A stretch of DNA of 64,000 nucleotides from Crocosphaera sp. UHCC 0190 (GTDB lineage: Bacteria; Cyanobacteriota; Cyanobacteriia; Cyanobacteriales; Microcystaceae), in contig NZ_JAYGHP010000005.1 of assembly GCF_034932065.1 (NCBI RefSeq), positions 1 to 64,000 of the forward strand, in the 5' to 3' direction. Each line of letters begins with the position of its first letter. The stretch's first letter is position 1. Below the pieces are notes generated by a model. That model made no database searches. It was not told the origin of the DNA and worked only from the letters and a program-made list of their open reading frames with translations. This document shows, one piece after another, positions 1 through 64,000 of this stretch. The position numbers were made by a program, and so were the translations under genes.

Positions 1-93
1 TCTAGAAGTTTTCTTGTTTCTGTATTTAATTCTCTAATAAATCGCATAAACTTTCTGATTTTAAACTACAGTTTATAGTTTATATTATTTTGT

Positions 94-696
94 TTGATCT
101 GTGTAATTAATTTTGTGTGTCTACTTAATGCAAGAAAAGGGGAAATTTTAACAATTTTTGGCTTAGCTTTAGGTGGACAATATGCTCTCAAAGCAGGATT
201 AGGATTTTTACGAAATATTCCTGCTGCGGGTGCGGTAATTGGAGCAAGTACCAATGCGCTTATGCTCTACGCTTTAGGATATAGTGCTTGTCAATTCTAT
301 GAAGCCAAATTTAATCCTTTAGAAATGGAAGCTACTCTTGAAAAAATTCAATTGGAAGGAAAGGAATACCTTCAAGAAGCCATTGCTCAAGAAGTTATTA
401 TTGATCAGGTTTTAGTTCATTTATTTTTGGCAGGAAATCCTCATAAAACACGAGAAATGATTCTCCCAGAATTACAAACGTTAAATCTTAGTCCTGCTTC
501 GTTAGAAACAATCGCCAAAAATTCAAACAATCCCCCTTCTTTGGACAAATTACTGTCACAATTAAATCAAGATTTTGCTATTGCTTTACTTGCCCAATGT
601 GAAAAAGTGGCTAAATTGGACGGAGTTATCACTCTAGAGGAGTTAGCAATCATGAAGACAATAGCTAACCATTTCAATCTACAACTCACTTTATAA
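94..696 (+). CDS. DUF697/YcjF-like membrane domain protein with TerB-like tail, possibly 5'-truncated
   Basis: About 200 residues. The segment around residues 24-73 (GGQYALKAG, NIPAAGAVIGA, LYALGYSACQFYE) resembles the DUF697 domain found C-terminal to Era-like GTPases. The last 40 residues (KVAKLDGVITLEELAIMKTIA) look like a TerB-type acidic helical repeat. No GTPase motifs are present. Starts are poor: TTG at 94 or GTG at 115, neither with a clear ribosome binding site, and the same frame is open from base 1 to a stop at 76. I infer that it may be the remnant of a longer GTPase-DUF697 protein, or a short family member with an unusual start. Function unknown. Confidence 0.55.
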   Translation: MICVINFVCLLNARKGEILTIFGLALGGQYALKAGLGFLRNIPAAGAVIGASTNALMLYALGYSACQFYEAKFNPLEMEATLEKIQLEGKEYLQEAIAQEVIIDQVLVHLFLAGNPHKTREMILPELQTLNLSPASLETIAKNSNNPPSLDKLLSQLNQDFAIALLAQCEKVAKLDGVITLEELAIMKTIANHFNLQLTL

Positions 697-1208
697 AAAA
701 TCATTTCCGATCACAAATTAATGATACAAGGCAAGGCGGTTTTATTTAACTTATTTGTGAGGATCATAACTGATGTAAAAAAACCGCCCCTACGAATTTC
801 GGATAATTTATTTTATGCCAATTCTTGTGACTTATCTAATCACTCAATGTCAGGATTCTATCACATACCGCAATGAATGAACTTCCTTTACTCAATACCA
901 GTTTCATCCTAGTTTCTAACCAGTTTCTCTCCGTCTTAAGATTAATTTAAGGCCAATAAAATTGAAATATGTTGTCCATTTATTGATTTTTGTGTCATTA
1001 TTTAAAGTAACCATTTTGACCTCCACGGGATTAGCCCGTGGAGTTTCTGTTTATAGGGTAAATTTTATCTATATTACTGATTATTCCTCAAAATATCGCA
1101 AAAAGACCCTTTTCTCTGAATATAGAGATATGGTATAAAATATCCCTAGTTCCCGTGAATGCCCCAAGATCGTTAAGATATATATAGTTAACCTTATCAA
1201 CCCAACTT
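697..1208. other. Intergenic region, 512 bases, with two hairpins
   Basis: No convincing gene. It holds an inverted repeat GGCGGTTTT (735-743) / AAAACCGCC (780-788) shortly after the upstream gene, and a perfect 9-bp hairpin at 1021-1043. A run rich in TATA-like hexamers near 1120-1140 could supply a promoter for the NADH dehydrogenase gene, but no clear -35/-10 pair is visible. Confidence 0.5.
1021..1043. terminator. Perfect hairpin, possible terminator
   Basis: CTCCACGGG, loop ATTAG, CCCGTGGAG: a 9-bp perfect stem followed by TTTCTGTTT on the plus strand. The form is that of a factor-independent terminator, but it lies 325 bases after the upstream stop codon, so it may instead be a dispersed palindromic repeat. 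Confidence 0.4.
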
Positions 1209-2402
1209 ATGAGTGAACAACCATTACGCATCTGTATTGTCGGGGGAGGGTTTGGGGGACTCTATACCGCTTTACGTCTCAGTCAGTTACCTTGGGAGGA
1301 TGATCGTACCCCAGAAATTATCCTCATTGATAAAAGCGATCGCTTTTTGTTTACGCCCCTATTGTATGAATTAATTACTGAGGAGATGCAAACTTGGGAA
1401 ATATCCCCCCCTTATGAGGAACTTTTAAGCAATACAGGAATTCGTTTTCATCAAGGGTGTGTTACAGGGATTGATATTGACAATCAACAGATACAATTAG
1501 AGAATCATCATAGCTTACATTATGACAAATTAGTGTTAGCAATGGGAGGAAAAACCCCCTTAGATAGTTTTAGTGGTGTCAAAGATTATGCTATTCCTTT
1601 TCGTACTTTAGCTGATGCTTATCGTATCAAAGAAAGATTGCGTTTATTAGAAGCATCTCAAGCAGAAAAAATTAGGATTGCCATTGTTGGTGGTGGTTAT
1701 AGTGGGGTAGAATTAGCCTGTAAATTAGCAGATACTCTGGGAGAAATCGGAAGAATAAGGTTAATTGAACGAGGGGACAAAATTCTAAGAAACTCTCCTG
1801 AGTTTAACCAAAATGCTGCCCAAACTGCCTTAGAAGCAAGACGAGTTTATATAGACTTAGAAACGGAAGTAACTCAAGTAACTTCAGATAGCATTTCTTT
1901 AGCTTATAAAGGTCAAATTGATGTCATTCCTGTTGACTTGGTATTATGGACGGTAGGAACCCAAGTATTAGATTTGATTAAAGGTTTACCCCTCCAACAA
2001 AATCCACAAGGTTTATTAAAAATTACGCCAGAATTGCAGATAATTGATCATCCTAATATTTATGCTTTGGGTGATATTGCTGACTGTTATGATCAATCAG
2101 GAAACAGAATTCCTGCAACTGCACAAACCGCATTTCAACAGTCTGATTATTGTGCTTGGAATTTGTGGGCATCAATTACTAATCGTCCCCTCTTACCTTT
2201 CCGTTATCAACCATTAGGAGAAATGATGGCATTAGGAATTGATAATGCGACTTTATCTGGTTTAGGGATGACATTGGATGGCCCCTTAGCTTATATTGCT
2301 AGAAGGTTGATTTATTTGTATCGTTTACCTACCTTAAAACATCAATTAAATGTAGGGATTAATTGGATTACACAACCCTTAATTGAATGGTTATCAAACT
2401 AA
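1209..2402 (+). CDS. Type II NADH dehydrogenase (NDH-2 family, FAD-dependent)
   Basis: 397 residues, full length for cyanobacterial Ndb proteins. A first dinucleotide fold carries GGGFGG at residues 12-17 (FAD) and a second carries GGGYSG at 161-166 (NADH). The NIYALGDIAD segment near residue 285 is the conserved second FAD contact. The family moves electrons from NAD(P)H to a membrane quinone without pumping protons. Length and sequence are compatible with NdbB, which in Synechocystis reduces demethylphylloquinone in vitamin K1 synthesis, but I cannot separate NdbA, NdbB and NdbC reliably. The C-terminal third lacks a clear transmembrane helix, so attachment is probably peripheral. It is transcribed alone. 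Confidence 0.85.
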   Translation: MSEQPLRICIVGGGFGGLYTALRLSQLPWEDDRTPEIILIDKSDRFLFTPLLYELITEEMQTWEISPPYEELLSNTGIRFHQGCVTGIDIDNQQIQLENHHSLHYDKLVLAMGGKTPLDSFSGVKDYAIPFRTLADAYRIKERLRLLEASQAEKIRIAIVGGGYSGVELACKLADTLGEIGRIRLIERGDKILRNSPEFNQNAAQTALEARRVYIDLETEVTQVTSDSISLAYKGQIDVIPVDLVLWTVGTQVLDLIKGLPLQQNPQGLLKITPELQIIDHPNIYALGDIADCYDQSGNRIPATAQTAFQQSDYCAWNLWASITNRPLLPFRYQPLGEMMALGIDNATLSGLGMTLDGPLAYIARRLIYLYRLPTLKHQLNVGINWITQPLIEWLSN

Positions 2403-2457
2403 TTTTGTGCAGATGTTGTAAGTAAATGAGCATAATTAAACAAACAAAACTTGTAGG

Positions 2458-2472
2458 GTGGGCATTGCCCAC
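2458..2472. repeat. Short palindrome GTGGGC-ATT-GCCCAC
   Basis: Six-base arms with an ATT loop, preceded by TTGTAGG. It belongs to the set of intergenic palindromes with GTAGGG-like edges described in the findings, here between the NDH-2 and HAD genes. Confidence 0.5.
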
Positions 2473-2543
2473 ATTAGGTTTAATTATAACCATCTACTTA
2501 TCTAATGTCTATACAAAAATCATCAGTTAGAAATTGTAAGATT

Positions 2544-3239
2544 ATGCAACAACCTAAAGTGATTTTTTTTGATGCTGTTGGTACATTATTTGGGGTTAAG
2601 GGAAGTGTGGGAGAGGTGTATAGTTATCTTGCTTCTACAGTCGGAGTAAAATGTTCATCTGATTTGTTAGAAATAGCTTTTTTTAAAAGCTTTAAAATGT
2701 CTCCACCTTTAGCATTTCCTGGTATTGATATCATGGCGGTTTCTGAATTAGAATATCAATGGTGGTATCAGGTTGCTTATGATACTTTTACGGAAGTAGA
2801 TGTTATTGATCAATTTGCTGATTTTGATAGCTTTTTTCAGCAAGTTTATGATTATTTTGTAACTCCTCATCCTTGGTTTCTCTATACTGATGTTTTTCCT
2901 GCTTTAAAACATTGGCAACAAAAAGGCATTGAGTTAGCAATTATTTCTAATTTTGATACTAGAATTTATGAGGTACTTGATCTATTTTGTTTGAGTGAAT
3001 TTTTTACTACTATTACTATTTCTTCCACCACAGGAACCGCAAAACCTCATCCTAACATCTTTCTTAAAGCCTTAGAAAAACATCAGTGTCAACCCCAAGA
3101 AGCTTGGCATATTGGTGATAGTAAAAAGGAAGATTATGACGGGGCCAAAGCTGTGGGAATTCAAGCATTTTTGTTAGAAAGAAATGATGATAAAATAGAA
3201 TCAGAATCTATTATTAATTCTATGGAAATGCTGATTTAA
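2544..3239 (+). CDS. HAD-superfamily hydrolase (HDHD3/REG-2-like)
   Basis: 231 residues from the ATG at 2544; an upstream ATG at 2505 adds 13 residues with no family resemblance. Motif I is FFDAVGTLFG (nucleophile Asp10), motif II ISNFD, motif III TAKPHPNIF (Lys) and motif IV IGDSKKEDYDGAKAVG. The second motif-I position is Val instead of the acid/base Asp of typical HAD phosphatases, as in the haloacid-dehalogenase and REG-2-like branches. The substrate cannot be read from sequence. It is followed 61 bases later by an RmlD-like reductase on the same strand, so co-transcription is possible. Confidence 0.8.
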   Translation: MQQPKVIFFDAVGTLFGVKGSVGEVYSYLASTVGVKCSSDLLEIAFFKSFKMSPPLAFPGIDIMAVSELEYQWWYQVAYDTFTEVDVIDQFADFDSFFQQVYDYFVTPHPWFLYTDVFPALKHWQQKGIELAIISNFDTRIYEVLDLFCLSEFFTTITISSTTGTAKPHPNIFLKALEKHQCQPQEAWHIGDSKKEDYDGAKAVGIQAFLLERNDDKIESESIINSMEMLI

Positions 3240-3243
3240 GTAA

Positions 3244-3263
3244 GGACAATTCATGAATTGTCC
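3244..3263. repeat. 20-bp perfect palindrome
   Basis: GGACAATTCATGAATTGTCC, followed by CTACAA. It contains the first in-frame ATG of the following reading frame (3253), which argues that this ATG is part of a dispersed repeat and not the true start of the reductase gene. Confidence 0.6.
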
Positions 3264-3300
3264 CTACAATAATATAAAATTAGATGATGATAATAGAAAC

Positions 3301-4179
3301 ATGAAAAAGCTTTTAGTAACAGGTGCCAGTGGGTTTTTAGGCTATAATCTTTGTCAATATGCTCAACAAAATTGGCAAGTTTATGGTACTTTTTATTCTC
3401 ATCAAATTAATATTAATAATGTAAAATCTGTCAAGGTTGATGTTACAAATTTTATTGATTTGCAAGAAATATTTAATGAAATAAAACCTGATGCAGGGAT
3501 TCATTTAGCGGCAGCATCAAAACCCAATTATTGTCAAAATAATCCTGAAGATGCTTATAAAATTAATGTTACTGCTTCTTTAAATATTGCTCAATTATGC
3601 GCTGATCTCAATATTCCTTGTGTTTTTACTTCAACGGATTTAGTTTTTGATGGTTTAAATTCACCCTATAAAGAAACTGATCTGGTTTCACCTATTAGTT
3701 ATTATGGGGAACAAAAAGTTAAAGCAGAACAAGGAATGTTAGAAATTTATCCCAAAACTGTGATCTGTAGAATGCCATTAATGTTTGGTATTCCTTCACC
3801 CTATGGAGAGAGTTTTATTCAATTCTTTTTGAAGACATTTAGGGAAGGTAAAGCATTAAGTTTATTTACCGATGAATATCGCACCCCCGTGAGTGGTTTA
3901 ACTGCCGCTAAAGGGCTATTGTTAGCCTTAGAAACCTTAGAAGGAGACATCTTACATTTAGGGGGAAAAGAAAGGGTTTCTCGTTATGAATTTGGCTGTT
4001 TAATGGCAGAGATATTTGATTTTTCTCAAGATTTAATTACTCCCTGTTTACAAAAAGATGTAACCATGTCTGCTCCGCGATCGCCGGATACTTCTTTAGA
4101 TAGTTCCAAAGCTTTTAAGTTAGGTTATAATACCCTATCTATAAAAGAAGAATTAGAACAATTAAAAGGTAAAATTTAA
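3301..4179 (+). CDS. RmlD-like NAD(P)-dependent sugar-nucleotide reductase (extended SDR)
   Basis: 292 residues from the ATG at 3301, which starts directly with the Rossmann strand MKKLLVTGASGFLGYN (GASGFLG at 8-14). The catalytic YxxxK appears as YYGEQK, and TSTDLVFDG matches the RmlD substrate-binding strand. RmlD reduces dTDP-4-keto-rhamnose to dTDP-rhamnose, but many relatives act on other nucleotide sugars or on S-adenosylmethionine partners. No other rhamnose genes are near, so the substrate is unknown. The upstream ATG at 3253 lies inside a palindromic repeat. Confidence 0.75.
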   Translation: MKKLLVTGASGFLGYNLCQYAQQNWQVYGTFYSHQININNVKSVKVDVTNFIDLQEIFNEIKPDAGIHLAAASKPNYCQNNPEDAYKINVTASLNIAQLCADLNIPCVFTSTDLVFDGLNSPYKETDLVSPISYYGEQKVKAEQGMLEIYPKTVICRMPLMFGIPSPYGESFIQFFLKTFREGKALSLFTDEYRTPVSGLTAAKGLLLALETLEGDILHLGGKERVSRYEFGCLMAEIFDFSQDLITPCLQKDVTMSAPRSPDTSLDSSKAFKLGYNTLSIKEELEQLKGKI

Positions 4180-4258
4180 CACTAAAATAACTATTGCCCA
4201 CTCTACGTTAAATATTAAATATAAATACTTAATGTCGGTTCTATTAAAGAACATAATT

Positions 4259-4558
4259 TTAATTACGCCAAGTAAAAATAATTTTTTCTTCTGCTTGTCT
4301 AAATTCTATATTAAAACGAGAATGAATCGGTAAAATCTGAAGAGAACAACGATGAGGAGGAACAACATAAATTAAATATTTTTGTTCTGAAGCATTAGCA
4401 ATATCTAAAACATCTTGTAAATTTTCACCATGACTAATAATCCCTTCCTCATTGTAAGCAATATATTGATTTTTATATAAATCTAAGACCATTTGACGGT
4501 TAGTATTTAACCATTTAATAATTTTCTCCGTTTGTTCTTTTGACGGTGAATGAGACAT
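4259..4558 (-). CDS. DUF5678-like small protein
   Basis: 99 residues. The centre has the pattern YKNQYIAYNEEGIISHGENLQ followed by VLDIANAS and IYVVPP, which resembles the short DUF5678 family (a sheet-rich domain in which a residue pattern like YxGxYVA is followed by a helix and a hydrophobic VP strand). The role of that family is not known. It is convergent with the reductase gene and sits downstream of aar, separated from it by a long palindrome at 4599-4627. Confidence 0.6.
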   Translation of the reverse strand: MSHSPSKEQTEKIIKWLNTNRQMVLDLYKNQYIAYNEEGIISHGENLQDVLDIANASEQKYLIYVVPPHRCSLQILPIHSRFNIEFRQAEEKIIFTWRN

Positions 4559-4598
4559 AATCTTGTACCCTTTCTTCTCTAAATAATTAATAAAAATG

Positions 4599-4627
4599 AA
4601 TAAAGGTGAGCATGGCCCACCTTTATT
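4599..4627. terminator. Long inverted repeat, likely terminator of aar
   Basis: Thirteen-base arms (AATAAAGGTGAGC / GGCCCACCTTTATT region) with one mismatch and loop ATG. It sits 22 bases after the aar stop codon on the minus strand and could end that transcript. There is no long T run, so this is inferred from position and stem strength. Confidence 0.45.
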
Positions 4628-4649
4628 ATAAATAATATGTATTAATTTC

Positions 4650-5672
4650 TTACCAACTTAACAAAGGTTGAAACCCATGCTTAACAGACGCTTCTCCTAT
4701 TTGTTCCATTTTAGTCACAGTAATTTGATTACGTCCCCAAGAAAAATTAGTATGCCATTGTTCAAACTCTAATAAAATAGCTTCAGCAAAACAGGCAAAC
4801 ATCTGACGAGAAGGAACATCCATACTGACAATTTCCATGATTTTCCAGTCAATATCTAAAGAATGTTCAACAATTCCCCCCTTGAGAATATGAACATCAG
4901 GATGTTGAATTTTTGTACCTAAATTCTTGGGATAACCCCCATCAATAATTAAACAGGGTTTCTTTAAAGTTTCAGGGTTAATTTCTACCCCTTTGGGCAT
5001 ACTAGCCACCCAAACAATAATATCAGCTTGGGGTAAAGCCTCCTCTAAGCCCATAATTTTGCCCCGTCCTAACTCTTCCTGTAATCCTTGTAAACGCTCT
5101 TGATTACGGGCAATTAACAAAAGTTCCTGAACTTCCGTTTTGCGATCCAACCAACGACAGACTGCACTGCCAATGTCTCCCGTTGCCCCACAAACCGCAA
5201 TAGTGGCCTGAGATAAGTCAATTCCTAGTTTAGCTGATGCTTGCTCTACCTGACGACAGATCACATAAGCAGTGTGAGTATTGCCAGTGGTAAAGCGATC
5301 AAACTCTAGAGACACATTCCGTACTTGGCTGTTATCTTTGAGGTTAAATTCTTCAAAAATAATTGAAGAAAATCCCCCCAATGCCGTAATATTAATCTCG
5401 TTTTTCTGGGCCAAGGCCATCGCATTCAAGATTTTGCGAATGGCTGCTTTAATCCGTCGGTTTACCAGCATTTCTGGCAAAAAACAGGATTCAACATATT
5501 TTCCTTCAATCGTTTGTCCTGTCACACTGGTAACATGGAAATGATCAACGATTTGCGGTGGGGCTGAACACCAGAAATCAAGACCTTGATTGGCATATTC
5601 AGGATAGCCAAGAGCATGAGCGACGGACTGGGCGTGTTCTAAACTTGTAAGATGACCGATCAGACCAAACAT
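4650..5672 (-). CDS. aar: Long-chain fatty acyl-ACP reductase (AAR)
   Basis: 340 residues, the usual length. It reduces fatty acyl-ACP to the free fatty aldehyde with NADPH, the first step of cyanobacterial alkane synthesis. GATGDIG at 162-168 is the NADPH-binding loop, and Cys294 in MFACFAEA matches the catalytic cysteine that forms the acyl-thioester in the characterised Synechococcus enzyme. The N-terminus [14 protein letters not shown] is typical of the family. It lies 141 bases downstream of ado on the same strand, with a palindrome (5760-5780) between, so the two genes may be co-transcribed in part or carry their own promoters. Confidence 0.97.
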
Positions 5673-5759
5673 TGATTATTCTTTATGATAATTAGGCAGA
5701 AAAGAGACTAGATAATAAGAAAAAGTTAAGACCCTTAACAATCTTACCATCAAAATAAG

Positions 5760-5780
5760 GGCTTAATAGTATTAAGCCCC
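5760..5780. repeat. Palindrome between ado and aar
   Basis: Perfect 10-bp arms GGGCTTAATA / TATTAAGCCC around one G. It lies in the gap between the two alkane genes and is a member of the dispersed palindrome set. It could attenuate read-through from ado to aar. Confidence 0.6.
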
Positions 5781-5813
5781 TAAAGATGCCTTAATTAAGC
5801 GAAAATCGTTAAT

Positions 5814-6509
5814 TTAAGCAGCGCGTAACCCATAGGAGGACATTTTCATGATTTCGCGGGTAGAGAAACCGATATTGCTTAAAGCTTCTCCATAGCTGAT
5901 CATGAAGTCTTCCACTAAAGCCTCTTTTTCCATGCCTAAGACTTCGGCATCGTTTTCCACCTCATTGAGCATTTTCCAAACGATGGGTAAGTTATCTTTG
6001 TTAGCTTGTTCTAACTCGGCTTTCGAGTCTTCAAAATGTTTTTGTAACCAAACTTCCCCAAAGTTGAGGTGAGTATATTCATCTTTGACTACCCCTTCAG
6101 TGATTTTCCGCGCAAAGGGATCAGCCACGGGAATATAAATATTATAAGCAGCGATCGCAAAGGCTTCGATAATCAGAGATTGAATGAGTAAACAGGTGAC
6201 AATTTGGCCCTCGGCTTTAGCGGTTTGGAAATTTTCGTGTAGTCGAGCGAAAAATTCCTGAGCATAAGCCATATCAGGGGTAACATCTAAATTTTTACCA
6301 CAAGCTTGAAACCCTTTTTTATGACGATTTTCCATCTTAGAGAGACGAATTAACTCCTCTTCGTCTTCGGGTAGCAGTTTGGCCATCTCAATGTAGTTTT
6401 GATGAGCTTCTTGCTCACCTTCAATGACAATGGCATTGATGCGACTGTAAGCATCTTTATAGGTGTCGCTGTTAAAGTCAAGCTCTGAGCGTAAAGCAAG
6501 CTCTTGCAT
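5814..6509 (-). CDS. ado: Aldehyde-deformylating oxygenase (ADO)
   Basis: 231 residues, full length. It converts Cn fatty aldehyde to the Cn-1 alkane plus formate, using O2 and reduced ferredoxin. All six di-iron ligands of the ferritin-like fold are in place: Glu32, Glu60, His63, Glu115, Glu144 and His147. It is the first gene of the ado-aar pair. A purine-rich AGGAGAT lies about 13 bases before the ATG. Product is expected to be C15-C17 alkane, from family knowledge. Confidence 0.97.
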
Positions 6510-6597
6510 AAGCTAATTTATCTCCTATTGGTTATCAACTGGGTTAGAGAGCTAATTTGTATCCTTATGGTATAAGGCCTTTTAGGTTTAACTTTAA

Positions 6598-6625
6598 GTA
6601 GAGGCCAACGGCTGTTCGCCCCTAC
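6598..6625. repeat. Degenerate GTAGGGGCGAA-type palindrome
   Basis: Reads GTAGAGGCCAAC followed by GGCTGTTCGCCCCTAC. It is an imperfect copy of the same repeat seen at 9651-9678 and 39114-39139, with two to three mismatched pairs in the left arm. Confidence 0.6.
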
Positions 6626-6682
6626 CATTCATCTTAGGTTCTACTTTAGTGCAAAATGGTGGGAAACGGGGAGGGTGTGTTT

Positions 6683-6717
6683 GAAGTCAGAAGTCAGAAG
6701 TCAGAAGTCAGAAGTAA
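6683..6717. repeat. Heptanucleotide tandem repeat (GAAGTCA)
   Basis: Four exact copies of GAAGTCA followed by a variant GAAGTAA, in the ado-hpnJ divergent region. Short tandemly repeated heptamers of this type are common in cyanobacterial genomes; copy number often differs between strains. Confidence 0.9.
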
Positions 6718-6811
6718 AATACAAGGATTTTCCTTTTCTTAAGACACAGCAAGAAATTGCTAGATTAAACTAGAAACAAGATTGCATAACGTGGTAGTGA
6801 GTGAAAACACG

Positions 6812-8248
6812 ATGAAAAAAACCCTATTTTTGAGTCCCCCTTCTTTTGATGGTTTTGATGGTGGGGCAGGGGCCAGATACCAAGCCAAACGAGAAATTAC
6901 CTCTTTTTGGTATCCTACTTGGTTAGCGCAACCAGCAGCTTTGGTGCCTGGTAGTAAGTTAATTGATGCACCGGCCCATTATCAAACCGTAGAAGATGTC
7001 CTAAAAGTGGCTAAGGACTATGAACTGGTGATCATGTATACCAGTACCCCCACTTTACCCAATGATGTTAAATGCGCCGAAGCTATTAAAGCCCAAAACC
7101 CTGACACTCAAGTGGGTTTATTGGGGGCCCATGCTGCGGTTTTGCCCACTGAAACCTTAGAAGAAAACCCAATTTTAGATTTTGTTTGTCGCAACGAATT
7201 TGATTACACTTGTCAAGAATTAGCAGCAGGTAAGCCCTACGATCAGATTAAAGGACTCAGTTACCGGGATCAATTCGGTAATATTAAACATACGGAAGAA
7301 CGGGAATTAATTCATGATTGGGATTCTATGCCCAGTGTTTTTCCTGTGTATGCTGATAATCTCAATTTCCGTAATTATTTTATCGGTTATTTGCTCCATC
7401 CTTACGTTTCTTTGTACACCGGAAGAGGTTGCCCTGCTAAGTGTACTTTTTGTCTCTGGCCCCAAACTATTGGGGGACATCAATACCGGGCTAAAAGTCC
7501 CGAAGCTGTAGGCCAAGAAATGGCACTTGCTAAGTCAATTTGGGGTGATTCTGTCAGAGAATATTTCTTTGATGATGATACTTTTACCATTGACAAAAAG
7601 CGGGTGATGGCCATTAGTGAATACCTCAAAAAATTAGATTTAACCTGGAGTTGTAACGCCCGCGCTAACCTAGATTATGACACCTTAAAAACTCTCCGAG
7701 ATAATGGCTTACGCTTGTTATTAGTTGGGTTTGAATCCGGTAATCAAAAGGTTCTGGATGGGGTGAAAAAGGGCATTAAATTAGAAGTTGCCCGTAAGTT
7801 TATGGAAAACTGCACCAAGTTAGGAATCAAGGTGCATGGTGCTTTTATTATTGGTTTACCGAATGAAACAAGGGAAACCATAGAAGACACCATTCGCTTT
7901 GCTTGTGAAGTGAGTCCTCATACGATTCAAGTATCTATTGCTTCTCCTTATCCTGGTACAGAATTGTATCAACAAGCGCAAGAAAATGGCTGGTTTACTA
8001 ATAAGGATTTAGTGGCTAGTTCGGGAATTCAATTGTCTACTTTACAATATCCTAATCTCTCGGCCTCTGAAATTGAAGATGCAGTTGAACAGATGTATCG
8101 TCGCTTCTATTTCCGTCGTCAGACTATCGTTCCTATTGTCAAAGAAATGTTAGTTGATCCGCAAATGTTAGTGCGTCGTTTACGGGAAGGACGAGAATTT
8201 ATGTCCTATCTAAAAGAACGTCATACTCGTAGTTTAGTTAACGCTTAA
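6812..8248 (+). CDS. hpnJ: B12-binding-type radical SAM protein, hopanoid-associated HpnJ
   Basis: 478 residues from the ATG at 6812; a TTG at 6782 would add 10 residues. The N-terminus (SPPSFDGFDGGAGARYQ, SFWYPTWLAQPAALV) is characteristic of HpnJ. A cobalamin-binding-like Rossmann part (about 1-170) precedes the radical SAM core with CPAKCTFC (Cys207, Cys211, Cys214) binding the 4Fe-4S cluster. HpnJ is required for the cyclitol ether side chain of bacteriohopanetetrol in Burkholderia, where it contracts the sugar ring. No other hopanoid gene is in the window. It is divergent from ado. GFESGNQKVLDGVKKG and FIIGLPNET are typical radical SAM barrel segments. Confidence 0.9.
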   Translation: MKKTLFLSPPSFDGFDGGAGARYQAKREITSFWYPTWLAQPAALVPGSKLIDAPAHYQTVEDVLKVAKDYELVIMYTSTPTLPNDVKCAEAIKAQNPDTQVGLLGAHAAVLPTETLEENPILDFVCRNEFDYTCQELAAGKPYDQIKGLSYRDQFGNIKHTEERELIHDWDSMPSVFPVYADNLNFRNYFIGYLLHPYVSLYTGRGCPAKCTFCLWPQTIGGHQYRAKSPEAVGQEMALAKSIWGDSVREYFFDDDTFTIDKKRVMAISEYLKKLDLTWSCNARANLDYDTLKTLRDNGLRLLLVGFESGNQKVLDGVKKGIKLEVARKFMENCTKLGIKVHGAFIIGLPNETRETIEDTIRFACEVSPHTIQVSIASPYPGTELYQQAQENGWFTNKDLVASSGIQLSTLQYPNLSASEIEDAVEQMYRRFYFRRQTIVPIVKEMLVDPQMLVRRLREGREFMSYLKERHTRSLVNA

Positions 8249-8254
8249 ACTTAA

Positions 8255-8281
8255 GGTAGGGTGGGCAATGCCCACCCTACC
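8255..8281. repeat. Perfect 13-bp-arm palindrome after hpnJ
   Basis: GGTAGGGTGGGCA, central A, TGCCCACCCTACC. It starts 7 bases after the hpnJ stop codon, so it may act as its terminator. It is part of the GTAGGG...CCCTAC palindrome set. Confidence 0.7.
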
Positions 8282-8310
8282 TGATTTTATTGCTTCTTGT
8301 GCTTTTTCAA

Positions 8311-8338
8311 CAAAAAAGCAGGTAAAAGTACCTGCTTT
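8311..8338 (-). terminator. Factor-independent terminator of the rplJL transcript
   Basis: On the minus strand: AAAGCAGGTA, loop CTTT, TACCTGCTTT, then TTTTG. Ten-bp perfect stem with a T run, 25 bases after the rplL stop codon. Confidence 0.9.
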
Positions 8339-8363
8339 AAAGATTGACTAAGGTCTGTTAGAC

Positions 8364-8762
8364 TTACTTCACACTAACCTTAGCACCCGCTTCTTCGAGT
8401 TGCTTCTTGACAGCTTCTGCATCATCTTTGCCAGTCGCTTCCTTAATCGCTTTAGGAGCAGATTCAACCAGATCTTTTGCCTCTTTCAGTCCTAAACCAG
8501 TGATGGTACGAACAACCTTCAGAATGGCGATCTTCTTATCAGCAGGAACTTCTTCAAGAATGACATCAAATTCGGTCTTCTCTTCTTCAGGTTCAGCCGC
8601 GGCCGCACCAGGAGCAGCAGCCCCAGCCATCATCATCATGCCACCAGCAGGAGCAGCAGCACTAACCCCAAAGGCCTCTTCAATTTGCTTAACTAATTCA
8701 GAAGCTTCTAACAAAGAGAGAGTTTTTAGCTTTTCGAGAATTTCATCAGTTGCAGCAGACAT
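8364..8762 (-). CDS. rplL: 50S ribosomal protein L7/L12
   Basis: 132 residues. N-terminal dimerisation helices ([25 protein letters not shown]), an Ala/Gly/Met-rich hinge (about 36-60), and the globular C-terminal domain with [24 protein letters not shown], which contacts translation factors. It is the last gene of the ribosomal cluster, 71 bases after rplJ, and is followed by a strong terminator. Confidence 0.98.
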
Positions 8763-8833
8763 AGTTTAACTCCTTGACAATAAATGAACAAATTAGATAA
8801 TGAAACAAACACAATTGATTAGAGGGGTGATGC

Positions 8834-9403
8834 TTAAGTCCCATCGCCCTCTTCTTTGGCTGCCATTGCGCCGATGACTCGACCCAAGGAACTTGGCACT
8901 TCGTTAATACCCCGTCCCAAAGACGATGGAACCTCTTTGATGCCAACGGCCAGTTTGGTAGCGATCGCATTGATCGCGCCGGCCACTTGTCCCATGAGTT
9001 CCTCTTTCGAGGGTAAGTCAGCGATCGCTTTGACTTGGTCTTCATTGAGGGCTTGCCCTTGCATGACACCACCGCGAAATTCGGTTTTTTTGGTGTCTTT
9101 TTTAAAGGCTTGATAAGCCCTAACTGCGCTTCCCACGTCATCTTTGACTAAGACAAAGGCCGCTGACCCCTTCAAAAAGTTGGTCATGGGTTGCCAAGTC
9201 TCGTTTTCTGCCACCGCTTGCTGCATAAAGGTGTTTTTTGTCACCTTACACACAGATCCGGTGGGACGTAGGCGGTTCCGCAGATCGGTAATTTCCGCAA
9301 CGGATAGCCCTTGATAATCAATGACAAAGGCCAGTTGCGCGTCACTCAAGAGTTCCTTGAGATCGGCGATCACCGCTGCTTTATTTTCCCTGTTTCTCCC
9401 CAT
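8834..9403 (-). CDS. rplJ: 50S ribosomal protein L10
   Basis: 189 residues. The N-terminal domain (MGRNRENKAAVIADLKELL, FVIDYQGLSVAEITDLRNRLR) binds 23S rRNA, and the C-terminal helix holds the L7/L12 dimers. A strong AGGAGG-type ribosome binding site (AAGGAGGTGAG) lies just upstream of the ATG. The 295-base gap before it holds the L10 leader structure, through which the L10-L12 complex is known in many bacteria to repress its own operon. Confidence 0.98.
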   Translation of the reverse strand: MGRNRENKAAVIADLKELLSDAQLAFVIDYQGLSVAEITDLRNRLRPTGSVCKVTKNTFMQQAVAENETWQPMTNFLKGSAAFVLVKDDVGSAVRAYQAFKKDTKKTEFRGGVMQGQALNEDQVKAIADLPSKEELMGQVAGAINAIATKLAVGIKEVPSSLGRGINEVPSSLGRVIGAMAAKEEGDGT

Positions 9404-9419
9404 TCTGCTCTCACCTCCT

Positions 9420-9600
9420 TGTTTTGTGGGAAAGTTTATCGATGGACAAAAAATAAACCCCTAGCTTGATGCCGGGGCCGAAGTCGAATCACATCCCAGA
9501 AAAAAGAGCTTTTGTCTCCCTTTATTTCTGGTGTGTTTTCTGTCTTCAGGCTTCAACCTCGGCAGGATATTAAGCTGTTTGCTCCTGCTGTCTTCGGTAT
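9420..9600 (-). promoter_or_regulatory. Ribosomal L10 leader (autoregulatory mRNA structure) with attenuator-like hairpin
   Basis: On the minus strand, AGACAGCAGG (from 9593 to 9584) pairs with CCTGCCGAGG (9566 to 9557). This is the hallmark of the bacterial L10 leader, which binds the L10(L12)4 complex. Downstream, 9531-9496 forms a hairpin: CCAGA...TCTGG enclosing AAAGGGAG...CTCTTTTT with a six-T stretch. The second hairpin looks like an intrinsic attenuator. That the two structures compete is inference. Confidence 0.8.
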
Positions 9601-9650
9601 AACCAAAGTTCAGTTTTTAGTTGTTTTAGGGGTTTATTTTACAGTTACCC

Positions 9651-9678
9651 GTAGGGGCGAAGGGCCCTTCGACCCTAC
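9651..9678. repeat. GTAGGGGCGAA-type palindrome
   Basis: GTAGGGGCGAAGGG followed by CCCTTCGACCCTAC, with one mismatched pair. It lies between rplA and the L10 leader and is closely related to 39114-39139. Confidence 0.75.
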
Positions 9679-9698
9679 ATAAGTTACTTATTTTATCC

Positions 9699-10415
9699 TT
9701 ATGCCTCTTCTAGTTTTAGATCTCGTAAGGCACTAATGTCAACCTGGATCGATGGCCCCATGGAAGCCGCCACAAAAATGCTCCGCCAGTAGCGACCTTT
9801 CGCCCCAGAAGGACGGTTGCGGTCAATGGTTTCCTGTAAGGCTTTAAGATTAGCCAACAAGTCTTCCGGGGCAAATGAGGCCTTTCCAAACATAACATGA
9901 ACAATCCCTGTGCGGTCAGCCCGAAATTCTAATTTTCCGGCTTTAAATTCGGCGATCGCATTGCTAAGATCAGCCGTTACGGTTCCCCCTTTGGGTGAGG
10001 GCATCAAGCCCCGTGGCCCTAATAAACGCCCTAATTTAGCGACTTTCGGCATCATATCAGGGGTGGCAATTAAGACCTCAAAATCCATCATGCCCTGTAA
10101 AATTTCGTCGATCAGTTCTTCTGATCCTACTACATCTGCTCCCGCATTGCTGGCTTCTTGCACTTTTTCCCCTCTAGCAATAACGGCGACTCTCACTTCT
10201 TGCCCGGTTCCTTTGGGTAAGGAAACCGTTGTCCGCAGTTGTTGGTCAGTATATTTGGGATCAATTCCTAAGCGAATATGGGCTTCGGCTGATTCATCAA
10301 ACTTGGCGGTGGCCGTTTCTTTGAGGAGTTTTAAGGCTTCTAACGGCTCATAAACTTGGTTTTGATCAATTTTGGATAAGGCTTCTTTTATCCGTTTTGA
10401 GAGTTTTTTGGGCAT
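9699..10415 (-). CDS. rplA: 50S ribosomal protein L1
   Basis: 238 residues, normal length. The conserved L1 signature around [19 protein letters not shown] is intact, as are N-terminal [12 protein letters not shown] and the C-terminal PSGAKGRYW segment. It binds 23S rRNA at the L1 stalk. It is 61 bases downstream of rplK. An AGGAGG-type ribosome binding site (CTAGGAGGATAG) precedes the ATG. Confidence 0.98.
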
Positions 10416-10476
10416 TCTATCCTCCTAGGGTGCTAACGAAGCAAGGCTTCTCCCCATAATTACTGATTAAGATTGA

Positions 10477-10902
10477 TTAGTCTTTGATGGTAATGCCCAT
10501 GTTACGGGCTGTCCCTTCAACAATGTTCATGGCCGCGTCAATGTCGTTGGCATTGAGATCGGGCATTTTCGTTTGGGCAATTTCTTTAAGTTGATCGCGG
10601 GTAATGCTGCCCACTTTGGTTTTGTTGGGTTCATTCGAGCCTCTTTCTACCCCGGCAGCTTTCCGAATTAAAACAGAAGCGGGGGGAGTTTTGAGGACAA
10701 AAGTGAAGCTACGGTCTTCATAGACTGAAATCTCCACAGGAATGATCATTCCCGCTTGGTCGGCGGTTTTGCCGTTATATTCTTTGCAAAACGCCATGAT
10801 ATTGACCCCATGTTGACCCAAGGCGGGCCCAACGGGGGGGGCAGGGTTGGCCTTTCCCGCAGGAAGGGCAAGTTTAATCAAGGCAACCACTTTTTTGGCC
10901 AT
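10477..10902 (-). CDS. rplK: 50S ribosomal protein L11
   Basis: 141 residues. [36 protein letters not shown] is the standard N-terminal domain that contacts release factor and RelA, and the C-terminal part ([24 protein letters not shown]) is the rRNA-binding helix bundle. It starts 6 bases after nusG ends, so the two are tightly coupled. Confidence 0.98.
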
Positions 10903-10908
10903 CGCTAA

Positions 10909-11532
10909 TTAATTTTGTTTCTCAATTTGATTAAATTCCAGTTCGACTGGGGTGTCTCGCCCAAAAATTGAGAGTAAAGCTCGCAATTTGTTCCTCTCTG
11001 GGCTTACTTCTACCACTTCTCCTTCAAATTCTTTGAAGGGGCCCGACAGAACCAGAATTTTGTCGCCGATTTCCATATCAATCTTGACGACGGGTTCTTG
11101 AATCTCGGCTTGTTTAAAGATTCGCTCCACTTCTGAGGGACTCAGGGGAACTGGCCTCACATGACCTCTGCCTCTGCCGTATCGCCGTTTTTGTTCAGCC
11201 CCCACAAAGTTAATCACATTCGGGGTGTTTTTCACGACTTGCCAGGCTTCATCGTCCATGATCATCTTCACCAAGACGTAACCAGGGAAGACTTTTTCTT
11301 CACCGTGCTGACGGGCGCCATCTTTACGGACTTTGATGGTGGGGGTTTTGGGAATTTGAACCTGAAAGATGCGGTTGGCCACATCTAGGGTGTGAATTCG
11401 TTGTTCTAAGTTGGTTTTAACCCGCTTTTCACAACCAGAGGCCACCTGAACAGCATACCAGCGAGGGACTGATTTCTGTTCTTGTTGTTGTTGTTGTTCG
11501 AGTTCGAGTGATGGATCGTGAGCAAAACTCAT
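10909..11532 (-). CDS. nusG: Transcription termination/antitermination factor NusG
   Basis: 207 residues from the ATG at 11532-11530, which shares one base with the secE stop codon (TAATG); an upstream in-frame start would overlap secE by 24 bases and is less likely. An N-terminal Gln-rich extension (QQQQQEQK) precedes the NGN domain (RWYAVQVASGCEKRVKTNLEQR), then KVFPGYVLVKM and the KOW domain (GDKILVLSGPFKEFEGEVVEV). NusG links RNA polymerase to Rho or ribosomes. Confidence 0.97.
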   Translation of the reverse strand: MSFAHDPSLELEQQQQQEQKSVPRWYAVQVASGCEKRVKTNLEQRIHTLDVANRIFQVQIPKTPTIKVRKDGARQHGEEKVFPGYVLVKMIMDDEAWQVVKNTPNVINFVGAEQKRRYGRGRGHVRPVPLSPSEVERIFKQAEIQEPVVKIDMEIGDKILVLSGPFKEFEGEVVEVSPERNKLRALLSIFGRDTPVELEFNQIEKQN

Positions 11533-11768
11533 TAGAATACCTTCCCAGATCCCCAAGTAAAGAGGTTATCCACAAGATAAATAACGGTGGCGACTAAGCT
11601 TACCATGAGAATCACGGCGGCTGATTCGCTTAAAAGTTGTTGTCTAGAGGGCCAGACAACTTTGGCCAATTCTTCCTTAGTTTCACCAATTAGCTTGGTG
11701 ACTTTTGATTGGTTATTGGCTGGCTGCACATCGCTTTTATCTTTTTTGGTGCCTTCTTTTTTGACCAC
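11532..11768 (-). CDS. secE: Preprotein translocase subunit SecE
   Basis: 78 residues from the GTG at 11768, preceded six bases upstream by GGGGAGAG, a good ribosome binding site. The longer reading from a TTG at 11795 would put that site inside the gene. A charged Lys-rich N-terminus is followed by the SecE signature KEELAKVVWPSRQQLL and one transmembrane helix (AVILMVSLVATVIYLVDNLF). SecE stabilises SecY in the membrane. It overlaps nusG by one base. Confidence 0.95.
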   Translation of the reverse strand: MVKKEGTKKDKSDVQPANNQSKVTKLIGETKEELAKVVWPSRQQLLSESAAVILMVSLVATVIYLVDNLFTWGSGKVF

Positions 11769-11844
11769 GGTCGTTCTCTCCCCAACATAAAACAACGAGT
11801 TTTTTGTGACTGCGCCTGATTGGCCTCTAAATAACTAAGGTTAC

Positions 11845-11916
11845 GCGCCCTGGAGGACTTGAACCCCCGACATCAGGTTTTGGAGACCTGCGTTCTACCA
11901 ACTGAACTAAGAGCGC
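11845..11916 (-). tRNA. tRNA-Trp (anticodon CCA)
   Basis: 72 bases. Acceptor GCGCTCT pairs with AGGGCGC; the D arm is GTTCAGTTGGTAGAAC, the anticodon stem CAGGT/ACCTG with loop CTCCAAA (CCA), and the T arm has GGTTCAAGTCC. No encoded CCA end. It lies between rplS and secE, a common cyanobacterial arrangement. Confidence 0.97.
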
Positions 11917-12017
11917 ACTGCCTGAGCCATAACCAAGGGCTATGCTCTAAACCTTTTTTATCATAGCGCAGTTTGACCCTAATTTGCTCGCTTTGTGTGC
12001 GCTGTTGTTAGGGTATT

Positions 12018-12380
12018 TTATAAAGGACGATCAAATCGCTGACGAATTCGAGTGGCTTTACCGATGCGATCGCGTAAATAATACAGTTTCGCGCGGCGGA
12101 CTTTACCACGACGGATTATTTGAATATTCGCAATGCGCGGGGAATGTAAGAGAAATACTCTCTCGACTCCTACCCCTTGGAAGGTTTTCCTTACGGTAAC
12201 GGTTTCGTTAATTCCCCCATTCCGCATGGCAATGACGGTTCCTTCATAGGGTTGGATTCTTTCTTTCCCACCCTCTCGAATTCGCACACCGACTCGAATG
12301 GTATCACCGACGTGGATGGTCGGCAAATCCTTCTTGAGATGTTCGGCTTCTATCTCGTTGATAATTTGTTCGGCGTTCAT
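12018..12380 (-). CDS. rplS: 50S ribosomal protein L19
   Basis: 120 residues. Contains the L19 signature region ([70 protein letters not shown]). It sits at the 30S-50S interface. It heads the minus-strand cluster rplS-tRNA-Trp-secE-nusG-rplKAJL and is divergent from the sensor kinase gene, with 107 bases between. Confidence 0.98.
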
Positions 12381-12487
12381 GGCTTTGGCAAAAACTCACA
12401 ATTTCTTATCTTACCTCGTTTTTGTTTTAAGAGCAAGACCATTGAAGGTGTTACCCTAGACCTAACTCTTACTCTTTCAAGATTGAC

Positions 12488-14353
12488 ATGGCATTAGGGC
12501 AGTTGTCGTTTCGCCGTATTCTTTTGTCCCGCTTGCTTTTAGTTAGCGTTCCCGTCTTGCTGATGGGGGTTTATTTAACTTATCGTAAGGGCCGTTCGGC
12601 TTTTTTAGAAACTGCGCGGCAGAATTTAACGGAAAGTGCGATCCGCAAAGGGCAAAGTCTTAATGATTCGGTGGAAGCTCTCAAAGCGAATTTAGTAACA
12701 GCGAGTGATAGTCTGGTTCTGCGATCAGGTTCTCAACAGGATCAACAGAAGTTTCTGCAACAATTAACAACTACCCTTCCCCTAAAAATTCTTTGTCTTC
12801 AACTAAGGGATTTAAGGACTCAAAAATTGACGGTGAGTACCTGTCAAGATGCCCCGAAAAATGCTGTTAATGCTCAAACTTGGCCCCAACAAAGAACGGA
12901 ATTATTGACCCAACCTGATCAGATCTTAATTCAGATAGTTCCTCCTGCTCAAAATGTCTTTGAGGATTCACAAAATAGTCAATTAAAATTATTATTAGCG
13001 GCCCCTATTTACGATCAAAATAACCGATTATTCTACGAATTAGTGATTAAAGTGGCTCTTCTGAATAAAGAAAAGACTGTTCCTGGATCTTTAGAAGGCT
13101 ATCCTGTGGTCATCAATCAGTCGGGGACGATTTTAGCCCATCCCTTTCCTCAAAAGGTAGGACATAATATTCAACAAGAGGCAGATGCCGAACGTCTGAA
13201 TAGTTTAATTCGCAGTGCGCTCGCGGGAAGACAAGATTTTTTACATCTTTTTGCGTTAGAAAAGGATGGGGTAGAATTAGTAGCTGGTTATCGCTCTATT
13301 CCTTCACCAGTGACGGCAGAAAAAGGTCAAAAATGGATTGTTTTAGCGGTTACACCTTTAGACGATGCCTTAGCTCCTTTACAAGAAATTCAACGAGTTT
13401 TAATCTATCTAGTTTTAGCCTTAATAACAGCTACTTTTTTTGCCATTCTCTATATTGCTTGGGAGTTATCTCGTCCCGTGATCAAGTTACGAGATTATGC
13501 TTTAAATAAAGAACATCTCCATTCTAAAGATCCCATTCCTTTAAACTTCAAAATTCGAGAATTTGATCAATTAGCCGTGGCGATTCAAGACATGATTCAA
13601 AGGTTACAAACTTGGGGAGAAGAAATCGTTTCTTCTTGGCAAGAGGCCCAAAATGCTAACCGAATTAAGAGTGAATTTTTGGCCACTACTTCCCATGAGT
13701 TAAGAACACCTTTAAATGGCATTATTGGTTGTCTTCAAATTCTTAAGGATGGCTATTGTGATAGTCGTGAAGAAGAATTAGAATTTTTAGCTCAAGCGAA
13801 TGAAGCAGCTGTTCATTTACTCGGAATTATCAATGATGTTTTAGATATTGCCAAAATTGAATCAGGAAAACTCTCAGTAAAAATTGAACCTGTTAATCTT
13901 AATCAGTTATTAACCGAGGTTATCAATTTACAAAATGCCACCATTCAAACCAAAGGACTGAGATTGATTACTGATGATAATGCTCAGACAATTATGGTAA
14001 ATGCTGATCCAGCCAAACTGAAACAAGTCTTACTTAATGTTTTAGGCAATGCCATCAAATTTACGGCAAAAGGGACAATTACTATAACAACTGAAATTGT
14101 TAACCAAGATATCAATTTTAGACAAGTAAAAATCACCTTTAAAGACACAGGAATTGGCATTGATCCTAAAAAACAAGGAAAACTATTTCGACCGTTTATT
14201 ATGGCAGATAGTTCGACGACTCGTAAGTATGGAGGCACAGGCTTAGGGTTAGCAATTTCTCGCAATTTTATGATGTTAATGGGGGGAAATATTACTCTAT
14301 CTAGTGAAGGATTAGACCAAGGAACAACGGTAGAAATTTATTTGTCGTATTAA
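12488..14353 (+). CDS. Membrane sensor histidine kinase with periplasmic Cache-like domain
   Basis: 621 residues. Transmembrane helix 1 spans about 10-30. An extracytoplasmic region of about 270 residues (31-300, with AAPIYDQNNRLFYELVIKV, GYPVVINQSGTILAHP and GHNI) resembles a double Cache sensor. Helix 2 is about 303-326, then a HAMP-like linker. The dimerisation box is EFLATTSHELRTPLN with phospho-accepting His403. The ATPase domain has NVLGNAIKFT, DTGIGID and GGTGLGLAIS. There is no receiver domain and no response regulator next to it, so the partner and signal are unknown. It is divergent from rplS. Confidence 0.9.
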   Translation: MALGQLSFRRILLSRLLLVSVPVLLMGVYLTYRKGRSAFLETARQNLTESAIRKGQSLNDSVEALKANLVTASDSLVLRSGSQQDQQKFLQQLTTTLPLKILCLQLRDLRTQKLTVSTCQDAPKNAVNAQTWPQQRTELLTQPDQILIQIVPPAQNVFEDSQNSQLKLLLAAPIYDQNNRLFYELVIKVALLNKEKTVPGSLEGYPVVINQSGTILAHPFPQKVGHNIQQEADAERLNSLIRSALAGRQDFLHLFALEKDGVELVAGYRSIPSPVTAEKGQKWIVLAVTPLDDALAPLQEIQRVLIYLVLALITATFFAILYIAWELSRPVIKLRDYALNKEHLHSKDPIPLNFKIREFDQLAVAIQDMIQRLQTWGEEIVSSWQEAQNANRIKSEFLATTSHELRTPLNGIIGCLQILKDGYCDSREEELEFLAQANEAAVHLLGIINDVLDIAKIESGKLSVKIEPVNLNQLLTEVINLQNATIQTKGLRLITDDNAQTIMVNADPAKLKQVLLNVLGNAIKFTAKGTITITTEIVNQDINFRQVKITFKDTGIGIDPKKQGKLFRPFIMADSSTTRKYGGTGLGLAISRNFMMLMGGNITLSSEGLDQGTTVEIYLSY

Positions 14354-14390
14354 CTTTTTTTATTTTCAAAAAATACTTTATCTCTTATAA

Positions 14391-14558
14391 TTGGTTCTAC
14401 CGAACTTGCCATGTAAAATTCATCAATAAATACAGGCTAAAGCCTTATTCTCTAAGAACAAAGGCTGTCTATACAGCCTGATGCTAAGCCTGGGTTTTAA
14501 CCCTTCAGGGTTTAAGCTTATAATTTTTAATCATGTTACATTCTAGGTTCGGCAGAGC
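14391..14558. repeat. Fold-back element with imperfect terminal inverted repeats (MITE-like)
   Basis: The left end (TTCTACCGAACTTGCC...) and the right end read in reverse (CTCTGCCGAACCTAG...) match at about 20 of 29 positions. Inside are nested palindromes: AGGCT-AA-AGCCT (14434-14445), AGGCTGT/ACAGCCT (14462-14479) and GGGTTTTAACCC (14492-14503). It has no coding capacity and lies between the kinase and methylase genes. A non-autonomous transposon is plausible; no target duplication could be identified with confidence. Confidence 0.5.
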
Positions 14559-14618
14559 TTATAATCTAAAAACAGATTACACTCTGATTAAAATTGCAAT
14601 TGACAGACACATCATTCT

Positions 14619-16649
14619 ATGAAGAAAGATAACCAACTTCTAAAACAATTCAATGCTGGTCTTTTTGAGATGAGAGAGTTATTTCATGGTTCAGGAAGAC
14701 TGGAAGATTCAAATACGAAACTCGATGAAATTGTTAAATTGCTTTGTCTTGAAATAGCCTCTGTTCGTGATCCACAATCAAAAGTGCCGAGTTTACAAAC
14801 AATTCTCAATAATCATGATAGCAACAATGGGCTAATTGAGTCTTTAAACCATGCACTGCTTTTAGCCAGTCAAAGTTCAATTCTCATTAATTATGATGGT
14901 GATTCGCTTCTTGGCCAAAACCCTAAATTCAATATTGCAGAATCAGAGGAACCTTTAGCAAGAGCTTTAGGGCAGATAGTTTTAAGTTCATTTAATGGGT
15001 ATTTAAGAGGAAGCCACACAGCCGAGTCTTTTGAATTTTTAAACGAAGCATTTTGCCATTTTATTAGAGATAATTTTCGACAAAATATTGAAGATGCACA
15101 ATATATGACTCCTCCAGAAGTCGTTAATTTTATGGTTGATATTGGAATTAACGACATCAAAAATAAAAAATTTACAGCATTAAACCCCCCCGTTATTTGT
15201 GATCCATCCTGTGGTGTGGGATCATTCTTGGCTCAATTTTATCGTAATTGGGTGTTGGGCGAGAGTAAAGAGATAAAGCCGATTTTATTGGGACAGGATA
15301 AAGTTGATAGGATGGCACGTTTAAGCCTTTTGAATCTTGCACTTTTTGGCATAACAGACGCAAAGATCTATCGAGGCAATTCATTATTAAGAGGTTCTCC
15401 TTTAGATTCATACCGTGAAAAATGTGATTTGATTCTGACTAATCCACCTTTTGGCGCAAGGTTTAGTTTGTCTGATGTATCCCTTCATAGTTATGATTTT
15501 TTTACTTTTCTTCATAATTATATTCAGAGTCACGGGGGAGATATTGACTCAGAATTGCTTTTTCTTGATAGATACATAAGCCTTCTTAAACCTGGTGGTT
15601 TGTTATTAGCTGTGTTACCTGATTCTGTGATTTCTTCCGGTGGTTTACCTGATTATTTGCGTGACCAAATTCATAACCAACTAACCATAAGATCGATGAC
15701 AGAGTTGCCATCGGTTACATTTGCTCAAGCTGGTACAAGAACAAAAACTTGTATTTTAGAAATTGAGAAAAAGCATCCTACTAAACACAATATAGTATTT
15801 ATGAGCAAAGTATTAAGTCTTGGTTATGAAGTATCATCCAAAAAAGGTGTGCCATATAAAAAGTCAGAAGGTGAAAATGATCTGGCAACTTTAGTGCAGG
15901 TTGTTTGTGATGAAAACAATTCTAGAGAAACTTTTTCAAACTTAGAAGTCATCTCTATCAAACCTTCCTGTGTTACGGTTTCTCAAGAGACAATTACGGA
16001 AAAAGGCTGGACTCCTTCCCATTATTCTTCCGAACGTTTATCAACGCTTCAAATAATTGAAAATTTAGCTAATACAGAAGATTATGAAATTCTACCACTC
16101 AATTCTTTAGTCATTATTCCGAGTAAAAAAAAACTAGCATTTCCTATCAACAAAGAACAGAAATGTATTAGTGTTCTTCATTTAGGGGCTTTTGGTTCTT
16201 TAAATGTCAGGGAACTACTGGAATATGAACCAAAAACCCCTGGAAAACCTTGCCAATCAGGAGATATTCTCTTTTCAAAGATCAATCCAAGAATACCTAG
16301 AGCATTAGTCGTACCAAATCTGCCCTTTGACCTAAAATGTTCATCTGAATTTGAAGTGATGCGACCAAAGGAGGGTTATAGCTCCCATGAGATTATGTTA
16401 TTGCTTTTGTCTGAATATGCACAAAAACAAATTCAATCATTAACGTCTGGAACATCGTCATCACATAATAGAATTAAAACAAAAGAATTGATGTCAATTA
16501 AGTTGATAATTCCTAAATTAAGCTCACCAAAACGAAAGAAATATGATGAATTAATAAAAGCTTTTACAAGTGCCAACCTTCAGTTAAATGAGGCCAACAC
16601 CATACTTCAAGAGGTATGGAAATCGATGAATACTTTATCTATCTTTTAA
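14619..16649 (+). CDS. N6-adenine DNA methylase fused to a type I specificity-like domain
   Basis: 676 residues. An N-terminal helical region (1-150) leads into the methylase core: YMTPPEVVNFMV, motif I DPSCGVGSF (195-203), the GQDKV segment (225-229) and motif IV NPPF (275-278), as in HsdM-type gamma N6-adenine enzymes. From about residue 440 the sequence resembles an HsdS target-recognition domain (GDILFSKINPRIPRALVV; SGTSSSHNRIKTKELMSIKLIIPKL; a final helix). This is a single-chain M+S layout, but no nuclease motif or HsdR gene is near. It could be an orphan methylase or a restriction remnant. Recognition sequence unknown. Confidence 0.8.
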   Translation: MKKDNQLLKQFNAGLFEMRELFHGSGRLEDSNTKLDEIVKLLCLEIASVRDPQSKVPSLQTILNNHDSNNGLIESLNHALLLASQSSILINYDGDSLLGQNPKFNIAESEEPLARALGQIVLSSFNGYLRGSHTAESFEFLNEAFCHFIRDNFRQNIEDAQYMTPPEVVNFMVDIGINDIKNKKFTALNPPVICDPSCGVGSFLAQFYRNWVLGESKEIKPILLGQDKVDRMARLSLLNLALFGITDAKIYRGNSLLRGSPLDSYREKCDLILTNPPFGARFSLSDVSLHSYDFFTFLHNYIQSHGGDIDSELLFLDRYISLLKPGGLLLAVLPDSVISSGGLPDYLRDQIHNQLTIRSMTELPSVTFAQAGTRTKTCILEIEKKHPTKHNIVFMSKVLSLGYEVSSKKGVPYKKSEGENDLATLVQVVCDENNSRETFSNLEVISIKPSCVTVSQETITEKGWTPSHYSSERLSTLQIIENLANTEDYEILPLNSLVIIPSKKKLAFPINKEQKCISVLHLGAFGSLNVRELLEYEPKTPGKPCQSGDILFSKINPRIPRALVVPNLPFDLKCSSEFEVMRPKEGYSSHEIMLLLLSEYAQKQIQSLTSGTSSSHNRIKTKELMSIKLIIPKLSSPKRKKYDELIKAFTSANLQLNEANTILQEVWKSMNTLSIF

Positions 16650-16957
16650 CCATCAGAAACTTTACAGCTACCACGGTTCAGGATGTCCCCATTAAAAACT
16701 GTAAGTTCATATTTATCAACTATTATACGAGCTTCAAAGAGAAGGGGATATTCGAGATTTCCACAATTATTTGTAAATACATTATGGTCGAGATTACGGG
16801 GTGGGTGTAACTGAAAATTATCGCTTTTAATAATTCCTTTTTTTCGTCGTTCGTACCAGTCCCTTGCTATACGACGAAATTCTGTATCATACGGGGTTCT
16901 TACTACCCAGATTCGACAACGCTTTTGCTTAGTAGTCTCCGTTATTTGCAGATTCAT
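16646..16957 (-). CDS. Small unknown protein, convergent with the methylase
   Basis: 103 residues from the ATG at 16957; a longer reading to 16999 would start inside a palindromic repeat. The sequence is rich in charged and aromatic residues (CRIWVVRTPYDTEFRRIARDWYERRKKG, HPPRNLDHN, NCGNLEYPLLFEARIIVDKYE) with balanced protein-like composition, which suggests a real gene. I do not recognise the family. It overlaps the 3' end of the methylase by 4 bases and could be a truncated remnant. Confidence 0.45.
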   Translation of the reverse strand: MNLQITETTKQKRCRIWVVRTPYDTEFRRIARDWYERRKKGIIKSDNFQLHPPRNLDHNVFTNNCGNLEYPLLFEARIIVDKYELTVFNGDILNRGSCKVSDG

Positions 16958-16992
16958 TTGGGAAGATAAATGAGAGGGAACACAAATGGGTG

Positions 16993-17014
16993 GGGGCATA
17001 ATATATTATGCCCC
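16993..17014. repeat. 22-bp perfect palindrome
   Basis: GGGGCATAATA followed directly by TATTATGCCCC, then TACG. It is the same core type (CATAATA/TATTATG) as 22131-22151 and 22978-23000 and lies between two minus-strand genes. Confidence 0.75.
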
Positions 17015-17048
17015 TACGAACGACTAAAGATTAGATTCACCAGATTTT

Positions 17049-17549
17049 CTAATTAATCTCCTCTCCAAGACAGGCCCCTCCACCAAAAACCAAATACCGA
17101 TGAATCGATTCAGAATTGATTGAATTTCCCTGGGTTTTTGCCAGGAATGTTCTCCCTTCAAGATATTCATCTACTGTTGTTTCTTGCCCGTAAACCTCAA
17201 ATTCAACTACCTTGTTTGCGCCTGAATAACAACTAAGTTCATTGGTCAAATCTAACTTTTTTTTTGTAGCAACTATTCCTTGATCAATAATACATAATCC
17301 ACCGGAAAAATTAAAGCGATGCTCTCCTTTTTTATCCATAACTTTCACCTCATGAGCAAATTTATACTCGTCAGCAAATGGGCCTTCTAAAACAGTTTTG
17401 CGGATGATTTCTTGACCTCCAGAAAAACAAACTAGGATCGCAGAAGTAGCTGTATCTGGGTTGACTTGTTTCGCAACAGCTACGGGCTGAATCCAAAAAG
17501 ATAACGTAACAACCAGAGAAATCAAAAGCCAAGGTAAAATCTTCAACAT
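17049..17549 (-). CDS. Secreted protein of unknown function
   Basis: 166 residues from the ATG at 17549, which has AGGAG five bases upstream. A signal peptide is clear: MLKILPWLLISLVVTLSFW followed by VAVAKQ, so the protein is exported to the periplasm or outside. The mature part has four Cys (CFSGGQ, GGLCII, LSCYSG, GACLGEE) that could form disulfides, and several glycine turns. I do not recognise the family. The gene begins 7 bases after the dehydrogenase gene ends and is probably co-transcribed with it. Confidence 0.75.
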   Translation of the reverse strand: MLKILPWLLISLVVTLSFWIQPVAVAKQVNPDTATSAILVCFSGGQEIIRKTVLEGPFADEYKFAHEVKVMDKKGEHRFNFSGGLCIIDQGIVATKKKLDLTNELSCYSGANKVVEFEVYGQETTVDEYLEGRTFLAKTQGNSINSESIHRYLVFGGGACLGEEIN

Positions 17550-17556
17550 CTTGCTC

Positions 17557-18513
17557 CTAGGAACTAACTTCAACTAAAACCTTTAAAACACCCCGACGTT
17601 GAGCATAATCAAATGCTTTTAAACCCTCTCTTAAAGGATAACGAGCTTGAATTAAAGATTCAACATCAACCTGGTTATTGGCTAATAATTCCAAGGCAGG
17701 AAGAAAAGGGCCACAACGAGAACCCATAACCGTAATTTCATCGACGACTAAAGCAGAAGCATCTAGGGTTAATTTTCCGGCGTAGGTACTCTTTAAAACT
17801 AAAATACCACGAGGATATAAAGAACGACGGGCAATCTCAAATCCTGCGGGGTTTCCTGTACATTCTACGGCAATATCAAAACTTCTTTCTCTTATCTCAT
17901 TTTCTAACCCTATTTTAATGCCTCTAGCCGCTAAATTAGCTAATTTTTCCGAGTGACGGCCAATCACCAATAAATCACATCCTGTTAAGGCTAAAGTTTG
18001 GGCGACTAATTGTCCTAATTTACCATCTCCTACCACTAAAACCCGTTGATTTTCTCCTATTTTTATCTGTTGTTGTATTTCTAATGCTGCTGCTAAAGGT
18101 TCGGTAAAAGTTGCTAGATCTGTACTCACATTATCAGGCACTTTATGTAAATTTTTAACAGGTAATGTAAGATAGTCAGCAAAGGCACCGTTACGATTAA
18201 CAATCCCTAAAACGGTACGGTTTTCGCAATGGGTAGGGGAATCATTACGACAGAAACGACATTCCCCACAAACGGCGTTAATTTCACCGACAACCCGTTG
18301 ATTCATTAAATGTTCTGGCCCCTGTTCAACAATACCGACAAATTCATGGCCAAGAATACCTTGATAGGGATAATAACCCCGTAATAATTCTAAATCTGTA
18401 TTACAAACCCCTGCTTGAAGAACCCTGACTAAAGCTTCATTATTAGATGGTTTAGGAATAGGAATATCAGTTTTTAATTGTAATTGATTGTTTTCTAACC
18501 AGAGTCCTTTCAT
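17557..18513 (-). CDS. Zinc-dependent medium-chain dehydrogenase
   Basis: 318 residues. Catalytic zinc ligands are visible: Cys37 in AGVCNTDLE and GHEFVG at about 55. The structural zinc loop CGECRFCRNDSPTHC is complete. The cofactor fold contains VLVVGDGKLGQLVAQ. It should oxidise an alcohol or polyol, or reduce the matching carbonyl, with NAD(P)H. It is shorter than typical alcohol dehydrogenases and the substrate cannot be named. It is followed closely by the secreted protein gene. Confidence 0.85.
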   Translation of the reverse strand: MKGLWLENNQLQLKTDIPIPKPSNNEALVRVLQAGVCNTDLELLRGYYPYQGILGHEFVGIVEQGPEHLMNQRVVGEINAVCGECRFCRNDSPTHCENRTVLGIVNRNGAFADYLTLPVKNLHKVPDNVSTDLATFTEPLAAALEIQQQIKIGENQRVLVVGDGKLGQLVAQTLALTGCDLLVIGRHSEKLANLAARGIKIGLENEIRERSFDIAVECTGNPAGFEIARRSLYPRGILVLKSTYAGKLTLDASALVVDEITVMGSRCGPFLPALELLANNQVDVESLIQARYPLREGLKAFDYAQRRGVLKVLVEVSS

Positions 18514-18538
18514 GGGTTTAATTTTGACTTCAAATAAA

Positions 18539-19102
18539 TTATTCTAATAACCAGTTTAACAAATCTTGAATCGTTAACTTTAGTTCACTGGTAAATGAGG
18601 GAACAGTTAAAAGATTTTCGGATTGATCAAATACTAATACTTCCTGTTTAGGGTGATAAATAAAAACGGTTTGCTCTTTGGGATCAATTAACCATCCCAT
18701 TTGAGTCCCATACTGGAGACAATGGAGAATATTTTTGATAACTTTAGTTTGATTTTGTTCGGGGGATAAAATTTCAATTGTCCAGTCTGGAGGGAAAAGA
18801 AATATATTAGCAACTTCTCCATTCTCATCGCGGGGAATTCTTTCCCAAGTGAAAATAGAAACATCAGGAACAATTGATCTGCCTCCAAAGGTACAACGTA
18901 ACTCAGGAAAGGCACGAGCTATTTTTTTAGGTTTGAGAACATTATTAATCGCTGATACAAGTTCGCTTTGAATAATACTATGTTTTCCTTGTGGCATAGG
19001 TTTCTGAATAATTTTACCCTTAATATATTCACTAGCTGGCTTAGTTTCTGGTTGTTGTAGAAACTCCTCTAAAGTGAGAGTTTTTGCGGGAGTTTGTATC
19101 AT
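18539..19102 (-). CDS. Uma2 family (DUF820) putative endonuclease
   Basis: 187 residues. It starts with TLTLEEFLQQPETKPASEYIKGKI, the usual Uma2 entry. The PD-(D/E)xK-like core has VPDVSIF and WTIEILSPEQNQTKV. These proteins are multiplied in cyanobacteria and are predicted nucleases of unknown role, with little experimental support. Next to the dehydrogenase gene with 25 bases between. Confidence 0.85.
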   Translation of the reverse strand: MIQTPAKTLTLEEFLQQPETKPASEYIKGKIIQKPMPQGKHSIIQSELVSAINNVLKPKKIARAFPELRCTFGGRSIVPDVSIFTWERIPRDENGEVANIFLFPPDWTIEILSPEQNQTKVIKNILHCLQYGTQMGWLIDPKEQTVFIYHPKQEVLVFDQSENLLTVPSFTSELKLTIQDLLNWLLE

Positions 19103-19139
19103 GATTAATTACCTTTTAACATAAATTAATTGGTTGATT

Positions 19140-19586
19140 TTAAAACTCATCGCGGATACGTTCACGAGTTTCCATTAATAATTTTCCTAGTTTATTTTTG
19201 CCCTTACCATCTCCACCATCTCCCCAATAAATATCATTTCTTGTATGCTCAATTAGTTCAGCATTTCCCGTTTCTAGTAACTTCTTGGTTAGCTCAGGAT
19301 GTTGAGTGAATTTAGCATAAAGAGCTTCTTCCATGATATTATCTTTGATGAGTTCCCAATCAGAACGTAAGGGTTTATGGCGATCGCGTCCTAACTGTGC
19401 TGCTTTTCTTGGTTCTTTTGCTTGACGTATTTGTTCTTCATAAATCGTTCCTGCAAACTTTTGAGCTTGAAAATAATGTTCTGAAGTTGGCCAGATTTTA
19501 TCTTTTAAATATATTGGATAGAGAGCAAAATTTGAAAAGAATCCATAGGACTTGTCTTGGTGATAAAATCTGATGGGTTTAGTCAT
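19140..19586 (-). CDS. NADAR family protein (YbiA-like N-glycosidase)
   Basis: 148 residues, full single-domain NADAR. Conserved parts are FFSNFALYPI, WPTSEHYFQAQKF (Glu36 is the likely catalytic residue), RHKPLRSDWELIKDNIM and YWGDGGDGKGKNKLGKLLM. Members hydrolyse N-glycosidic bonds: YbiA acts on early riboflavin intermediates, and other NADARs have been reported to remove ADP-ribose from guanine. It lies 5 bases downstream of an unknown gene and is very likely co-transcribed with it. Confidence 0.9.
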   Translation of the reverse strand: MTKPIRFYHQDKSYGFFSNFALYPIYLKDKIWPTSEHYFQAQKFAGTIYEEQIRQAKEPRKAAQLGRDRHKPLRSDWELIKDNIMEEALYAKFTQHPELTKKLLETGNAELIEHTRNDIYWGDGGDGKGKNKLGKLLMETRERIRDEF

Positions 19587-19591
19587 TAATT

Positions 19592-20020
19592 TTACCTAAC
19601 CTGAGAGCGATTTAATCTTTGTTTAATCCAATTAATACAATCATCAGGGTTGAAAAATAAGGTTGGTGCTGCAATATTTCTTAATTCATTGGAAGGATAA
19701 TGGTCATAAAAACATTTGTTTCCTTCTTGATGAATAATAATCAGATGATTCTGATAAGTATAACGTTGCTCAAAATAGTTATCGTCTTTTAAGTTTTGAC
19801 TACACTTGTTAAGATGTTGTTGAGCAATTTCTACAATACCACTCAAATTATTAGCGCAAAGTCCCGATGGGTTTTTCGCTTTATGAAATTCATCTTCATA
19901 ACCTTCTGCTGCTAATAAAGCATAGGAATAAATAAACTCTCCCCCAACTCTAGTAAACAGAAAAGGAATGATTAAATATCCTTGATAAGTTATCGATTTT
20001 TCATATAAAAAACGATTCAT
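19592..20020 (-). CDS. Unknown protein encoded directly upstream of NADAR
   Basis: 142 residues from the ATG at 20020. I do not recognise it. The chain seems to contain two related halves: SITYQGYLIIPFLF near the start and RYTYQNHLIIIHQE near residue 88, each followed by an aromatic strand. This suggests an internal duplication of a small sheet domain. No signal peptide or membrane segment. Its tight spacing (5 bases) to the NADAR gene suggests a shared function. Confidence 0.6.
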   Translation of the reverse strand: MNRFLYEKSITYQGYLIIPFLFTRVGGEFIYSYALLAAEGYEDEFHKAKNPSGLCANNLSGIVEIAQQHLNKCSQNLKDDNYFEQRYTYQNHLIIIHQEGNKCFYDHYPSNELRNIAAPTLFFNPDDCINWIKQRLNRSQVR

Positions 20021-20239
20021 AATTATCAAAAACTCACGATAAGGGTTGATCGGTGAATAAGCAAATATTATGACAGATTATGACAAATTAGGCAAACACT
20101 TATAGCATTTGCAATACAGTCGTGACAGGGAGTTGCTTAAGTGACACTGTTATCAGCATATCAAGATTTGTACCCTAATTCTAGGGATTGACAAAATTGC
20201 TTTAGTTATGGGGATCAATGAGCTAAGAGGATTATAACC

Positions 20240-22003
20240 CTAAAACTCCCCAATAATTTTAAAGTCATCAAATTTAATGACTTCTGAATTCCCTTGACGA
20301 GTATCAAAGCGATAACTACTAATGGTTCCCTTTTCTGTATCTAAAATACTAAATATAGTTATATCATTACTGGCAATATAAGGTAAGGGATTATTATTTT
20401 TATCCTTTAAAGGATTAAGATTAGGAATAATTGGTTCGAGTCCATTGGGATTACCTGTTTCTCTATAATTATTGTTAGAATAATCAGGGGGTATAGGACG
20501 TTTATTTTCTCCTAAATGTGCGCCATAACTATTGCCAACGTTAGAAGATTCTAAGAAATTGATACCGCTAGGACTCAGAAAACGATTCCAAAGATGGGAA
20601 TGACCAAAGAAAACTAAGTTAACTTTTGCGGTTTCTAAAAGGGGCATTAAATCTCGAATAATATAATCATTTTCTTGAGGATATTTATAACGAACTGTTT
20701 CTATACTACCATTGTTATTATAATTAATATTAGGCATCGGATCAGTATAAGGGGGTACAATATTTCCCCCCAAGGTATGAACAGGATGATGAAACATGAC
20801 AATCTTATATTTTGCTTGTTTAAATTCTTGACTATTTAGTTCTTTTTCTAACCATTGATATTGAGAACTTCCTTTTTTAATGGGTTCAAATATATGTTGT
20901 CCATAACCCCAGTTTTCAGGGTTGTTTAAATCTTGTTGTGACTCTTTATATCTCCCTTTAACATTTGGTTCTAAACTCGGCGATCTCCAAATATTAGTAG
21001 CATATAAGACAACTAAACGAATATCACCAAATGTCACAGCATAATAGTTTTGATGGTTTCCATTATTTTTAGGGAAAGAAAAGATTTCTTGATAGGTTTC
21101 TGTATTAAAAGAATTATTCTTAATCCAGTTTTGCTTGATTTGACTATTGTTATTAGGATTGATTTTTGGGGCTTTTTCTAAATAAATTTTTTCTGCTACT
21201 TCAGAAGGTATCGCATCAACAAATTGTTGAGTTAATCTGGTATTTTCTGACAATCTTCCCATAACTTCATGATTACCAATGGTGGGAAATAAGGGCGCAT
21301 ATTGAATTAATTTACCCCCATAATAAATTGTTGTATTACCTTCTTTTTCTAGCTGATAATTTGCTTTTCCTTGAAGACAGGGAAAAAATGCCCCACCTCT
21401 TTGATCATCAAACCATTCCGAAGCACGATCAGCTATATTAACTAAATCTCCTGCAAAAAAGATGGCATCAACTTGACCAATTGTTTCTACAACTTTTTGT
21501 AAATTAGCTGCTACCATTGGCATTAATTGATGATCAGATGTCAAGAGTATTTTTAGAGATGTCCCAGGTTTAGGTAAGGAAGTTAAGGAGAAAATTGGAC
21601 TTTGAATAATGTTTTTTTTAGTAGCATTTTCTTCTACTACACTAATGACTTGATAAGGTGTTCTAACCCCTGATGTTAACCCGATAACTTCTCCTTCATG
21701 TCGCCAAATTTTTCTAGGAGTTGTTTGAGAATAGGATGGGGTGATTTTTGAACCTTCATCTTCTCTTGTACGACTTAATTTTGTTGTATGAGCAATAGCT
21801 ATTTTGTCTAAATTATCTCCATAAAAAATTTTATGGTCAACCCCAGGAAACTCAGTAAACCAAACAACTTTTACCGAGGTTTCTGTGGGGAATTGAAGAA
21901 AGGGATCGGTTAATAGGGAATAAGAGGATGATGAGGTGATAGAATAAGTTTTCATGATTAATAAAAGCGTAATGATAAACAGTGTACTAAAAATAATTTT
22001 CAT
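20240..22003 (-). CDS. Secreted/membrane-anchored metallophosphoesterase
   Basis: 587 residues from the ATG at 22003 (a TTG at 22012 is the alternative). An N-terminal hydrophobic helix (IIFSTLFIITLLLIM) serves as signal or anchor. A beta-rich N-terminal part as in purple acid phosphatases is followed by the calcineurin-type motifs LLTSDHQ, FFAGDLVN, IGNHEVM, MFHHPVH and FFGHSHLW. The two-metal site is therefore complete. It likely hydrolyses phosphate esters or nucleotides outside the cytoplasm. The chain has unusually many Asn residues in linkers. It is flanked by spacer on both sides and probably forms its own unit. Confidence 0.85.
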   Translation of the reverse strand: MKIIFSTLFIITLLLIMKTYSITSSSSYSLLTDPFLQFPTETSVKVVWFTEFPGVDHKIFYGDNLDKIAIAHTTKLSRTREDEGSKITPSYSQTTPRKIWRHEGEVIGLTSGVRTPYQVISVVEENATKKNIIQSPIFSLTSLPKPGTSLKILLTSDHQLMPMVAANLQKVVETIGQVDAIFFAGDLVNIADRASEWFDDQRGGAFFPCLQGKANYQLEKEGNTTIYYGGKLIQYAPLFPTIGNHEVMGRLSENTRLTQQFVDAIPSEVAEKIYLEKAPKINPNNNSQIKQNWIKNNSFNTETYQEIFSFPKNNGNHQNYYAVTFGDIRLVVLYATNIWRSPSLEPNVKGRYKESQQDLNNPENWGYGQHIFEPIKKGSSQYQWLEKELNSQEFKQAKYKIVMFHHPVHTLGGNIVPPYTDPMPNINYNNNGSIETVRYKYPQENDYIIRDLMPLLETAKVNLVFFGHSHLWNRFLSPSGINFLESSNVGNSYGAHLGENKRPIPPDYSNNNYRETGNPNGLEPIIPNLNPLKDKNNNPLPYIASNDITIFSILDTEKGTISSYRFDTRQGNSEVIKFDDFKIIGEF

Positions 22004-22092
22004 TAAATTCAATCGGATTTTTTTATTTTTTTACATACTAAGTAACCCAAATTTATTATTAAGGTTTAACAGTAACCAATGGATAATTATAG

Positions 22093-22151
22093 TTTTAACA
22101 TTGTCAAATCCCTACAAACATTAACGGTAGGGACATAATAGTATTATGTCC
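22093..22151. repeat. About 60-bp repeat ending in a CATAATA palindrome, copy 1
   Basis: It matches copy 2 at 22941-23000: both contain a TTGTCAAATCC/GTGTTAAATCC-like segment, then TTAAC, then GGGACATAATA-N-TATTATGTCC. The palindromic part here is 22131-22151. The repeat follows the Uma2 gene and copy 2 follows dapF. Confidence 0.7.
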
Positions 22152-22165
22152 TGACCCCAACTAAT

Positions 22166-22891
22166 TTATAATTCATTAGGATCAATTCCTAAACTTCTTA
22201 GTCTTTCTTCTAGTAGTTTTGCTCTTTCTTTAGCTTCCAAGGCTTGTTGTTTAGCTTCTAAGGCTTGTTGTTGGGCTTCTACTGCCTTTTCTTCAGGGGT
22301 TAAATACCGTTTACCTTGTTGATCATACCAATATAACCATTCTCTTTCAATCCCTTGATAAATGCCAGTTTCTCTCCCAATTCCCAAGTTAATTTGAGAC
22401 AACCAAACGGGTTCTCCTGGCAATAATTCATATTCTTTATTGTTTAATTGATAGACTTCTAAACGGGGTTTACGTTTGCGTAATGGGTTATAAATTACAT
22501 AATATAGAACCCCCATTTTTGCATAATCTTCTTTCTTGTTGGTATATTCTGCCCGTCTGGTTTGAGATACCACTTCTAAGACCATAGTAGGAATAACTTG
22601 TTCATCCCACAATACATAGGATAACCGTAAATCCGAATCAATAATACGGGGAACTCCAATACTTAAAAAACCATCGGGAACAATCACATCAGTGGGTTGT
22701 TTCGGGTTGTAATATATTCCCATATCTACCCCAAAAAACCAATCCATTCTCTCCGACCAAATTAAGGCAAGAATATCTTTGAGGACATGGGGAATTAAGT
22801 CTTGTAGTTCGTTATCCACAGGTGTATCATCAGAGTCCGGTAAATCTTCAGCAGAAGGGAAACAATGGTTCGGATTGTAGTTTAATAGCAT
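22166..22891 (-). CDS. Uma2 family (DUF820) protein with coiled-coil tail
   Basis: 241 residues. The core has DGFLSIGVP, MVLEVVSQTRR and KKEDYAKMGVLYYVIYNP, the standard Uma2 nuclease-like pattern. The C-terminus carries heptad-like Ala/Gln/Glu repeats (EAQQQALEAKQQALEAKERAKLLEERLRSLG), a coiled coil seen in many cyanobacterial members. Biological role unknown. It is a second Uma2 gene about 3 kb from the first. Confidence 0.85.
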   Translation of the reverse strand: MLLNYNPNHCFPSAEDLPDSDDTPVDNELQDLIPHVLKDILALIWSERMDWFFGVDMGIYYNPKQPTDVIVPDGFLSIGVPRIIDSDLRLSYVLWDEQVIPTMVLEVVSQTRRAEYTNKKEDYAKMGVLYYVIYNPLRKRKPRLEVYQLNNKEYELLPGEPVWLSQINLGIGRETGIYQGIEREWLYWYDQQGKRYLTPEEKAVEAQQQALEAKQQALEAKERAKLLEERLRSLGIDPNEL

Positions 22892-22940
22892 CTTATCTTA
22901 ACTTACTTATGAATATTTCAGGGGCAATGGTTATTTATGG

Positions 22941-23000
22941 ATTGAACAGTGTTAAATCCATAAATAAATTAACTGTTGGGACATAATATTATTATGTCCC
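22941..23000. repeat. About 60-bp repeat ending in a CATAATA palindrome, copy 2
   Basis: Second copy of the element at 22093-22151. The palindrome is 22978-23000: GGGACATAATA, T, TATTATGTCCC (perfect 11-bp arms). It lies 15 bases after the dapF stop codon on the minus strand and could terminate that transcript. Confidence 0.75.
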
Positions 23001-23015
23001 AATTCCTGACAAAGA

Positions 23016-23852
23016 TTAATAATATTGACCCGTAAAAACAGCTTCTGCGGGGCCAGTCATATAGAGTCTTCCGTCAACCTCTGACCATTCAATGGTGAGA
23101 CATCCCCCAGGTAACTCAACGGTACAAAGGCGATCGCAATTTCCGGTTAAAACCCCTGCAACCACAGATGCACAGGCCCCCGTACCACAAGCGAGGGTAA
23201 TCCCGGCCCCCCGTTCCCAAACCCGCATTTTCAGATAATCAGGACGAACTACCTCAATAAACTCCGTATTTGTCCGTTCAGGAAACACAGGATGATGCTC
23301 AAACTTGGGGCCAATATTTTCTAAAGCAATACTAGCAACATTATCCACAAAGGTAATACAGTGAGGGTTTCCCATACTCACACAGGTAACTAACCAAGAC
23401 TTTCCGGCCACGTCTAAGGGTTGATTAACCACCTTATCATCAGGACTTCCCAGGGTGGTAGGAATTTCTTTGGCCAACAGATAGGGGGTTCCCATATCCA
23501 CTTTAACCTGTCCCTGAGCTTGTATTTCAGGGATCATGATACCCGCTAAAGTTTGAATGCGATAGGACTTTCCGATGAGTTCTTGACCTTCTAATTGAGC
23601 CAAAAAACGGGCTAAACAGCGAATTCCGTTACCACACATTTGCGGTTCCGACCCATCAGAATTAAAAATCCGCATGGTGTAATCACTATTTTGATCACCT
23701 GGGAGGGCAAAAATCACCCCATCGGCCCCAATCCCAAAATGGCGATCGCACATTTTAATAGCTTGTTCAGGAGAGATGAGGGGAGTTGAACTAGCGCGGT
23801 TGTCAATTAAAATAAAATCGTTACCCAATCCTTGATATTTAGTAAATTCCAT
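23016..23852 (-). CDS. dapF: Diaminopimelate epimerase
   Basis: 278 residues from the ATG at 23852, with AAGGA about 8 bases upstream. It converts LL- to meso-diaminopimelate in lysine and peptidoglycan synthesis. The two catalytic cysteines are in MCGNGIRC and [22 protein letters not shown] is the usual start. It is divergent from hfq, an arrangement common among cyanobacteria. Confidence 0.97.
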
Positions 23853-23960
23853 GATGATCAGTCCTTCCCTTGTCTTATAAACAATTATCAATCACCAGAG
23901 AAAGAAGGACAAGCGATCGCTGATAATTGGAAGAATAGTCAACATTTATTTTGAGCAATA

Positions 23961-24170
23961 ATGACCGAATTTGATACAGGGTTGCCCAGTGTGCGACAAG
24001 TGCAGAAATACATCAAAGATAAACAAAAAATAGCCATCAAGCTAACGACGGATGAGACGTTAGTGGGCAATGTTCTTTGGCAAGATTCTCAAAGTATTTG
24101 TCTGTCTGATGAGTCTCAACAACCGATTCTGATTTGGCGACAGGCATTGGTTTATATTAAACCCGCCTAA
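23961..24170 (+). CDS. hfq: Cyanobacterial Hfq-like Sm protein
   Basis: 69 residues. DTGLPSVRQVQKYIKDKQKIAIKLTTDETLVGNVLWQD matches the divergent cyanobacterial Hfq (Synechocystis ssr3341). These proteins form hexamers but, as reported, interact with the type IV pilus ATPase PilB1 and affect motility, with weak RNA binding. Next to dapF, as in other cyanobacteria. It lies 91 bases upstream of comFB, with which it may be functionally linked. Confidence 0.9.
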   Translation: MTEFDTGLPSVRQVQKYIKDKQKIAIKLTTDETLVGNVLWQDSQSICLSDESQQPILIWRQALVYIKPA

Positions 24171-24261
24171 TCAATTTCTTTCAATTTGCAACTTTTATCC
24201 CCAAAATGGGCAACCTGAAATTACCAACCAGACTGCTCGATTCAAGACAATATTAGACCTT

Positions 24262-24783
24262 ATGAGCATTCAAAACATTATCGACCAAGCCCTCAAAGAT
24301 GGCTTTTTAACGCCAAACATGGAAGAAGAAGTCGGAAGGATTTGTGAATCAGCCGCAGAACTTCCTATAGATGAGTATATGGCGTTAGATCAACTCATGG
24401 GAGCATTATTGACAGGGGAAGTCAAAGCCGTGCCACGAAAACAGTTTATCAACCTCATGGAAGAATTGGTACTGAGTGAAGCGATTAATCGTATTGCTGC
24501 GCTAGAGTCAAAAGAACCTTGTCAGTTAGACGTGGGAGATATTGCTGCTTATGCTCTTAATCGCTTACCCCCTCTCTATGCGACTACCCAGGAAGGGGCA
24601 GAATACCAACGTCAGCGGGCAAAAGAAGAACTACAAACCTTGATTGCTCAACAGGTAGAAGAAGGGATTCAACGCTATGTAGCTTGTCCCACGGTACCTG
24701 GCAGAAATCCCCTGGAAAAAACCCAACGCAATGACATTTTTGAGAAAATGACCGATCTGCTCAAATCCCTGGCCCCTGATTGA
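24262..24783 (+). CDS. comFB: ComFB-family protein (c-di-GMP receptor type)
   Basis: 173 residues. The ComFB domain occupies about 65-140, with AAYALNRLPPLYATTQEGAEYQRQRAKEELQT. Relatives in cyanobacteria (Slr1970/CdgR) bind c-di-GMP and influence competence, pilus function or cell size. A N-terminal extension of about 60 residues is predicted helical. It comes immediately before the sigG reading frame. Confidence 0.85.
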   Translation: MSIQNIIDQALKDGFLTPNMEEEVGRICESAAELPIDEYMALDQLMGALLTGEVKAVPRKQFINLMEELVLSEAINRIAALESKEPCQLDVGDIAAYALNRLPPLYATTQEGAEYQRQRAKEELQTLIAQQVEEGIQRYVACPTVPGRNPLEKTQRNDIFEKMTDLLKSLAPD

Positions 24784-24875
24784 ACGCCTACAAAAATGAG
24801 CCACTGGGGAACCTTATTTTTACCGATGCGTCAAGAGATGATAACGTGAGGAGTAATTATGCGTTGGGTAAGCTC

Positions 24876-25529
24876 ATGAGTCAAGCAATTTCTGCACCTG
24901 GATTATTAGGCCAATGGCAACAGTCTCAGTCCAAGGTGTCCCCAGAAAAACTCTCAAATTATGATTTGATTCTCCGGTGTCAGGAAGGCTCTCAGCCAGA
25001 ACGTGGGGCATTTTCTGAACTATTGCACCGCTATCAGTCCCATGTAGATCGGATTCTCTACCATCTCGCCCCTGATTGGCAAGATCGGGCTGATCTCGCT
25101 CAAGAAGTTTGGATTCGTGTTTACCGCAACATTAAGCGTCTCAATGAACCGATGAAATTTCGGGGTTGGTTGAGTCGCATTGCTACTAACTTGTTTTATG
25201 ATGAATTGCGTAAGCGCAAGCGCGTAAGTCATCCCATCTCCCTAGACGCGCCTCGGCGGGTCGAAGATGGAGAAATTGAATGGGATATTGTGTCTGATTA
25301 TCCAAGTCCTGATGATAATCTCACCACCCGCGAATTTTATGACCGTTTGCAGGTAGCGATCGCTGATTTACCAGAAGCTTTCCGTACTACCATTGTCCTG
25401 AGAGAAATTGAAGGCCTCGCTTACGAAGAAATCGCGGAAATGACGGGAGTTTCTTTAGGAACTGTTAAATCTCGCATTGCTAGAGCTAGAGCTAAATTAC
25501 AATCAGTTCTACAACAATATCTCGACTAA
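24876..25529 (+). CDS. sigG: ECF-type sigma factor SigG
   Basis: 217 residues from the ATG at 24876. An in-frame reading from 24780 would overlap comFB by 4 bases and adds an unlikely N-terminus; a GTG at 24846 is another option. Region 2 is FSELLHRYQSHVDRILYHLAPDWQDRADLAQEVWIRVYRNI with GWLSRIATNLFYDELRKRKR; region 4 is the helix-turn-helix LAYEEIAEMTGVSLGTVKSRIARARAKL. It matches Synechocystis SigG, which is essential there. The next gene encodes its probable anti-sigma factor. Confidence 0.92.
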   Translation: MSQAISAPGLLGQWQQSQSKVSPEKLSNYDLILRCQEGSQPERGAFSELLHRYQSHVDRILYHLAPDWQDRADLAQEVWIRVYRNIKRLNEPMKFRGWLSRIATNLFYDELRKRKRVSHPISLDAPRRVEDGEIEWDIVSDYPSPDDNLTTREFYDRLQVAIADLPEAFRTTIVLREIEGLAYEEIAEMTGVSLGTVKSRIARARAKLQSVLQQYLD

Positions 25530-25551
25530 TTGGGATTATAGTCATCCCAAT
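25529..25551. terminator. Hairpin between sigG and its anti-sigma gene
   Basis: Arms ATTGGGAT / ATCCCAAT (8 bp, loop of 7) beginning at the sigG stop codon. There is no T run, so it could slow decay or partially terminate before the anti-sigma gene, adjusting the ratio of the two proteins. Inference. Confidence 0.4.
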
Positions 25552-25644
25552 CATCATTTGTGAGGGGTGTCATGACATTGCTATTATTTAGCATCCGTCT
25601 CCGCAGCCAAGTGTCTTGGTTTAGCTTCTAGGAGAGGTTAATTC

Positions 25645-26130
25645 ATGATGTCTGATTTTCAACAAGAGAAAGGGCCCGAGGCCATTGATTCAAGGGATAT
25701 GGATAATCAGTTTGAGCGTTTTGAGTTGTTAAGTGCCTATCTGGATGGGGAAGTGACAGCAACAGAACGCAAACAAGTCCAGCAATGGCTTGACACTGAT
25801 CCTCAGTTTCATCACCTATATAAGCAGTTGTTGCGTCTTCAGCGAGAAATACCAACCGCCCCTGTCCCCCATAGTCCTGTAACTGCTGAGCAGTTGTCTG
25901 AGCGCGTTTTTGATGCCGTTGATGATCAACAGCGTAGCAGACGAGGGGTATTGGTTGGCGGGTTAGCGATCGCCGCTATTGTGGTGGGTGCGGTGTCTCA
26001 TTTGGGGTTACGAGATGGTTTCTTGTCTCCTCGTTATGCTGAAAATTTAACCAACCCTCAAGGAGAAGGGGAAGCTTTGACGATTGCCCTCAATCGTCCG
26101 GTGGTTGATATTCCTCCCACGGTTCCCTAG
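25645..26130 (+). CDS. Anti-sigma factor for SigG (membrane-anchored)
   Basis: 161 residues. A good AGGAGAGG lies 7 bases before the ATG. The N-terminal FERFELLSAYLDGEVTATERKQVQQWL is the anti-sigma (ASD-like) helix pair; it lacks the zinc-binding Cys/His of ZAS domains. One transmembrane segment, GVLVGGLAIAAIVVGAVSHLGL, lies around residue 102-123. The order sigG-anti-sigma follows the Synechocystis slr1545-slr1546 pair. It likely holds SigG at the membrane until a stress signal. Confidence 0.85.
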   Translation: MMSDFQQEKGPEAIDSRDMDNQFERFELLSAYLDGEVTATERKQVQQWLDTDPQFHHLYKQLLRLQREIPTAPVPHSPVTAEQLSERVFDAVDDQQRSRRGVLVGGLAIAAIVVGAVSHLGLRDGFLSPRYAENLTNPQGEGEALTIALNRPVVDIPPTVP

Positions 26131-26533
26131 GGTTGTCTTTGTCTGTCCACCATCCTGATTTAAGAAAAGTTCCACGAAATTTTTGAATGTTTTCAGGGGT
26201 CATCAGGTAGCCCCAAGCTTCCCCTAATGGCTCTCCTGTAACATTATAAATTGGCAGTTTTTGTCTTATGTATTGGTTATCTTGCGGCGATCGCTGAGGC
26301 TCATAGTCTTCTAACTTATCTAACTTTTTTAAGGCCATTTCCTCGGCAAAAGTCAATAAATAACCTTTGACCTTACTGTCTCCTGACATCATAGCCGGAT
26401 ACCCCAAATTAAGGTGATAGAGATAGCCATAGGTGTAAGCGCGACAGGTTTTAATGACTTGGCCTTCGCAATAAATAGGATAATTTCGTTCCCCTGGTTT
26501 TAGGGTTCCGTAAACAAAAACTTTCAAGATCAT
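26090..26533 (-). CDS. Gamma-glutamylcyclotransferase (AIG2-like) family protein
   Basis: 147 residues. VFVYGTLKPGERNYP is the substrate-loop signature and LGYPAM and KLEDYEP follow, as in the GGCT fold. These enzymes cyclise gamma-glutamyl dipeptides to oxoproline or remove similar groups; specificity is unknown. Its 3' end overlaps the anti-sigma gene by 41 bases in the opposite direction. Convergent overlap of that size is unusual but both proteins look complete. Confidence 0.8.
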   Translation of the reverse strand: MILKVFVYGTLKPGERNYPIYCEGQVIKTCRAYTYGYLYHLNLGYPAMMSGDSKVKGYLLTFAEEMALKKLDKLEDYEPQRSPQDNQYIRQKLPIYNVTGEPLGEAWGYLMTPENIQKFRGTFLKSGWWTDKDNPREPWEEYQPPDD

Positions 26534-26550
26534 TTTAGAGAAAACAGCTT

Positions 26551-27654
26551 TTATAGGGAAAACTGGTATGAGGAGACTGTGTATTTTTTTAGTTTCTCCT
26601 CATTGACAGCAAAGTCACTCAGAAAATCGGGGGCTTTAGCGATTCCACCCTGTGCGCTATATTTATTGGTAACAATATCATCGGCAAAATAATGATCGCT
26701 TGATGACATATCTGCTGGATAAATATAGCCATCTAATGTAGCAATCGCTAGGTTAAAAAAACGTCCGACAGAGGATTCTAGCATTCCACCACACCAAACC
26801 CCAATATTTTGAGATTTGCAGAGATCGTGTATTTTTTTAGCTTCAGTGAGTCCGCCTACTCTTCCTGGCTTAATATTAATAATTTGACAAGCACCTATTT
26901 TAATGGCTTTGCGAGCATCTTCTACAGAAAGAATACTTTCATCCAGACAAATAGGCGTTTTAATTTGCTTTTGAAGCTCTGCATGATCAACAATATCATC
27001 CCAAGCTAAAGGCTGTTCTATCATCATTAAATTAAAGTTATCTAAAGTCTTTAATAATTCTAGATTTTTTAAAGAATAGGCTGAGTTAGCATCTGCTAGT
27101 AAGGGTAAGTCAGGAAAGTTCTGTCTGACTTTTTCTAGGGGTTGAATATCCCAACCAGGTTCAATTTTTAGTTTAACTCGCGGCACACCATTTTCCACAT
27201 TTAAAGCAACTTCATCAAGTAATTTATATTCATCTTTAATGATACCGATTGCTCCTCCCACTTGAACCTGATTAGAAGTTCCTCCCAAGAGTTGCCAGAG
27301 GGGTTGTTGTAGCTGTTGTGAATAAAGATCCCAAAAGGCTGTTTCTACAGCAGTTTTGGCAAATGAGTAACCTTTGATATGGGAAAATAGCTGACAAATT
27401 TCAGCCGGATTTTCGATGTTTTTACCAATAATTTGAGGAAGAATAAAATCTTTAAGAACCAGAAATGAAGTATCAGCATAATCGGGGACATAAAAGGGAA
27501 AAGGAAGGGTCGAACCTTCTCCATATCCAGACATACCCGCAGCTGATAATTTAGCTAAAATACTTCTTTTTTGGGATATCTCAGCAAAGCTAGTGCGATA
27601 AGTTTTAATCAGAGGTAATTCAAATAAAAAGATTTCAGCACTTTCGATGATCAT
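26551..27654 (-). CDS. Enolase-superfamily enzyme (o-succinylbenzoate synthase / N-acylamino acid racemase group)
   Basis: 367 residues. The active-site residues of the superfamily are all present: Lys161 and Lys163 (KLK), metal ligands Asp188 (ADANSAY), Glu213 (MIEQPL) and Asp238 (CLDES), and Lys262 (INIKPGRVGG). The type is that of the low-GC MenC/NAAAR branch. It could make o-succinylbenzoate for phylloquinone or racemise N-acyl amino acids; it lies away from men genes. It is the last of three probable co-transcribed genes (26551-30573), 17 bases from the GGCT gene. Confidence 0.75.
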   Translation of the reverse strand: MIIESAEIFLFELPLIKTYRTSFAEISQKRSILAKLSAAGMSGYGEGSTLPFPFYVPDYADTSFLVLKDFILPQIIGKNIENPAEICQLFSHIKGYSFAKTAVETAFWDLYSQQLQQPLWQLLGGTSNQVQVGGAIGIIKDEYKLLDEVALNVENGVPRVKLKIEPGWDIQPLEKVRQNFPDLPLLADANSAYSLKNLELLKTLDNFNLMMIEQPLAWDDIVDHAELQKQIKTPICLDESILSVEDARKAIKIGACQIINIKPGRVGGLTEAKKIHDLCKSQNIGVWCGGMLESSVGRFFNLAIATLDGYIYPADMSSSDHYFADDIVTNKYSAQGGIAKAPDFLSDFAVNEEKLKKYTVSSYQFSL

Positions 27655-27740
27655 AAATTTATTCCGGTTGATTTTTGTGGCTTTCTAATTTTAATACTAA
27701 ATTAATAATTTTGGCCAAAGATGAGAATAGACCATTGTTT

Positions 27741-28958
27741 TTAGTGACCAATTAATTGAGCAACCCGTAAAGCTGAAGTAACAGCCCCTTCATGTAAACC
27801 ATCAGCTAAATAGGCCCCTGCATAATAAGTATTATTTTCCCCATTGGTTTTAATAATTGCATCAACAAATTCAAAAGCGTTGACGGTATATAGGGGGGTA
27901 TGATGTTCTTGAATATGCACTATTTTATCTTTGGCAATTAAAGTCTCTAAGTCAAAAGCCAAACTATATTTATCAGAGGATGAGATGGCACAAATTTGAT
28001 TCAAATAGGCATTATACCCCCATCCTTTATCGGTTTGAAAAAAGTCAAATTCCGAGAATTTTGCAATGCCGTATCTTTGATAGATTGAATGATCATGATG
28101 AATAATTGTAGTCGCTTGATTTTTTTTCCAGAGAGAAAATCGTTTAATTTCCGCTTCTGTCGGGTCAGATAATAAGGTCAGAATTTGATCGGGAGGGGTG
28201 GCAAAAACCAGATGATTAAATTGTTTTTCTACTCCTGGGGATAGGTGAAGGGTTACGGTATTATCTTGTCGAGAAATACCCACAATTTCTGCATTCAGAA
28301 AAATCTTTCCCCGCAAATTTTCTTGAATTTTTTTTATATAAGAATATACGCCGCCCTTTATCCTCAACCAATCCACAAATACATAATCCCTTACAATAGG
28401 AATTCCTAAAGCAGCCGGAAATTGATCGATCAGATCAAATGACATAGAATAGCTATACATTAACAATAATTTTAGCCAACAATTCCGAATACATTGACCT
28501 TGCAAATAGTCGGACATGGGATGATGATGAAAGGCTGATTCTTGACCAAATTTAATTTTTGCCAAGAGTCCTGCGGAACGAGCATATAATGTATCTAAAC
28601 GAATATATTCAAGGAATCTTTGCCATCCTTGATAATTCTTTTTAATCATTCCCCCAGATAAAAAGTGACTACCATCTTGTAGAAATAAACCAGAACCCGT
28701 GTTAACAGGTTCTAATTCAATGCCTAATTCCTGCATTAAATTGATAAAATTATGAAAGACAACAGGAAATTCTAATACCCCGCATTCCAAAATTAAATTA
28801 GAGTCTGAGTGATTTGGTTTAACATTTTGATTTAATGTCCGAATATGACCCCCTAAGATAGATTGCTTTTCAAAAACTGTCACTTGATGCCCTTGTTTTT
28901 CGAGTAAATAAGCAGTAATCATGCCACTTGCACCACCACCAATAATTGCTATTTGCAT
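27741..28958 (-). CDS. FAD-dependent amine-oxidase-like protein (COG2907-type)
   Basis: 405 residues. MQIAIIGGGASGMITAYLL is the FAD Rossmann fold (ATG at 28958; an ATG at 28973 with GGAG close by is possible). It lacks clear membrane segments. The layout resembles predicted FAD/NAD-binding proteins often paired with cyclopropane-fatty-acid-like enzymes and flavin monoamine oxidases; NNTYYAGAYLADGLHEGAVTSAL near the end contacts FAD. The substrate is unknown. Middle of the three-gene set with the enolase-like enzyme and the phytoene-desaturase-like enzyme. Confidence 0.7.
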   Translation of the reverse strand: MQIAIIGGGASGMITAYLLEKQGHQVTVFEKQSILGGHIRTLNQNVKPNHSDSNLILECGVLEFPVVFHNFINLMQELGIELEPVNTGSGLFLQDGSHFLSGGMIKKNYQGWQRFLEYIRLDTLYARSAGLLAKIKFGQESAFHHHPMSDYLQGQCIRNCWLKLLLMYSYSMSFDLIDQFPAALGIPIVRDYVFVDWLRIKGGVYSYIKKIQENLRGKIFLNAEIVGISRQDNTVTLHLSPGVEKQFNHLVFATPPDQILTLLSDPTEAEIKRFSLWKKNQATTIIHHDHSIYQRYGIAKFSEFDFFQTDKGWGYNAYLNQICAISSSDKYSLAFDLETLIAKDKIVHIQEHHTPLYTVNAFEFVDAIIKTNGENNTYYAGAYLADGLHEGAVTSALRVAQLIGH

Positions 28959-29013
28959 TGTTTCAAACCTCATTTACTCCTTTTTAAAAATTAGTTATCA
29001 TGACATTTTTTAT

Positions 29014-30573
29014 CTAAGATAAAATCAAATCACCGGATAATTTTTGGTACAAAACTGCTCCCGTCCAAAAGGTTGCCGCAAATCCTGGATATCCTGACGA
29101 AGCATTACAAAAATAGAAATTATTTAAGGAACTTTCATAGTTTAAACGTCCTAATCCCATTTGTTTTGGTGTTAAATTGGACCCATAGGAATTACCTTGA
29201 GGACACCAACAAAAACGCTCATTAGTTGTGGGACTTCCCGTCATTTTTAAGACAATATGTTGTCTTAAATTAGGAATGTAGTGTTTTTCAACTAGATCAA
29301 GCATGATGTTTAAAATTTCTTCTTTTTTTTGTTTATAGGCTTTTTTATCCTGTTCTTTTAACTGTTTAAAATAATCATAATTGGCGACAGTTAAAAATTG
29401 AATTACTTGGCAATCTTCTGGACAATCTCTAATTTCTTTAGTCAATAAAGTCGGGGTGGTAATCGCAAAACTTAATTGAGAAAAGTCCTGTTCCTCATAC
29501 ATTTGTTTAAAGGCTTTATTCAAATCTTGCTGCTCACTATGAAAAGTGTTCCATTTGCCAAATCCATAGTCTCTGAGGTCGAGATTTTTAACCACACAAT
29601 AAGCCACATAATTAGAGGGAGAATATTCATAATTTAGCTTGTTTTGTACTGCCCTCGAAAATTTTTCAATACCGATCATTTGGGCGGCTTTTTGGGGATC
29701 AAGATTACTAATAATTGTTTGTCCTGTAAATTCATGGGATTGATGGGTTAAACGATCAATGGTTTTAACCCCTGTGACAGTTTTATTATTAACAATAAAT
29801 TCAGTCACTTCTTGATTAAACAATACCTCACCCTGATTGTTTTCAATGATATTAACCAAGGAATTGATAACAAATTCAAAGTGCTTTGTTGGGTAATAAG
29901 CCCCTCTTTGATAGCCTGTAAATAAGATAACCCAGGCATAAAATGATAATTGTTCTGGGGGTAATAAAAAATCTGGCCATTGTAAGGCTAATAAAGTTTG
30001 GGCTGCTTGGGGTAACTGAAATTGATTAAAAACATCCTGAAGGGTTTTATTAACATATTTAATGGCACACCAAACTTCTGAAAAATGCTTAAATAATTTA
30101 AGCGGACTTAGGGGAGGTGAGAGATATTTTAAGCCTTGGCTAACAGTTTGAATTTCTGAAATGAATTGACTAATTTGCTTGGTATTTGCGGGAAATAAGG
30201 CAGATAAACGACCAATTAATTCTTGAGAATCTGAGGGAATATCTAAGGAAAAACCAGGCATTCTCATGTGATCGAATCCGTTGGGATTATAACGTTCAAA
30301 GGTGACTTCTTTAGCCAGATTTAACCGTTTAAGGACACGATTAACTGGTTCGCCTTCTCCACAATCCCAAACATAATGAAGTTGGGCATTAAAGGTATAT
30401 TTATTACCGATAGTGAAGCTGTGACCAAAGCCCCCTGGATGTTCATGGGCTTCTAATATTTTGACCCGTTTTCCTGCGTTGGCCATTAATGCTCCAAATA
30501 CCAAAGCAGACAAGCCACTACCGACGATTAAATAATCTATTTTCATGTTATTCGTCTGAAGGTTGAGTGACAT
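29014..30573 (-). CDS. Phytoene desaturase/carotenoid isomerase-like FAD oxidoreductase
   Basis: 519 residues from the ATG at 30573, chosen because AGGAGG lies nine bases upstream; the Rossmann motif starts some ten residues later (IDYLIVGSGLSALVFGALMANAGKRVKILEAHEHPGGFGHSF). The C-terminal FCNASSGYPGFAATFWTGA is the second FAD contact. It resembles CrtI/CrtISO/retinol-saturase-type enzymes that act on polyenes or long acyl chains. No other carotenoid gene is in the window. It is the first gene of the three-gene set and lies 83 bases after hoxW on the same strand. Confidence 0.75.
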   Translation of the reverse strand: MSLNLQTNNMKIDYLIVGSGLSALVFGALMANAGKRVKILEAHEHPGGFGHSFTIGNKYTFNAQLHYVWDCGEGEPVNRVLKRLNLAKEVTFERYNPNGFDHMRMPGFSLDIPSDSQELIGRLSALFPANTKQISQFISEIQTVSQGLKYLSPPLSPLKLFKHFSEVWCAIKYVNKTLQDVFNQFQLPQAAQTLLALQWPDFLLPPEQLSFYAWVILFTGYQRGAYYPTKHFEFVINSLVNIIENNQGEVLFNQEVTEFIVNNKTVTGVKTIDRLTHQSHEFTGQTIISNLDPQKAAQMIGIEKFSRAVQNKLNYEYSPSNYVAYCVVKNLDLRDYGFGKWNTFHSEQQDLNKAFKQMYEEQDFSQLSFAITTPTLLTKEIRDCPEDCQVIQFLTVANYDYFKQLKEQDKKAYKQKKEEILNIMLDLVEKHYIPNLRQHIVLKMTGSPTTNERFCWCPQGNSYGSNLTPKQMGLGRLNYESSLNNFYFCNASSGYPGFAATFWTGAVLYQKLSGDLILS

Positions 30574-30655
30574 AAACACCTTCCTCCTATACCCATGTTA
30601 TCTCATATTTTTTCAGGGGTATTCTTTTGCTAAAAAAGTTTGAATTAGTTAATAT

Positions 30656-31147
30656 TCATGATGGGGATGGAATCGTCAAACAGAGGATTTTTTTAATTTC
30701 TTCTAGAGCTAAATTAATCGCATTTTTCGTCATAGAGGAGAAATCTTCGCCAAAATTGAAATTATTGGCAGGAATTAAAATCCAATAAACCAGGGGTTCT
30801 TTTTGATAAAGGGCTTTAGTCAGTGCCAAAAGATTCCAAGGATTACTATGATGAGGATTGAAGTTAGTATGATTGTTATTTAATTTGAGTTGTTTAATTT
30901 GTGGTTTTTCCTCTTCTTGATTGGTGGTTTCTTGGACATCAATAAAAATCACTAAATCTGCTTGAGAAATGTTTTCAGCAAGTTCGGGACTAAGTTGATG
31001 TAAAGGCAGAGAAATGACATTTTTAAAGTTCCAGTTAGCAACGATTTCAGCAATTTTCTGACCGGCACCATCATCACTTCTTAAAGTATTTCCATAGCCA
31101 ATCACTAAGATGTTTTTTGAGGTTTCCAGGTTCGATGCTTTACTCAT
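30656..31147 (-). CDS. hoxW: Hydrogenase maturation endopeptidase HoxW
   Basis: 163 residues. NILVIGYGNTLRSDDGAGQKIAE and VIFIDVQ carry the Glu/Asp nickel-binding residues of the HyaD/HybD fold. It cuts off the C-terminal peptide of HoxH after nickel insertion. It is the last gene of the hox operon, 31 bases after hoxH; in several cyanobacteria hoxW lies elsewhere. Confidence 0.93.
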   Translation of the reverse strand: MSKASNLETSKNILVIGYGNTLRSDDGAGQKIAEIVANWNFKNVISLPLHQLSPELAENISQADLVIFIDVQETTNQEEEKPQIKQLKLNNNHTNFNPHHSNPWNLLALTKALYQKEPLVYWILIPANNFNFGEDFSSMTKNAINLALEEIKKILCLTIPSPS

Positions 31148-31178
31148 TTATGACTCTATTTTTGGGTCTTAAATATAA

Positions 31179-32603
31179 TTAATCTCGGAAAACTTCATCG
31201 AGTAATTCGCCATTTGAAGCAAATAATTGAATTTGTAAGGGCATTTGTCCTGCGGCATGAGTTGAACAACTTAAACAGGGATCATAACAGCGAATTCCTG
31301 CTTCTACACGGTTTAACATTCCTTCTGTCATCGTATTTCCCTTAACATAATATTTAGCAATTTGAGCAACAGTTTGATTCATCGCTAAGTTGTTATTTCC
31401 CGTAGCAATAATGAGGTTTACTTTTTTAATTAAGCCGTTTTCATCAACTTGGTAATGATGAAAAAGGGTTCCTCTTGGGGCTTCACTAACTCCAACGGCT
31501 TCTAAATTATTAATTCCTGCTTTAGCACGGGTATGATTTGATAAAATGTCAGGGTCATTAATTAATCTTTCAATGCGTTCTAAGGACGCTAAAATTTCCA
31601 CTAATCGAGCATAATGATAGAAGAAGGATGATGTGGCTACCCCTCCAGCGCGATCGCGGTATTCTTGTAATTCTTGATCAGCTTTAGCTGTACCAAAATG
31701 AGAACAAATATTGAGTCTTGCTAAGGGGCCAACGCGATAAATTCCTTGAGGATATCCTAATGGTTTGTAGTAGGGAAATTTAAGATAAGACCACTTTTCA
31801 ACTGACTCCCCAATAAAGTCTTTATAGTCTTCTTCTTTTAAGTTATCGGCAACAATATTTCCTTGGCTATCGGTAAAGCGAATATGTCCCCCATAATGTT
31901 CCCAAAGTCCGTCTTCTCCAACTAATCCCATAAACAGAGAATCAAACTGACCAAATGTTTTAACTTCTGTTTCAAATCTATCAAGAATTCCTTTAAATAA
32001 ACTGAGTGCATTATTAGCTGTTTCGTAGGCTTCCGGTAAGTTATCGCTGATCCATTGTTTGCCTTCTTCTGATAAAGGAGATCTGACTCCTCCAGGTACA
32101 GACCAAGCTGCATGGATTTTTTTTGCTCCTAAAAGTTCAATAATTGTTTGTCCAAACTGTCTTAAACGAATGCCACTTCTAGCTAATTCTGGATCAGATG
32201 CTATCAAACCAAAAATATTTCTTTGGGCAGGATCACTGTCCCATCCTAATAAGAAATCAGGGCTACTAAGATGAAAAAAACTGAGGGCATGGGATTGAGT
32301 AATTTGGGCTAAATTCATCAATCTTCTTAATTTTTCGGCCGCGTTTGGAATTTTAACGGCCAAAATTTTGTCTCCTGTTTTTGCTGATGCGAGTAAATGA
32401 CTAACCGGACAAATTCCACAGATTCTGGCAGTAATTCCGGCCATTTCCCACATAGGACGACCTTCACAAAATTTCTCAAATCCTCGATATTCTACTACAT
32501 GAAATCTAGCGTCTTCTACTTGACCAGCATCATCTAAAAAGATGGAAATTTTAGCATGGCCTTCGATACGGGTGACGGGATCAATTACGATAGTTTTAGA
32601 CAT
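31179..32603 (-). CDS. hoxH: NAD(P)-linked bidirectional [NiFe] hydrogenase, large subunit HoxH
   Basis: 474 residues. The nickel-iron site ligands are the two CxxC motifs: CGIC (Cys62, Cys65) and CLSC (Cys443, Cys446). The C-terminal extension after His449 (about 25 residues to LLDEVFRD) is the piece HoxW removes. N-terminus [14 protein letters not shown] is typical. It catalyses reversible H2 production/oxidation at the end of the electron path from HoxF/U/Y. Confidence 0.98.
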
Positions 32604-32688
32604 AATTACCTCTATTTATAGGATAAATGTAAAAATAACCTAGGAGCTTAACACTGTTAAGTCTGTAAGGCCATTAATCATCAAAAAA

Positions 32689-33234
32689 TCAACCAAATTT
32701 AATCATTTTTCTCCCTTCCATAACGGGACTTTCTCCCTTTAATAACGGTTCAATTACTGAGCGAATTCTTGCTGCATTGGGGGGACATCCTGGTAAGAAT
32801 AAATCAACATTGACCACTTCATGAACCGGACTCACTCTATCTAATAATTCTGGGACAATACCAGGTTCTTGTGGTAATTGAGGGGTGATATCTCCTAGCT
32901 CTAAATAAGAGCGTTTTAACACAGTTTCTGCGGGGCCTAACATATTTCTCATCCCAGGAACATTAGCCGTTACAGCACAATCTCCAAAGGAGATAATAAA
33001 CTTGGTTTTCTGTCGAATTTCTTTAATTAATGCTAAGTTTTCTTCATTAGCGATCGCCCCTTCTACTAAACAAATATCAACTCCGTCTGGATAGTCTTTA
33101 ATATCAGCAATGGGACTATATACGATGTCTACTTTTTGGGCTAATTCTAATAACCATTCGTCCAGATCCAAAAAGGACATATGACAACCAGAACATCCCG
33201 CTAACCAAACTGTTGCTAATTTAATCTTTTTCAT
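32689..33234 (-). CDS. hoxY: Bidirectional hydrogenase small subunit HoxY
   Basis: 181 residues. Cys14 and Cys17 (AGCSGC) with later CAVTAN and PGCPPNAARI provide the ligands of the proximal 4Fe-4S cluster. HoxY pairs with HoxH to form the hydrogenase core. The 85 bases before hoxH have no terminator-like structure, so one transcript is likely. Confidence 0.97.
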   Translation of the reverse strand: MKKIKLATVWLAGCSGCHMSFLDLDEWLLELAQKVDIVYSPIADIKDYPDGVDICLVEGAIANEENLALIKEIRQKTKFIISFGDCAVTANVPGMRNMLGPAETVLKRSYLELGDITPQLPQEPGIVPELLDRVSPVHEVVNVDLFLPGCPPNAARIRSVIEPLLKGESPVMEGRKMIKFG

Positions 33235-33312
33235 GGTTTTTAATGGTTAATTGTAACTTGTTTACGAGTTTAATATTATTAAGCCCTACATAATATTAAG
33301 TCCCTACAGTCA

Positions 33313-34029
33313 TTATCTTGTCCATTCTTTTTTAGTTCTAGCTCTGTGTAAAAACTCCAGGGTACTGCGATCGCAGGTCATTTCAGAAGCGGTACTCCCT
33401 TGACGAAAAATTGCCCCAGTGGGACAAGCATCAACACATTTACCACAGGAAGTACAAGCATCAACCTCTCCCCAAGGTTGATTAATACCTGAAACAATAA
33501 AAGATTGACCTCCACGATTCGCTACATCCCAGACATGGGCCCCTTCTATTTCATCACAAACCCTAACACATCTCGTACACAAAATACAACGGTTATGATC
33601 CATTCCAAATAATCGGTGAGATAGGTCAACTTCTCGTTTCGGAAACTTATAAGGAAAACGGGAATGATCCATTCCTACCTTAATAGCTACATTTTGCAGT
33701 TGACAATTTCCATTGACCACACAAACCGCACAGACATGGTTTCCTTCTGCAAACAAAAGTTCAACCGCCATACGTCGATATTCTTTTAATTTTTCTGTTT
33801 CTGTCTGGATAACCATCCCTTCTTGAACTTGGGTAACACAAGCAGGTTGTAGTTTAGAACTGCCTTCAATTTCAACTAAGCATAAACGACAAGCTCCAAC
33901 ATCAGAAACCCCCTCTAAATGACACAGGGTAGGAATTTTAATTTCTGCTTCTTTTGCTGCATCTAAAATTGTCTGTTCTGCTGATGCAGTAATTAGTTGA
34001 TCATTAATGGTTAATGTTTTAACTGTCAT
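33313..34029 (-). CDS. hoxU: Bidirectional hydrogenase diaphorase subunit HoxU
   Basis: 238 residues. N-terminal 2Fe-2S ligands occur in CHLEGVSDVGACRLC; a histidine-containing cluster region contains CAVCVVNGNC; two 4Fe-4S motifs appear in CILCTRCVRVCDE and CTSCGKCVDACP. It passes electrons between HoxF and HoxY. It is 10 bases after hoxF. Confidence 0.97.
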   Translation of the reverse strand: MTVKTLTINDQLITASAEQTILDAAKEAEIKIPTLCHLEGVSDVGACRLCLVEIEGSSKLQPACVTQVQEGMVIQTETEKLKEYRRMAVELLFAEGNHVCAVCVVNGNCQLQNVAIKVGMDHSRFPYKFPKREVDLSHRLFGMDHNRCILCTRCVRVCDEIEGAHVWDVANRGGQSFIVSGINQPWGEVDACTSCGKCVDACPTGAIFRQGSTASEMTCDRSTLEFLHRARTKKEWTR

Positions 34030-34039
34030 TAGTTTAACC

Positions 34040-35647
34040 CTAAGTAGATTGAAGTAAGGTAATATATTCTTCTCGAAAATACTGCAATGTGCTTAACACT
34101 GGGTTAGGCGCAGTCATTCCTAAACCACATAAACTGGTATCTTTTACCATCTGACACAAGGCTTCTAATTTATCTAAATCTTGTTGATTTGCTTTCCTTT
34201 CAATTAACTTAGTTAATAGGTCATATAATTGTACCGTTCCTGCCCGACAAGGTACACATTTTCCACAACTTTCTTCTTGACAAAAATCCATATAAAATCT
34301 GGCAATTTCAACCATACTGGTATCTTGATCCATAACGATCATTCCCCCCGATCCCATGATAGTTCCTAATTTTTGTAAGGAGTCATATTCGACGGGAGTA
34401 TCTAATAAATGGGCGGGAATACAGCCCCCTGAAGGTCCGCCGGTTTGTACCGCTTTTACTGTTCCTTGATTGGGAACTCCGCCGCCAATTTCTTCGACAA
34501 TTTTTCGGATAGAAGTTCCCATGGGAACCTCTATTAATCCGTTATTTTCTACATTTCCTGTCAGGGCAAAAACCTTAGTTCCCTTACTATTTTCTGTGCC
34601 AATACTAGCGTACCAGTCCCCTCCTTCTCGAATGATGGGGACGATGTTAGCGTAGGTTTCCACATTGTTGATCAGGGTAGGATCGCCCCATAACCCTGAT
34701 TCTGCGGGGTAGGGAGGGCGAGGGCGAGGGGTTCCCCGTTTTCCTTCTACGGAGGCGATCAAAGCGGTTTCTTCCCCGCAAACAAACGCCCCTGCGCCTA
34801 CTCTGATGTCAATTTTGAAGTCAAAGGGAGACTCGAAGATTTGTGACCCCATTAAGCCGTATCTTTTGGCTTGTTGGATGGCTTTTTCCAGACGTTTTAT
34901 TGCCAGGGGATATTCGGCGCGAATGTAGATATAACTATGATTTGCCCCCACTGCATAGGCGGCGATCGCCATGCCTTCTAAAACACGGTGGGGATCGCTT
35001 TCTAAGACGGCCCGATCCATAAATGCCCCTGGATCACCTTCATCAGCGTTACAGATGACGTATTTTTGTTGTCCTGGCATTTTAGCGACGGTAGCCCATT
35101 TTACTCCTGTGGGATAACCGCCTCCTCCTCTTCCTCTTAACCCGCTTTTTGTTACTTCTTGGGTAACATCATTGGGGGTCATTTCTAAGAGTACATGACG
35201 TAATTGTTGATAGCCTCCTTTACTAATATAATCATCAATGCTTTCTGGATCAATTTTCCCACTATTTTCGAGAACGATAGGTTGTTGATAGGCAAAAAAA
35301 GGATGAGTTAAATCAGTTTTTTGGGGTAAGTTTTCACGGTTTTGTTGACCATTTAAACTATCAATAATAGCAACGACTTGTTCTGGTTTAACTTGTTGAT
35401 AAAGGGTATCATCAGGGTCAATTTCAATCAACGGCCCTTGACTACATAAACGGAGACATCCCACTGAAGTAACTTCAATTTCTTCGGTAAGATTTTGATG
35501 CTTAACTTCTGTATTTAAGTTATCAATAACTGCTTTTGCTCCCGAAGATAAACACCCTGCTGCTGTACAACACCGTACCCTTTTTCGCTTCTTTTGATGT
35601 TTTGCTTGGGTGGTTTCTTTAATTTCTAATAGTTCTTCTAAATCCAT
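34040..35647 (-). CDS. hoxF: Bidirectional hydrogenase diaphorase subunit HoxF
   Basis: 535 residues. An N-terminal thioredoxin-like 2Fe-2S domain (CCTAAGC..., [10 protein letters not shown]) precedes the NAD/FMN domain ([31 protein letters not shown]) and a C-terminal 4Fe-4S site ([13 protein letters not shown], with a fourth Cys in SLCGLG). HoxF is the NAD(P)H or ferredoxin/flavodoxin entry point. It starts 6 bases after hoxE ends. Confidence 0.98.
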
Positions 35648-35653
35648 AGTTGT

Positions 35654-36178
35654 TTACTCTTCTTCTTGCCAAATTTTAATTGTTTTGAGTGCATTTTCAG
35701 GTGTTTGTTTTCCGGTAACTTCTCCATCAAACACCACGGCAGGGGCAATACCACAAGCTCCTAAACATCGAGCAGATAATAAAGAAATTTGATTGTCTGA
35801 TGTCGTTTCACCGGATTGTATGCCTAATTCTTGTTGTAATGTGGCTAAAATTCTATCGCTCCCTTTGACATAACAAGCAGTTCCTAAACAGACAATACAG
35901 GTATGTTCGCCACTGGGTTTAAGAGAGAATAAATGATAAAAGGTAGCTACCCCATAAACACGACTTAAAGGAAGCTTTAAGGCGTGAGCAACATATTCTA
36001 AAATATCAGGTTCAAGATAACCAAATGCTTCTTGTGTTTTGTGTAAAATTTCGATAAGAGCATCTTGACGATAATGGTTACGCTTCATAGTAATATCAAT
36101 GACTTTGAAGCGTTTATCTGGTCGTTTATCAATTTTTTGATGATTTTGAGGCTTTTTATTTAAGGTTCTTGTTTCCAT
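35654..36178 (-). CDS. hoxE: Bidirectional hydrogenase diaphorase subunit HoxE
   Basis: 174 residues, NuoE-like. 2Fe-2S ligands are in [10 protein letters not shown] and [11 protein letters not shown]. It is the first gene of the operon hoxE-F-U-Y-H-W, compact and without inserted genes. Upstream is the long hox/HO divergent region. Confidence 0.97.
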
Positions 36179-36732
36179 GTTTTTGTCTTTTACCTTACTC
36201 CTATTATCCCATTTGTTGATACAGCTTCAAAAGACTGAAAGGTTATGACAAGATTAAGCTTGTCCTTGTAAGATTTCTCTGTTGTTATCTTAAGAAAAAA
36301 TATCGCAGTTAATCCCTGATGTTAACTTTTTGTGATAAACAACAAAACTATTTCTAAACTAAGAATAATTCTTGAAATTTGTTTACTTAAATCACTAGAA
36401 ATTAATTCATCCGATATTCAGAAAATCATTACTCAAAGATAGGTTGAAAGTTAACAACTACTCATAATAGTTACTAAAAAAGATGGATTAACAATTTCTA
36501 ATTAAGTCTAAATACTCATTAAGCTCTCACCCCTCCCAGGTTATCCGGCGGTTTTGTTAAGTTTTACAACGTTTAGCATTTAGGTAACGATATAACTGTA
36601 TAGTAATAAATTGAAATAGAAATTAAAGCAGTGGTTTGATGGCTGAGGACAGAGAGACAAATCTGAACTTTTGACTTCTAACTGGTTGGTGAGCTTTTCG
36701 AACCACTGACTTCTACTAATGAGGTATTGATC
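36179..36732. promoter_or_regulatory. Divergent control region between hoxEFUYHW and the heme oxygenase-hemN pair, about 550 bases
   Basis: AT-rich with no open gene. It must hold both promoters. I find no GTAC core of the cyanobacterial LexA box and no GTAN8TAC NtcA site. Features seen: an 8-bp inverted repeat CAGTGGTT/AACCACTG around 36631-36708 within the heme oxygenase leader and a TATA-rich stretch near 36591-36606 that could include a -10 element. A ribosome binding site GAGGT precedes the heme oxygenase ATG by eight bases. Confidence 0.5.
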
Positions 36733-37497
36733 ATGAGTAATAATTTAGCCCTTAAACTCCGTGAAGGAACCAGTCATTCTCACACTTTAGCTGAAAATAC
36801 AGCCTTTACTAAATGTTTTCTCAAAGGCATTGTGGAAAAAGAACCCTTTCGTAAACTCTTAGCCGACTTTTATTTTCTCTATTCTACCCTAGAAGAAGAA
36901 TTAGAACGCCACCACAATCATCCTGTTATTAGTAATATTTATTTTCCTGAATTAAACCGTAAGCAAAATCTAGCAGCAGATCTCGAATACTACTACGGAG
37001 AAAACTGGGCGCAAGAAATTTCTCCCTCAGCAGCAGGTCAAACTTATGTAGCAAGAATTCGGGAAGTTTCTAATAGTGATCCTGCCTTATTAGTTGCCCA
37101 TTCTTATGTACGTTATATGGGTGATTTATCCGGTGGTCAAAGCTTAAAAAATATTGCCCGTTCTGCCTTAGCATTACCCGCAGATCAAGGCACACAATTT
37201 TATGAATTTGAGCAAATTCCTACGGCAGAAGCAAGACGGGAATTCAAAGGAAAATACCGCGATGGGTTGAATGCTTTGCCTATTGATGAAGCCTTAGAAA
37301 ATAAGATTGTCGAAGAAGCAAACACCGCTTTTACACTGAATCGTGATGTAGTTCATGAGTTAGAAGATGATGTCAAAGCTGCCATCGGTGATCATGTTTT
37401 TGATCTGATTACTCGCCAAGAAATTCCTGGAGCAACAGAACACCATCACCATCATGGTCATGGTCAACATCCAGAGAATTTAGTAAGAGCAGAATAA
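36733..37497 (+). CDS. ho2: Heme oxygenase, HO2-like, with a histidine-rich tail
   Basis: 254 residues from the ATG at 36733. It opens heme to biliverdin, iron and CO using ferredoxin. Proximal histidine lies in LREGTSHSHTLAEN (His15 or His17), and the distal helix has YMGDLSGGQSLKN. The tail after residue 235 reads ATEHHHHHGHGQHPEN, five adjacent His plus two more, which is unusual and may bind metal or heme. Next to hemN, as in the Synechocystis chlAII-ho2-hemN operon induced in low oxygen, so I call it HO2-like; assignment against HO1 needs a tree. Confidence 0.85.
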   Translation: MSNNLALKLREGTSHSHTLAENTAFTKCFLKGIVEKEPFRKLLADFYFLYSTLEEELERHHNHPVISNIYFPELNRKQNLAADLEYYYGENWAQEISPSAAGQTYVARIREVSNSDPALLVAHSYVRYMGDLSGGQSLKNIARSALALPADQGTQFYEFEQIPTAEARREFKGKYRDGLNALPIDEALENKIVEEANTAFTLNRDVVHELEDDVKAAIGDHVFDLITRQEIPGATEHHHHHGHGQHPENLVRAE

Positions 37498-37638
37498 GAC
37501 TAATTATCTTTTGTTAGTTAAGTGTGATGGGGTCAGTAAAACAAATAATTAAATTAATGTTTTCGTTTAACTGACTTCTTTTTTTTTGCGCTCCATCTTT
37601 CTTTATTTACTGAAACCATTGAGAGGTTAATAAACAGT

Positions 37639-39036
37639 ATGAACTTGACATCACAAAGCGTAGTATTTAATACTGATTTATTGAATAAGTACGATAAATC
37701 TTTGCCCAGATATACCAGTTATCCTCCTGCAACGGAATTAAAATCCAAGGTAGGAGAAGCAGAATTTCGGGCAGGAATTGCGACAGGAAACCATAAAAAA
37801 ACGCCTCTTTCCTTATATTGCCATATTCCTTTTTGTGAAAGTGCTTGTTATTTTTGTGGCTGTAATACTATTATTACTCGTAATAAAAAAGTTGCTCCTC
37901 CTTATGTAGACTATTTAATTAAAGATATTACTCGAACGGCTGAATTAATTTCTTCAGATCGTTCTGTTAATCAAATTCATTGGGGAGGTGGAACCCCTAA
38001 TTATTTAGATCAATCTCAAATTGATCAGTTATTTAACGCCTTAGTCAAGAACTTTAATATTGACAAAGATGCAGAAATCTCTATTGAAATTAATCCCAGA
38101 TATATTGACCGAAACTTCATCTTTTTCTTAAGAAGTATCGGGTTTAATCGGATTAGTTTTGGTATCCAAGATTTTGACCCCAAAGTGCAACAGGTTATTA
38201 ACCGTATTCAACCCGAAGAAATGCTCTTTAATGTCATGGGTTGGATGCGAGAAGCTGAGTTTGAAAGTGTTAACGTTGACCTAATTTATGGACTGCCTTA
38301 TCAAAACCGACACACCTTTGAAAAGACAGTTAAAAAGACCATAGAATTGAATCCTGATCGCATTGCCGTCTTCAATTTTGCCTATATTCCTTGGATTAAA
38401 CCTGCTCAAAAAAATCTGCCTGTTGAAGAACTTCCTAATGCGTCAGAAAAGTTGGCAATGTTGCAAATGACCATTGAAGAATTCAACCGCAATGATTACT
38501 TATACATTGGCATGGATCACTTTGCCAAACCCAATGATGAGTTATCTATTGCTCAAGCAGAAGGTCAATTACATCGCAATTTCCAAGGATACACTACTAA
38601 ACCAGAATCCGATCTTGTTGCCTTTGGTATGACATCAATTAGTATGTTACAAGATGTCTATGTTCAAAATCATAAAGGCATTAAAGACTATTATCGGGCA
38701 TTAGATGAGGGACATTTACCCATCGAAAAAGGTGTTACCTTAAGCAAAGATGACATTATTCGTCGTGCGGTAATTATGGAATTAATGTGTCAATCACAAT
38801 TGTACAAGAATCGCATTGAAGACAAATATAATCTTGATTTTGATCTTGATTTTGATGAATATTTTGCCCAAGAATTAATCGATCTTAAACCCTTAGAAGC
38901 AGACGGATTAATTAATTTATTCCCTGATCGCTTAGAAGTTACAAACTCAGGACGGTGGTTAATCAGAAATATTGCTGCGGTGTTTGATCCTTACTTAAAA
39001 GGACGCAAAGAACAGTCTTTTTCTAAAGCAATTTAG
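37639..39036 (+). CDS. hemN: Oxygen-independent coproporphyrinogen III oxidase HemN
   Basis: 465 residues. Radical SAM cluster ligands are Cys66, Cys70 and Cys73 in CESACYFC, with the extra Cys75 typical of true HemN (CYFCGC). INPRYID and VNVDLIYGLPYQN follow. It decarboxylates coproporphyrinogen III to protoporphyrinogen IX without O2. It is 141 bases after heme oxygenase and is followed by a terminator at 39065. The pair lets tetrapyrrole synthesis continue in the conditions where the hydrogenase works. Confidence 0.96.
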   Translation: MNLTSQSVVFNTDLLNKYDKSLPRYTSYPPATELKSKVGEAEFRAGIATGNHKKTPLSLYCHIPFCESACYFCGCNTIITRNKKVAPPYVDYLIKDITRTAELISSDRSVNQIHWGGGTPNYLDQSQIDQLFNALVKNFNIDKDAEISIEINPRYIDRNFIFFLRSIGFNRISFGIQDFDPKVQQVINRIQPEEMLFNVMGWMREAEFESVNVDLIYGLPYQNRHTFEKTVKKTIELNPDRIAVFNFAYIPWIKPAQKNLPVEELPNASEKLAMLQMTIEEFNRNDYLYIGMDHFAKPNDELSIAQAEGQLHRNFQGYTTKPESDLVAFGMTSISMLQDVYVQNHKGIKDYYRALDEGHLPIEKGVTLSKDDIIRRAVIMELMCQSQLYKNRIEDKYNLDFDLDFDEYFAQELIDLKPLEADGLINLFPDRLEVTNSGRWLIRNIAAVFDPYLKGRKEQSFSKAI

Positions 39037-39064
39037 TTTTCTTTAGAAAGTGAAATAAGCTGCT

Positions 39065-39091
39065 CCCCCATGCTTTAATTGGGGGATTTTT
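39065..39091 (+). terminator. Factor-independent terminator of hemN
   Basis: CCCCCA, loop TGCTTTAAT, TGGGGG, then ATTTTTCT. It lies 29 bases after the hemN stop codon. Confidence 0.85.
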
Positions 39092-39113
39092 CTATAATAT
39101 TATTAATAGTAGT

Positions 39114-39139
39114 TAGGGGCGAACGGCCGTTCGCCCCTA
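39114..39139. repeat. Perfect GGGGCGAACGG palindrome
   Basis: TAGGGGCGAACGG followed by CCGTTCGCCCCTA, perfect 13-bp arms, then CAAAA. It sits between convergent hemN and fumC and is the cleanest member of the group that includes 6598-6625 and 9651-9678. Confidence 0.8.
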
Positions 39140-39158
39140 CAAAAGTCGTAAATGGTTT

Positions 39159-40538
39159 TCAAGGATGAGTCATGGTTTCAGGACGTACAATCTTTTGAAA
39201 TTCTTCTGCACTGAGAAACCCTAACGCAATACAAGCATCTTGTAAACTCGTCCTTTCTTCATAAGCTTTTTTAGCAACTTTCGCCGCTTTATCATAGCCA
39301 ATATGAGGATTTAAAGCTGTCACTAACATCAAAGAATTGTTTAAATAATGATCAATTTGTTCCTTATTAATCTCCATTCCCACCACTAAATGATCCGTAA
39401 AAGATGAACAAGCATCTGCCAATAATCGAATCGAATTAAGCAGATTAAAAATCAACAAAGGTTTAAACACATTTAACTCAAAATTCCCCTGACTTCCTGC
39501 CATACTAATAGCCGCATCATAGCCCATTACCTGCACACAAACCATCGTCATTGCTTCACATTGAGTCGGGTTAACTTTTCCTGGCATAATAGAAGACCCA
39601 GGCTCATTTGCGGGTAAAATAAGCTCACCAATGCCACAACGAGGCCCTGATCCTAACCAACGAATATCATTGGCAAGTTTCATCAACGAACAGGCCAAGG
39701 TTTTCAAGGCACCACTGCACATTACCATAGCATCATGGGCAGCTAAAGCGGCAAACTTATTCGGGGCCGCAACGAAGGGTAAAGCCGTTATTTGGGCAAT
39801 TTCTGCGGCAACCCGTTGGGAAAATTCAGGATGAGTATTTAATCCCGTCCCCACTGCTGTCCCACCGATCGCCAATTCATAGAGATCGGGTAAGGTTAAT
39901 TTAATGCGTTCAAGATCTTTATCTAGTTGGGAGACATACCCCGAAAATTCCTGTCCCAAGGTCAAGGGAACGGCATCCATGAGGTGAGTTCGTCCAATTT
40001 TGACAATATTTTCATAGTCTGTCATTTTGGTGGCTAAACCATCCCTTAATTTAGCGACCATGGGTAATAATTTATGATGTATTTCTTCCACTGCTGCAAT
40101 GTGCATGGCCGTAGGAAAGGTATCATTAGAAGATTGGGACATATTAACATGATCGTTGGGATGAATGGGATCTTTGCTTCCTAATATTCCCCCCGCCAAA
40201 GCGATCGCACGATTAGCGATTACTTCATTAGCATTCATGTTAGTTTGGGTGCCACTTCCGGTTTGCCAAATGCTTAGGGGGAAATGCTCATCAAGGGTTC
40301 CTGCTATTACTTCATCCGTTGCTTGAAGGATTAAGTTCTCTTTTTCTGGAGCTAATTTTCCTAAATCTTTATTAACAATTGCTGTGGCTTTTTTAAGAAT
40401 ACCGATAGCCCGGATTATTGCCCTAGGCATTACATCTTGACCAATGGCAAAATAGTACAATGATCGTTGGGTTTGTGCGCCCCAATAACGATCAGATGGC
40501 ACATCAATACTACCCATACTATCGGTTTCAATTCTCAT
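39159..40538 (-). CDS. fumC: Class II fumarate hydratase
   Basis: 459 residues from the ATG at 40538, which has AGGAG six bases upstream; a further start at 40562 is less likely. [15 protein letters not shown] is the superfamily signature and carries the catalytic serine loop, and [15 protein letters not shown]-like text ([15 protein letters not shown]) is the second region. It interconverts fumarate and malate. In cyanobacteria it also serves the reductive branch under fermentation, which fits the hox block next to it. Confidence 0.95.
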
Positions 40539-40598
40539 TTTTTCTCCTGATTTATTGCTCACTTTTTCGGTAAGTAAGAATCTTTTATTTCTCGGTCA

Positions 40599-41594
40599 TT
40601 ACTTATTACTTAATTCCTGATTCTCTATTCCCCATTCTCCAATTGAGAAGCGATAATTTCGTTGGAAATAACCCAAGAATTTTCTCACGGTTTCCGGTTC
40701 CAAAAATAAGGTATAAGAAACTAACATGACTGTGCTAATTTGCAGGACAAAAGCATTCATCAAAATAGCAATGGAAATGTGTAGTAAACTCATCAAAATG
40801 AGCATCGGATATTTAGTGCGCTTAAACCAAATAAAAATGCAAAAAGACAACTCAAGAATCAAGGTACTATAAGTCATGGCCATACTCATGAGATGATTAT
40901 GGAAAAAATCAACATCACTAAATCTAAACCATCCATCATATAAAGAAATATAGTACATAATATTACCCTCACGCCAAGCGATATCACTTCTCAGTTTATC
41001 CAAAGCAGAAAGGGGATAAATTAAGGCAATGGAAAGCTGAAGAAGTCGCCAACTCCATACGGATTTTTTCTGAGGATAATATTGGGTTAAACGCTGATGC
41101 TTTTTACCCCATTTACGTCTCAAAAAATTATCAACAGATAAACGATTACCCAAGGGAGCAAAGCAACTATAAAATAAGAGCATCCGAATGATAACATCTT
41201 TGCCGTCTAGAATCGCAGTATTGCGGTTACAAATTGAAAACCACAAAATATAAAGAATAATTGTGGTAATTCTAGTTCCTAACCCTAAAATAAAGGCGAT
41301 GGTGGTTAATAAAGTAGCACCATAAATTACCCAAATAAATTGAGGAAAATCTGACAGAGCAAAGAGAGATTTAAAGGAAGCTAAAAACCAGCCTCCTCTA
41401 GCATTCACAAACCTATCCAGGGTAATCATTCCCTGAATACCATAGAATTCTTCCCAGTCAAAATAACTGAGTAATAAGACAACAAAAATGAAGATTCCGA
41501 AAACAATCCGAAAGAAGCCTAATGTCAGGGTTGATTCTTTCTGAAACCAAAAATCATAGAACTTTTTGATACTTTTTTTAATTAATTCCGACAT
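40599..41594 (-). CDS. HTTM domain membrane protein (vitamin K gamma-carboxylase-like)
   Basis: 331 residues, multi-spanning. The sequence FFRIVFGIFIFVVLLLSYF, IWVIYGATLLTTIAFILGLGTR and ILWFSICNRNTAILDGKDVIIRMLLFYSCFAPLG match the HTTM domain shared with vitamin K-dependent gamma-glutamyl carboxylase; typical residues of the family are retained. Bacterial members are of unknown function. It overlaps the preceding gene by 13 bases. Confidence 0.75.
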   Translation of the reverse strand: MSELIKKSIKKFYDFWFQKESTLTLGFFRIVFGIFIFVVLLLSYFDWEEFYGIQGMITLDRFVNARGGWFLASFKSLFALSDFPQFIWVIYGATLLTTIAFILGLGTRITTIILYILWFSICNRNTAILDGKDVIIRMLLFYSCFAPLGNRLSVDNFLRRKWGKKHQRLTQYYPQKKSVWSWRLLQLSIALIYPLSALDKLRSDIAWREGNIMYYISLYDGWFRFSDVDFFHNHLMSMAMTYSTLILELSFCIFIWFKRTKYPMLILMSLLHISIAILMNAFVLQISTVMLVSYTLFLEPETVRKFLGYFQRNYRFSIGEWGIENQELSNK

Positions 41595-42112
41595 TGAAAT
41601 TCCCCCAATTTTCCTTTATCACTAAACTCTTCAGTCAAATATTGTTGACGAATAGCAGATTGTTCTGGTGGTAATATTTGCCGCCAAAACAGATCAAAAC
41701 GAATCGCCTTAATCGGATTATTGGCATCTTGATAAATTCGACAAAGATAGTCAGTATAATGCTCACGGGCATCTTGATAATGGAACAAACTTTGCTGTAA
41801 TTTTCCATCCCGAAAATTGACAAAGTTATCTTTAATATTATCTTCCTCTTTATGGGAGAATATCGGTAAAACACTGGCCTCTCCATTTTGATGAATTGCC
41901 ACCACATCAAGTCGCCAACTAAACCGATCAACCACAGAAAACATTTGCCAAGAACCACTCATTCCTAAAAAAGATGTTACCTTAGTGAGAAGATTAGGAA
42001 TAAAGGGAATTCTGATGCTACTATTCTGAACCAGATGAGACCACAAAGTTACTAATACTAGACAAGTAACTGCGGTTTTTTTGAGTAAATCTGTAGAACG
42101 AGAAATTTCCAT
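41582..42112 (-). CDS. HTTM-partner protein, single-pass membrane
   Basis: 176 residues from the ATG at 42112; a longer start at 42148 exists. One hydrophobic helix near the start (KTAVTCLVLVTLWSHLV) is followed by a soluble region with MSGSWQMFSVVDRFSWRLDVVAIH and a short C-terminus. The gene's end overlaps the HTTM gene, so the two proteins are probably translated together and may form a complex. The same kind of partner follows HTTM genes in some other bacteria, as far as I recall; the family name is not certain. Confidence 0.65.
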   Translation of the reverse strand: MEISRSTDLLKKTAVTCLVLVTLWSHLVQNSSIRIPFIPNLLTKVTSFLGMSGSWQMFSVVDRFSWRLDVVAIHQNGEASVLPIFSHKEEDNIKDNFVNFRDGKLQQSLFHYQDAREHYTDYLCRIYQDANNPIKAIRFDLFWRQILPPEQSAIRQQYLTEEFSDKGKLGEFQCRN

Positions 42113-42309
42113 ATTTGTCACTAAAATCCTGGCAAAATTAATAATCATTAATCATCAACAATGACTAAATAATCCTCACATTTGCCATGCAAAATCTAAA
42201 ATCAGATTGATTCTGTTCAATCTTTTAAATTCTATGTAAAGCTTAATTGAAGAGCTAAGATATACAGAAACTTTTAAACTTTTGAAACCAAATATTAACT
42301 TAAATGAAG

Positions 42310-42339
42310 GAAAAAAAAATAAGCCCGCCGTAGCGGGAC
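42310..42339 (-). terminator. Factor-independent terminator after the binding-protein gene
   Basis: On the minus strand: CCCGC, loop TACG, GCGGG, then CTTATTTTTTTTTCC. It lies 29 bases after the stop codon of the binding-protein gene. Confidence 0.9.
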
Positions 42340-42365
42340 TTGACCTTTAGATTTTCTTAAGACTA

Positions 42366-43679
42366 TTATTGAACCGGACTGACTTTGTCAATCACTTCAG
42401 TGGTTCCATCTTCTTTGACTGTCCAAACATCATAACTCCCCACAACATCCCCATTTTCATCAATATCCACATTACCACTAGCCCCCTGATAATTGATATC
42501 TTCTCCCTTACGAACCAAGGCCATCGCTTCACAGGGATCACTCACCTCTGTTCCTGGGGCATTGGCCACCTCACGAATTTTACCCTTAATCCCCTCTCCC
42601 GTGTTAGCATCTGCTGCTTCTGCGGCCAACATCAATAACACCGTAGCATCCCAACTATGGGGAACAAAGGCCGTTACATCCTTGCCTGTTTTTTCATTCC
42701 ACTTAGTCGTAAATGCCCCTAACGCTTGACCATTAGCCCCTGGTACGGTTCCTAAAGCTCCGGACAAGATAAACTTCCCATCAGCCGTTTTACCCACCTG
42801 TTTGACAAAATCTTCCGAATACACTCCATCTGTTAACAAGAAGGTGACACCATTGGTTAACCCCTGTTTATAGGCTGCTTGTATCAGAATACTACCTGTC
42901 TCCGCATAAAGAACCGCGGCCACCGCATCCGGTTTATTGGCAAAAGCTGCTGCGGCCTCACTATCGAGAGTTGCTGCTTTGGGATCATAACGAACGGGTT
43001 TCCCTTGATTTGCAATGTTACCCCCTGACTTCTCAAAGGCTTTGACAAATTCCTGTTCAAACCCCACCCCATAATCATTATTAATGACCACAGTTGAGAC
43101 ATTTTTAAAGCCCTTTTTGGCTGCTAAGGCCGCTAAGGCTTGGGCTTGATAAGTATCAGGGGGAGCCGTTCTCGCCCAATAACCGTCAAATTCGCCATTT
43201 TTTGCCTGATCCGTAAAGACAGGGCTGGTACTACCAGGAGACACCAACATCACCTTATTCTGTGCTGCGATACCGACAGCGGCCCCAGAGACGCTACTGG
43301 CAAAGGCCCCAACCACACCAGCCACCCGATCCACTTCTGCTAATTTTGTCATAGCGGCGGCCCCGGCGGTGGGATCGGTTTGACTATCTTCCGTAATTAG
43401 GGTAACAGGTTTCTCATTGACCCCATCACAGGCATTCACTTCATCTACGGCTAATTTAACAGCCTCTGGCATATTCGCCCCAATGGAAGCTAAATCCCCC
43501 GTAACAGGTAATAAAGCCCCTAATTTTAGCCCATCGGCGGGGGTGGTGGGACTGGGGGGAGAAGATGTATCTGTGGGTTGTTGCTGATTACAGCCCCCTA
43601 ATAAACTGGTACTAAAAGCGATCGCCAGTCCCAACGCTAAGGGGGACTTTAAGCCGTATTTTATCAAAAATGAATTCAT
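42366..43679 (-). CDS. Amino-acid ABC transporter binding lipoprotein (LivK/NatB-like)
   Basis: 437 residues from the ATG at 43679, with GAGGAG 11 bases upstream; starts further out are unlikely. The lipobox LLGGC sits after a hydrophobic leader (PLALGLAIAFSTS), followed by a Pro/Thr/Ser-rich linker. The body is the type 1 periplasmic binding fold (LKLGALLPVTGDLASIGANMPEAVKLAVDEVN). It binds amino acids such as leucine or neutral ones; NatB of Synechocystis is a close type. No permease or ATPase genes adjoin. Confidence 0.85.
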   Translation of the reverse strand: MNSFLIKYGLKSPLALGLAIAFSTSLLGGCNQQQPTDTSSPPSPTTPADGLKLGALLPVTGDLASIGANMPEAVKLAVDEVNACDGVNEKPVTLITEDSQTDPTAGAAAMTKLAEVDRVAGVVGAFASSVSGAAVGIAAQNKVMLVSPGSTSPVFTDQAKNGEFDGYWARTAPPDTYQAQALAALAAKKGFKNVSTVVINNDYGVGFEQEFVKAFEKSGGNIANQGKPVRYDPKAATLDSEAAAAFANKPDAVAAVLYAETGSILIQAAYKQGLTNGVTFLLTDGVYSEDFVKQVGKTADGKFILSGALGTVPGANGQALGAFTTKWNEKTGKDVTAFVPHSWDATVLLMLAAEAADANTGEGIKGKIREVANAPGTEVSDPCEAMALVRKGEDINYQGASGNVDIDENGDVVGSYDVWTVKEDGTTEVIDKVSPVQ

Positions 43680-43807
43680 TACTAAGGTCACTCCTCGGTT
43701 GCAAGTTATTCTGCTTAACTTTTGACCTTCAATCTTAACGGAATGTTGCAAACAAGCCCAATCTCTGACGAGTGGAAAAACAGGATGATCTTGGTTGAAA
43801 ATTAGGA

Positions 43808-43894
43808 CGGAGAGGGAGGGATTCGAACCCTCGATGAGTGTTACCCCATAACTCCTTAGCAGGGAGCCGCTTTCAACCGCTCAGCCACCTCTCC
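43808..43894 (-). tRNA. tRNA-Ser (anticodon GCU)
   Basis: 87 bases. Acceptor GGAGAGG pairs with CCTCTCC; the anticodon loop contains CTGCTAA (GCT); a long variable arm (GTTATGGGGTAACAC) marks the serine class; the T arm has GGTTCGAATCC. No encoded CCA. Confidence 0.97.
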
Positions 43895-44085
43895 AAGGCA
43901 CAGTATATTATCATAGCAGATTGATACTGTTTCCAACAAGCTTTTAGTTGTAAGTATTTGTTGTATGGTATCAAGAGGGTTTGCGATCGCAAAATTTAAA
44001 GGAAAAATTTTTTGCGGAAATCAGCACTCAGACTCTGTATATAAATATATCCATCTGTCAATTCCTAAGCACTAAGGTGTCTATC

Positions 44086-44661
44086 ATGATTAACCACTCT
44101 TTTTCCCCTACCACTAAAGATAGCCTCCAACCCTTAACTGAAGAACTCTTAGACGCGCTACTCGAAGTCGAAGAAACCTATCCTTGGGATCCCACCACCC
44201 CAGAAGCGGAAGCTTATTTCAGTCATCTTGAAGGGGAATTTCCTTTAATTGATGCTTTTGATGAGGCAGAAATTACGGCTCAAGCAGATACCTTCTTTTC
44301 TCATCTCCATCAAGCTTGGGAATCAGTCGATCAAACCAGTTTTACCCAGAGTTTGTTAGAAAAATTTGGGCAAATGATTCCGAAAGCTTGGCTAGAAACC
44401 ATTATTATCCAAGCAGAACAGTTAGCAAGCGAAAATATTTCTCAACTCAATCAATTAGTGGAATGTGTCAAACCCCTCTGGACAAATTGGACGGAAGAAG
44501 ATTTACAAGTCTTTGCTCGTCCCCTTGCCCAAGCGATGCGGGGTGAAACCAAAGTTAAGCAAGATAATTGGCAAGATCTCTCAGAAATTGAACAAATCCG
44601 CTTCACCATGGCCATTGCTAAAGAGGTATTATGTGAAATACCTCCCCAACAAAACCAATAA
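44086..44661 (+). CDS. Unknown acidic protein
   Basis: 191 residues from the ATG at 44086, six bases after AAGGTG; the reading to 43981 begins in a region with no ribosome binding site. Highly acidic and helical (EELLDALLEVEETYPWDPTTPEAEAYF, FSHLEGEFPLIDAFDEAEITAQADTFFSHLHQAW). Two similar FSHL segments hint at a small internal repeat. No signal peptide or membrane helix. I do not recognise the family. It is convergent with hemC. Confidence 0.6.
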   Translation: MINHSFSPTTKDSLQPLTEELLDALLEVEETYPWDPTTPEAEAYFSHLEGEFPLIDAFDEAEITAQADTFFSHLHQAWESVDQTSFTQSLLEKFGQMIPKAWLETIIIQAEQLASENISQLNQLVECVKPLWTNWTEEDLQVFARPLAQAMRGETKVKQDNWQDLSEIEQIRFTMAIAKEVLCEIPPQQNQ

Positions 44662-44684
44662 TTTCTGAAAGCCCCCTAAAGTTC

Positions 44685-45641
44685 TTACCCTCGCTGAATT
44701 TGAGCAAAGATTTCCCCTAAGATTTCCCCTGCCCCAGCATCCCGTAACCGCATCGCTAATTCTCGTCCTAGGGCTTCTGCTGTAGCCGTTGGTCCGCTAA
44801 TGCTATCCTTCAGGAGTTTTTGACCATCCAGACTGGCTACCATTCCCGTTAAACTCAAAATATCCCCTTCAATAGTTGTGTTAACCCCAATGGGGACTTG
44901 ACACCCACCTTCGAGTTCTCGTAAAAACGCCCGTTCGGCATAACAGCGATCGCGGGTGGCTTCGTGTTCTAAGGCTTTAAGTAATTCTAAAACTTCCTGA
45001 TCTCCGATACGACATTCGATCCCTAAAGCCCCTTGTCCAACGGCGTGAAGGGAAATTTCATTGGGAATCTCTTGATGAATGCGATCGCTCATATCTAGGC
45101 GTTGCAGTCCCGCTACAGCCAGGATAATCCCATCATAGTCTCCTGCATCCAGTTTAGCGAGTCGAGTATTGACGTTGCCTCGCACATCTTTAAAGGTTAA
45201 ATGGGGGAAATGATGCCGCAGTTGGGCTAAACGACGCAGAGAAGATGTACCAATAACGGCCCCTTCCGGTAAGGTTTCCAGTTGTTTATCGCGGTGCTTT
45301 TCATGCACCACTAACGCATCTGCGGGGTTGACTCTTTCTGTTACACAACCGAGCATTAACCCTTCTGGTAAGTTGGTGGGTAAATCTTTGAGGGAATGCA
45401 CGGCAAAATCTACCTGATTTTCCAGCATGGCCACTTCTAATTCTTTGGTAAATAACCCTTTATCCCCAATTTTAGCTAGGGCTACATCTAAGATTATATC
45501 CCCTTGGGTACTCATGGTTTCTACATCAAATTGGCGATCGGGATAGTGATTTTGCAGTTCTTTTTGTATCCAGTACGTTTGTACTAAAGCTAATTGACTT
45601 TTGCGAGAACCGATACGAATGGAGCGACTAGAAACAACCAT
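44685..45641 (-). CDS. hemC: Porphobilinogen deaminase
   Basis: 318 residues from the ATG at 45641. It joins four porphobilinogen to hydroxymethylbilane in tetrapyrrole synthesis. Cys247 in [10 protein letters not shown] carries the dipyrromethane cofactor; Asp86 in HSLKDLP is the catalytic acid. [14 protein letters not shown] is the usual N-terminus. Its leader holds a small stem TCTAGC/GCTAGA (45685-45706) of uncertain meaning. Confidence 0.96.
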
Positions 45642-45773
45642 AGAAGTTAATCTGATACTTAACGTTATCAATAAGGGGACTCGATCTAGCGTATCGTAGT
45701 GCTAGACCCCCGTTAATAGGTAAGATTGCTCAGGAGGAAAAACGTTACATTTCTTAACTGTAAATGAGCAACC

Positions 45774-46427
45774 CTAGGGAACAAGTTTGAGATCTTTTCT
45801 AATTTCATCTAACGGGGTTTCCCAGAGTTGATTCCAGTCTATACCGAACAATGGTTTGGTTTGTTTGGCCAGAGTCCAACCTTCGCTGATAGCTTCTAAA
45901 TATTGTCCCCCTAATTCGATATCATAAACCACAGCTTTTAATAAATTTTTCGCTAATAATGCTAACCAAAAACGGGAGACATAGAGTTGGGCGACATAAA
46001 ATGCTTCTAACCTAATCTCTCCCAAAATGTCCGTATTACTTCCAGTGACAACGTGCCAAATATCATGAGTTTCTGTGAGGTGGGCTGTTAAATATTGATA
46101 GTCATTTTCCACAATTTGCGGTTTTAAAGGGCTTAAATCATGGCGAATCATGTGATCAGCGTATTGATAAGCTAAAGAATTTTTCGGGAATTGATGAAAC
46201 TTTTGTAAATCAATCTTGCCTAAAGAAATACGTTTTTCAAAGGCCAATTTTCCTTGAGGCGTTTGAGATAAAAACGCGATCATGACATCAAAGCTTTCAG
46301 TTTCATACAAGGCGTTTCCTAACTGCCCAATCGAGGCGAAATCGCCATCGGGTGAGCGAACAAGATTGAGAAAACTTTCAAAAACTTTATCTTGCCATTG
46401 TTGTTGAGTTTCATTAATATTTAGCAT
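45774..46427 (-). CDS. Coq4-like protein
   Basis: 217 residues. THDIWHVVTGSNTDILGEI contains the HDxxH-x11-E motif of Coq4, which binds zinc; in eukaryotes Coq4 helps the ubiquinone complex and removes the C1 carboxyl. Cyanobacteria make plastoquinone instead, and many carry Coq4-like proteins of unknown role. It may bind a quinone precursor; no partner gene is adjacent. The ATG at 46427 is preferred over a GTG at 46430. Confidence 0.8.
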   Translation of the reverse strand: MLNINETQQQWQDKVFESFLNLVRSPDGDFASIGQLGNALYETESFDVMIAFLSQTPQGKLAFEKRISLGKIDLQKFHQFPKNSLAYQYADHMIRHDLSPLKPQIVENDYQYLTAHLTETHDIWHVVTGSNTDILGEIRLEAFYVAQLYVSRFWLALLAKNLLKAVVYDIELGGQYLEAISEGWTLAKQTKPLFGIDWNQLWETPLDEIRKDLKLVP

Positions 46428-46537
46428 CACATTTATCTTTCTAAGTTGCTTAATAGATACTCAAAAACAGTTTCCGGCTTACTCAATGATACGGTTAGCC
46501 GGATTTTCTTTTGTTAGGTTATTCATAGGTGAAACCG

Positions 46538-47041
46538 TTAATCAAAATAGAATAACGTCACCAATTTTCGTTGTTCTTCTGCTTCCGCACAGGTTTGTAA
46601 TAGGGTATGACTATCATGAAAGGCAAAGCAGATTAACTGTTGACAACGAGTAATAATTTCTCGGTTACACATAGCACTAGCTTCCCCTAAAGATAAGCCA
46701 TCATTTTCTGGGTTTTCCACCAGATGAATCACCTGTTCTAGTTGCTCTTTAGACTCTCTAGGCTGCTTTGTCAGGCTTTGGGGTAAAATGACTGTCAACA
46801 GGTTAGGATCGGCTCGCATAGCCCCTTTAATCGCGGCTGCGTTGGTTCCTGTGGCACCGGATGTCATCAAACGATTACCACCTAAAACCAAAGCATAACT
46901 CATCATTTCAATTAACTGTTGATGAGTGATCGGGACATGGCGCGAACCTAATAAGGCAATACGTTTTGAACCCGTTTGCTGGATAGCAGCGAGTTCCTGC
47001 GCCAACGTATCTAGGGTAGGAATATCAACTGATTGACTCAA
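46538..47041 (-). CDS. DprA/LOG-like Rossmann protein
   Basis: 167 residues. The core reads RIALLGSRHVPIT, ALVLGGNRLMTSGATGTNAAAIKGAM and LTVILPQ, as in the DNA-processing A (DprA/Smf) nucleotide-binding fold. It lacks the DprA winged-helix end and the SAM domain, so function in DNA uptake cannot be assumed. Stand-alone versions are common in cyanobacteria. Confidence 0.65.
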   Translation of the reverse strand: MSQSVDIPTLDTLAQELAAIQQTGSKRIALLGSRHVPITHQQLIEMMSYALVLGGNRLMTSGATGTNAAAIKGAMRADPNLLTVILPQSLTKQPRESKEQLEQVIHLVENPENDGLSLGEASAMCNREIITRCQQLICFAFHDSHTLLQTCAEAEEQRKLVTLFYFD

Positions 47042-47132
47042 AGACTCTCTCTTGGGCTGAATGACCGCCTGTTATTCTAGCAAACCTCGCTTCGTTATGG
47101 ACTCTCTCTTGTCAAATTTTTATAATTTTGTC

Positions 47133-47810
47133 TCAGTCTCGCAATACATACCCTACACCGCGCACAGTTTGAATAAGGCGTTTTTCTTGTTCTGCTTCTA
47201 GTTTTAAGCGTAAATAGCGGATATAAACCTCAATAATATTGGAATCTCCCATAAAATCATAACCCCACACTCTTTCTAAAATTTGGTCACGGGTTAGCAC
47301 TTGGCGCGGATGAGTAATAAGATATTCTAGAAGGTCAAATTCTTTGGCGGTGAGTTCAATTAAACGACTGCCTCGATAAACTTCACGGGTATTCCGATTT
47401 AAGCTTAAATCTTCAAATTGCAGTAAGTCTGGGTTATCGTCTTGGTTACGTCGCAGGTGGGCCCGCACTCTGGCCAGTAATTCTTCGAGACTAAAAGGCT
47501 TTACAATATAATCATCGGCCCCCGCATCGAGTCCTGCCACGCGATCGCTGATATCATCTTTAGCAGTGACTAACACAATAGGGACTTTACTCCCTGTTTG
47601 GCGGAGGCGTTTACAAATTTCTAAGCCTGAAATACCGGGCAACATCCAATCTAATAAAATTAGGTCAGGGTTAATTTCTCTGGCGGTAGTTAAACCTGAT
47701 AAACCGTCATTAACCACGGTAATTTGATAGCCTTCATATTTTAATTCTAACTCAATGAATTGAGCAAGTTTGGCTTCATCTTCAACGACTAAAATATGGG
47801 CGTTACTCAT
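47133..47810 (-). CDS. OmpR/PhoB-family response regulator
   Basis: 225 residues. The receiver domain has phospho-acceptor Asp54 (LILLDWMLPG), acidic pocket VVEDE and Lys104 (IVKPFS); the winged-helix domain ends in LIQTVRGVGYVLRD. It should bind DNA as a dimer to activate or repress transcription. No kinase is adjacent. It lies 17 bases after the LapA-like gene on the same strand and probably shares its transcript. The regulator name (such as NblR or RppA type) cannot be fixed from sequence. Confidence 0.92.
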   Translation of the reverse strand: MSNAHILVVEDEAKLAQFIELELKYEGYQITVVNDGLSGLTTAREINPDLILLDWMLPGISGLEICKRLRQTGSKVPIVLVTAKDDISDRVAGLDAGADDYIVKPFSLEELLARVRAHLRRNQDDNPDLLQFEDLSLNRNTREVYRGSRLIELTAKEFDLLEYLITHPRQVLTRDQILERVWGYDFMGDSNIIEVYIRYLRLKLEAEQEKRLIQTVRGVGYVLRD

Positions 47811-47827
47811 GGGTTATTGCCTCGTTT

Positions 47828-48115
47828 TTATTGATCAAAGTCAAAGTCAAAATCATTTGAGGATTGAGTTTCCCTCGATAAACGTCGTTTTCCCTTGGGT
47901 TTTAGGGGTTGCCACAGGATCGGTAATAATGCTCCTAAGATAAAACCGCCACTCACACAAAAAGCAAGCAAAACCCCAATGGGTAGTTTAATCGATTGCC
48001 ATAATAAAAAGGTTAAGGAAACAGCAGTAATATTTTGAATCGAAAAAATAGCGATCGCCCCTAACCAAAAAGCAATCAACCCAGCAACCATAAAATTAGT
48101 CAGCAATTTAAGCAT
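47828..48115 (-). CDS. LapA-domain (DUF1049) inner-membrane protein
   Basis: 95 residues from the ATG at 48115. Two hydrophobic helices (FMVAGLIAFWLGAIAIFSIQNITAVSLTFLLW and LPIGVLLAFCVSGGFILGALLPILW) with the SIQN segment are the LapA pattern. The C-terminus is charged and ends in DFDFDFDQ. LapA proteins are linked to envelope homeostasis; in cyanobacteria the exact role is unknown. It is followed by the response regulator gene. Confidence 0.8.
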   Translation of the reverse strand: MLKLLTNFMVAGLIAFWLGAIAIFSIQNITAVSLTFLLWQSIKLPIGVLLAFCVSGGFILGALLPILWQPLKPKGKRRLSRETQSSNDFDFDFDQ

Positions 48116-48310
48116 AATCACTATTGTAATATAAATGACCGCGAAAATTCCTAAATCAATGATTGCTGATGATGCAGATTTGGATATTTTTACGCTTACA
48201 CTGTGATCTAAATCAATCCCAACCTGAGACTGGTATCACCTTCTTAACCGCCTTTTAATAAGATACTTAAATATATGGCATTGAGTAATGTAACCTAACC
48301 CAAAATTATC

Positions 48311-49159
48311 ATGGCAAACCCACAACATTTCGCTCTCCTCACCAGTCATTTAGAAGCTTGGAATCAGTGGCGTAAACAAAACCCTGAAATTATCCCCGAT
48401 CTCCAAGGAGCAAATTTAAGTAATCATAATCTAAGAGGCGTAAATCTGATCGGTGCTAACTTAGAAAAGGCTATTTTTTATGGGACTGATTTAAGTTGTG
48501 CGCGTTTAACTAAAGCAAATCTTCGTCATAGTGATTTTACCTCTGCTATTTGTTTTGAAGGGATCTTTGATGAAGCTGATCTCAGTTATTCTTATCTCAC
48601 ACAAGCTGATTTTAGTCAAGCTTTTTTAAGCAAAGCAAATCTCTATGGAGTCTATTTCATTGAGGCTTATTTAGTTGATGCTAATCTTAAAAATGCTAAC
48701 TTAGAAAAAGCTGATCTCAGCAATGCTTATTTAACGGGCGCAAATTTGACGGGCGCAAATCTACAAGATGCGAATTTTTCTGGTTCAGATTTAACAGGAA
48801 CTCAGGGACTAAAATTGACCTCTGAAGATTCTCGATTTATGCCAGTTTATTCTGCTGATTTTTCGGCTAATTATCTGAACAAAAACACTAAAAAAACTCT
48901 TGATAAATTATCTCAAAAACGAGAAAATTTTGACGGCAAATTAAGGCAAAAAACGATTTCAACTGCGGCAGAATTTTCCAGAAAAGAAACAGATATAAAT
49001 TTTCAAGAAATGACCAAAGAAATTGAAAAACTACGCCTAGAAAACACCAGATTAAAAGTTCAGTTATATGACTTATCTGAGGAACGATTTCAGTTGATCA
49101 ATGAAATTAATCAATTAAAAAAAGCTGATCAAACCCTCATTATTGCTAATGCCTCTTAA
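48311..49159 (+). CDS. Pentapeptide-repeat protein with coiled-coil tail
   Basis: 282 residues. Residues 28-160 consist of A(N/D)Lxx five-residue repeats (ANLSN, ANLEK, ADLSY, ANLTG and so on) forming a right-handed quadrilateral helix, a DNA-mimicking or scaffold fold. The C-terminal part (from about 195) is charged and helical with an EIEKLRLENTRLKVQLYDLSEERFQLINEINQL coiled coil, suggesting oligomerisation. Such fusions are frequent in cyanobacteria; function unknown. Confidence 0.85.
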   Translation: MANPQHFALLTSHLEAWNQWRKQNPEIIPDLQGANLSNHNLRGVNLIGANLEKAIFYGTDLSCARLTKANLRHSDFTSAICFEGIFDEADLSYSYLTQADFSQAFLSKANLYGVYFIEAYLVDANLKNANLEKADLSNAYLTGANLTGANLQDANFSGSDLTGTQGLKLTSEDSRFMPVYSADFSANYLNKNTKKTLDKLSQKRENFDGKLRQKTISTAAEFSRKETDINFQEMTKEIEKLRLENTRLKVQLYDLSEERFQLINEINQLKKADQTLIIANAS

Positions 49160-49508
49160 CATTTTTATGGAGATTAATTAGAGATTGGGGAAAGAAATAA
49201 TCAAAGAAATTTAGATTAGATATTCTTTCCCTTTACTTTGATAATAATAATAAAGTTATAGGTTGCGTAGGCAACCGTTGTTTGTATAGCTAAACTCTTT
49301 AGAGTTATAGCTTTGGGACAGGGAACAGGAGAAAATAAAAAGGAATCAGCAGAAAAAGCAGTAAAAATGATACAATAGCTTTAACTGTAAACGTCTACCT
49401 TCAAACTGTGATCTATGAGTTATCGATAACAATTTATTGGGAAGGATAGAATTTCAATTTCCATCAACTGTTATCATTTAACCGAAAGATTCCCCAAACA
49501 GGAAAATT
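49160..49508. other. Intergenic region with two hairpins, 349 bases
   Basis: No gene visible. Hairpin 1 is GGTTGC-GTAG-GCAACC (49261-49276). Hairpin 2 is AGCTAAACTCT / AGAGTTATAGCT (49288-49312) with one bulge. Together they look like a dispersed palindromic unit of a type seen in cyanobacterial spacers; they could also end the pentapeptide transcript. Confidence 0.5.
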
Positions 49509-52500
49509 ATGTCTACTTTACATGGAATTTGGCTTAAAAATAATCATCAAAGCAATTTGTTTGTTTGGGGGGAAACTTGGCGAACTTTATCCTTAGAAAG
49601 TTATTCAGATGATGTTATTAATCTACATCCTTTTGGCTTAAATAAATTAGAATTTTTTGCTTATTTAAACACTCAAAATATTAAAATTAATCAACCAAAA
49701 GAAGCAAATTGGGATTCTATCATTATTACGTTACCAAGTCAAAAAATTCCTAAGCAAAAGCAAATTATTCCTTTGTTTTCCGTCCAATTATTAGAGGATG
49801 AAAAGCGAAAAAAAACGGTATTTTTAAACCAGTGGAAACTAGAAGGAATCTATCTTAATGTCGGGGAAACAATTAATTTTTTGAGTCAGTTACCCTTAGC
49901 TTTTTCAGACAATAGTGAAAATTATATTGGTCAAGATCTAAAGTTTTGGACACACCTTTATCGTTGGAGTCTTGATCTGTTGAGTAGGGGTAAATATTTA
50001 CCAGGAATTCTCCCTCAAGAAAATGGAAACTCTCAAGGTTTATGGTATCCTTTACTTGACAGTGTAATTGATCAGGCACAGTTAGCTAAATTTACCCAAC
50101 TTATGCCTATAGCTTGTCTAGAAAATGATGAGTTAACTTTAGTATCTGAAAGACTATTACTGCAAAAACAAGCCATAATTCTTGACTTTTTATCAACCAT
50201 CATTGATCATCAAATTCGTCTATTTTCTCCCTTATCAATTACCCCTAATATTTTTATTCAAAAATGGTTACAGTCTCTGACAACATCATCCTCAAAAATT
50301 GTTGCTTCAGACACAGACATTAAACGGCTAAGTAATGCCTTAAATAATTGGACATCTTCTCTTGATGACTATCTCATTACTCCGAGTAAAAATAAACTAG
50401 GAATCAATCAATTTCGCGTTTGTTTCAAGTTAGAAATTCCCCCCTCCAATCTACCAAATTCTGGCGATATAAATTGGACGTTAAAATATTGCTTACAAGC
50501 GTTAGATGATGCTGAATTTATTATTGATGCCCAAACAATATGGCAACATCCTGTTAAACAATTAGTTTGGCAAAATCGCACGATAGAAAATCCTCAAGAA
50601 ACCCTATTAAAAGGATTAGGATTAGCTTCACGATTGTATTTTATCATTAAAGAAAGCTTACAAGAAGCATCTCCAACCTCTTGTCAATTAGATCCGATTC
50701 AAGTTTATGAATTTATTCGCTCAATTGCTGAAACTTTAAAAGATAATGGTTTAGGAGTTATGCTGCCTCCAAGTTTAGCTAAGGGGGTAGAAGAAAAGCG
50801 TTTAGGTATCAGTTTAACCGCAGGAGTTGAAGCGAAAAAAGGAGAAAGACTTAGCCTAAAAAGTTTACTAAATTATCAATTAAACTTGGCCATTGGAGAG
50901 ACAAAAATTTCTCAGAAAGACTTTGAAAAATTGTTAGCAAAAAAATCTCCTTTAGTGGAAGTTAATGGAGAATGGATCGCCTTACAACCGACGGATGTTA
51001 AAGCAGCACAAACTATTTTAAATCAATCTTATGAACCGCTTCAATTATCAGTTGAAGATGCTTTACGCCTCAGTACAGGAGATAACTCAATGTTAGCTAA
51101 ATTGCCTGTTACCAACTTTGAAACAACGGGAGATTTAGCGCAATTAATTAATAGTATCAATAACAATGAATCCATAAAACCAATTGAAAATCCACCCGGT
51201 TTTAAAGGGCAATTAAGACCTTATCAACAGCGAGGAGTTGGTTGGTTAGCATTTCTCGAAAAATGGGGTTTAGGAGCTTGTTTAGCTGATGATATGGGAT
51301 TAGGAAAAACCCCTCAACTCTTAGGATTTCTCTTATATTTGAAAGACGAAGATATGTTAATAAAACCCACCTTAATTGTCTGCCCTACTTCAGTTTTAAA
51401 TAATTGGGAAAGAGAAGTGAAAAAATTTGCACCAACCCTCTCTACTTTAATTCATCATGGGGATAAAAGAAGTAAGGGTAAAGACTTTCTCAAAGCAGTT
51501 AACAAGAAAAATTTAGTAATTACAAGTTACGCCTTAATTTATCGAGATCTCAAAAGTTTTGAACAGGTTGAATGGCAAGGCATTGTCTTAGATGAAGCGC
51601 AAAATATTAAAAATCCTCAAGCAAAACAGTCTCAAGCATTACGTCAATTATCCACACAATTTCGAGTAGCTTTAACAGGAACTCCTGTAGAAAATCGTTT
51701 GATAGAATTATGGTCAATCCTTGATTTTCTTAACCCAGGATTTCTAGGAACGCAGCAATTTTTCCGCCGTCGTTTTGCTACCCCAATTGAAAAATATGGG
51801 GATAAAGAATCTTTACAAATTATGCGCTCTTTAGTGCGTCCTTTTATTTTAAGAAGATTGAAAACGGATCGAGATATTATTCAAGATTTACCTGAAAAAC
51901 AGGAAATGACAGTGTTTTGTGGTTTATCTTCGGAACAGGCTAAACTTTATCAGCAATTAGTCGATAATTCTCTCATAGAAATTGAGGAACAAACCGGAAT
52001 TCAACGCAGGGGATTAATTCTCAGTTTACTCCTAAAATTAAAACAAATTTGTAACCATCCAGGTCATTTTTTAAAAGAAAAAGCTTTAGACTCTGGACAA
52101 AAATCAGGAAAATTGTTAAGATTAGAAGAGATGTTAGAAGAAGTTATCGAAGAAGGAGATCATGCCTTAATTTTCACCCAATTTTCGGAGTGGGGAAAAC
52201 TGTTACAACCCTATTTAAAGAAAAAATTCTCTCAAGATGTTCTCTTTTTATATGGGGCAACTCGTCGAGAAAAACGACAAGAAATGATTGATCAGTTTCA
52301 AAATGATCCCAAGGGACCCCAGATTTTTATTCTCTCCTTAAAAGCTGGAGGAACAGGATTAAATTTAACCCGCGCTAATCATGTTTTTCATATTGATCGT
52401 TGGTGGAACCCTGCGGTAGAAAATCAAGCGACTGATCGCGCTTTTCGCTTAGGACAAAAACGTAATGTTCAGGTACATAAATTTGTTTGTACTGGAACCT

Positions 52501-52649
52501 TAGAAGAAAGAATCAATGAAATGTTAGAAAGTAAACAACAATTAGCAGAACAAACTGTTGATACGGGTGAACAATGGTTAACGGAATTAGATACGGATCA
52601 GTTACGGAATTTATTATTATTAGATCGAGATTCTATTATTGATGATTAG
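49509..52649 (+). CDS. SNF2-family DEAD/DEAH-type helicase (HepA/RapA-related)
   Basis: 1046 residues. The first 450 residues include a bacterial SNF2-associated domain (about 445-500, NLAIGETKISQKDFEKLLAKKSPLVEVNGEWIAL). Motif I is DDMGLGKTPQ near residue 595, with Pro where Ile/Val is usual. Motif II is DEAQ near 695, then LTGTPVENRL, SLKAGGTGLNLTRANHVFHIDRWWNPAVENQATDRAFRLGQ. It is a double-stranded DNA translocase; partners in cyanobacteria are not clear. It may affect DNA repair or transcription recycling. It is convergent with devA. Confidence 0.92.
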   Translation: MSTLHGIWLKNNHQSNLFVWGETWRTLSLESYSDDVINLHPFGLNKLEFFAYLNTQNIKINQPKEANWDSIIITLPSQKIPKQKQIIPLFSVQLLEDEKRKKTVFLNQWKLEGIYLNVGETINFLSQLPLAFSDNSENYIGQDLKFWTHLYRWSLDLLSRGKYLPGILPQENGNSQGLWYPLLDSVIDQAQLAKFTQLMPIACLENDELTLVSERLLLQKQAIILDFLSTIIDHQIRLFSPLSITPNIFIQKWLQSLTTSSSKIVASDTDIKRLSNALNNWTSSLDDYLITPSKNKLGINQFRVCFKLEIPPSNLPNSGDINWTLKYCLQALDDAEFIIDAQTIWQHPVKQLVWQNRTIENPQETLLKGLGLASRLYFIIKESLQEASPTSCQLDPIQVYEFIRSIAETLKDNGLGVMLPPSLAKGVEEKRLGISLTAGVEAKKGERLSLKSLLNYQLNLAIGETKISQKDFEKLLAKKSPLVEVNGEWIALQPTDVKAAQTILNQSYEPLQLSVEDALRLSTGDNSMLAKLPVTNFETTGDLAQLINSINNNESIKPIENPPGFKGQLRPYQQRGVGWLAFLEKWGLGACLADDMGLGKTPQLLGFLLYLKDEDMLIKPTLIVCPTSVLNNWEREVKKFAPTLSTLIHHGDKRSKGKDFLKAVNKKNLVITSYALIYRDLKSFEQVEWQGIVLDEAQNIKNPQAKQSQALRQLSTQFRVALTGTPVENRLIELWSILDFLNPGFLGTQQFFRRRFATPIEKYGDKESLQIMRSLVRPFILRRLKTDRDIIQDLPEKQEMTVFCGLSSEQAKLYQQLVDNSLIEIEEQTGIQRRGLILSLLLKLKQICNHPGHFLKEKALDSGQKSGKLLRLEEMLEEVIEEGDHALIFTQFSEWGKLLQPYLKKKFSQDVLFLYGATRREKRQEMIDQFQNDPKGPQIFILSLKAGGTGLNLTRANHVFHIDRWWNPAVENQATDRAFRLGQKRNVQVHKFVCTGTLEERINEMLESKQQLAEQTVDTGEQWLTELDTDQLRNLLLLDRDSIIDD

Positions 52650-52656
52650 AATTGAC

Positions 52657-53334
52657 TTACGAATTAATTAAATGGCCATCTTCCATGTGAATAATCCGAT
52701 CTGCCATATCTAAAATACGATTATCATGGGTGACTAATAAAATAGTACATCCCTGTTCTTTCGTTAACCTTTCCATAATATCAACCACGTCGCGCCCTGT
52801 TTTACTATCTAAGGCAGCAGTGGGTTCATCTGCTAATACTAATTTAGGATGACTCACTAAGGCACGAGCGATCGCCACCCGTTGTTTTTGCCCTCCTGAG
52901 AGTTGATCGGGATAATAATTTACCCGTTCCCCTAACCCTACCATTTGTAACATCCCTTCCGATTTAGCGATCGCCTCTTGATTACTAATATGGTCATGTA
53001 ATTCGATAGACATTTGTACATTTTGCCTAGCAGTTAAAAAGGGCAATAAGTTATGAGCTTGAAAAATATAGCCCAGATAACGACGCACATTAACTAATTT
53101 ATCTTCCTTGGCCCCGTTAAGTTCATAATCAATGGTTTGAAGACTGCCCTGTTGCACTGAGCGTAAGGCTCCAATTAGGGAGAGTAATGTGGTTTTGCCT
53201 GAACCAGAGGGGCCTGTCATAATCACAATTTCCCCTGGATTAATCTCTAAATTAATATCAAATAAAACTTGTTTTTTTAATCTATCTTTACCAAAAAAAT
53301 GATTAAGACTATGAATGGCAATAACAGGTTTCAT
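52657..53334 (-). CDS. devA: DevA-type ABC transporter ATPase
   Basis: 225 residues. Walker A GPSGSGKTTLL, signature LSGGQKQRVAIARAL, Walker B LVLADEP and the His switch (VTHD) are intact. DevBCA exporters move glycolipids or other envelope substances. Its start overlaps the devB stop by four bases (ATGA), so translation is coupled. Confidence 0.93.
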   Translation of the reverse strand: MKPVIAIHSLNHFFGKDRLKKQVLFDINLEINPGEIVIMTGPSGSGKTTLLSLIGALRSVQQGSLQTIDYELNGAKEDKLVNVRRYLGYIFQAHNLLPFLTARQNVQMSIELHDHISNQEAIAKSEGMLQMVGLGERVNYYPDQLSGGQKQRVAIARALVSHPKLVLADEPTAALDSKTGRDVVDIMERLTKEQGCTILLVTHDNRILDMADRIIHMEDGHLINS

Positions 53335-54677
53335 CGGTTTTCAGAACTGTCAATAATGACATTTACTTGTAAGTTGGTTAATTGGGCAACCCGTTGACTA
53401 TCTTCAGGATTGAGGCGGATTTTAACTTCCACTACTCTAGCATCTGCATCAGCCGTTGGATCAGTTCCTAAGACCTTTTGTCGATCAACCTGTAAGCCAA
53501 TTTCTTCAACAGTTCCCTGTAATTCTTCTACTACCCCATCAGCCGTAATTGTTACAGCTTGTCCCTGGCGTACTCGCATCACGTCACTTTCGTAAACTTC
53601 TGCGGTAACGTACATTTGCGCCGTTTCCCCTAATTCAACAATGCCCTGATTTTGCACCATTTCTCCTGGCCAAGTCTGAACTTTTAAGATTTGACCGGCT
53701 CTAGGGGCTTTTACATAGGCTAACGCTAAATTAGCTTCAGCTTGTTTCACCGCAGCTTGGGCAGAGGCAAGTTCACTTTGAGCAACTTGTATATCGACGG
53801 GGCGCACTTCAGAAACAGCACTAAGCATAGCTTGGTTTTCTGCAATTTGTGTCTGAAGGGTGGTGATGGTACGATTTAGATTGGCTTTAGCTGAATTAAT
53901 TTGGTCTTGTAAGGTGCTAATAATGCGTTGAAGATTAGCATTGGCTTCTTGTACTTGTTTTTGGGTAATTTCTTGCTGCAAACATACCCGATCATATTCT
54001 TGTACGGAAACCGCTCCATCTTGATTTAAAGTTTGATAGCGTTGGCATTCCGTAGTGTTATTGCGTAATTCTGCCTTTAATCGCTCAATGGTAGCTTTTT
54101 GAGCATTTCTTTCTCCGAGTAATTGGGCTTCTAAATTAGCAATGCTAGATCGCTGTACCGCAATTTGTCCTTCTAGCTCCGCTTTGGTTCCCATAAATCT
54201 CGCATTTTGGGCGTTAATATCCCCTTGTTTAGCTCCTGCTTTTACTTTGGCTAAGTTAGCTTGGGCAACTTGAACCTGAGTTTTGGCTTGCTCTAAAGCT
54301 GATTGTAGGCGATCGCGGCTATCAAGAATAGCAATGATTTGATTTGCTTTAACTTGATCACCCCGTTGCACCAGCAATTGAGTAACCCGCGCTCCTTCCT
54401 GAAAAGCAGGTGCAGAAACTTTAATGGTTTCTCCTTTGGGTTCCAAATAACCTAATGCAGCGACTCTAGAAGGCTCTGGACTCTCTGAGGATAGGGGAGA
54501 GGGGGAAGACTGGGCAATTTGTTGGCGCATGAGAGGAACAGCATAAAAGACAACACCACCAGTTAACAAAACTCCCCATCCAGAAATTGCAAGTAGCCAG
54601 AGGAATTTAGGACGTTTTTGGTTTTCTGTCTTTTCTAGCTTGCCTTGATACAAGGACTTTCCTGGGCTTCCTAACAT
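53331..54677 (-). CDS. devB: DevB-type membrane fusion protein (HlyD family)
   Basis: 448 residues. A single N-terminal membrane helix (FLWLLAISGWGVLLTGGVVFYAVPL) is followed by lipoyl/barrel-sandwich parts (LEPKGETIKVSAPAF, VKANQIIAILDSRD), a long alpha-hairpin of about 200 residues rich in Gln/Ala, and a beta barrel (AYVKAPRAGQILKVQTWPGEMVQ). It links DevC/DevA to an outer-membrane channel such as TolC. AGGAG lies eight bases upstream of the ATG. Confidence 0.93.
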   Translation of the reverse strand: MLGSPGKSLYQGKLEKTENQKRPKFLWLLAISGWGVLLTGGVVFYAVPLMRQQIAQSSPSPLSSESPEPSRVAALGYLEPKGETIKVSAPAFQEGARVTQLLVQRGDQVKANQIIAILDSRDRLQSALEQAKTQVQVAQANLAKVKAGAKQGDINAQNARFMGTKAELEGQIAVQRSSIANLEAQLLGERNAQKATIERLKAELRNNTTECQRYQTLNQDGAVSVQEYDRVCLQQEITQKQVQEANANLQRIISTLQDQINSAKANLNRTITTLQTQIAENQAMLSAVSEVRPVDIQVAQSELASAQAAVKQAEANLALAYVKAPRAGQILKVQTWPGEMVQNQGIVELGETAQMYVTAEVYESDVMRVRQGQAVTITADGVVEELQGTVEEIGLQVDRQKVLGTDPTADADARVVEVKIRLNPEDSQRVAQLTNLQVNVIIDSSENR

Positions 54678-54788
54678 GAGTAGCTCTCCTGGGTTTCTGA
54701 CGATAGGGATTGAGTTGACCGCATCATCTATAGAATTCCCTAAAATTCATATTTAACTACAATTTTGTCAAAAAGTGGTGAAGGGTCG

Positions 54789-55994
54789 TCAAAAAATATC
54801 GGCCGGATCAGCATCTTTCAGCTTTTTGATAGCTGTTGCTCCAGCGATAAAACACATGATTAGGGTTAAAAAAAACACCCAAATTGCTCTTTGAACTGTC
54901 ATGGCAATGGGTAAAAAAGTCGCTTTTTTCGCCACCTCATAAATAATTATCGAGAGCAAAAATCCGGGGATATAGCCTAAAACAGCGATAAAGGTAGCTT
55001 GCTGGAGAATCATGGATAACAGATAACTATTACGATAACCAATCGCTTTCAAGGTGGCATATTCGGAGAGATGTTCTGATACATTACTATAAAGAATTTG
55101 ATAAACAACAACAACACCGACAACAATCCCTAAAACAATGCCTAAACTGAAAATAAAGCCAATGGCTGTACTACTATTCCAGTAATCTTGCTCAAATTCT
55201 ATGTATTCTTGTTTTGATAAAACTTTTACATCTTTGGGTAAGTATGCTCTGAGTTTACGAGCAAATTCTTCCCTGTTAACACCAGGCTTCAATTTAATTA
55301 ATCCCACATCAATAGCAGTCTGAGGACGTTTATTAAAAATTCTCAAAAAGTTAACATCGCTGGTGACAATATTCCCATCTGCGCCAAAAGAAGTTCCTAA
55401 TTCAAATAAACCTACCACATCAATTTTGATTGTTTGACCAGCCTGAGTGAGTTGGGTCGCTACTTTCCCCTTTTCTTTGACGGACGAGATAATTGAACCA
55501 AATTCATACCGAGAATTTTGATCGAACAAGATATTTTCAGGAATTTTTAACTTGTTTCGATTTTCTTGCATACCTGGCAGATTTAACACTGAGCGTCTTG
55601 CATCAATGCCAATTACAAAGATTTTCCGCCAATATTTTTTGTCTTGGGGATTTTGCCACTGGGCAAAGCCTAGATAAATGGGACTAATAAATTCAACTTC
55701 TTTAAAAGCCAAGGATTGCCATAAACGTTTCTTATTAAAGGATTCCATCGCAATTAAGGCATTGGATTTGGGACTAATTAAAAAAACATCTCCTTGTAAT
55801 GATTGGTGAAAGCGCACAGCACTTTCAAATAAACTGTGTTTTAATCCAAATTGGACAAAAACTATGACAACCGCAAAAATCACGCCAGCAAGTGCTACTA
55901 ATAGCCGCGTTTTTTGGTGTCTAAGTTGTAGCCCAGCTGTCGGAATTTTAAAAATCATATCCTTTAAACGCATCCATGAACTCAAAGGTAGCAT
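54789..55994 (-). CDS. devC: DevC-type ABC transporter permease
   Basis: 401 residues from the ATG at 55994; a GTG at 56027 would add eleven residues that relatives lack. Four transmembrane segments (TRLLVALAGVIFAVVIVFV, FSLGIVLGIVVGVVVVYQILY, AVLGYIPGFLLSIIIYE, AIWVFFLTLIMCFIAG) with a large periplasmic part between the first two, as in MacB/FtsX. It is the first gene of a C-B-A order operon. Confidence 0.9.
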   Translation of the reverse strand: MLPLSSWMRLKDMIFKIPTAGLQLRHQKTRLLVALAGVIFAVVIVFVQFGLKHSLFESAVRFHQSLQGDVFLISPKSNALIAMESFNKKRLWQSLAFKEVEFISPIYLGFAQWQNPQDKKYWRKIFVIGIDARRSVLNLPGMQENRNKLKIPENILFDQNSRYEFGSIISSVKEKGKVATQLTQAGQTIKIDVVGLFELGTSFGADGNIVTSDVNFLRIFNKRPQTAIDVGLIKLKPGVNREEFARKLRAYLPKDVKVLSKQEYIEFEQDYWNSSTAIGFIFSLGIVLGIVVGVVVVYQILYSNVSEHLSEYATLKAIGYRNSYLLSMILQQATFIAVLGYIPGFLLSIIIYEVAKKATFLPIAMTVQRAIWVFFLTLIMCFIAGATAIKKLKDADPADIF

Positions 55995-56027
55995 CTTTAT
56001 CTCTTTTGTATCTTCAACTATAGCCAC

Positions 56028-56392
56028 CCTACAATCATACTAGACTGTACAGTGTGTACTTTGGCGTGAGTGAGTCTAAATATATATATACCATTATCCT
56101 ATTTTACTTGCCCAAAAATAGACAAAAGTAGAAACTTTATATATATGTCATCGAAGCTAATCTTTACAGCTTTTTAAAAAACTTAGAAATAATGGGATTT
56201 TAAGCTTTTTACGGCAATTTATATCAATTAATAGCCATAAAACCTATAACATTAGATTATTTTAATTGCCCCAAGTTGGACAAAAAGATAAAAAATATAC
56301 CCCATAAAAATTAATATTGACGTATCAAAATATATCAACTAAAATGTCAACTGTATAAACACTCATTCCCTATATTTTTTGGGAGAATTATT
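56028..56392. promoter_or_regulatory. Divergent control region between devC and the PEP-CTERM gene
   Basis: Very AT-rich, with no gene. It contains a 13-bp palindrome GTACAGTGTGTAC (56047-56059) 20 bases before the outermost devC start, two imperfect direct copies of TTTTA(C/A)TTGCCC...GACAAAA (56102-56128 and 56260-56286), and a TATATATATA run at about 56082-56091. These are candidate binding sites; regulators unknown. Confidence 0.5.
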
Positions 56393-57097
56393 ATGAACAA
56401 AGCTATAACTTTTGCGACAGCAACATCTCTCCTCGTCATGGGAGTTGGTTCTTCACAAGCGGCTGATCTCAGACCTCCTATTGGTGGACCTTTCACTGAT
56501 GTTTATGCTTTTAGCTCTATTCCAGGATCAGGTAATGGTGTTAACGTAAAAATTGTTGGTGGCACAGCGTTCTTCGACTTCATCCCTGACGGTTTTGGTG
56601 CAGATGGACAATATGATGTCGATTTAGCAACAGGTGCTTTTGCCGAATTTGGTAGCGTACCAGGTCTTATCAAGGATGTGTCTCTTCCTTTCCCCCTTGC
56701 TCCTAATGCACCAGTAGCAATTCCTATCACTACTTTCCTGAATCTCGATGGGGTGGCTGCTCCTGATAGTGTATTTGACTTAACTACTGCTTTTGGTCCT
56801 GTATTTACAACAACGGCAACGGGAACAACAATTAGTTTTGATTTCGCAGGTGTGTTTAAGCAAACTGCTGGTGACATTGCTAATTTCAACGGTTCCGGAA
56901 CAATTTCTGCTACCTTTATTGGGTTAGCTCCCGAAGACATTATAGAACTAGCACAACGCCCTGAGGGAATAACCTCATCCCAATCTGGTACTTTCACTCT
57001 AAGAGCAGAGGCTGTGCCTGAACCCAGTGCTTTAGTCAGCTTAGCTGCTTTTGCTGGTGCGGGAACTCTGTTAAATCGTAAGCGCAAAAACAAATAG
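56393..57097 (+). CDS. PEP-CTERM sorting-domain protein
   Basis: 234 residues. A signal peptide (ITFATATSLLVMGVGSSQAA) is cut after about residue 24. The C-terminus has VPEPSALVSLAAFAGAGTLLNRKRKNK, the PEP-CTERM signal read by an exosortase. The body is Gly/Phe/Asp-rich and beta-like (FNGSGTISATFIGLAPEDI), typical of secreted surface proteins of unknown role. No exosortase gene in the window. GGGAG lies seven bases before the ATG. Confidence 0.92.
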   Translation: MNKAITFATATSLLVMGVGSSQAADLRPPIGGPFTDVYAFSSIPGSGNGVNVKIVGGTAFFDFIPDGFGADGQYDVDLATGAFAEFGSVPGLIKDVSLPFPLAPNAPVAIPITTFLNLDGVAAPDSVFDLTTAFGPVFTTTATGTTISFDFAGVFKQTAGDIANFNGSGTISATFIGLAPEDIIELAQRPEGITSSQSGTFTLRAEAVPEPSALVSLAAFAGAGTLLNRKRKNK

Positions 57098-57132
57098 TCA
57101 TCTTAAGTTAATCACAAGTTAATTTAAGAAAT

Positions 57133-57165
57133 ACTCGCCTTTTTAAAGAAGAGGTGGGTTTTCTT
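57133..57165 (+). terminator. Terminator of the PEP-CTERM gene
   Basis: ACTCGCCT pairs with AGGTGGGT (8 bp including two G-T pairs), followed by TTTTCTTTG, 36 bases after the stop codon. Confidence 0.7.
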
Positions 57166-57198
57166 TGTTCCTGTCAACTATCATTAAAGCCAGTTTAG

Positions 57199-57717
57199 TT
57201 ACGAATTATCACTAAGAGCTTTTTCTTCTGTTTGAATTCGTTGAATCATTAATAAACCATTAGCAAGACTGAACACTATTGCTGTTAAGTAAGCATTGTG
57301 AATCAGAGGAAGTCCAAAAATTTCTAAAATCACCCCTAACCAATTGGGATGTCGTAAATAACGATAAATTCCGGTATCCACAAGAGGTAAACCTGGAATC
57401 GTCATAATTGCCAATGTCCAACGGTTTCCTAATGCTTGCATCGACAAATAACGCAAAACTTGTCCGGCAATGGTTGCTATTAACCCAATAACGGCCAGAG
57501 AGAGAATAAAAGCACGATCAAAGTACCATACCTCTGCAATCATGGCTACCCACCAACTTACCTGTAGAATTTTAACGACACCCAGTAAATTATCGCTATA
57601 TTCTTGACCTCCTTGGGCTAAGATTTCAGTGGCATTACGTTGACTAATTCTGAGTTCAAACAGTCGTTGTAATATGACACAGATAATGATGCCGACAAAA
57701 ATCCATCGAGTAACCAT
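57199..57717 (-). CDS. ICMT-like membrane methyltransferase (BpsB/YpbQ-like)
   Basis: 172 residues. Four to five hydrophobic helices and the motif IYRYLRHPNWLGVILEIFGLPLI, in which RHPNW matches the AdoMet-binding region of isoprenylcysteine carboxyl methyltransferase relatives. Its place directly after a type III polyketide synthase mirrors Bacillus bpsA-bpsB, where BpsB (YpbQ) O-methylates alkylpyrones. I infer a similar task here. Gap to the synthase is 56 bases. Confidence 0.8.
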   Translation of the reverse strand: MVTRWIFVGIIICVILQRLFELRISQRNATEILAQGGQEYSDNLLGVVKILQVSWWVAMIAEVWYFDRAFILSLAVIGLIATIAGQVLRYLSMQALGNRWTLAIMTIPGLPLVDTGIYRYLRHPNWLGVILEIFGLPLIHNAYLTAIVFSLANGLLMIQRIQTEEKALSDNS

Positions 57718-57773
57718 GATTGTTTTTCATCCGATTTCAAGAATTGAGAATGTCAAAACTTAAAGACAAAAGC

Positions 57774-58895
57774 TTACCATTGCAAGAGAATGACTTCTTG
57801 AGAGAAACCTGGCCCCATAGCGATCATCAAACCATAAGAACCTGATGGGGGTTGCTCTGCTGATAAAGTTTTATCTAAGATATAGAGAATAGTCGGAGAT
57901 GAAAGGTTGCCCACTTCAGCTAATACCTCACGGCTCAGATTTAAAGCCTGTTCATCAAGACCATACTCATCTTCGATCGCATTAATAATTTTTGGTCCCC
58001 CTGGATGAACCAACCAACGGGATATATCATCAATGGAGAGATGATGAGCTTCTAAGAGAGGATCAATGGTTTGTCTGAGTCCCACCCTGACATAATCAGA
58101 AACTTCTGGCCGCAGGATATTACGAGTTCCGGTATCAACCACATCCATTCCCATTAAGTGAACCGTATCTGGTAACACCATTGAGCGACTATCAACGACT
58201 TTGGGACAACCAGCTTGTGCTAAAGGGTGATCATCACCAACCATTAAGACAGCAGCCGAACCATCACCAAACAAGGCCGCCGTCACAATGGTCATGATAA
58301 TGTCACTATATTGGGAAGGATCATTAGGTAAACGGCGAACCATCGAACATAAATCCCGTTGTAGTGATCCTTGCCAGAGGGAAGAAGAAGGCTCTGAGGC
58401 AACCAGAATTGAAGATTCTGTGGGATAGGCCTTTAAATAATCAGCGACACGAGCAACCCCAAAAGCCCCCCCCATACAACCGACACTAGCGAGGGGCATT
58501 CTTTTAATGTTTCGAGAAAAAGGAATGTGGTTCATTAGTCGCACATCAATACCAGGAACTGCTGGAATGAGAGAAGTTGCGGTTAACTGAGAGATATCTG
58601 TGGGTTCGAGGGCGGTTTTTTTGAGCAATTTCCAGACCGTTTCTTCAACCAGGTCAACAGTTGCTTTAATTGTGGCGTTCATACTTTCCTCAATTCCAGG
58701 GGGTTCAAAAAAGGAATCCAGGGGCAACATAAAATAACGTCCTTTAATCAAGACGTTAGTGAAGAAACGATCAATCGTATCTAAATCAAAATCTAGCTCT
58801 TTTACCAGGAAGTATTTACGGAGTGCATTGGCTAACACTTCCTGGGGATAATAGTGAGCCGGAAAACCAACAGCAGTATTAACGATAAAAGTCAT
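57774..58895 (-). CDS. Type III polyketide synthase (chalcone/stilbene synthase family)
   Basis: 373 residues. The catalytic triad is Cys140 (VGCMGGAFG), His297 (LVHPGGPKII) and Asn330 (EVGNLSSPT); GFGDGSAAV-like FGDGSAAVLM and GMGPGFS-like MGPGFS are present. It condenses malonyl-CoA units onto an acyl starter and folds the chain to a pyrone or resorcinol. It follows the type I synthase with 97 bases between and the methyltransferase follows it. The starter is probably a long acyl chain, from comparison with bacterial relatives. Confidence 0.93.
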   Translation of the reverse strand: MTFIVNTAVGFPAHYYPQEVLANALRKYFLVKELDFDLDTIDRFFTNVLIKGRYFMLPLDSFFEPPGIEESMNATIKATVDLVEETVWKLLKKTALEPTDISQLTATSLIPAVPGIDVRLMNHIPFSRNIKRMPLASVGCMGGAFGVARVADYLKAYPTESSILVASEPSSSLWQGSLQRDLCSMVRRLPNDPSQYSDIIMTIVTAALFGDGSAAVLMVGDDHPLAQAGCPKVVDSRSMVLPDTVHLMGMDVVDTGTRNILRPEVSDYVRVGLRQTIDPLLEAHHLSIDDISRWLVHPGGPKIINAIEDEYGLDEQALNLSREVLAEVGNLSSPTILYILDKTLSAEQPPSGSYGLMIAMGPGFSQEVILLQW

Positions 58896-58992
58896 GATAT
58901 TAGAAACTCTATACTAGGGTTAGTGGGTGCAGCAATGATAGGGGTAAATCGTAAAAAGACTCTACTTAATCTAAAGTATTCCCTAATTTGGT

Positions 58993-61900
58993 CTAAGAAT
59001 CTATATACTCAGAAATTTTTTGCCAAACAATTTGTAACATTTCTGGTTGTTCTTTCTGAAAAAAGAAATGTTCACCGGAAAACATCTTTACCCTAAAATC
59101 TTGACTGGTTTGTTGACTCCAGCTTTCAAGATCTTTTTGACTAACTTTCCTATCATCTACCCCTCCAAAGGCATAAATGGGACAATTCAGAAGATCACCA
59201 GACCCATACAAATACGTCTCCATGAGGGCAAAATCTGCGCGTAAAATGGGGAGAAATTGTTGATCAAATTCAGCTTTTTTGAGGGTTTCTTCGGGAATTC
59301 CCTGGAATTTCTGGAGAGCTTCTTTAAATTTAGAATCTCCTAACTGATGCAACGGTACATCAAAATCGGGAATTTGGGGAGCGCGACTACTCGAAACAAA
59401 TAGACAAACAGGACTTTGCTTGTTCTGTCGGCGAAGTTCACGGGTTAATTCAAAGCTTAATAAGGCCCCCATACTATGACCAAAAAAGGCAAAGGGACGA
59501 TCAAGATAAGGACAAATTAAAGGAACTAAGGTTTGAATTAGAGGTTTTAGTCCCGTAAAAGGAGGTTCTTGATCTCGATTTTCTCGACCAGGTAACTGAA
59601 CGGGACAAATTTCGATGTCAGACGGAAAGAATTTTGACCAAGATTGAAAAATTGAAGCCCCTGCACCTGCATAGGGAAAACAGAAGAGACGTAAACGAGG
59701 TTGAGAATTTTTATCCAAAAAAGGAAACCATAAATCTTGTTGGGTTTGCTTTTCTCTGTTTAATTCTGGTTCAGAGTCTCTATGAGTAGCTTGACTGGTA
59801 ATCAGATGCAGCACCTGATCAAAAAACTGCTCAATGGTCAGTGCGGCGAAATATTCCACAGGAACGGCTATTTCTAGAGTCATTTCTAGCTCTTTTCTGA
59901 TTTCGGTTGCCATCAAAGAGTCAATTCCTAAACTAGATAGAGGTTGTTGCCAGTCAATTTGATTGGCAGGAATTTTCGTAACTTTTCCTAACAGTTTACC
60001 AAGGTAAGATTGAAGCAATTCTTGACATTCTTGAGGATCAGCTTGCAGTAATTGAGTTTTGGTCAAGCTTTGACTTGGTTTTGTGTCAGTTTTAGATGTT
60101 TCTGGGAATGACTCAGTGGATGTAGATAAATTTTGGTTTTTCTCAATGACTGAAGATGACGGTGATGAAGGTTGCGCTTGGGTGAGTAAGACATCAACTA
60201 ACCTGGGTAACAGTTTCACCTCTTTATCTGAAAAATTGCCGACAGTTTGTAACTGCTGTAATAATATTTGATGGACTAAGTTACTGGTTGAGACAGTTGG
60301 GGTTAACTTTTTAGAAGAATCAGTGTCTAACCAATATCGTTTTCGTTGGAAGGGATAGGTAGGCAAGGAGATGGGACGACGTACATAATCTTGATCAAAT
60401 TTAGACCAATTAATATTAATTCCCCTAACATAAAGCATGGCCAAACTGTTCAATATGTGTAGCCAATTTTCTTGTTCTGGACGCAAACTCGGAAGCCATA
60501 ATTGTGCTTGTTCTGGTAAACAGTGACGACCCATTCCTAACAGAATCGGTTTGGGTCCAATTTCTAGAAACACTTCATAGCCCTGTTGCGCCAGGGTTTC
60601 CATGCTCTCAGCAAATCTTACAGGTTGGAGGATATGAAGACACCAATATTCAGGCGTTCCTATGTCTTGGCTGGCCAGTTGTCCTGTCACATTAGAAATA
60701 ATGTTAATTTGGGGTTGATGATAGGTAATTTCTTGGGCAATTTGGCGAAATTCCTCTAACATCGGTTCCATCGCGGGTGAGTGAAAGGCATGAGAAACTT
60801 GTAAGGGTTTTGTTTTAATGCCTTCAGATTCAAAGATTGCTTGTACTTCCGTAACGACTTCAGATAAACCAGAAATCACGATGCTTTGTGGCCCATTGTA
60901 AGCAGCAATGACTACTTCTTGACCGTAGGGTTGCAAGACAGCTTTAACCTTGGTTTCATCAGCGAGAACAGCCATCATAGACCCATCTTGAGGTAATGCT
61001 TGCATTAAGCGTCCCCTCTGGGCAATCAGTTTCAGTCCATCTTCCAGACTAAACAAACCAGCAACACAAGCGGCGACGTATTCTCCCACACTATGACCCA
61101 TAACCACATCAGGTTTAATGCCCCAAGATTGCCATAATTGAGCTAAAGCATATTCGAGGGCAAAGAGGGCGGGTTGTGTGTAGGCCGTTTCATGAATGGG
61201 AGATGATTGCCCCTCCCTAGGGTAAAGAATCTCTAGTAGGGGTTTATCTAAGTAGGGACGCAAAATTTGGTCACAGCGATCTAAAATTTCTCGAAACCTG
61301 GGCTGAGTTTCATACAACTGTCGCCCCATATCCTCATATTGTGATCCTTGGCCAGTAAACAAAAAGGCAATTTTCTGAGCTTTCCGAGACGTTACTATCC
61401 CTGAGATTCCATTGCTTTCTTCTTGATGTGCAAAGGCGGCTAATTCTCGCTGTAAGTCTTCTGAAGTGTCGGTGACAATGGCTAATCGATGTTCAAACTG
61501 CGATCGCCCTGTATTCGCACTAAAATAAATATCGGCCACAGAAATATCAGGATGGGATGCCAAAAATGTTTGATAACGATTCGCCATCTCTAATAAAGCT
61601 GGTTCAGTTTTGGCTGAGAGGGTTAACAGATGGTAAGGACGTTCTTGGGATGATGATTGAGCGTCAAGGGTTTCTGATGTCTGAGGGGCTTCTTCAACAA
61701 TCAGATGACAATTGGTTCCCCCAAACCCAAAAGCACTAATTCCCGCGAGGCGTTTTTCTGAGGGTGTTTCCCAAGGTTCACACTGGAGAGGAATTCTTAG
61801 AGGCGTTCCTTCGACTGAAATATAGGGATTAAGTTGTTGAAGATTGAGATGCTGGGGAATTTCTTGGTGTTGCAGGGACAAAACGACTTTGATTAAACCT

Positions 61901-62982
61901 GCAATACCGGCCGCTGATTCTAAATGGCCAATATTGGTTTTAACAGATCCAATCCAACAGGGTTGATCCGGTTGACGATTTTCCATCAAAACCTTTTTCA
62001 AGGAGTTAAATTCTTGGGGATCACCCAGAGGGGTTCCTGTCCCATGAGCTTCAATATAGCTGATTTGATTCGCCTTAACCCCCGCATTTTTCAAAGCTTG
62101 ACGAATGACTGCCTGTTGAGATGGGCCATTAGGTGCTGTTAAACCATTCGTTAAGCCATCTTGATTAACTGCCGAGCCTTTAATCACAGCATAAATCTTA
62201 TTTTCACCCCGTAGCGCGTCTGAAAGCCTTTTTAGAACAACGATGCCACATCCTTCGCCGCGAACATAGCCATCTGCTCTGGCATCAAAGGTTTTACAAT
62301 GGCCATCGGATGCCATCATGCGAGCTTGAGAAAAGATAATTGTGCCTTCTGGGGACAAAATTAGGTTAACGCCCCCCGCTAAACATAAATCTGATTCCTG
62401 AAGCCGTAGACTTTGACAAGCATAGTGAACTGCTACGAGGGATGAGGAACAAGCAGTATCTATGGCTAAACTAGGCCCCTTTAAATTTAACAGGTAGGAT
62501 AAACGATTGGCTGTAATGCACAATGCGTTTCCGGTTCCACTATAAGCACTTATTTTAGAGATATCTTGTAGGGATGCTCTACCATAATCATTATTACTAA
62601 TACCGACAAAAACCCCTGTTTGACTTTCAGCAAGCTCCTTTGGGATTAAACCCCCGTTTTCTAGAGCTTCCCAAGCCACTTCTAACAATAGTCTTTGTTG
62701 AGGATCAATATATTCAGCTTCACGAGGAGAAATCCGAAAGAATTCTGCATCAAAAGCATCTATTTCCTTTAAAAAACCACCCCACTTTGTATTCATCTTG
62801 CCTGGGGTCGCAGGAGTTTCCTCATACAATGATTCTATATCCCAACGATCTGGAGGTACTTCCGTAATTGCATCAATGCCATTACGCAATAGTTGCCAAT
62901 AATGTTGGGGATCATTGGCAGAGGGAAAACGACAACTTAGACCGATGATGGCGATAGGTTCCAAAATTACCTTGTTCTCCAA
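58993..62982 (-). CDS. Type I polyketide synthase, KS-AT-ACP-TE, one non-reducing module
   Basis: 1329 residues. KS domain about 7-430: Cys178 in DTACSSSLVAVH, His313 in EAHGTGTPLGD, His353 in KTNIGHLES. AT domain about 538-830: GHSVGEY with Ser631, and HAFH at 731-734, which indicates malonyl-CoA. The linker ends PTYPFQRKRYW. ACP about 985-1060 with Ser1022 (LGIDSLMATE). The C-terminal thioesterase about 1095-1325: GHSMGA with Ser1170, Asp near 1277 and His1305, of the RifR/SrfD type. No KR, DH or ER, so the added unit stays a beta-keto group. The start EPIAIIGLSCRFP is standard. Confidence 0.95.
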   Translation of the reverse strand: MENKVILEPIAIIGLSCRFPSANDPQHYWQLLRNGIDAITEVPPDRWDIESLYEETPATPGKMNTKWGGFLKEIDAFDAEFFRISPREAEYIDPQQRLLLEVAWEALENGGLIPKELAESQTGVFVGISNNDYGRASLQDISKISAYSGTGNALCITANRLSYLLNLKGPSLAIDTACSSSLVAVHYACQSLRLQESDLCLAGGVNLILSPEGTIIFSQARMMASDGHCKTFDARADGYVRGEGCGIVVLKRLSDALRGENKIYAVIKGSAVNQDGLTNGLTAPNGPSQQAVIRQALKNAGVKANQISYIEAHGTGTPLGDPQEFNSLKKVLMENRQPDQPCWIGSVKTNIGHLESAAGIAGLIKVVLSLQHQEIPQHLNLQQLNPYISVEGTPLRIPLQCEPWETPSEKRLAGISAFGFGGTNCHLIVEEAPQTSETLDAQSSSQERPYHLLTLSAKTEPALLEMANRYQTFLASHPDISVADIYFSANTGRSQFEHRLAIVTDTSEDLQRELAAFAHQEESNGISGIVTSRKAQKIAFLFTGQGSQYEDMGRQLYETQPRFREILDRCDQILRPYLDKPLLEILYPREGQSSPIHETAYTQPALFALEYALAQLWQSWGIKPDVVMGHSVGEYVAACVAGLFSLEDGLKLIAQRGRLMQALPQDGSMMAVLADETKVKAVLQPYGQEVVIAAYNGPQSIVISGLSEVVTEVQAIFESEGIKTKPLQVSHAFHSPAMEPMLEEFRQIAQEITYHQPQINIISNVTGQLASQDIGTPEYWCLHILQPVRFAESMETLAQQGYEVFLEIGPKPILLGMGRHCLPEQAQLWLPSLRPEQENWLHILNSLAMLYVRGININWSKFDQDYVRRPISLPTYPFQRKRYWLDTDSSKKLTPTVSTSNLVHQILLQQLQTVGNFSDKEVKLLPRLVDVLLTQAQPSSPSSSVIEKNQNLSTSTESFPETSKTDTKPSQSLTKTQLLQADPQECQELLQSYLGKLLGKVTKIPANQIDWQQPLSSLGIDSLMATEIRKELEMTLEIAVPVEYFAALTIEQFFDQVLHLITSQATHRDSEPELNREKQTQQDLWFPFLDKNSQPRLRLFCFPYAGAGASIFQSWSKFFPSDIEICPVQLPGRENRDQEPPFTGLKPLIQTLVPLICPYLDRPFAFFGHSMGALLSFELTRELRRQNKQSPVCLFVSSSRAPQIPDFDVPLHQLGDSKFKEALQKFQGIPEETLKKAEFDQQFLPILRADFALMETYLYGSGDLLNCPIYAFGGVDDRKVSQKDLESWSQQTSQDFRVKMFSGEHFFFQKEQPEMLQIVWQKISEYIDS

Positions 62983-63065
62983 ACGCTATATTTTGAGTAT
63001 TCCCCAGATTTACTGATCAATAACACTTGTCACTTTACTTAATCTTTACAATTAGTTGGGGTAGT

Positions 63066-63518
63066 TTACTCAGGCAAATAATCGGGATTTAGGGTTTCTT
63101 CTGGAGTAAAGGGACAGCTTTCAGGAAAACTTGTTAGGGATAATCCGGTTTCTTCGGCAGCCCACTCCTTCGCGGGAAAGTAACAATCTAAAAAGATTTC
63201 TCTAAAATAAGGCTTGAGTCCTGGATGCTTCCCTAATGCTTTATTGATACGTCGGCGATGCTCCTTGATGCTCCCTCTCCAACTTCCACAACGATAATCG
63301 GGTTGGTATTTCCATTTAATCAGGTGGGCTAGGACAACAATCAAATTGTTTTCCAATGCGTCTTTGCGGGACCCACCCATTTCTTCTAATTCCTCAATCA
63401 AGTGTTTTATATCTAGGGCTGAAAAATTCCCAGAACGGAGCGATTCCGAAGTTTTCGACAACCAGAGAGGATAATTTTGAACGTAAAGTTCTTTAGGGAT
63501 TACTTCAGTAGTCATCAA
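63066..63518 (-). CDS. DUF29 family protein
   Basis: 150 residues. LYVQNYPLWLSKTSESLRSGNFSALDIKHLIEELEEMG and IKWKYQPDYRCGSWRGSIKEHRRRINKAL match DUF29, a helical family expanded in cyanobacteria with no known function. It lies between the free ACP and the polyketide synthase on the same strand, with 83 and 30 bases of spacing. Presence within a biosynthetic cluster may be accidental. Confidence 0.85.
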   Translation of the reverse strand: MMTTEVIPKELYVQNYPLWLSKTSESLRSGNFSALDIKHLIEELEEMGGSRKDALENNLIVVLAHLIKWKYQPDYRCGSWRGSIKEHRRRINKALGKHPGLKPYFREIFLDCYFPAKEWAAEETGLSLTSFPESCPFTPEETLNPDYLPE

Positions 63519-63548
63519 GACTCTCCTAATTGATAAGATGATAATTAG

Positions 63549-63815
63549 TCATTCTATCATTGTAACAATATGGTTTGCCAAAGCCTCAATCGTTGGATAA
63601 TCAAATAAGAGAGTGGGATCGAGATTTTGTCCTAACCATTCTTGAAGATCTCCTGTTAACACAATGGCCGCTGAAGAATCTAGCCCATATTCATTAAATG
63701 ATGCCTGAGTATCGATCTTGTTTGGCTCAATTTCTAGGAGTTGAGATAAATAAGAAACTAGCCAATTTTCAATGTCAGTGTAGCCAGGGTGTTTTTCTGA
63801 GGTATTTTGGCTCAT
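63549..63815 (-). CDS. Free acyl carrier protein
   Basis: 88 residues. EYGLDSSAAIVLTGDLQEWLG carries the phosphopantetheine attachment at Ser47, and the following LDPTLLFDYPTIEALANHIV is the PKS/FAAL-associated ACP type. In cyanobacteria such ACPs usually receive a fatty acyl chain from a fatty acyl-AMP ligase and hand it to a ketosynthase. A ligase gene, if present, lies past the window edge. It is the first visible gene of the cluster. Confidence 0.9.
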   Translation of the reverse strand: MSQNTSEKHPGYTDIENWLVSYLSQLLEIEPNKIDTQASFNEYGLDSSAAIVLTGDLQEWLGQNLDPTLLFDYPTIEALANHIVTMIE

Positions 63816-64000
63816 AAATTCTAACTTTCTAAAGTATTTAGCTAGAAAAAACCCAACTTTTGAAAAAAGTAACTTTTTGAGGTTTCATCATAGCTCTATT
63901 AGAAATCCTAACATTTTTGGATCTTCTTATGAGTCAATACTTTTAATGAGATAAGAATTTTAGGCAATTTTGTCCAGATTCATGCTTGCTAAATTAACAG

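Follow-up and report, generated by a model that had tools for sequence, protein, structure and literature searches.

A trimmed (7.7)paracyclophane-type polyketide cluster in Crocosphaera sp. UHCC 0190, probably ending at a monomeric alkylresorcinol

A six-gene cluster of Crocosphaera sp. UHCC 0190, situated at the end of the 64,000-nucleotide stretch of DNA analyzed here (the window) and just beyond it, probably encodes a minimal pathway of the (7.7)paracyclophane type that stops at the monomer. This pathway would lead from a fatty-acyl-AMP ligase (FAAL) and an acyl carrier protein (ACP) over a one-module type I polyketide synthase (PKS) and a CylI-type type III PKS to a methylation by an ICMT-like enzyme. 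A 5-alkylresorcinol monomer, perhaps O-methylated, would be its most likely product, ahead of an alkylpyrone. The cluster family itself is known; judged by sequence, what appears to be new is the trimming, as neither CylC nor CylK was found and the type I PKS consists of a single non-reducing module. We regard the cluster as a member of the paracyclophane family, but probably not as a paracyclophane producer itself.

An ORF check of the window reproduced the five genes of the initial annotation in the order ACP, DUF29, type I PKS, type III PKS, and methyltransferase, all on the minus strand with short gaps between them, and Pfam assigned each of them to the expected family. The free-standing ACP (63549..63815; 88 aa, Ser47) matched PP-binding at 8.2e-17 and is followed by the DUF29 protein (63066..63518; 9.1e-48). 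The type I PKS (58993..62982) is a single module, in which Pfam placed a ketosynthase (KS; aa 8-381, 61840..62961, 1.1e-100), an acyltransferase (AT; aa 540-852, 60427..61365), an ACP (aa 994-1051, 59830..60003), and a C-terminal thioesterase (TE; aa 1098-1316, 59035..59691). The type III PKS (57774..58895) matched Chal_sti_synt_N and Chal_sti_synt_C at 3.8e-13 and 6.5e-19, respectively, and the ICMT-like membrane methyltransferase (57199..57717) matched ICMT at 8.7e-26. The catalytic residues were intact, as had been claimed: Cys-His-His of the KS, GHSVG and HAFH of the AT, DSL of the ACP within the module, GHSMG of the TE, LDSS of the free ACP, and Cys140/His297/Asn330 of the type III PKS were all present. 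The HAFH motif presumably marks a malonyl-type AT.

Past position 64000, where an acyl-activating enzyme had been predicted, a FAAL gene was indeed found. The last 41 bases of the window (63960..64000, minus strand) are the 3' end of this sixth co-directional gene, which as a whole extends over contig positions C5:63960-65744 (L002:6961-8745) and adjoins the gene for the free ACP. Its product (FAAL1, 594 aa; AMP-binding, 8.8e-75) had its best match among PDB chains in 7r7g, deposited as 'Polyketide synthase' (668 bits), and the fatty-acyl-AMP ligases FadD28, FadD23, and FadD32 were also among the PDB matches. A second, divergent FAAL gene (66% identical) starts 229 bases beyond FAAL1.

Homologous loci were mapped starting from the type III PKS, which had matches at E ≤ 1e-30 in 19 of 388 genomes of the order, the window genome (G000) included. 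Together with the named loci L015, L018, L019, L024, and L025, which came from the best 80 of 192 relatives kept, these make up 24 mapped loci; L016, L017, L020, L021, L022, and L023 were represented by their counterparts G192, G215, G289, G267, G292, and G251, respectively. The 24 loci are not all independent, given that four are from one genus and three are Microcystis-like (so assigned only by their MKS-like cluster). A type I KS-AT-ACP-TE protein was encoded upstream of the type III PKS in 22 loci (absent from G087 and G180); four of these 22 have an FMO gene in between, and the AT match of G267 was a fragment only. The ICMT-like gene was found downstream of the type III PKS in 21 of the 24 loci, and the contigs of the three loci without it (G087, G289, and G292) end 1.7, 2.0, and 0.2 kb later. 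Fourteen loci showed a FAAL; several of the other ten are truncated where the contig or locus ends. Four loci (G078, G118, G213, and G190) carry a distant KS-AT on the opposite strand. The presence of the FAAL and the co-occurrence of the homologues support the fatty-acyl-initiated line from type I to type III PKS that the initial annotation had proposed.

Compared with PDB chains, the type III PKS matched CylI over its full length with 506 bits (8ysp and three more entries), and the second-best solved relative was Pks11 (227 bits), deposited as alpha-pyrone synthesis PKS-like. A match to the NCBIfam model DpgA (132.5 bits, cut-off 425) was set aside in favor of CylI. The position that we take to be equivalent to F265 of CHS, from our own alignment and the CHS motif, is occupied by Asn. 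Across the 24 CylI-type loci, Asn was found there 19 times, Gln four times, and Ala once, and all eight outgroup rows had Val, Ile, or Leu. These outgroups were eight of the 69 loci L026-L094, the weaker matches L007-L014 being kept out of the tree. Passages of PMC8086630 assign Gln or Asn at the gatekeeper position F265 to the paracyclophane clade and Met to the HidC clade; the score against CylI and the Asn both agree with the CylI-type clade 2.222 described there, our tree having neither a CylI nor a BpsA row.

The match to Pks11 bears on the nature of the product. In the manner of BpsA-BpsB, the chain could be lactonised and the 4-hydroxy group methylated by the ICMT-like enzyme to give an O-methylated alkylpyrone; bpsAB pairs a type III PKS with a methyltransferase, and a 4-O-methyl alkylpyrone is named among the compounds in passages of PMC5686519. 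However, CylI is the much closer relative (506 vs 227 bits), and passages of PMC8086630 tie CylI-type enzymes to alkylresorcinols and describe a cyanobacterial alkylpyrone as possible, though never isolated. We consider the alkylpyrone improbable, and the analogy with BpsA-BpsB drawn in the initial annotation is weaker than that with the alkylresorcinol-forming CylI.

A combination without precedent, as had been suggested, is refuted by the literature, as the same core is found in the mer, cyl, cab, and Microcystis MKS/PmNT3 clusters (passages of PMC8086630 and PMC11264947). PMC8086630 describes 21 (7.7)paracyclophane-like clusters as well as the MKS cluster of Microcystis, which lacks cylC and cylK and whose product was proposed to be a cylindrofridin-like monomer. 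The features named there for (7.7)paracyclophane-like clusters, an AMP-binding FAAL with an ACP and a merF/mksH-type methyltransferase beside the type III PKS, are all present in Crocosphaera sp. UHCC 0190. Two features of paracyclophane producers, the CylC-type halogenase and the CylK-type alkylating enzyme, were not found, nor was the further reducing type I module of the two-module (cyl/mer-like) clusters. The merocyclophane cluster mer of Nostoc sp. UIC 10110 shares the FAAL (merI), the ACP (merA), the type I PKS with TE (merD), the type III PKS (merE), and the ICMT (merF), according to passages of PMC8086630 and PMC11264947, but has an extra type I PKS with reducing domains (merC), whereas the window cluster has one module. 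The merD row in the table of PMC11264947 gives DH and KR, while Pfam found neither in the window PKS nor in its G014 counterpart; Microcystis counterparts of merD, merE, and merF are tabulated in the same source. Homologues of cylC and cylK are highly conserved in the non-Microcystis clusters according to passages of PMC8086630, but had no match here.

The cylindrocyclophane and carbamidocyclophane clusters (cyl and cab) share FAAL, free ACP, type I PKS, and CylI-type type III PKS with the window cluster, and differ from it by having CylC, CylK, and one more type I PKS, none of which was found in the window cluster. The orphan MKS/PmNT3 (PKSImod/PKSIII) cluster of Microcystis likewise has no cylC or cylK and has an ICMT and a TE-ended PKS (passages of PMC8086630); the MKS-type loci, of which four were mapped, differ by their two modules, by an FMO gene between the PKS and the type III gene, and by Gln at the F265 position. 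No description of a single-module version without CylC and CylK was found in the literature searched; the supplementary cluster list of PMC8086630, which lay outside the search, may include one. The hierridin cluster hidABC shares the type III PKS and the methyltransferase, hierridin being an O-methylated alkylresorcinol, but no type I PKS is described for it, the five genes in the window include no oxidoreductase, and the F265 position holds Asn here instead of the hierridin-like Met. A type III PKS also stands beside a methyltransferase in bpsA-bpsB and srsA-srsB, whose methyltransferases we take to be ICMT-like; neither is known to have a FAAL-ACP-type I PKS line.

CylC was searched for with the L018 protein, which was assigned by its place and the literature, its AurF match in Pfam being below cut-off. 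The query had no match in G000; over six genomes it matched five, the exception being G002, and the match in G014 was off the cluster contig. For CylK, the L015 protein was used, as identified by its similarity to CylK (7ron, 9.4e-136). It gave only three weak matches in G000, all within query residues 118-302 and the best at 2.5e-12; at E ≤ 1e-20, CylK was found in G152, G118, G059, and G393, and not in G000, G002, G014, G312, and G326. Given that the assembly is 99.96% complete in 38 contigs, a missed CylC or CylK gene is possible but unlikely. Within the 24 mapped stretches, CylC was present in eight and CylK in 13; in L015, a further CylC lies 951 bases upstream of the mapped stretch. Eight mapped loci had neither (G000, G002, G014, G312, G326, G311, G180, and G289), and only G000 and G002 among them combine the single KS-AT-ACP-TE module with an ICMT gene and no FMO gene; G289 is also single-module, but lies on a short contig.

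That neither gene was found might point to a paracyclophane cluster that is decaying and no longer functions. Against this, all six genes, counting that for the FAAL, keep their reading frames in G000 and its relative G002, with dN/dS values of 0.08-0.26 since their split, the single stop counted in the G002 ICMT being taken as the end of its 170-aa ORF. Decay is therefore very improbable.

No KR, DH, or ER domain was found by Pfam in the window type I PKS, and the mapped stretches of G000 and G002 contain no second KS or AT; L015 and L021 have a further type I module. The first proteins of the two-module relatives are KS-AT-DH-ER-KR-ACP (L015 and L021) or KS-AT-DH-KR-ACP (G014), and the second protein of G014 is a KS-AT-ACP-TE without reducing domains in Pfam. 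A KS tree of 29 rows, with the long-branched L024 left out, was split (100/99) into groups of 14 and 15. The group of 14 comprises nine terminal KSs, G289, and four MKS-type first KSs; the group of 15 comprises four first-module and eleven single-module KSs. The KSs of G000 and G002 belong to the latter, within an 11-row subgroup (99/96) together with the four first-module and five single-module KSs. Forcing them into the 14-row group on the terminal side was rejected (p-AU 0.0075, the clades of this AU test and of that on the type III PKS having been chosen after the trees were inspected). When L024 was included, the subgroup was retained (98/97) and the deep split was weaker (85/78 and 96/90). 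The KS trees were confined to matches of at least 300 bits on the cluster strand; this removed, among others, the opposite-strand 35-37% KS in G078, G118, G213, and G190 and a 28% KS in L024; the L015 first-module KS fills 47% of the columns.

Since the first-module KSs of the four MKS-type clusters are found on the terminal side, the split is not simply one of first versus terminal. First-module KSs should, by their position, accept the chain from the loading ACP. Going by these groupings, the single module of the window would begin with a KS of the first-module kind and end with a TE like the terminal proteins; a collapsed two-module line and an ancestral single-module line would both fit. 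The AT tree, which had no terminal AT rows for L015 and G267 (no match of more than 250 residues), did not repeat the KS grouping, the TE tree was weakly resolved, and neither settled the origin of the module. AT sequences within one cluster often group together, so the AT tree does not decide the matter.

The active-site Ser and His of the TE are kept in 22 of 22 homologues, and its nearest solved relatives are stand-alone thioesterases, including RifR. Possible roles of the domain are proofreading, release, or transfer. If the TE released the 3-oxo acid ahead of the type III step, two separate products would be made, a methyl ketone or beta-keto acid and an alkylresorcinol. The conserved residues and the RifR-like relatives are consistent with such a release, but the joint occurrence of KS-AT-ACP-TE and the type III gene in 22 of the 24 loci favors one line, and we give the formation of two products little probability. 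If the chain is destined for the type III enzyme, the reason for a TE is not evident, which speaks against the explanation that we prefer.

For the pathway ending at a monomer, every step is inferred, as are the chain length, the role of the TE, and the methylation site; up to the resorcinol, the steps follow the cylindrocyclophane scheme outlined in passages of PMC8086630 and PMC11837247. The FAAL would activate a free fatty acid (Cn) and load it onto the free ACP. The KS of the single-module PKS would accept the acyl chain, and one malonyl unit would be added; since no KR, DH, or ER was found, no reduction would follow and a 3-oxoacyl chain would result. By carbon count, the CylI-type PKS would add two malonyl units to this chain (the table of PMC11264947 assigns only the 'third' malonyl to merE), and ring closure by C2-C7 aldol condensation and decarboxylation would yield a 5-alkylresorcinol with a side chain of n-1 carbons. 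The phenolic (or resorcylic acid) product would then probably be methylated by the ICMT-like enzyme. As no CylC was found that could chlorinate the chain and no CylK that could couple it, the pathway should not form a paracyclophane ring.

In the G000 genome, PF04140 matches the ICMT-like protein alone. Of its 21 homologues, 20 retain the HPNW motif, and its alignment with solved ICMTs is weak (best 9.1e-7). Cylindrocyclophanes are not known to carry an aryl methyl ether, and clusters for such products also contain an ICMT-like gene, so that O-methylation may not be its role. The enzyme could then have another substrate or be a family relic, leaving the free 5-alkylresorcinol as the product; this is a real possibility, although we lean against it. 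The presence of the gene in 21 of 24 loci, some of which lead to known products with free phenols, is in line with such a reading, as is the table of PMC11264947, which gives no more than the family for merF. On the other hand, the gene is under constraint and is the only one of its kind in the genome, and the O-methyltransferase SrsB, which we take to be ICMT-like, is said in the title of a 2012 article by Nakano et al. to perform the decarboxylative methylation of alkylresorcylic acid. Nostocyclophanes bear methoxy groups (passages of PMC9967113), which may be the work of an ICMT. More tentatively, and rather doubtfully, a paracyclophane-type line may have been re-tooled to an O-methylated, hierridin-like monoalkylresorcinol, with a collapsed two-module PKS that joins an acyl-accepting first-module KS to the terminal ACP-TE, chlorination and coupling lost, and the ICMT as the finishing enzyme, perhaps by an SrsB-like decarboxylative methylation.

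Two neighbors of these genes are probably bystanders. The DUF29 protein, which the initial annotation had counted as part of the cluster, has 29 matches in the G000 genome and adjoins the cluster in just two of the 24 loci, G000 and G002; it was rejected as a part of the pathway. Its G002 counterpart is 91% identical and under constraint. The gene occupies the place held by cylC in several related clusters. DevB and DevC were found near seven of the 24 loci. Among 22 chosen genomes, the closest relative of the window DevC (89%) was in G002, on contig C15 and not on the cluster contig C9, and relatives of 61-64% were found in G008, G009, and G014; the DevCs beside other clusters were more distant (L015 genome 41%, G078 48%, G118 47%, L025 genome 38%). 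DevBCA was thus set aside as a cluster exporter, and its proximity was judged coincidental. HMG-CoA synthase (PF01154) had no match in five genomes (controls 7/14); as the cluster-bearing G061, G251, and G152 are among these five, an HMG-CoA synthase cassette discriminates nothing.

On the type III PKS tree, G000 and G002 are sister to Cylindrospermum NIES-4074 (98/92), followed by G152 (96/97). In both of these relatives the cluster includes CylC, and CylK is not far away; in G152 it lies on the opposite strand, some 8.5 kb beyond the ICMT gene. A single clade of the type III PKSs of G000 and G002 with the four MKS-type rows was rejected (p-AU 0.0007). The presence of CylK needs at least two changes on this tree, as scored on 19 of 32 rows, with G180, G289, G292, G267, G251, and the outgroups left out. 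The cluster of G000 is flanked by PEP-CTERM-like genes (recognized by eye), the DevBCA genes, and an M20 peptidase, and that of G002 by a thylakoid formation protein, a molybdopterin oxidoreductase, and a histidine kinase; these differing flanks, together with the Nostocales sister, suggest that the cluster moves between genomes.

G000 and G002 would accordingly represent a lineage without CylC and CylK that is distinct from the MKS type, in which both are also missing. The ICMT-like gene is present in 21 of 24 CylI-type loci, yet the passages of the literature considered here give only its family name and no step. The six-gene cluster offers a simple setting for the substrate of the ICMT-like enzyme, the handover from type I to type III PKS past a TE, and the identity of the monomer.

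Genes for a DevBCA-type ABC exporter (window 52657-56027; DevA 376, DevB 339, and DevC 502 bits) adjoin the polyketide cluster. Between the two, on the opposite strand, lies an ORF for a 234-aa protein (window 56393-57097) with an end judged by eye to be PEP-CTERM-like; searches of Pfam and NCBIfam returned no match for this protein. In G002, the relative carrying the same six-gene cluster, the nearest relative of the window DevC was found on a different contig from the cluster itself. Neighbourhood maps of four genomes of a single genus (G078, G118, G190, and G213) placed DevBCA within the cluster, flanked by CylK and ACP. Elsewhere in the window, a bidirectional-hydrogenase-like (hox) gene run with a maturation-protease-like ORF was recognized by eye at 30656-36178.

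Among the other mapped loci, that of Cylindrospermum sp. NIES-4074 has its terminal PKS (L015:5892-9994) divided between two ORFs (764 and 602 aa), with the break inside the AT. Contig C80 of G180 (L159/L160) carries a FAAL, an ICMT, an FMO, and a distant CylI-like type III PKS (46-48%), and a type I KS/AT match was absent across the mapped 36 kb.

A second FAAL was located at both six-gene clusters, and the two proteins are 70% identical. As the gene is divergent from the cluster in the window's own genome (L002:8975-10897, on the locus running past the window end), whereas it has the same direction as the cluster in G002 (L095:7379-9328), its orientation points to an inversion or a separate insertion.
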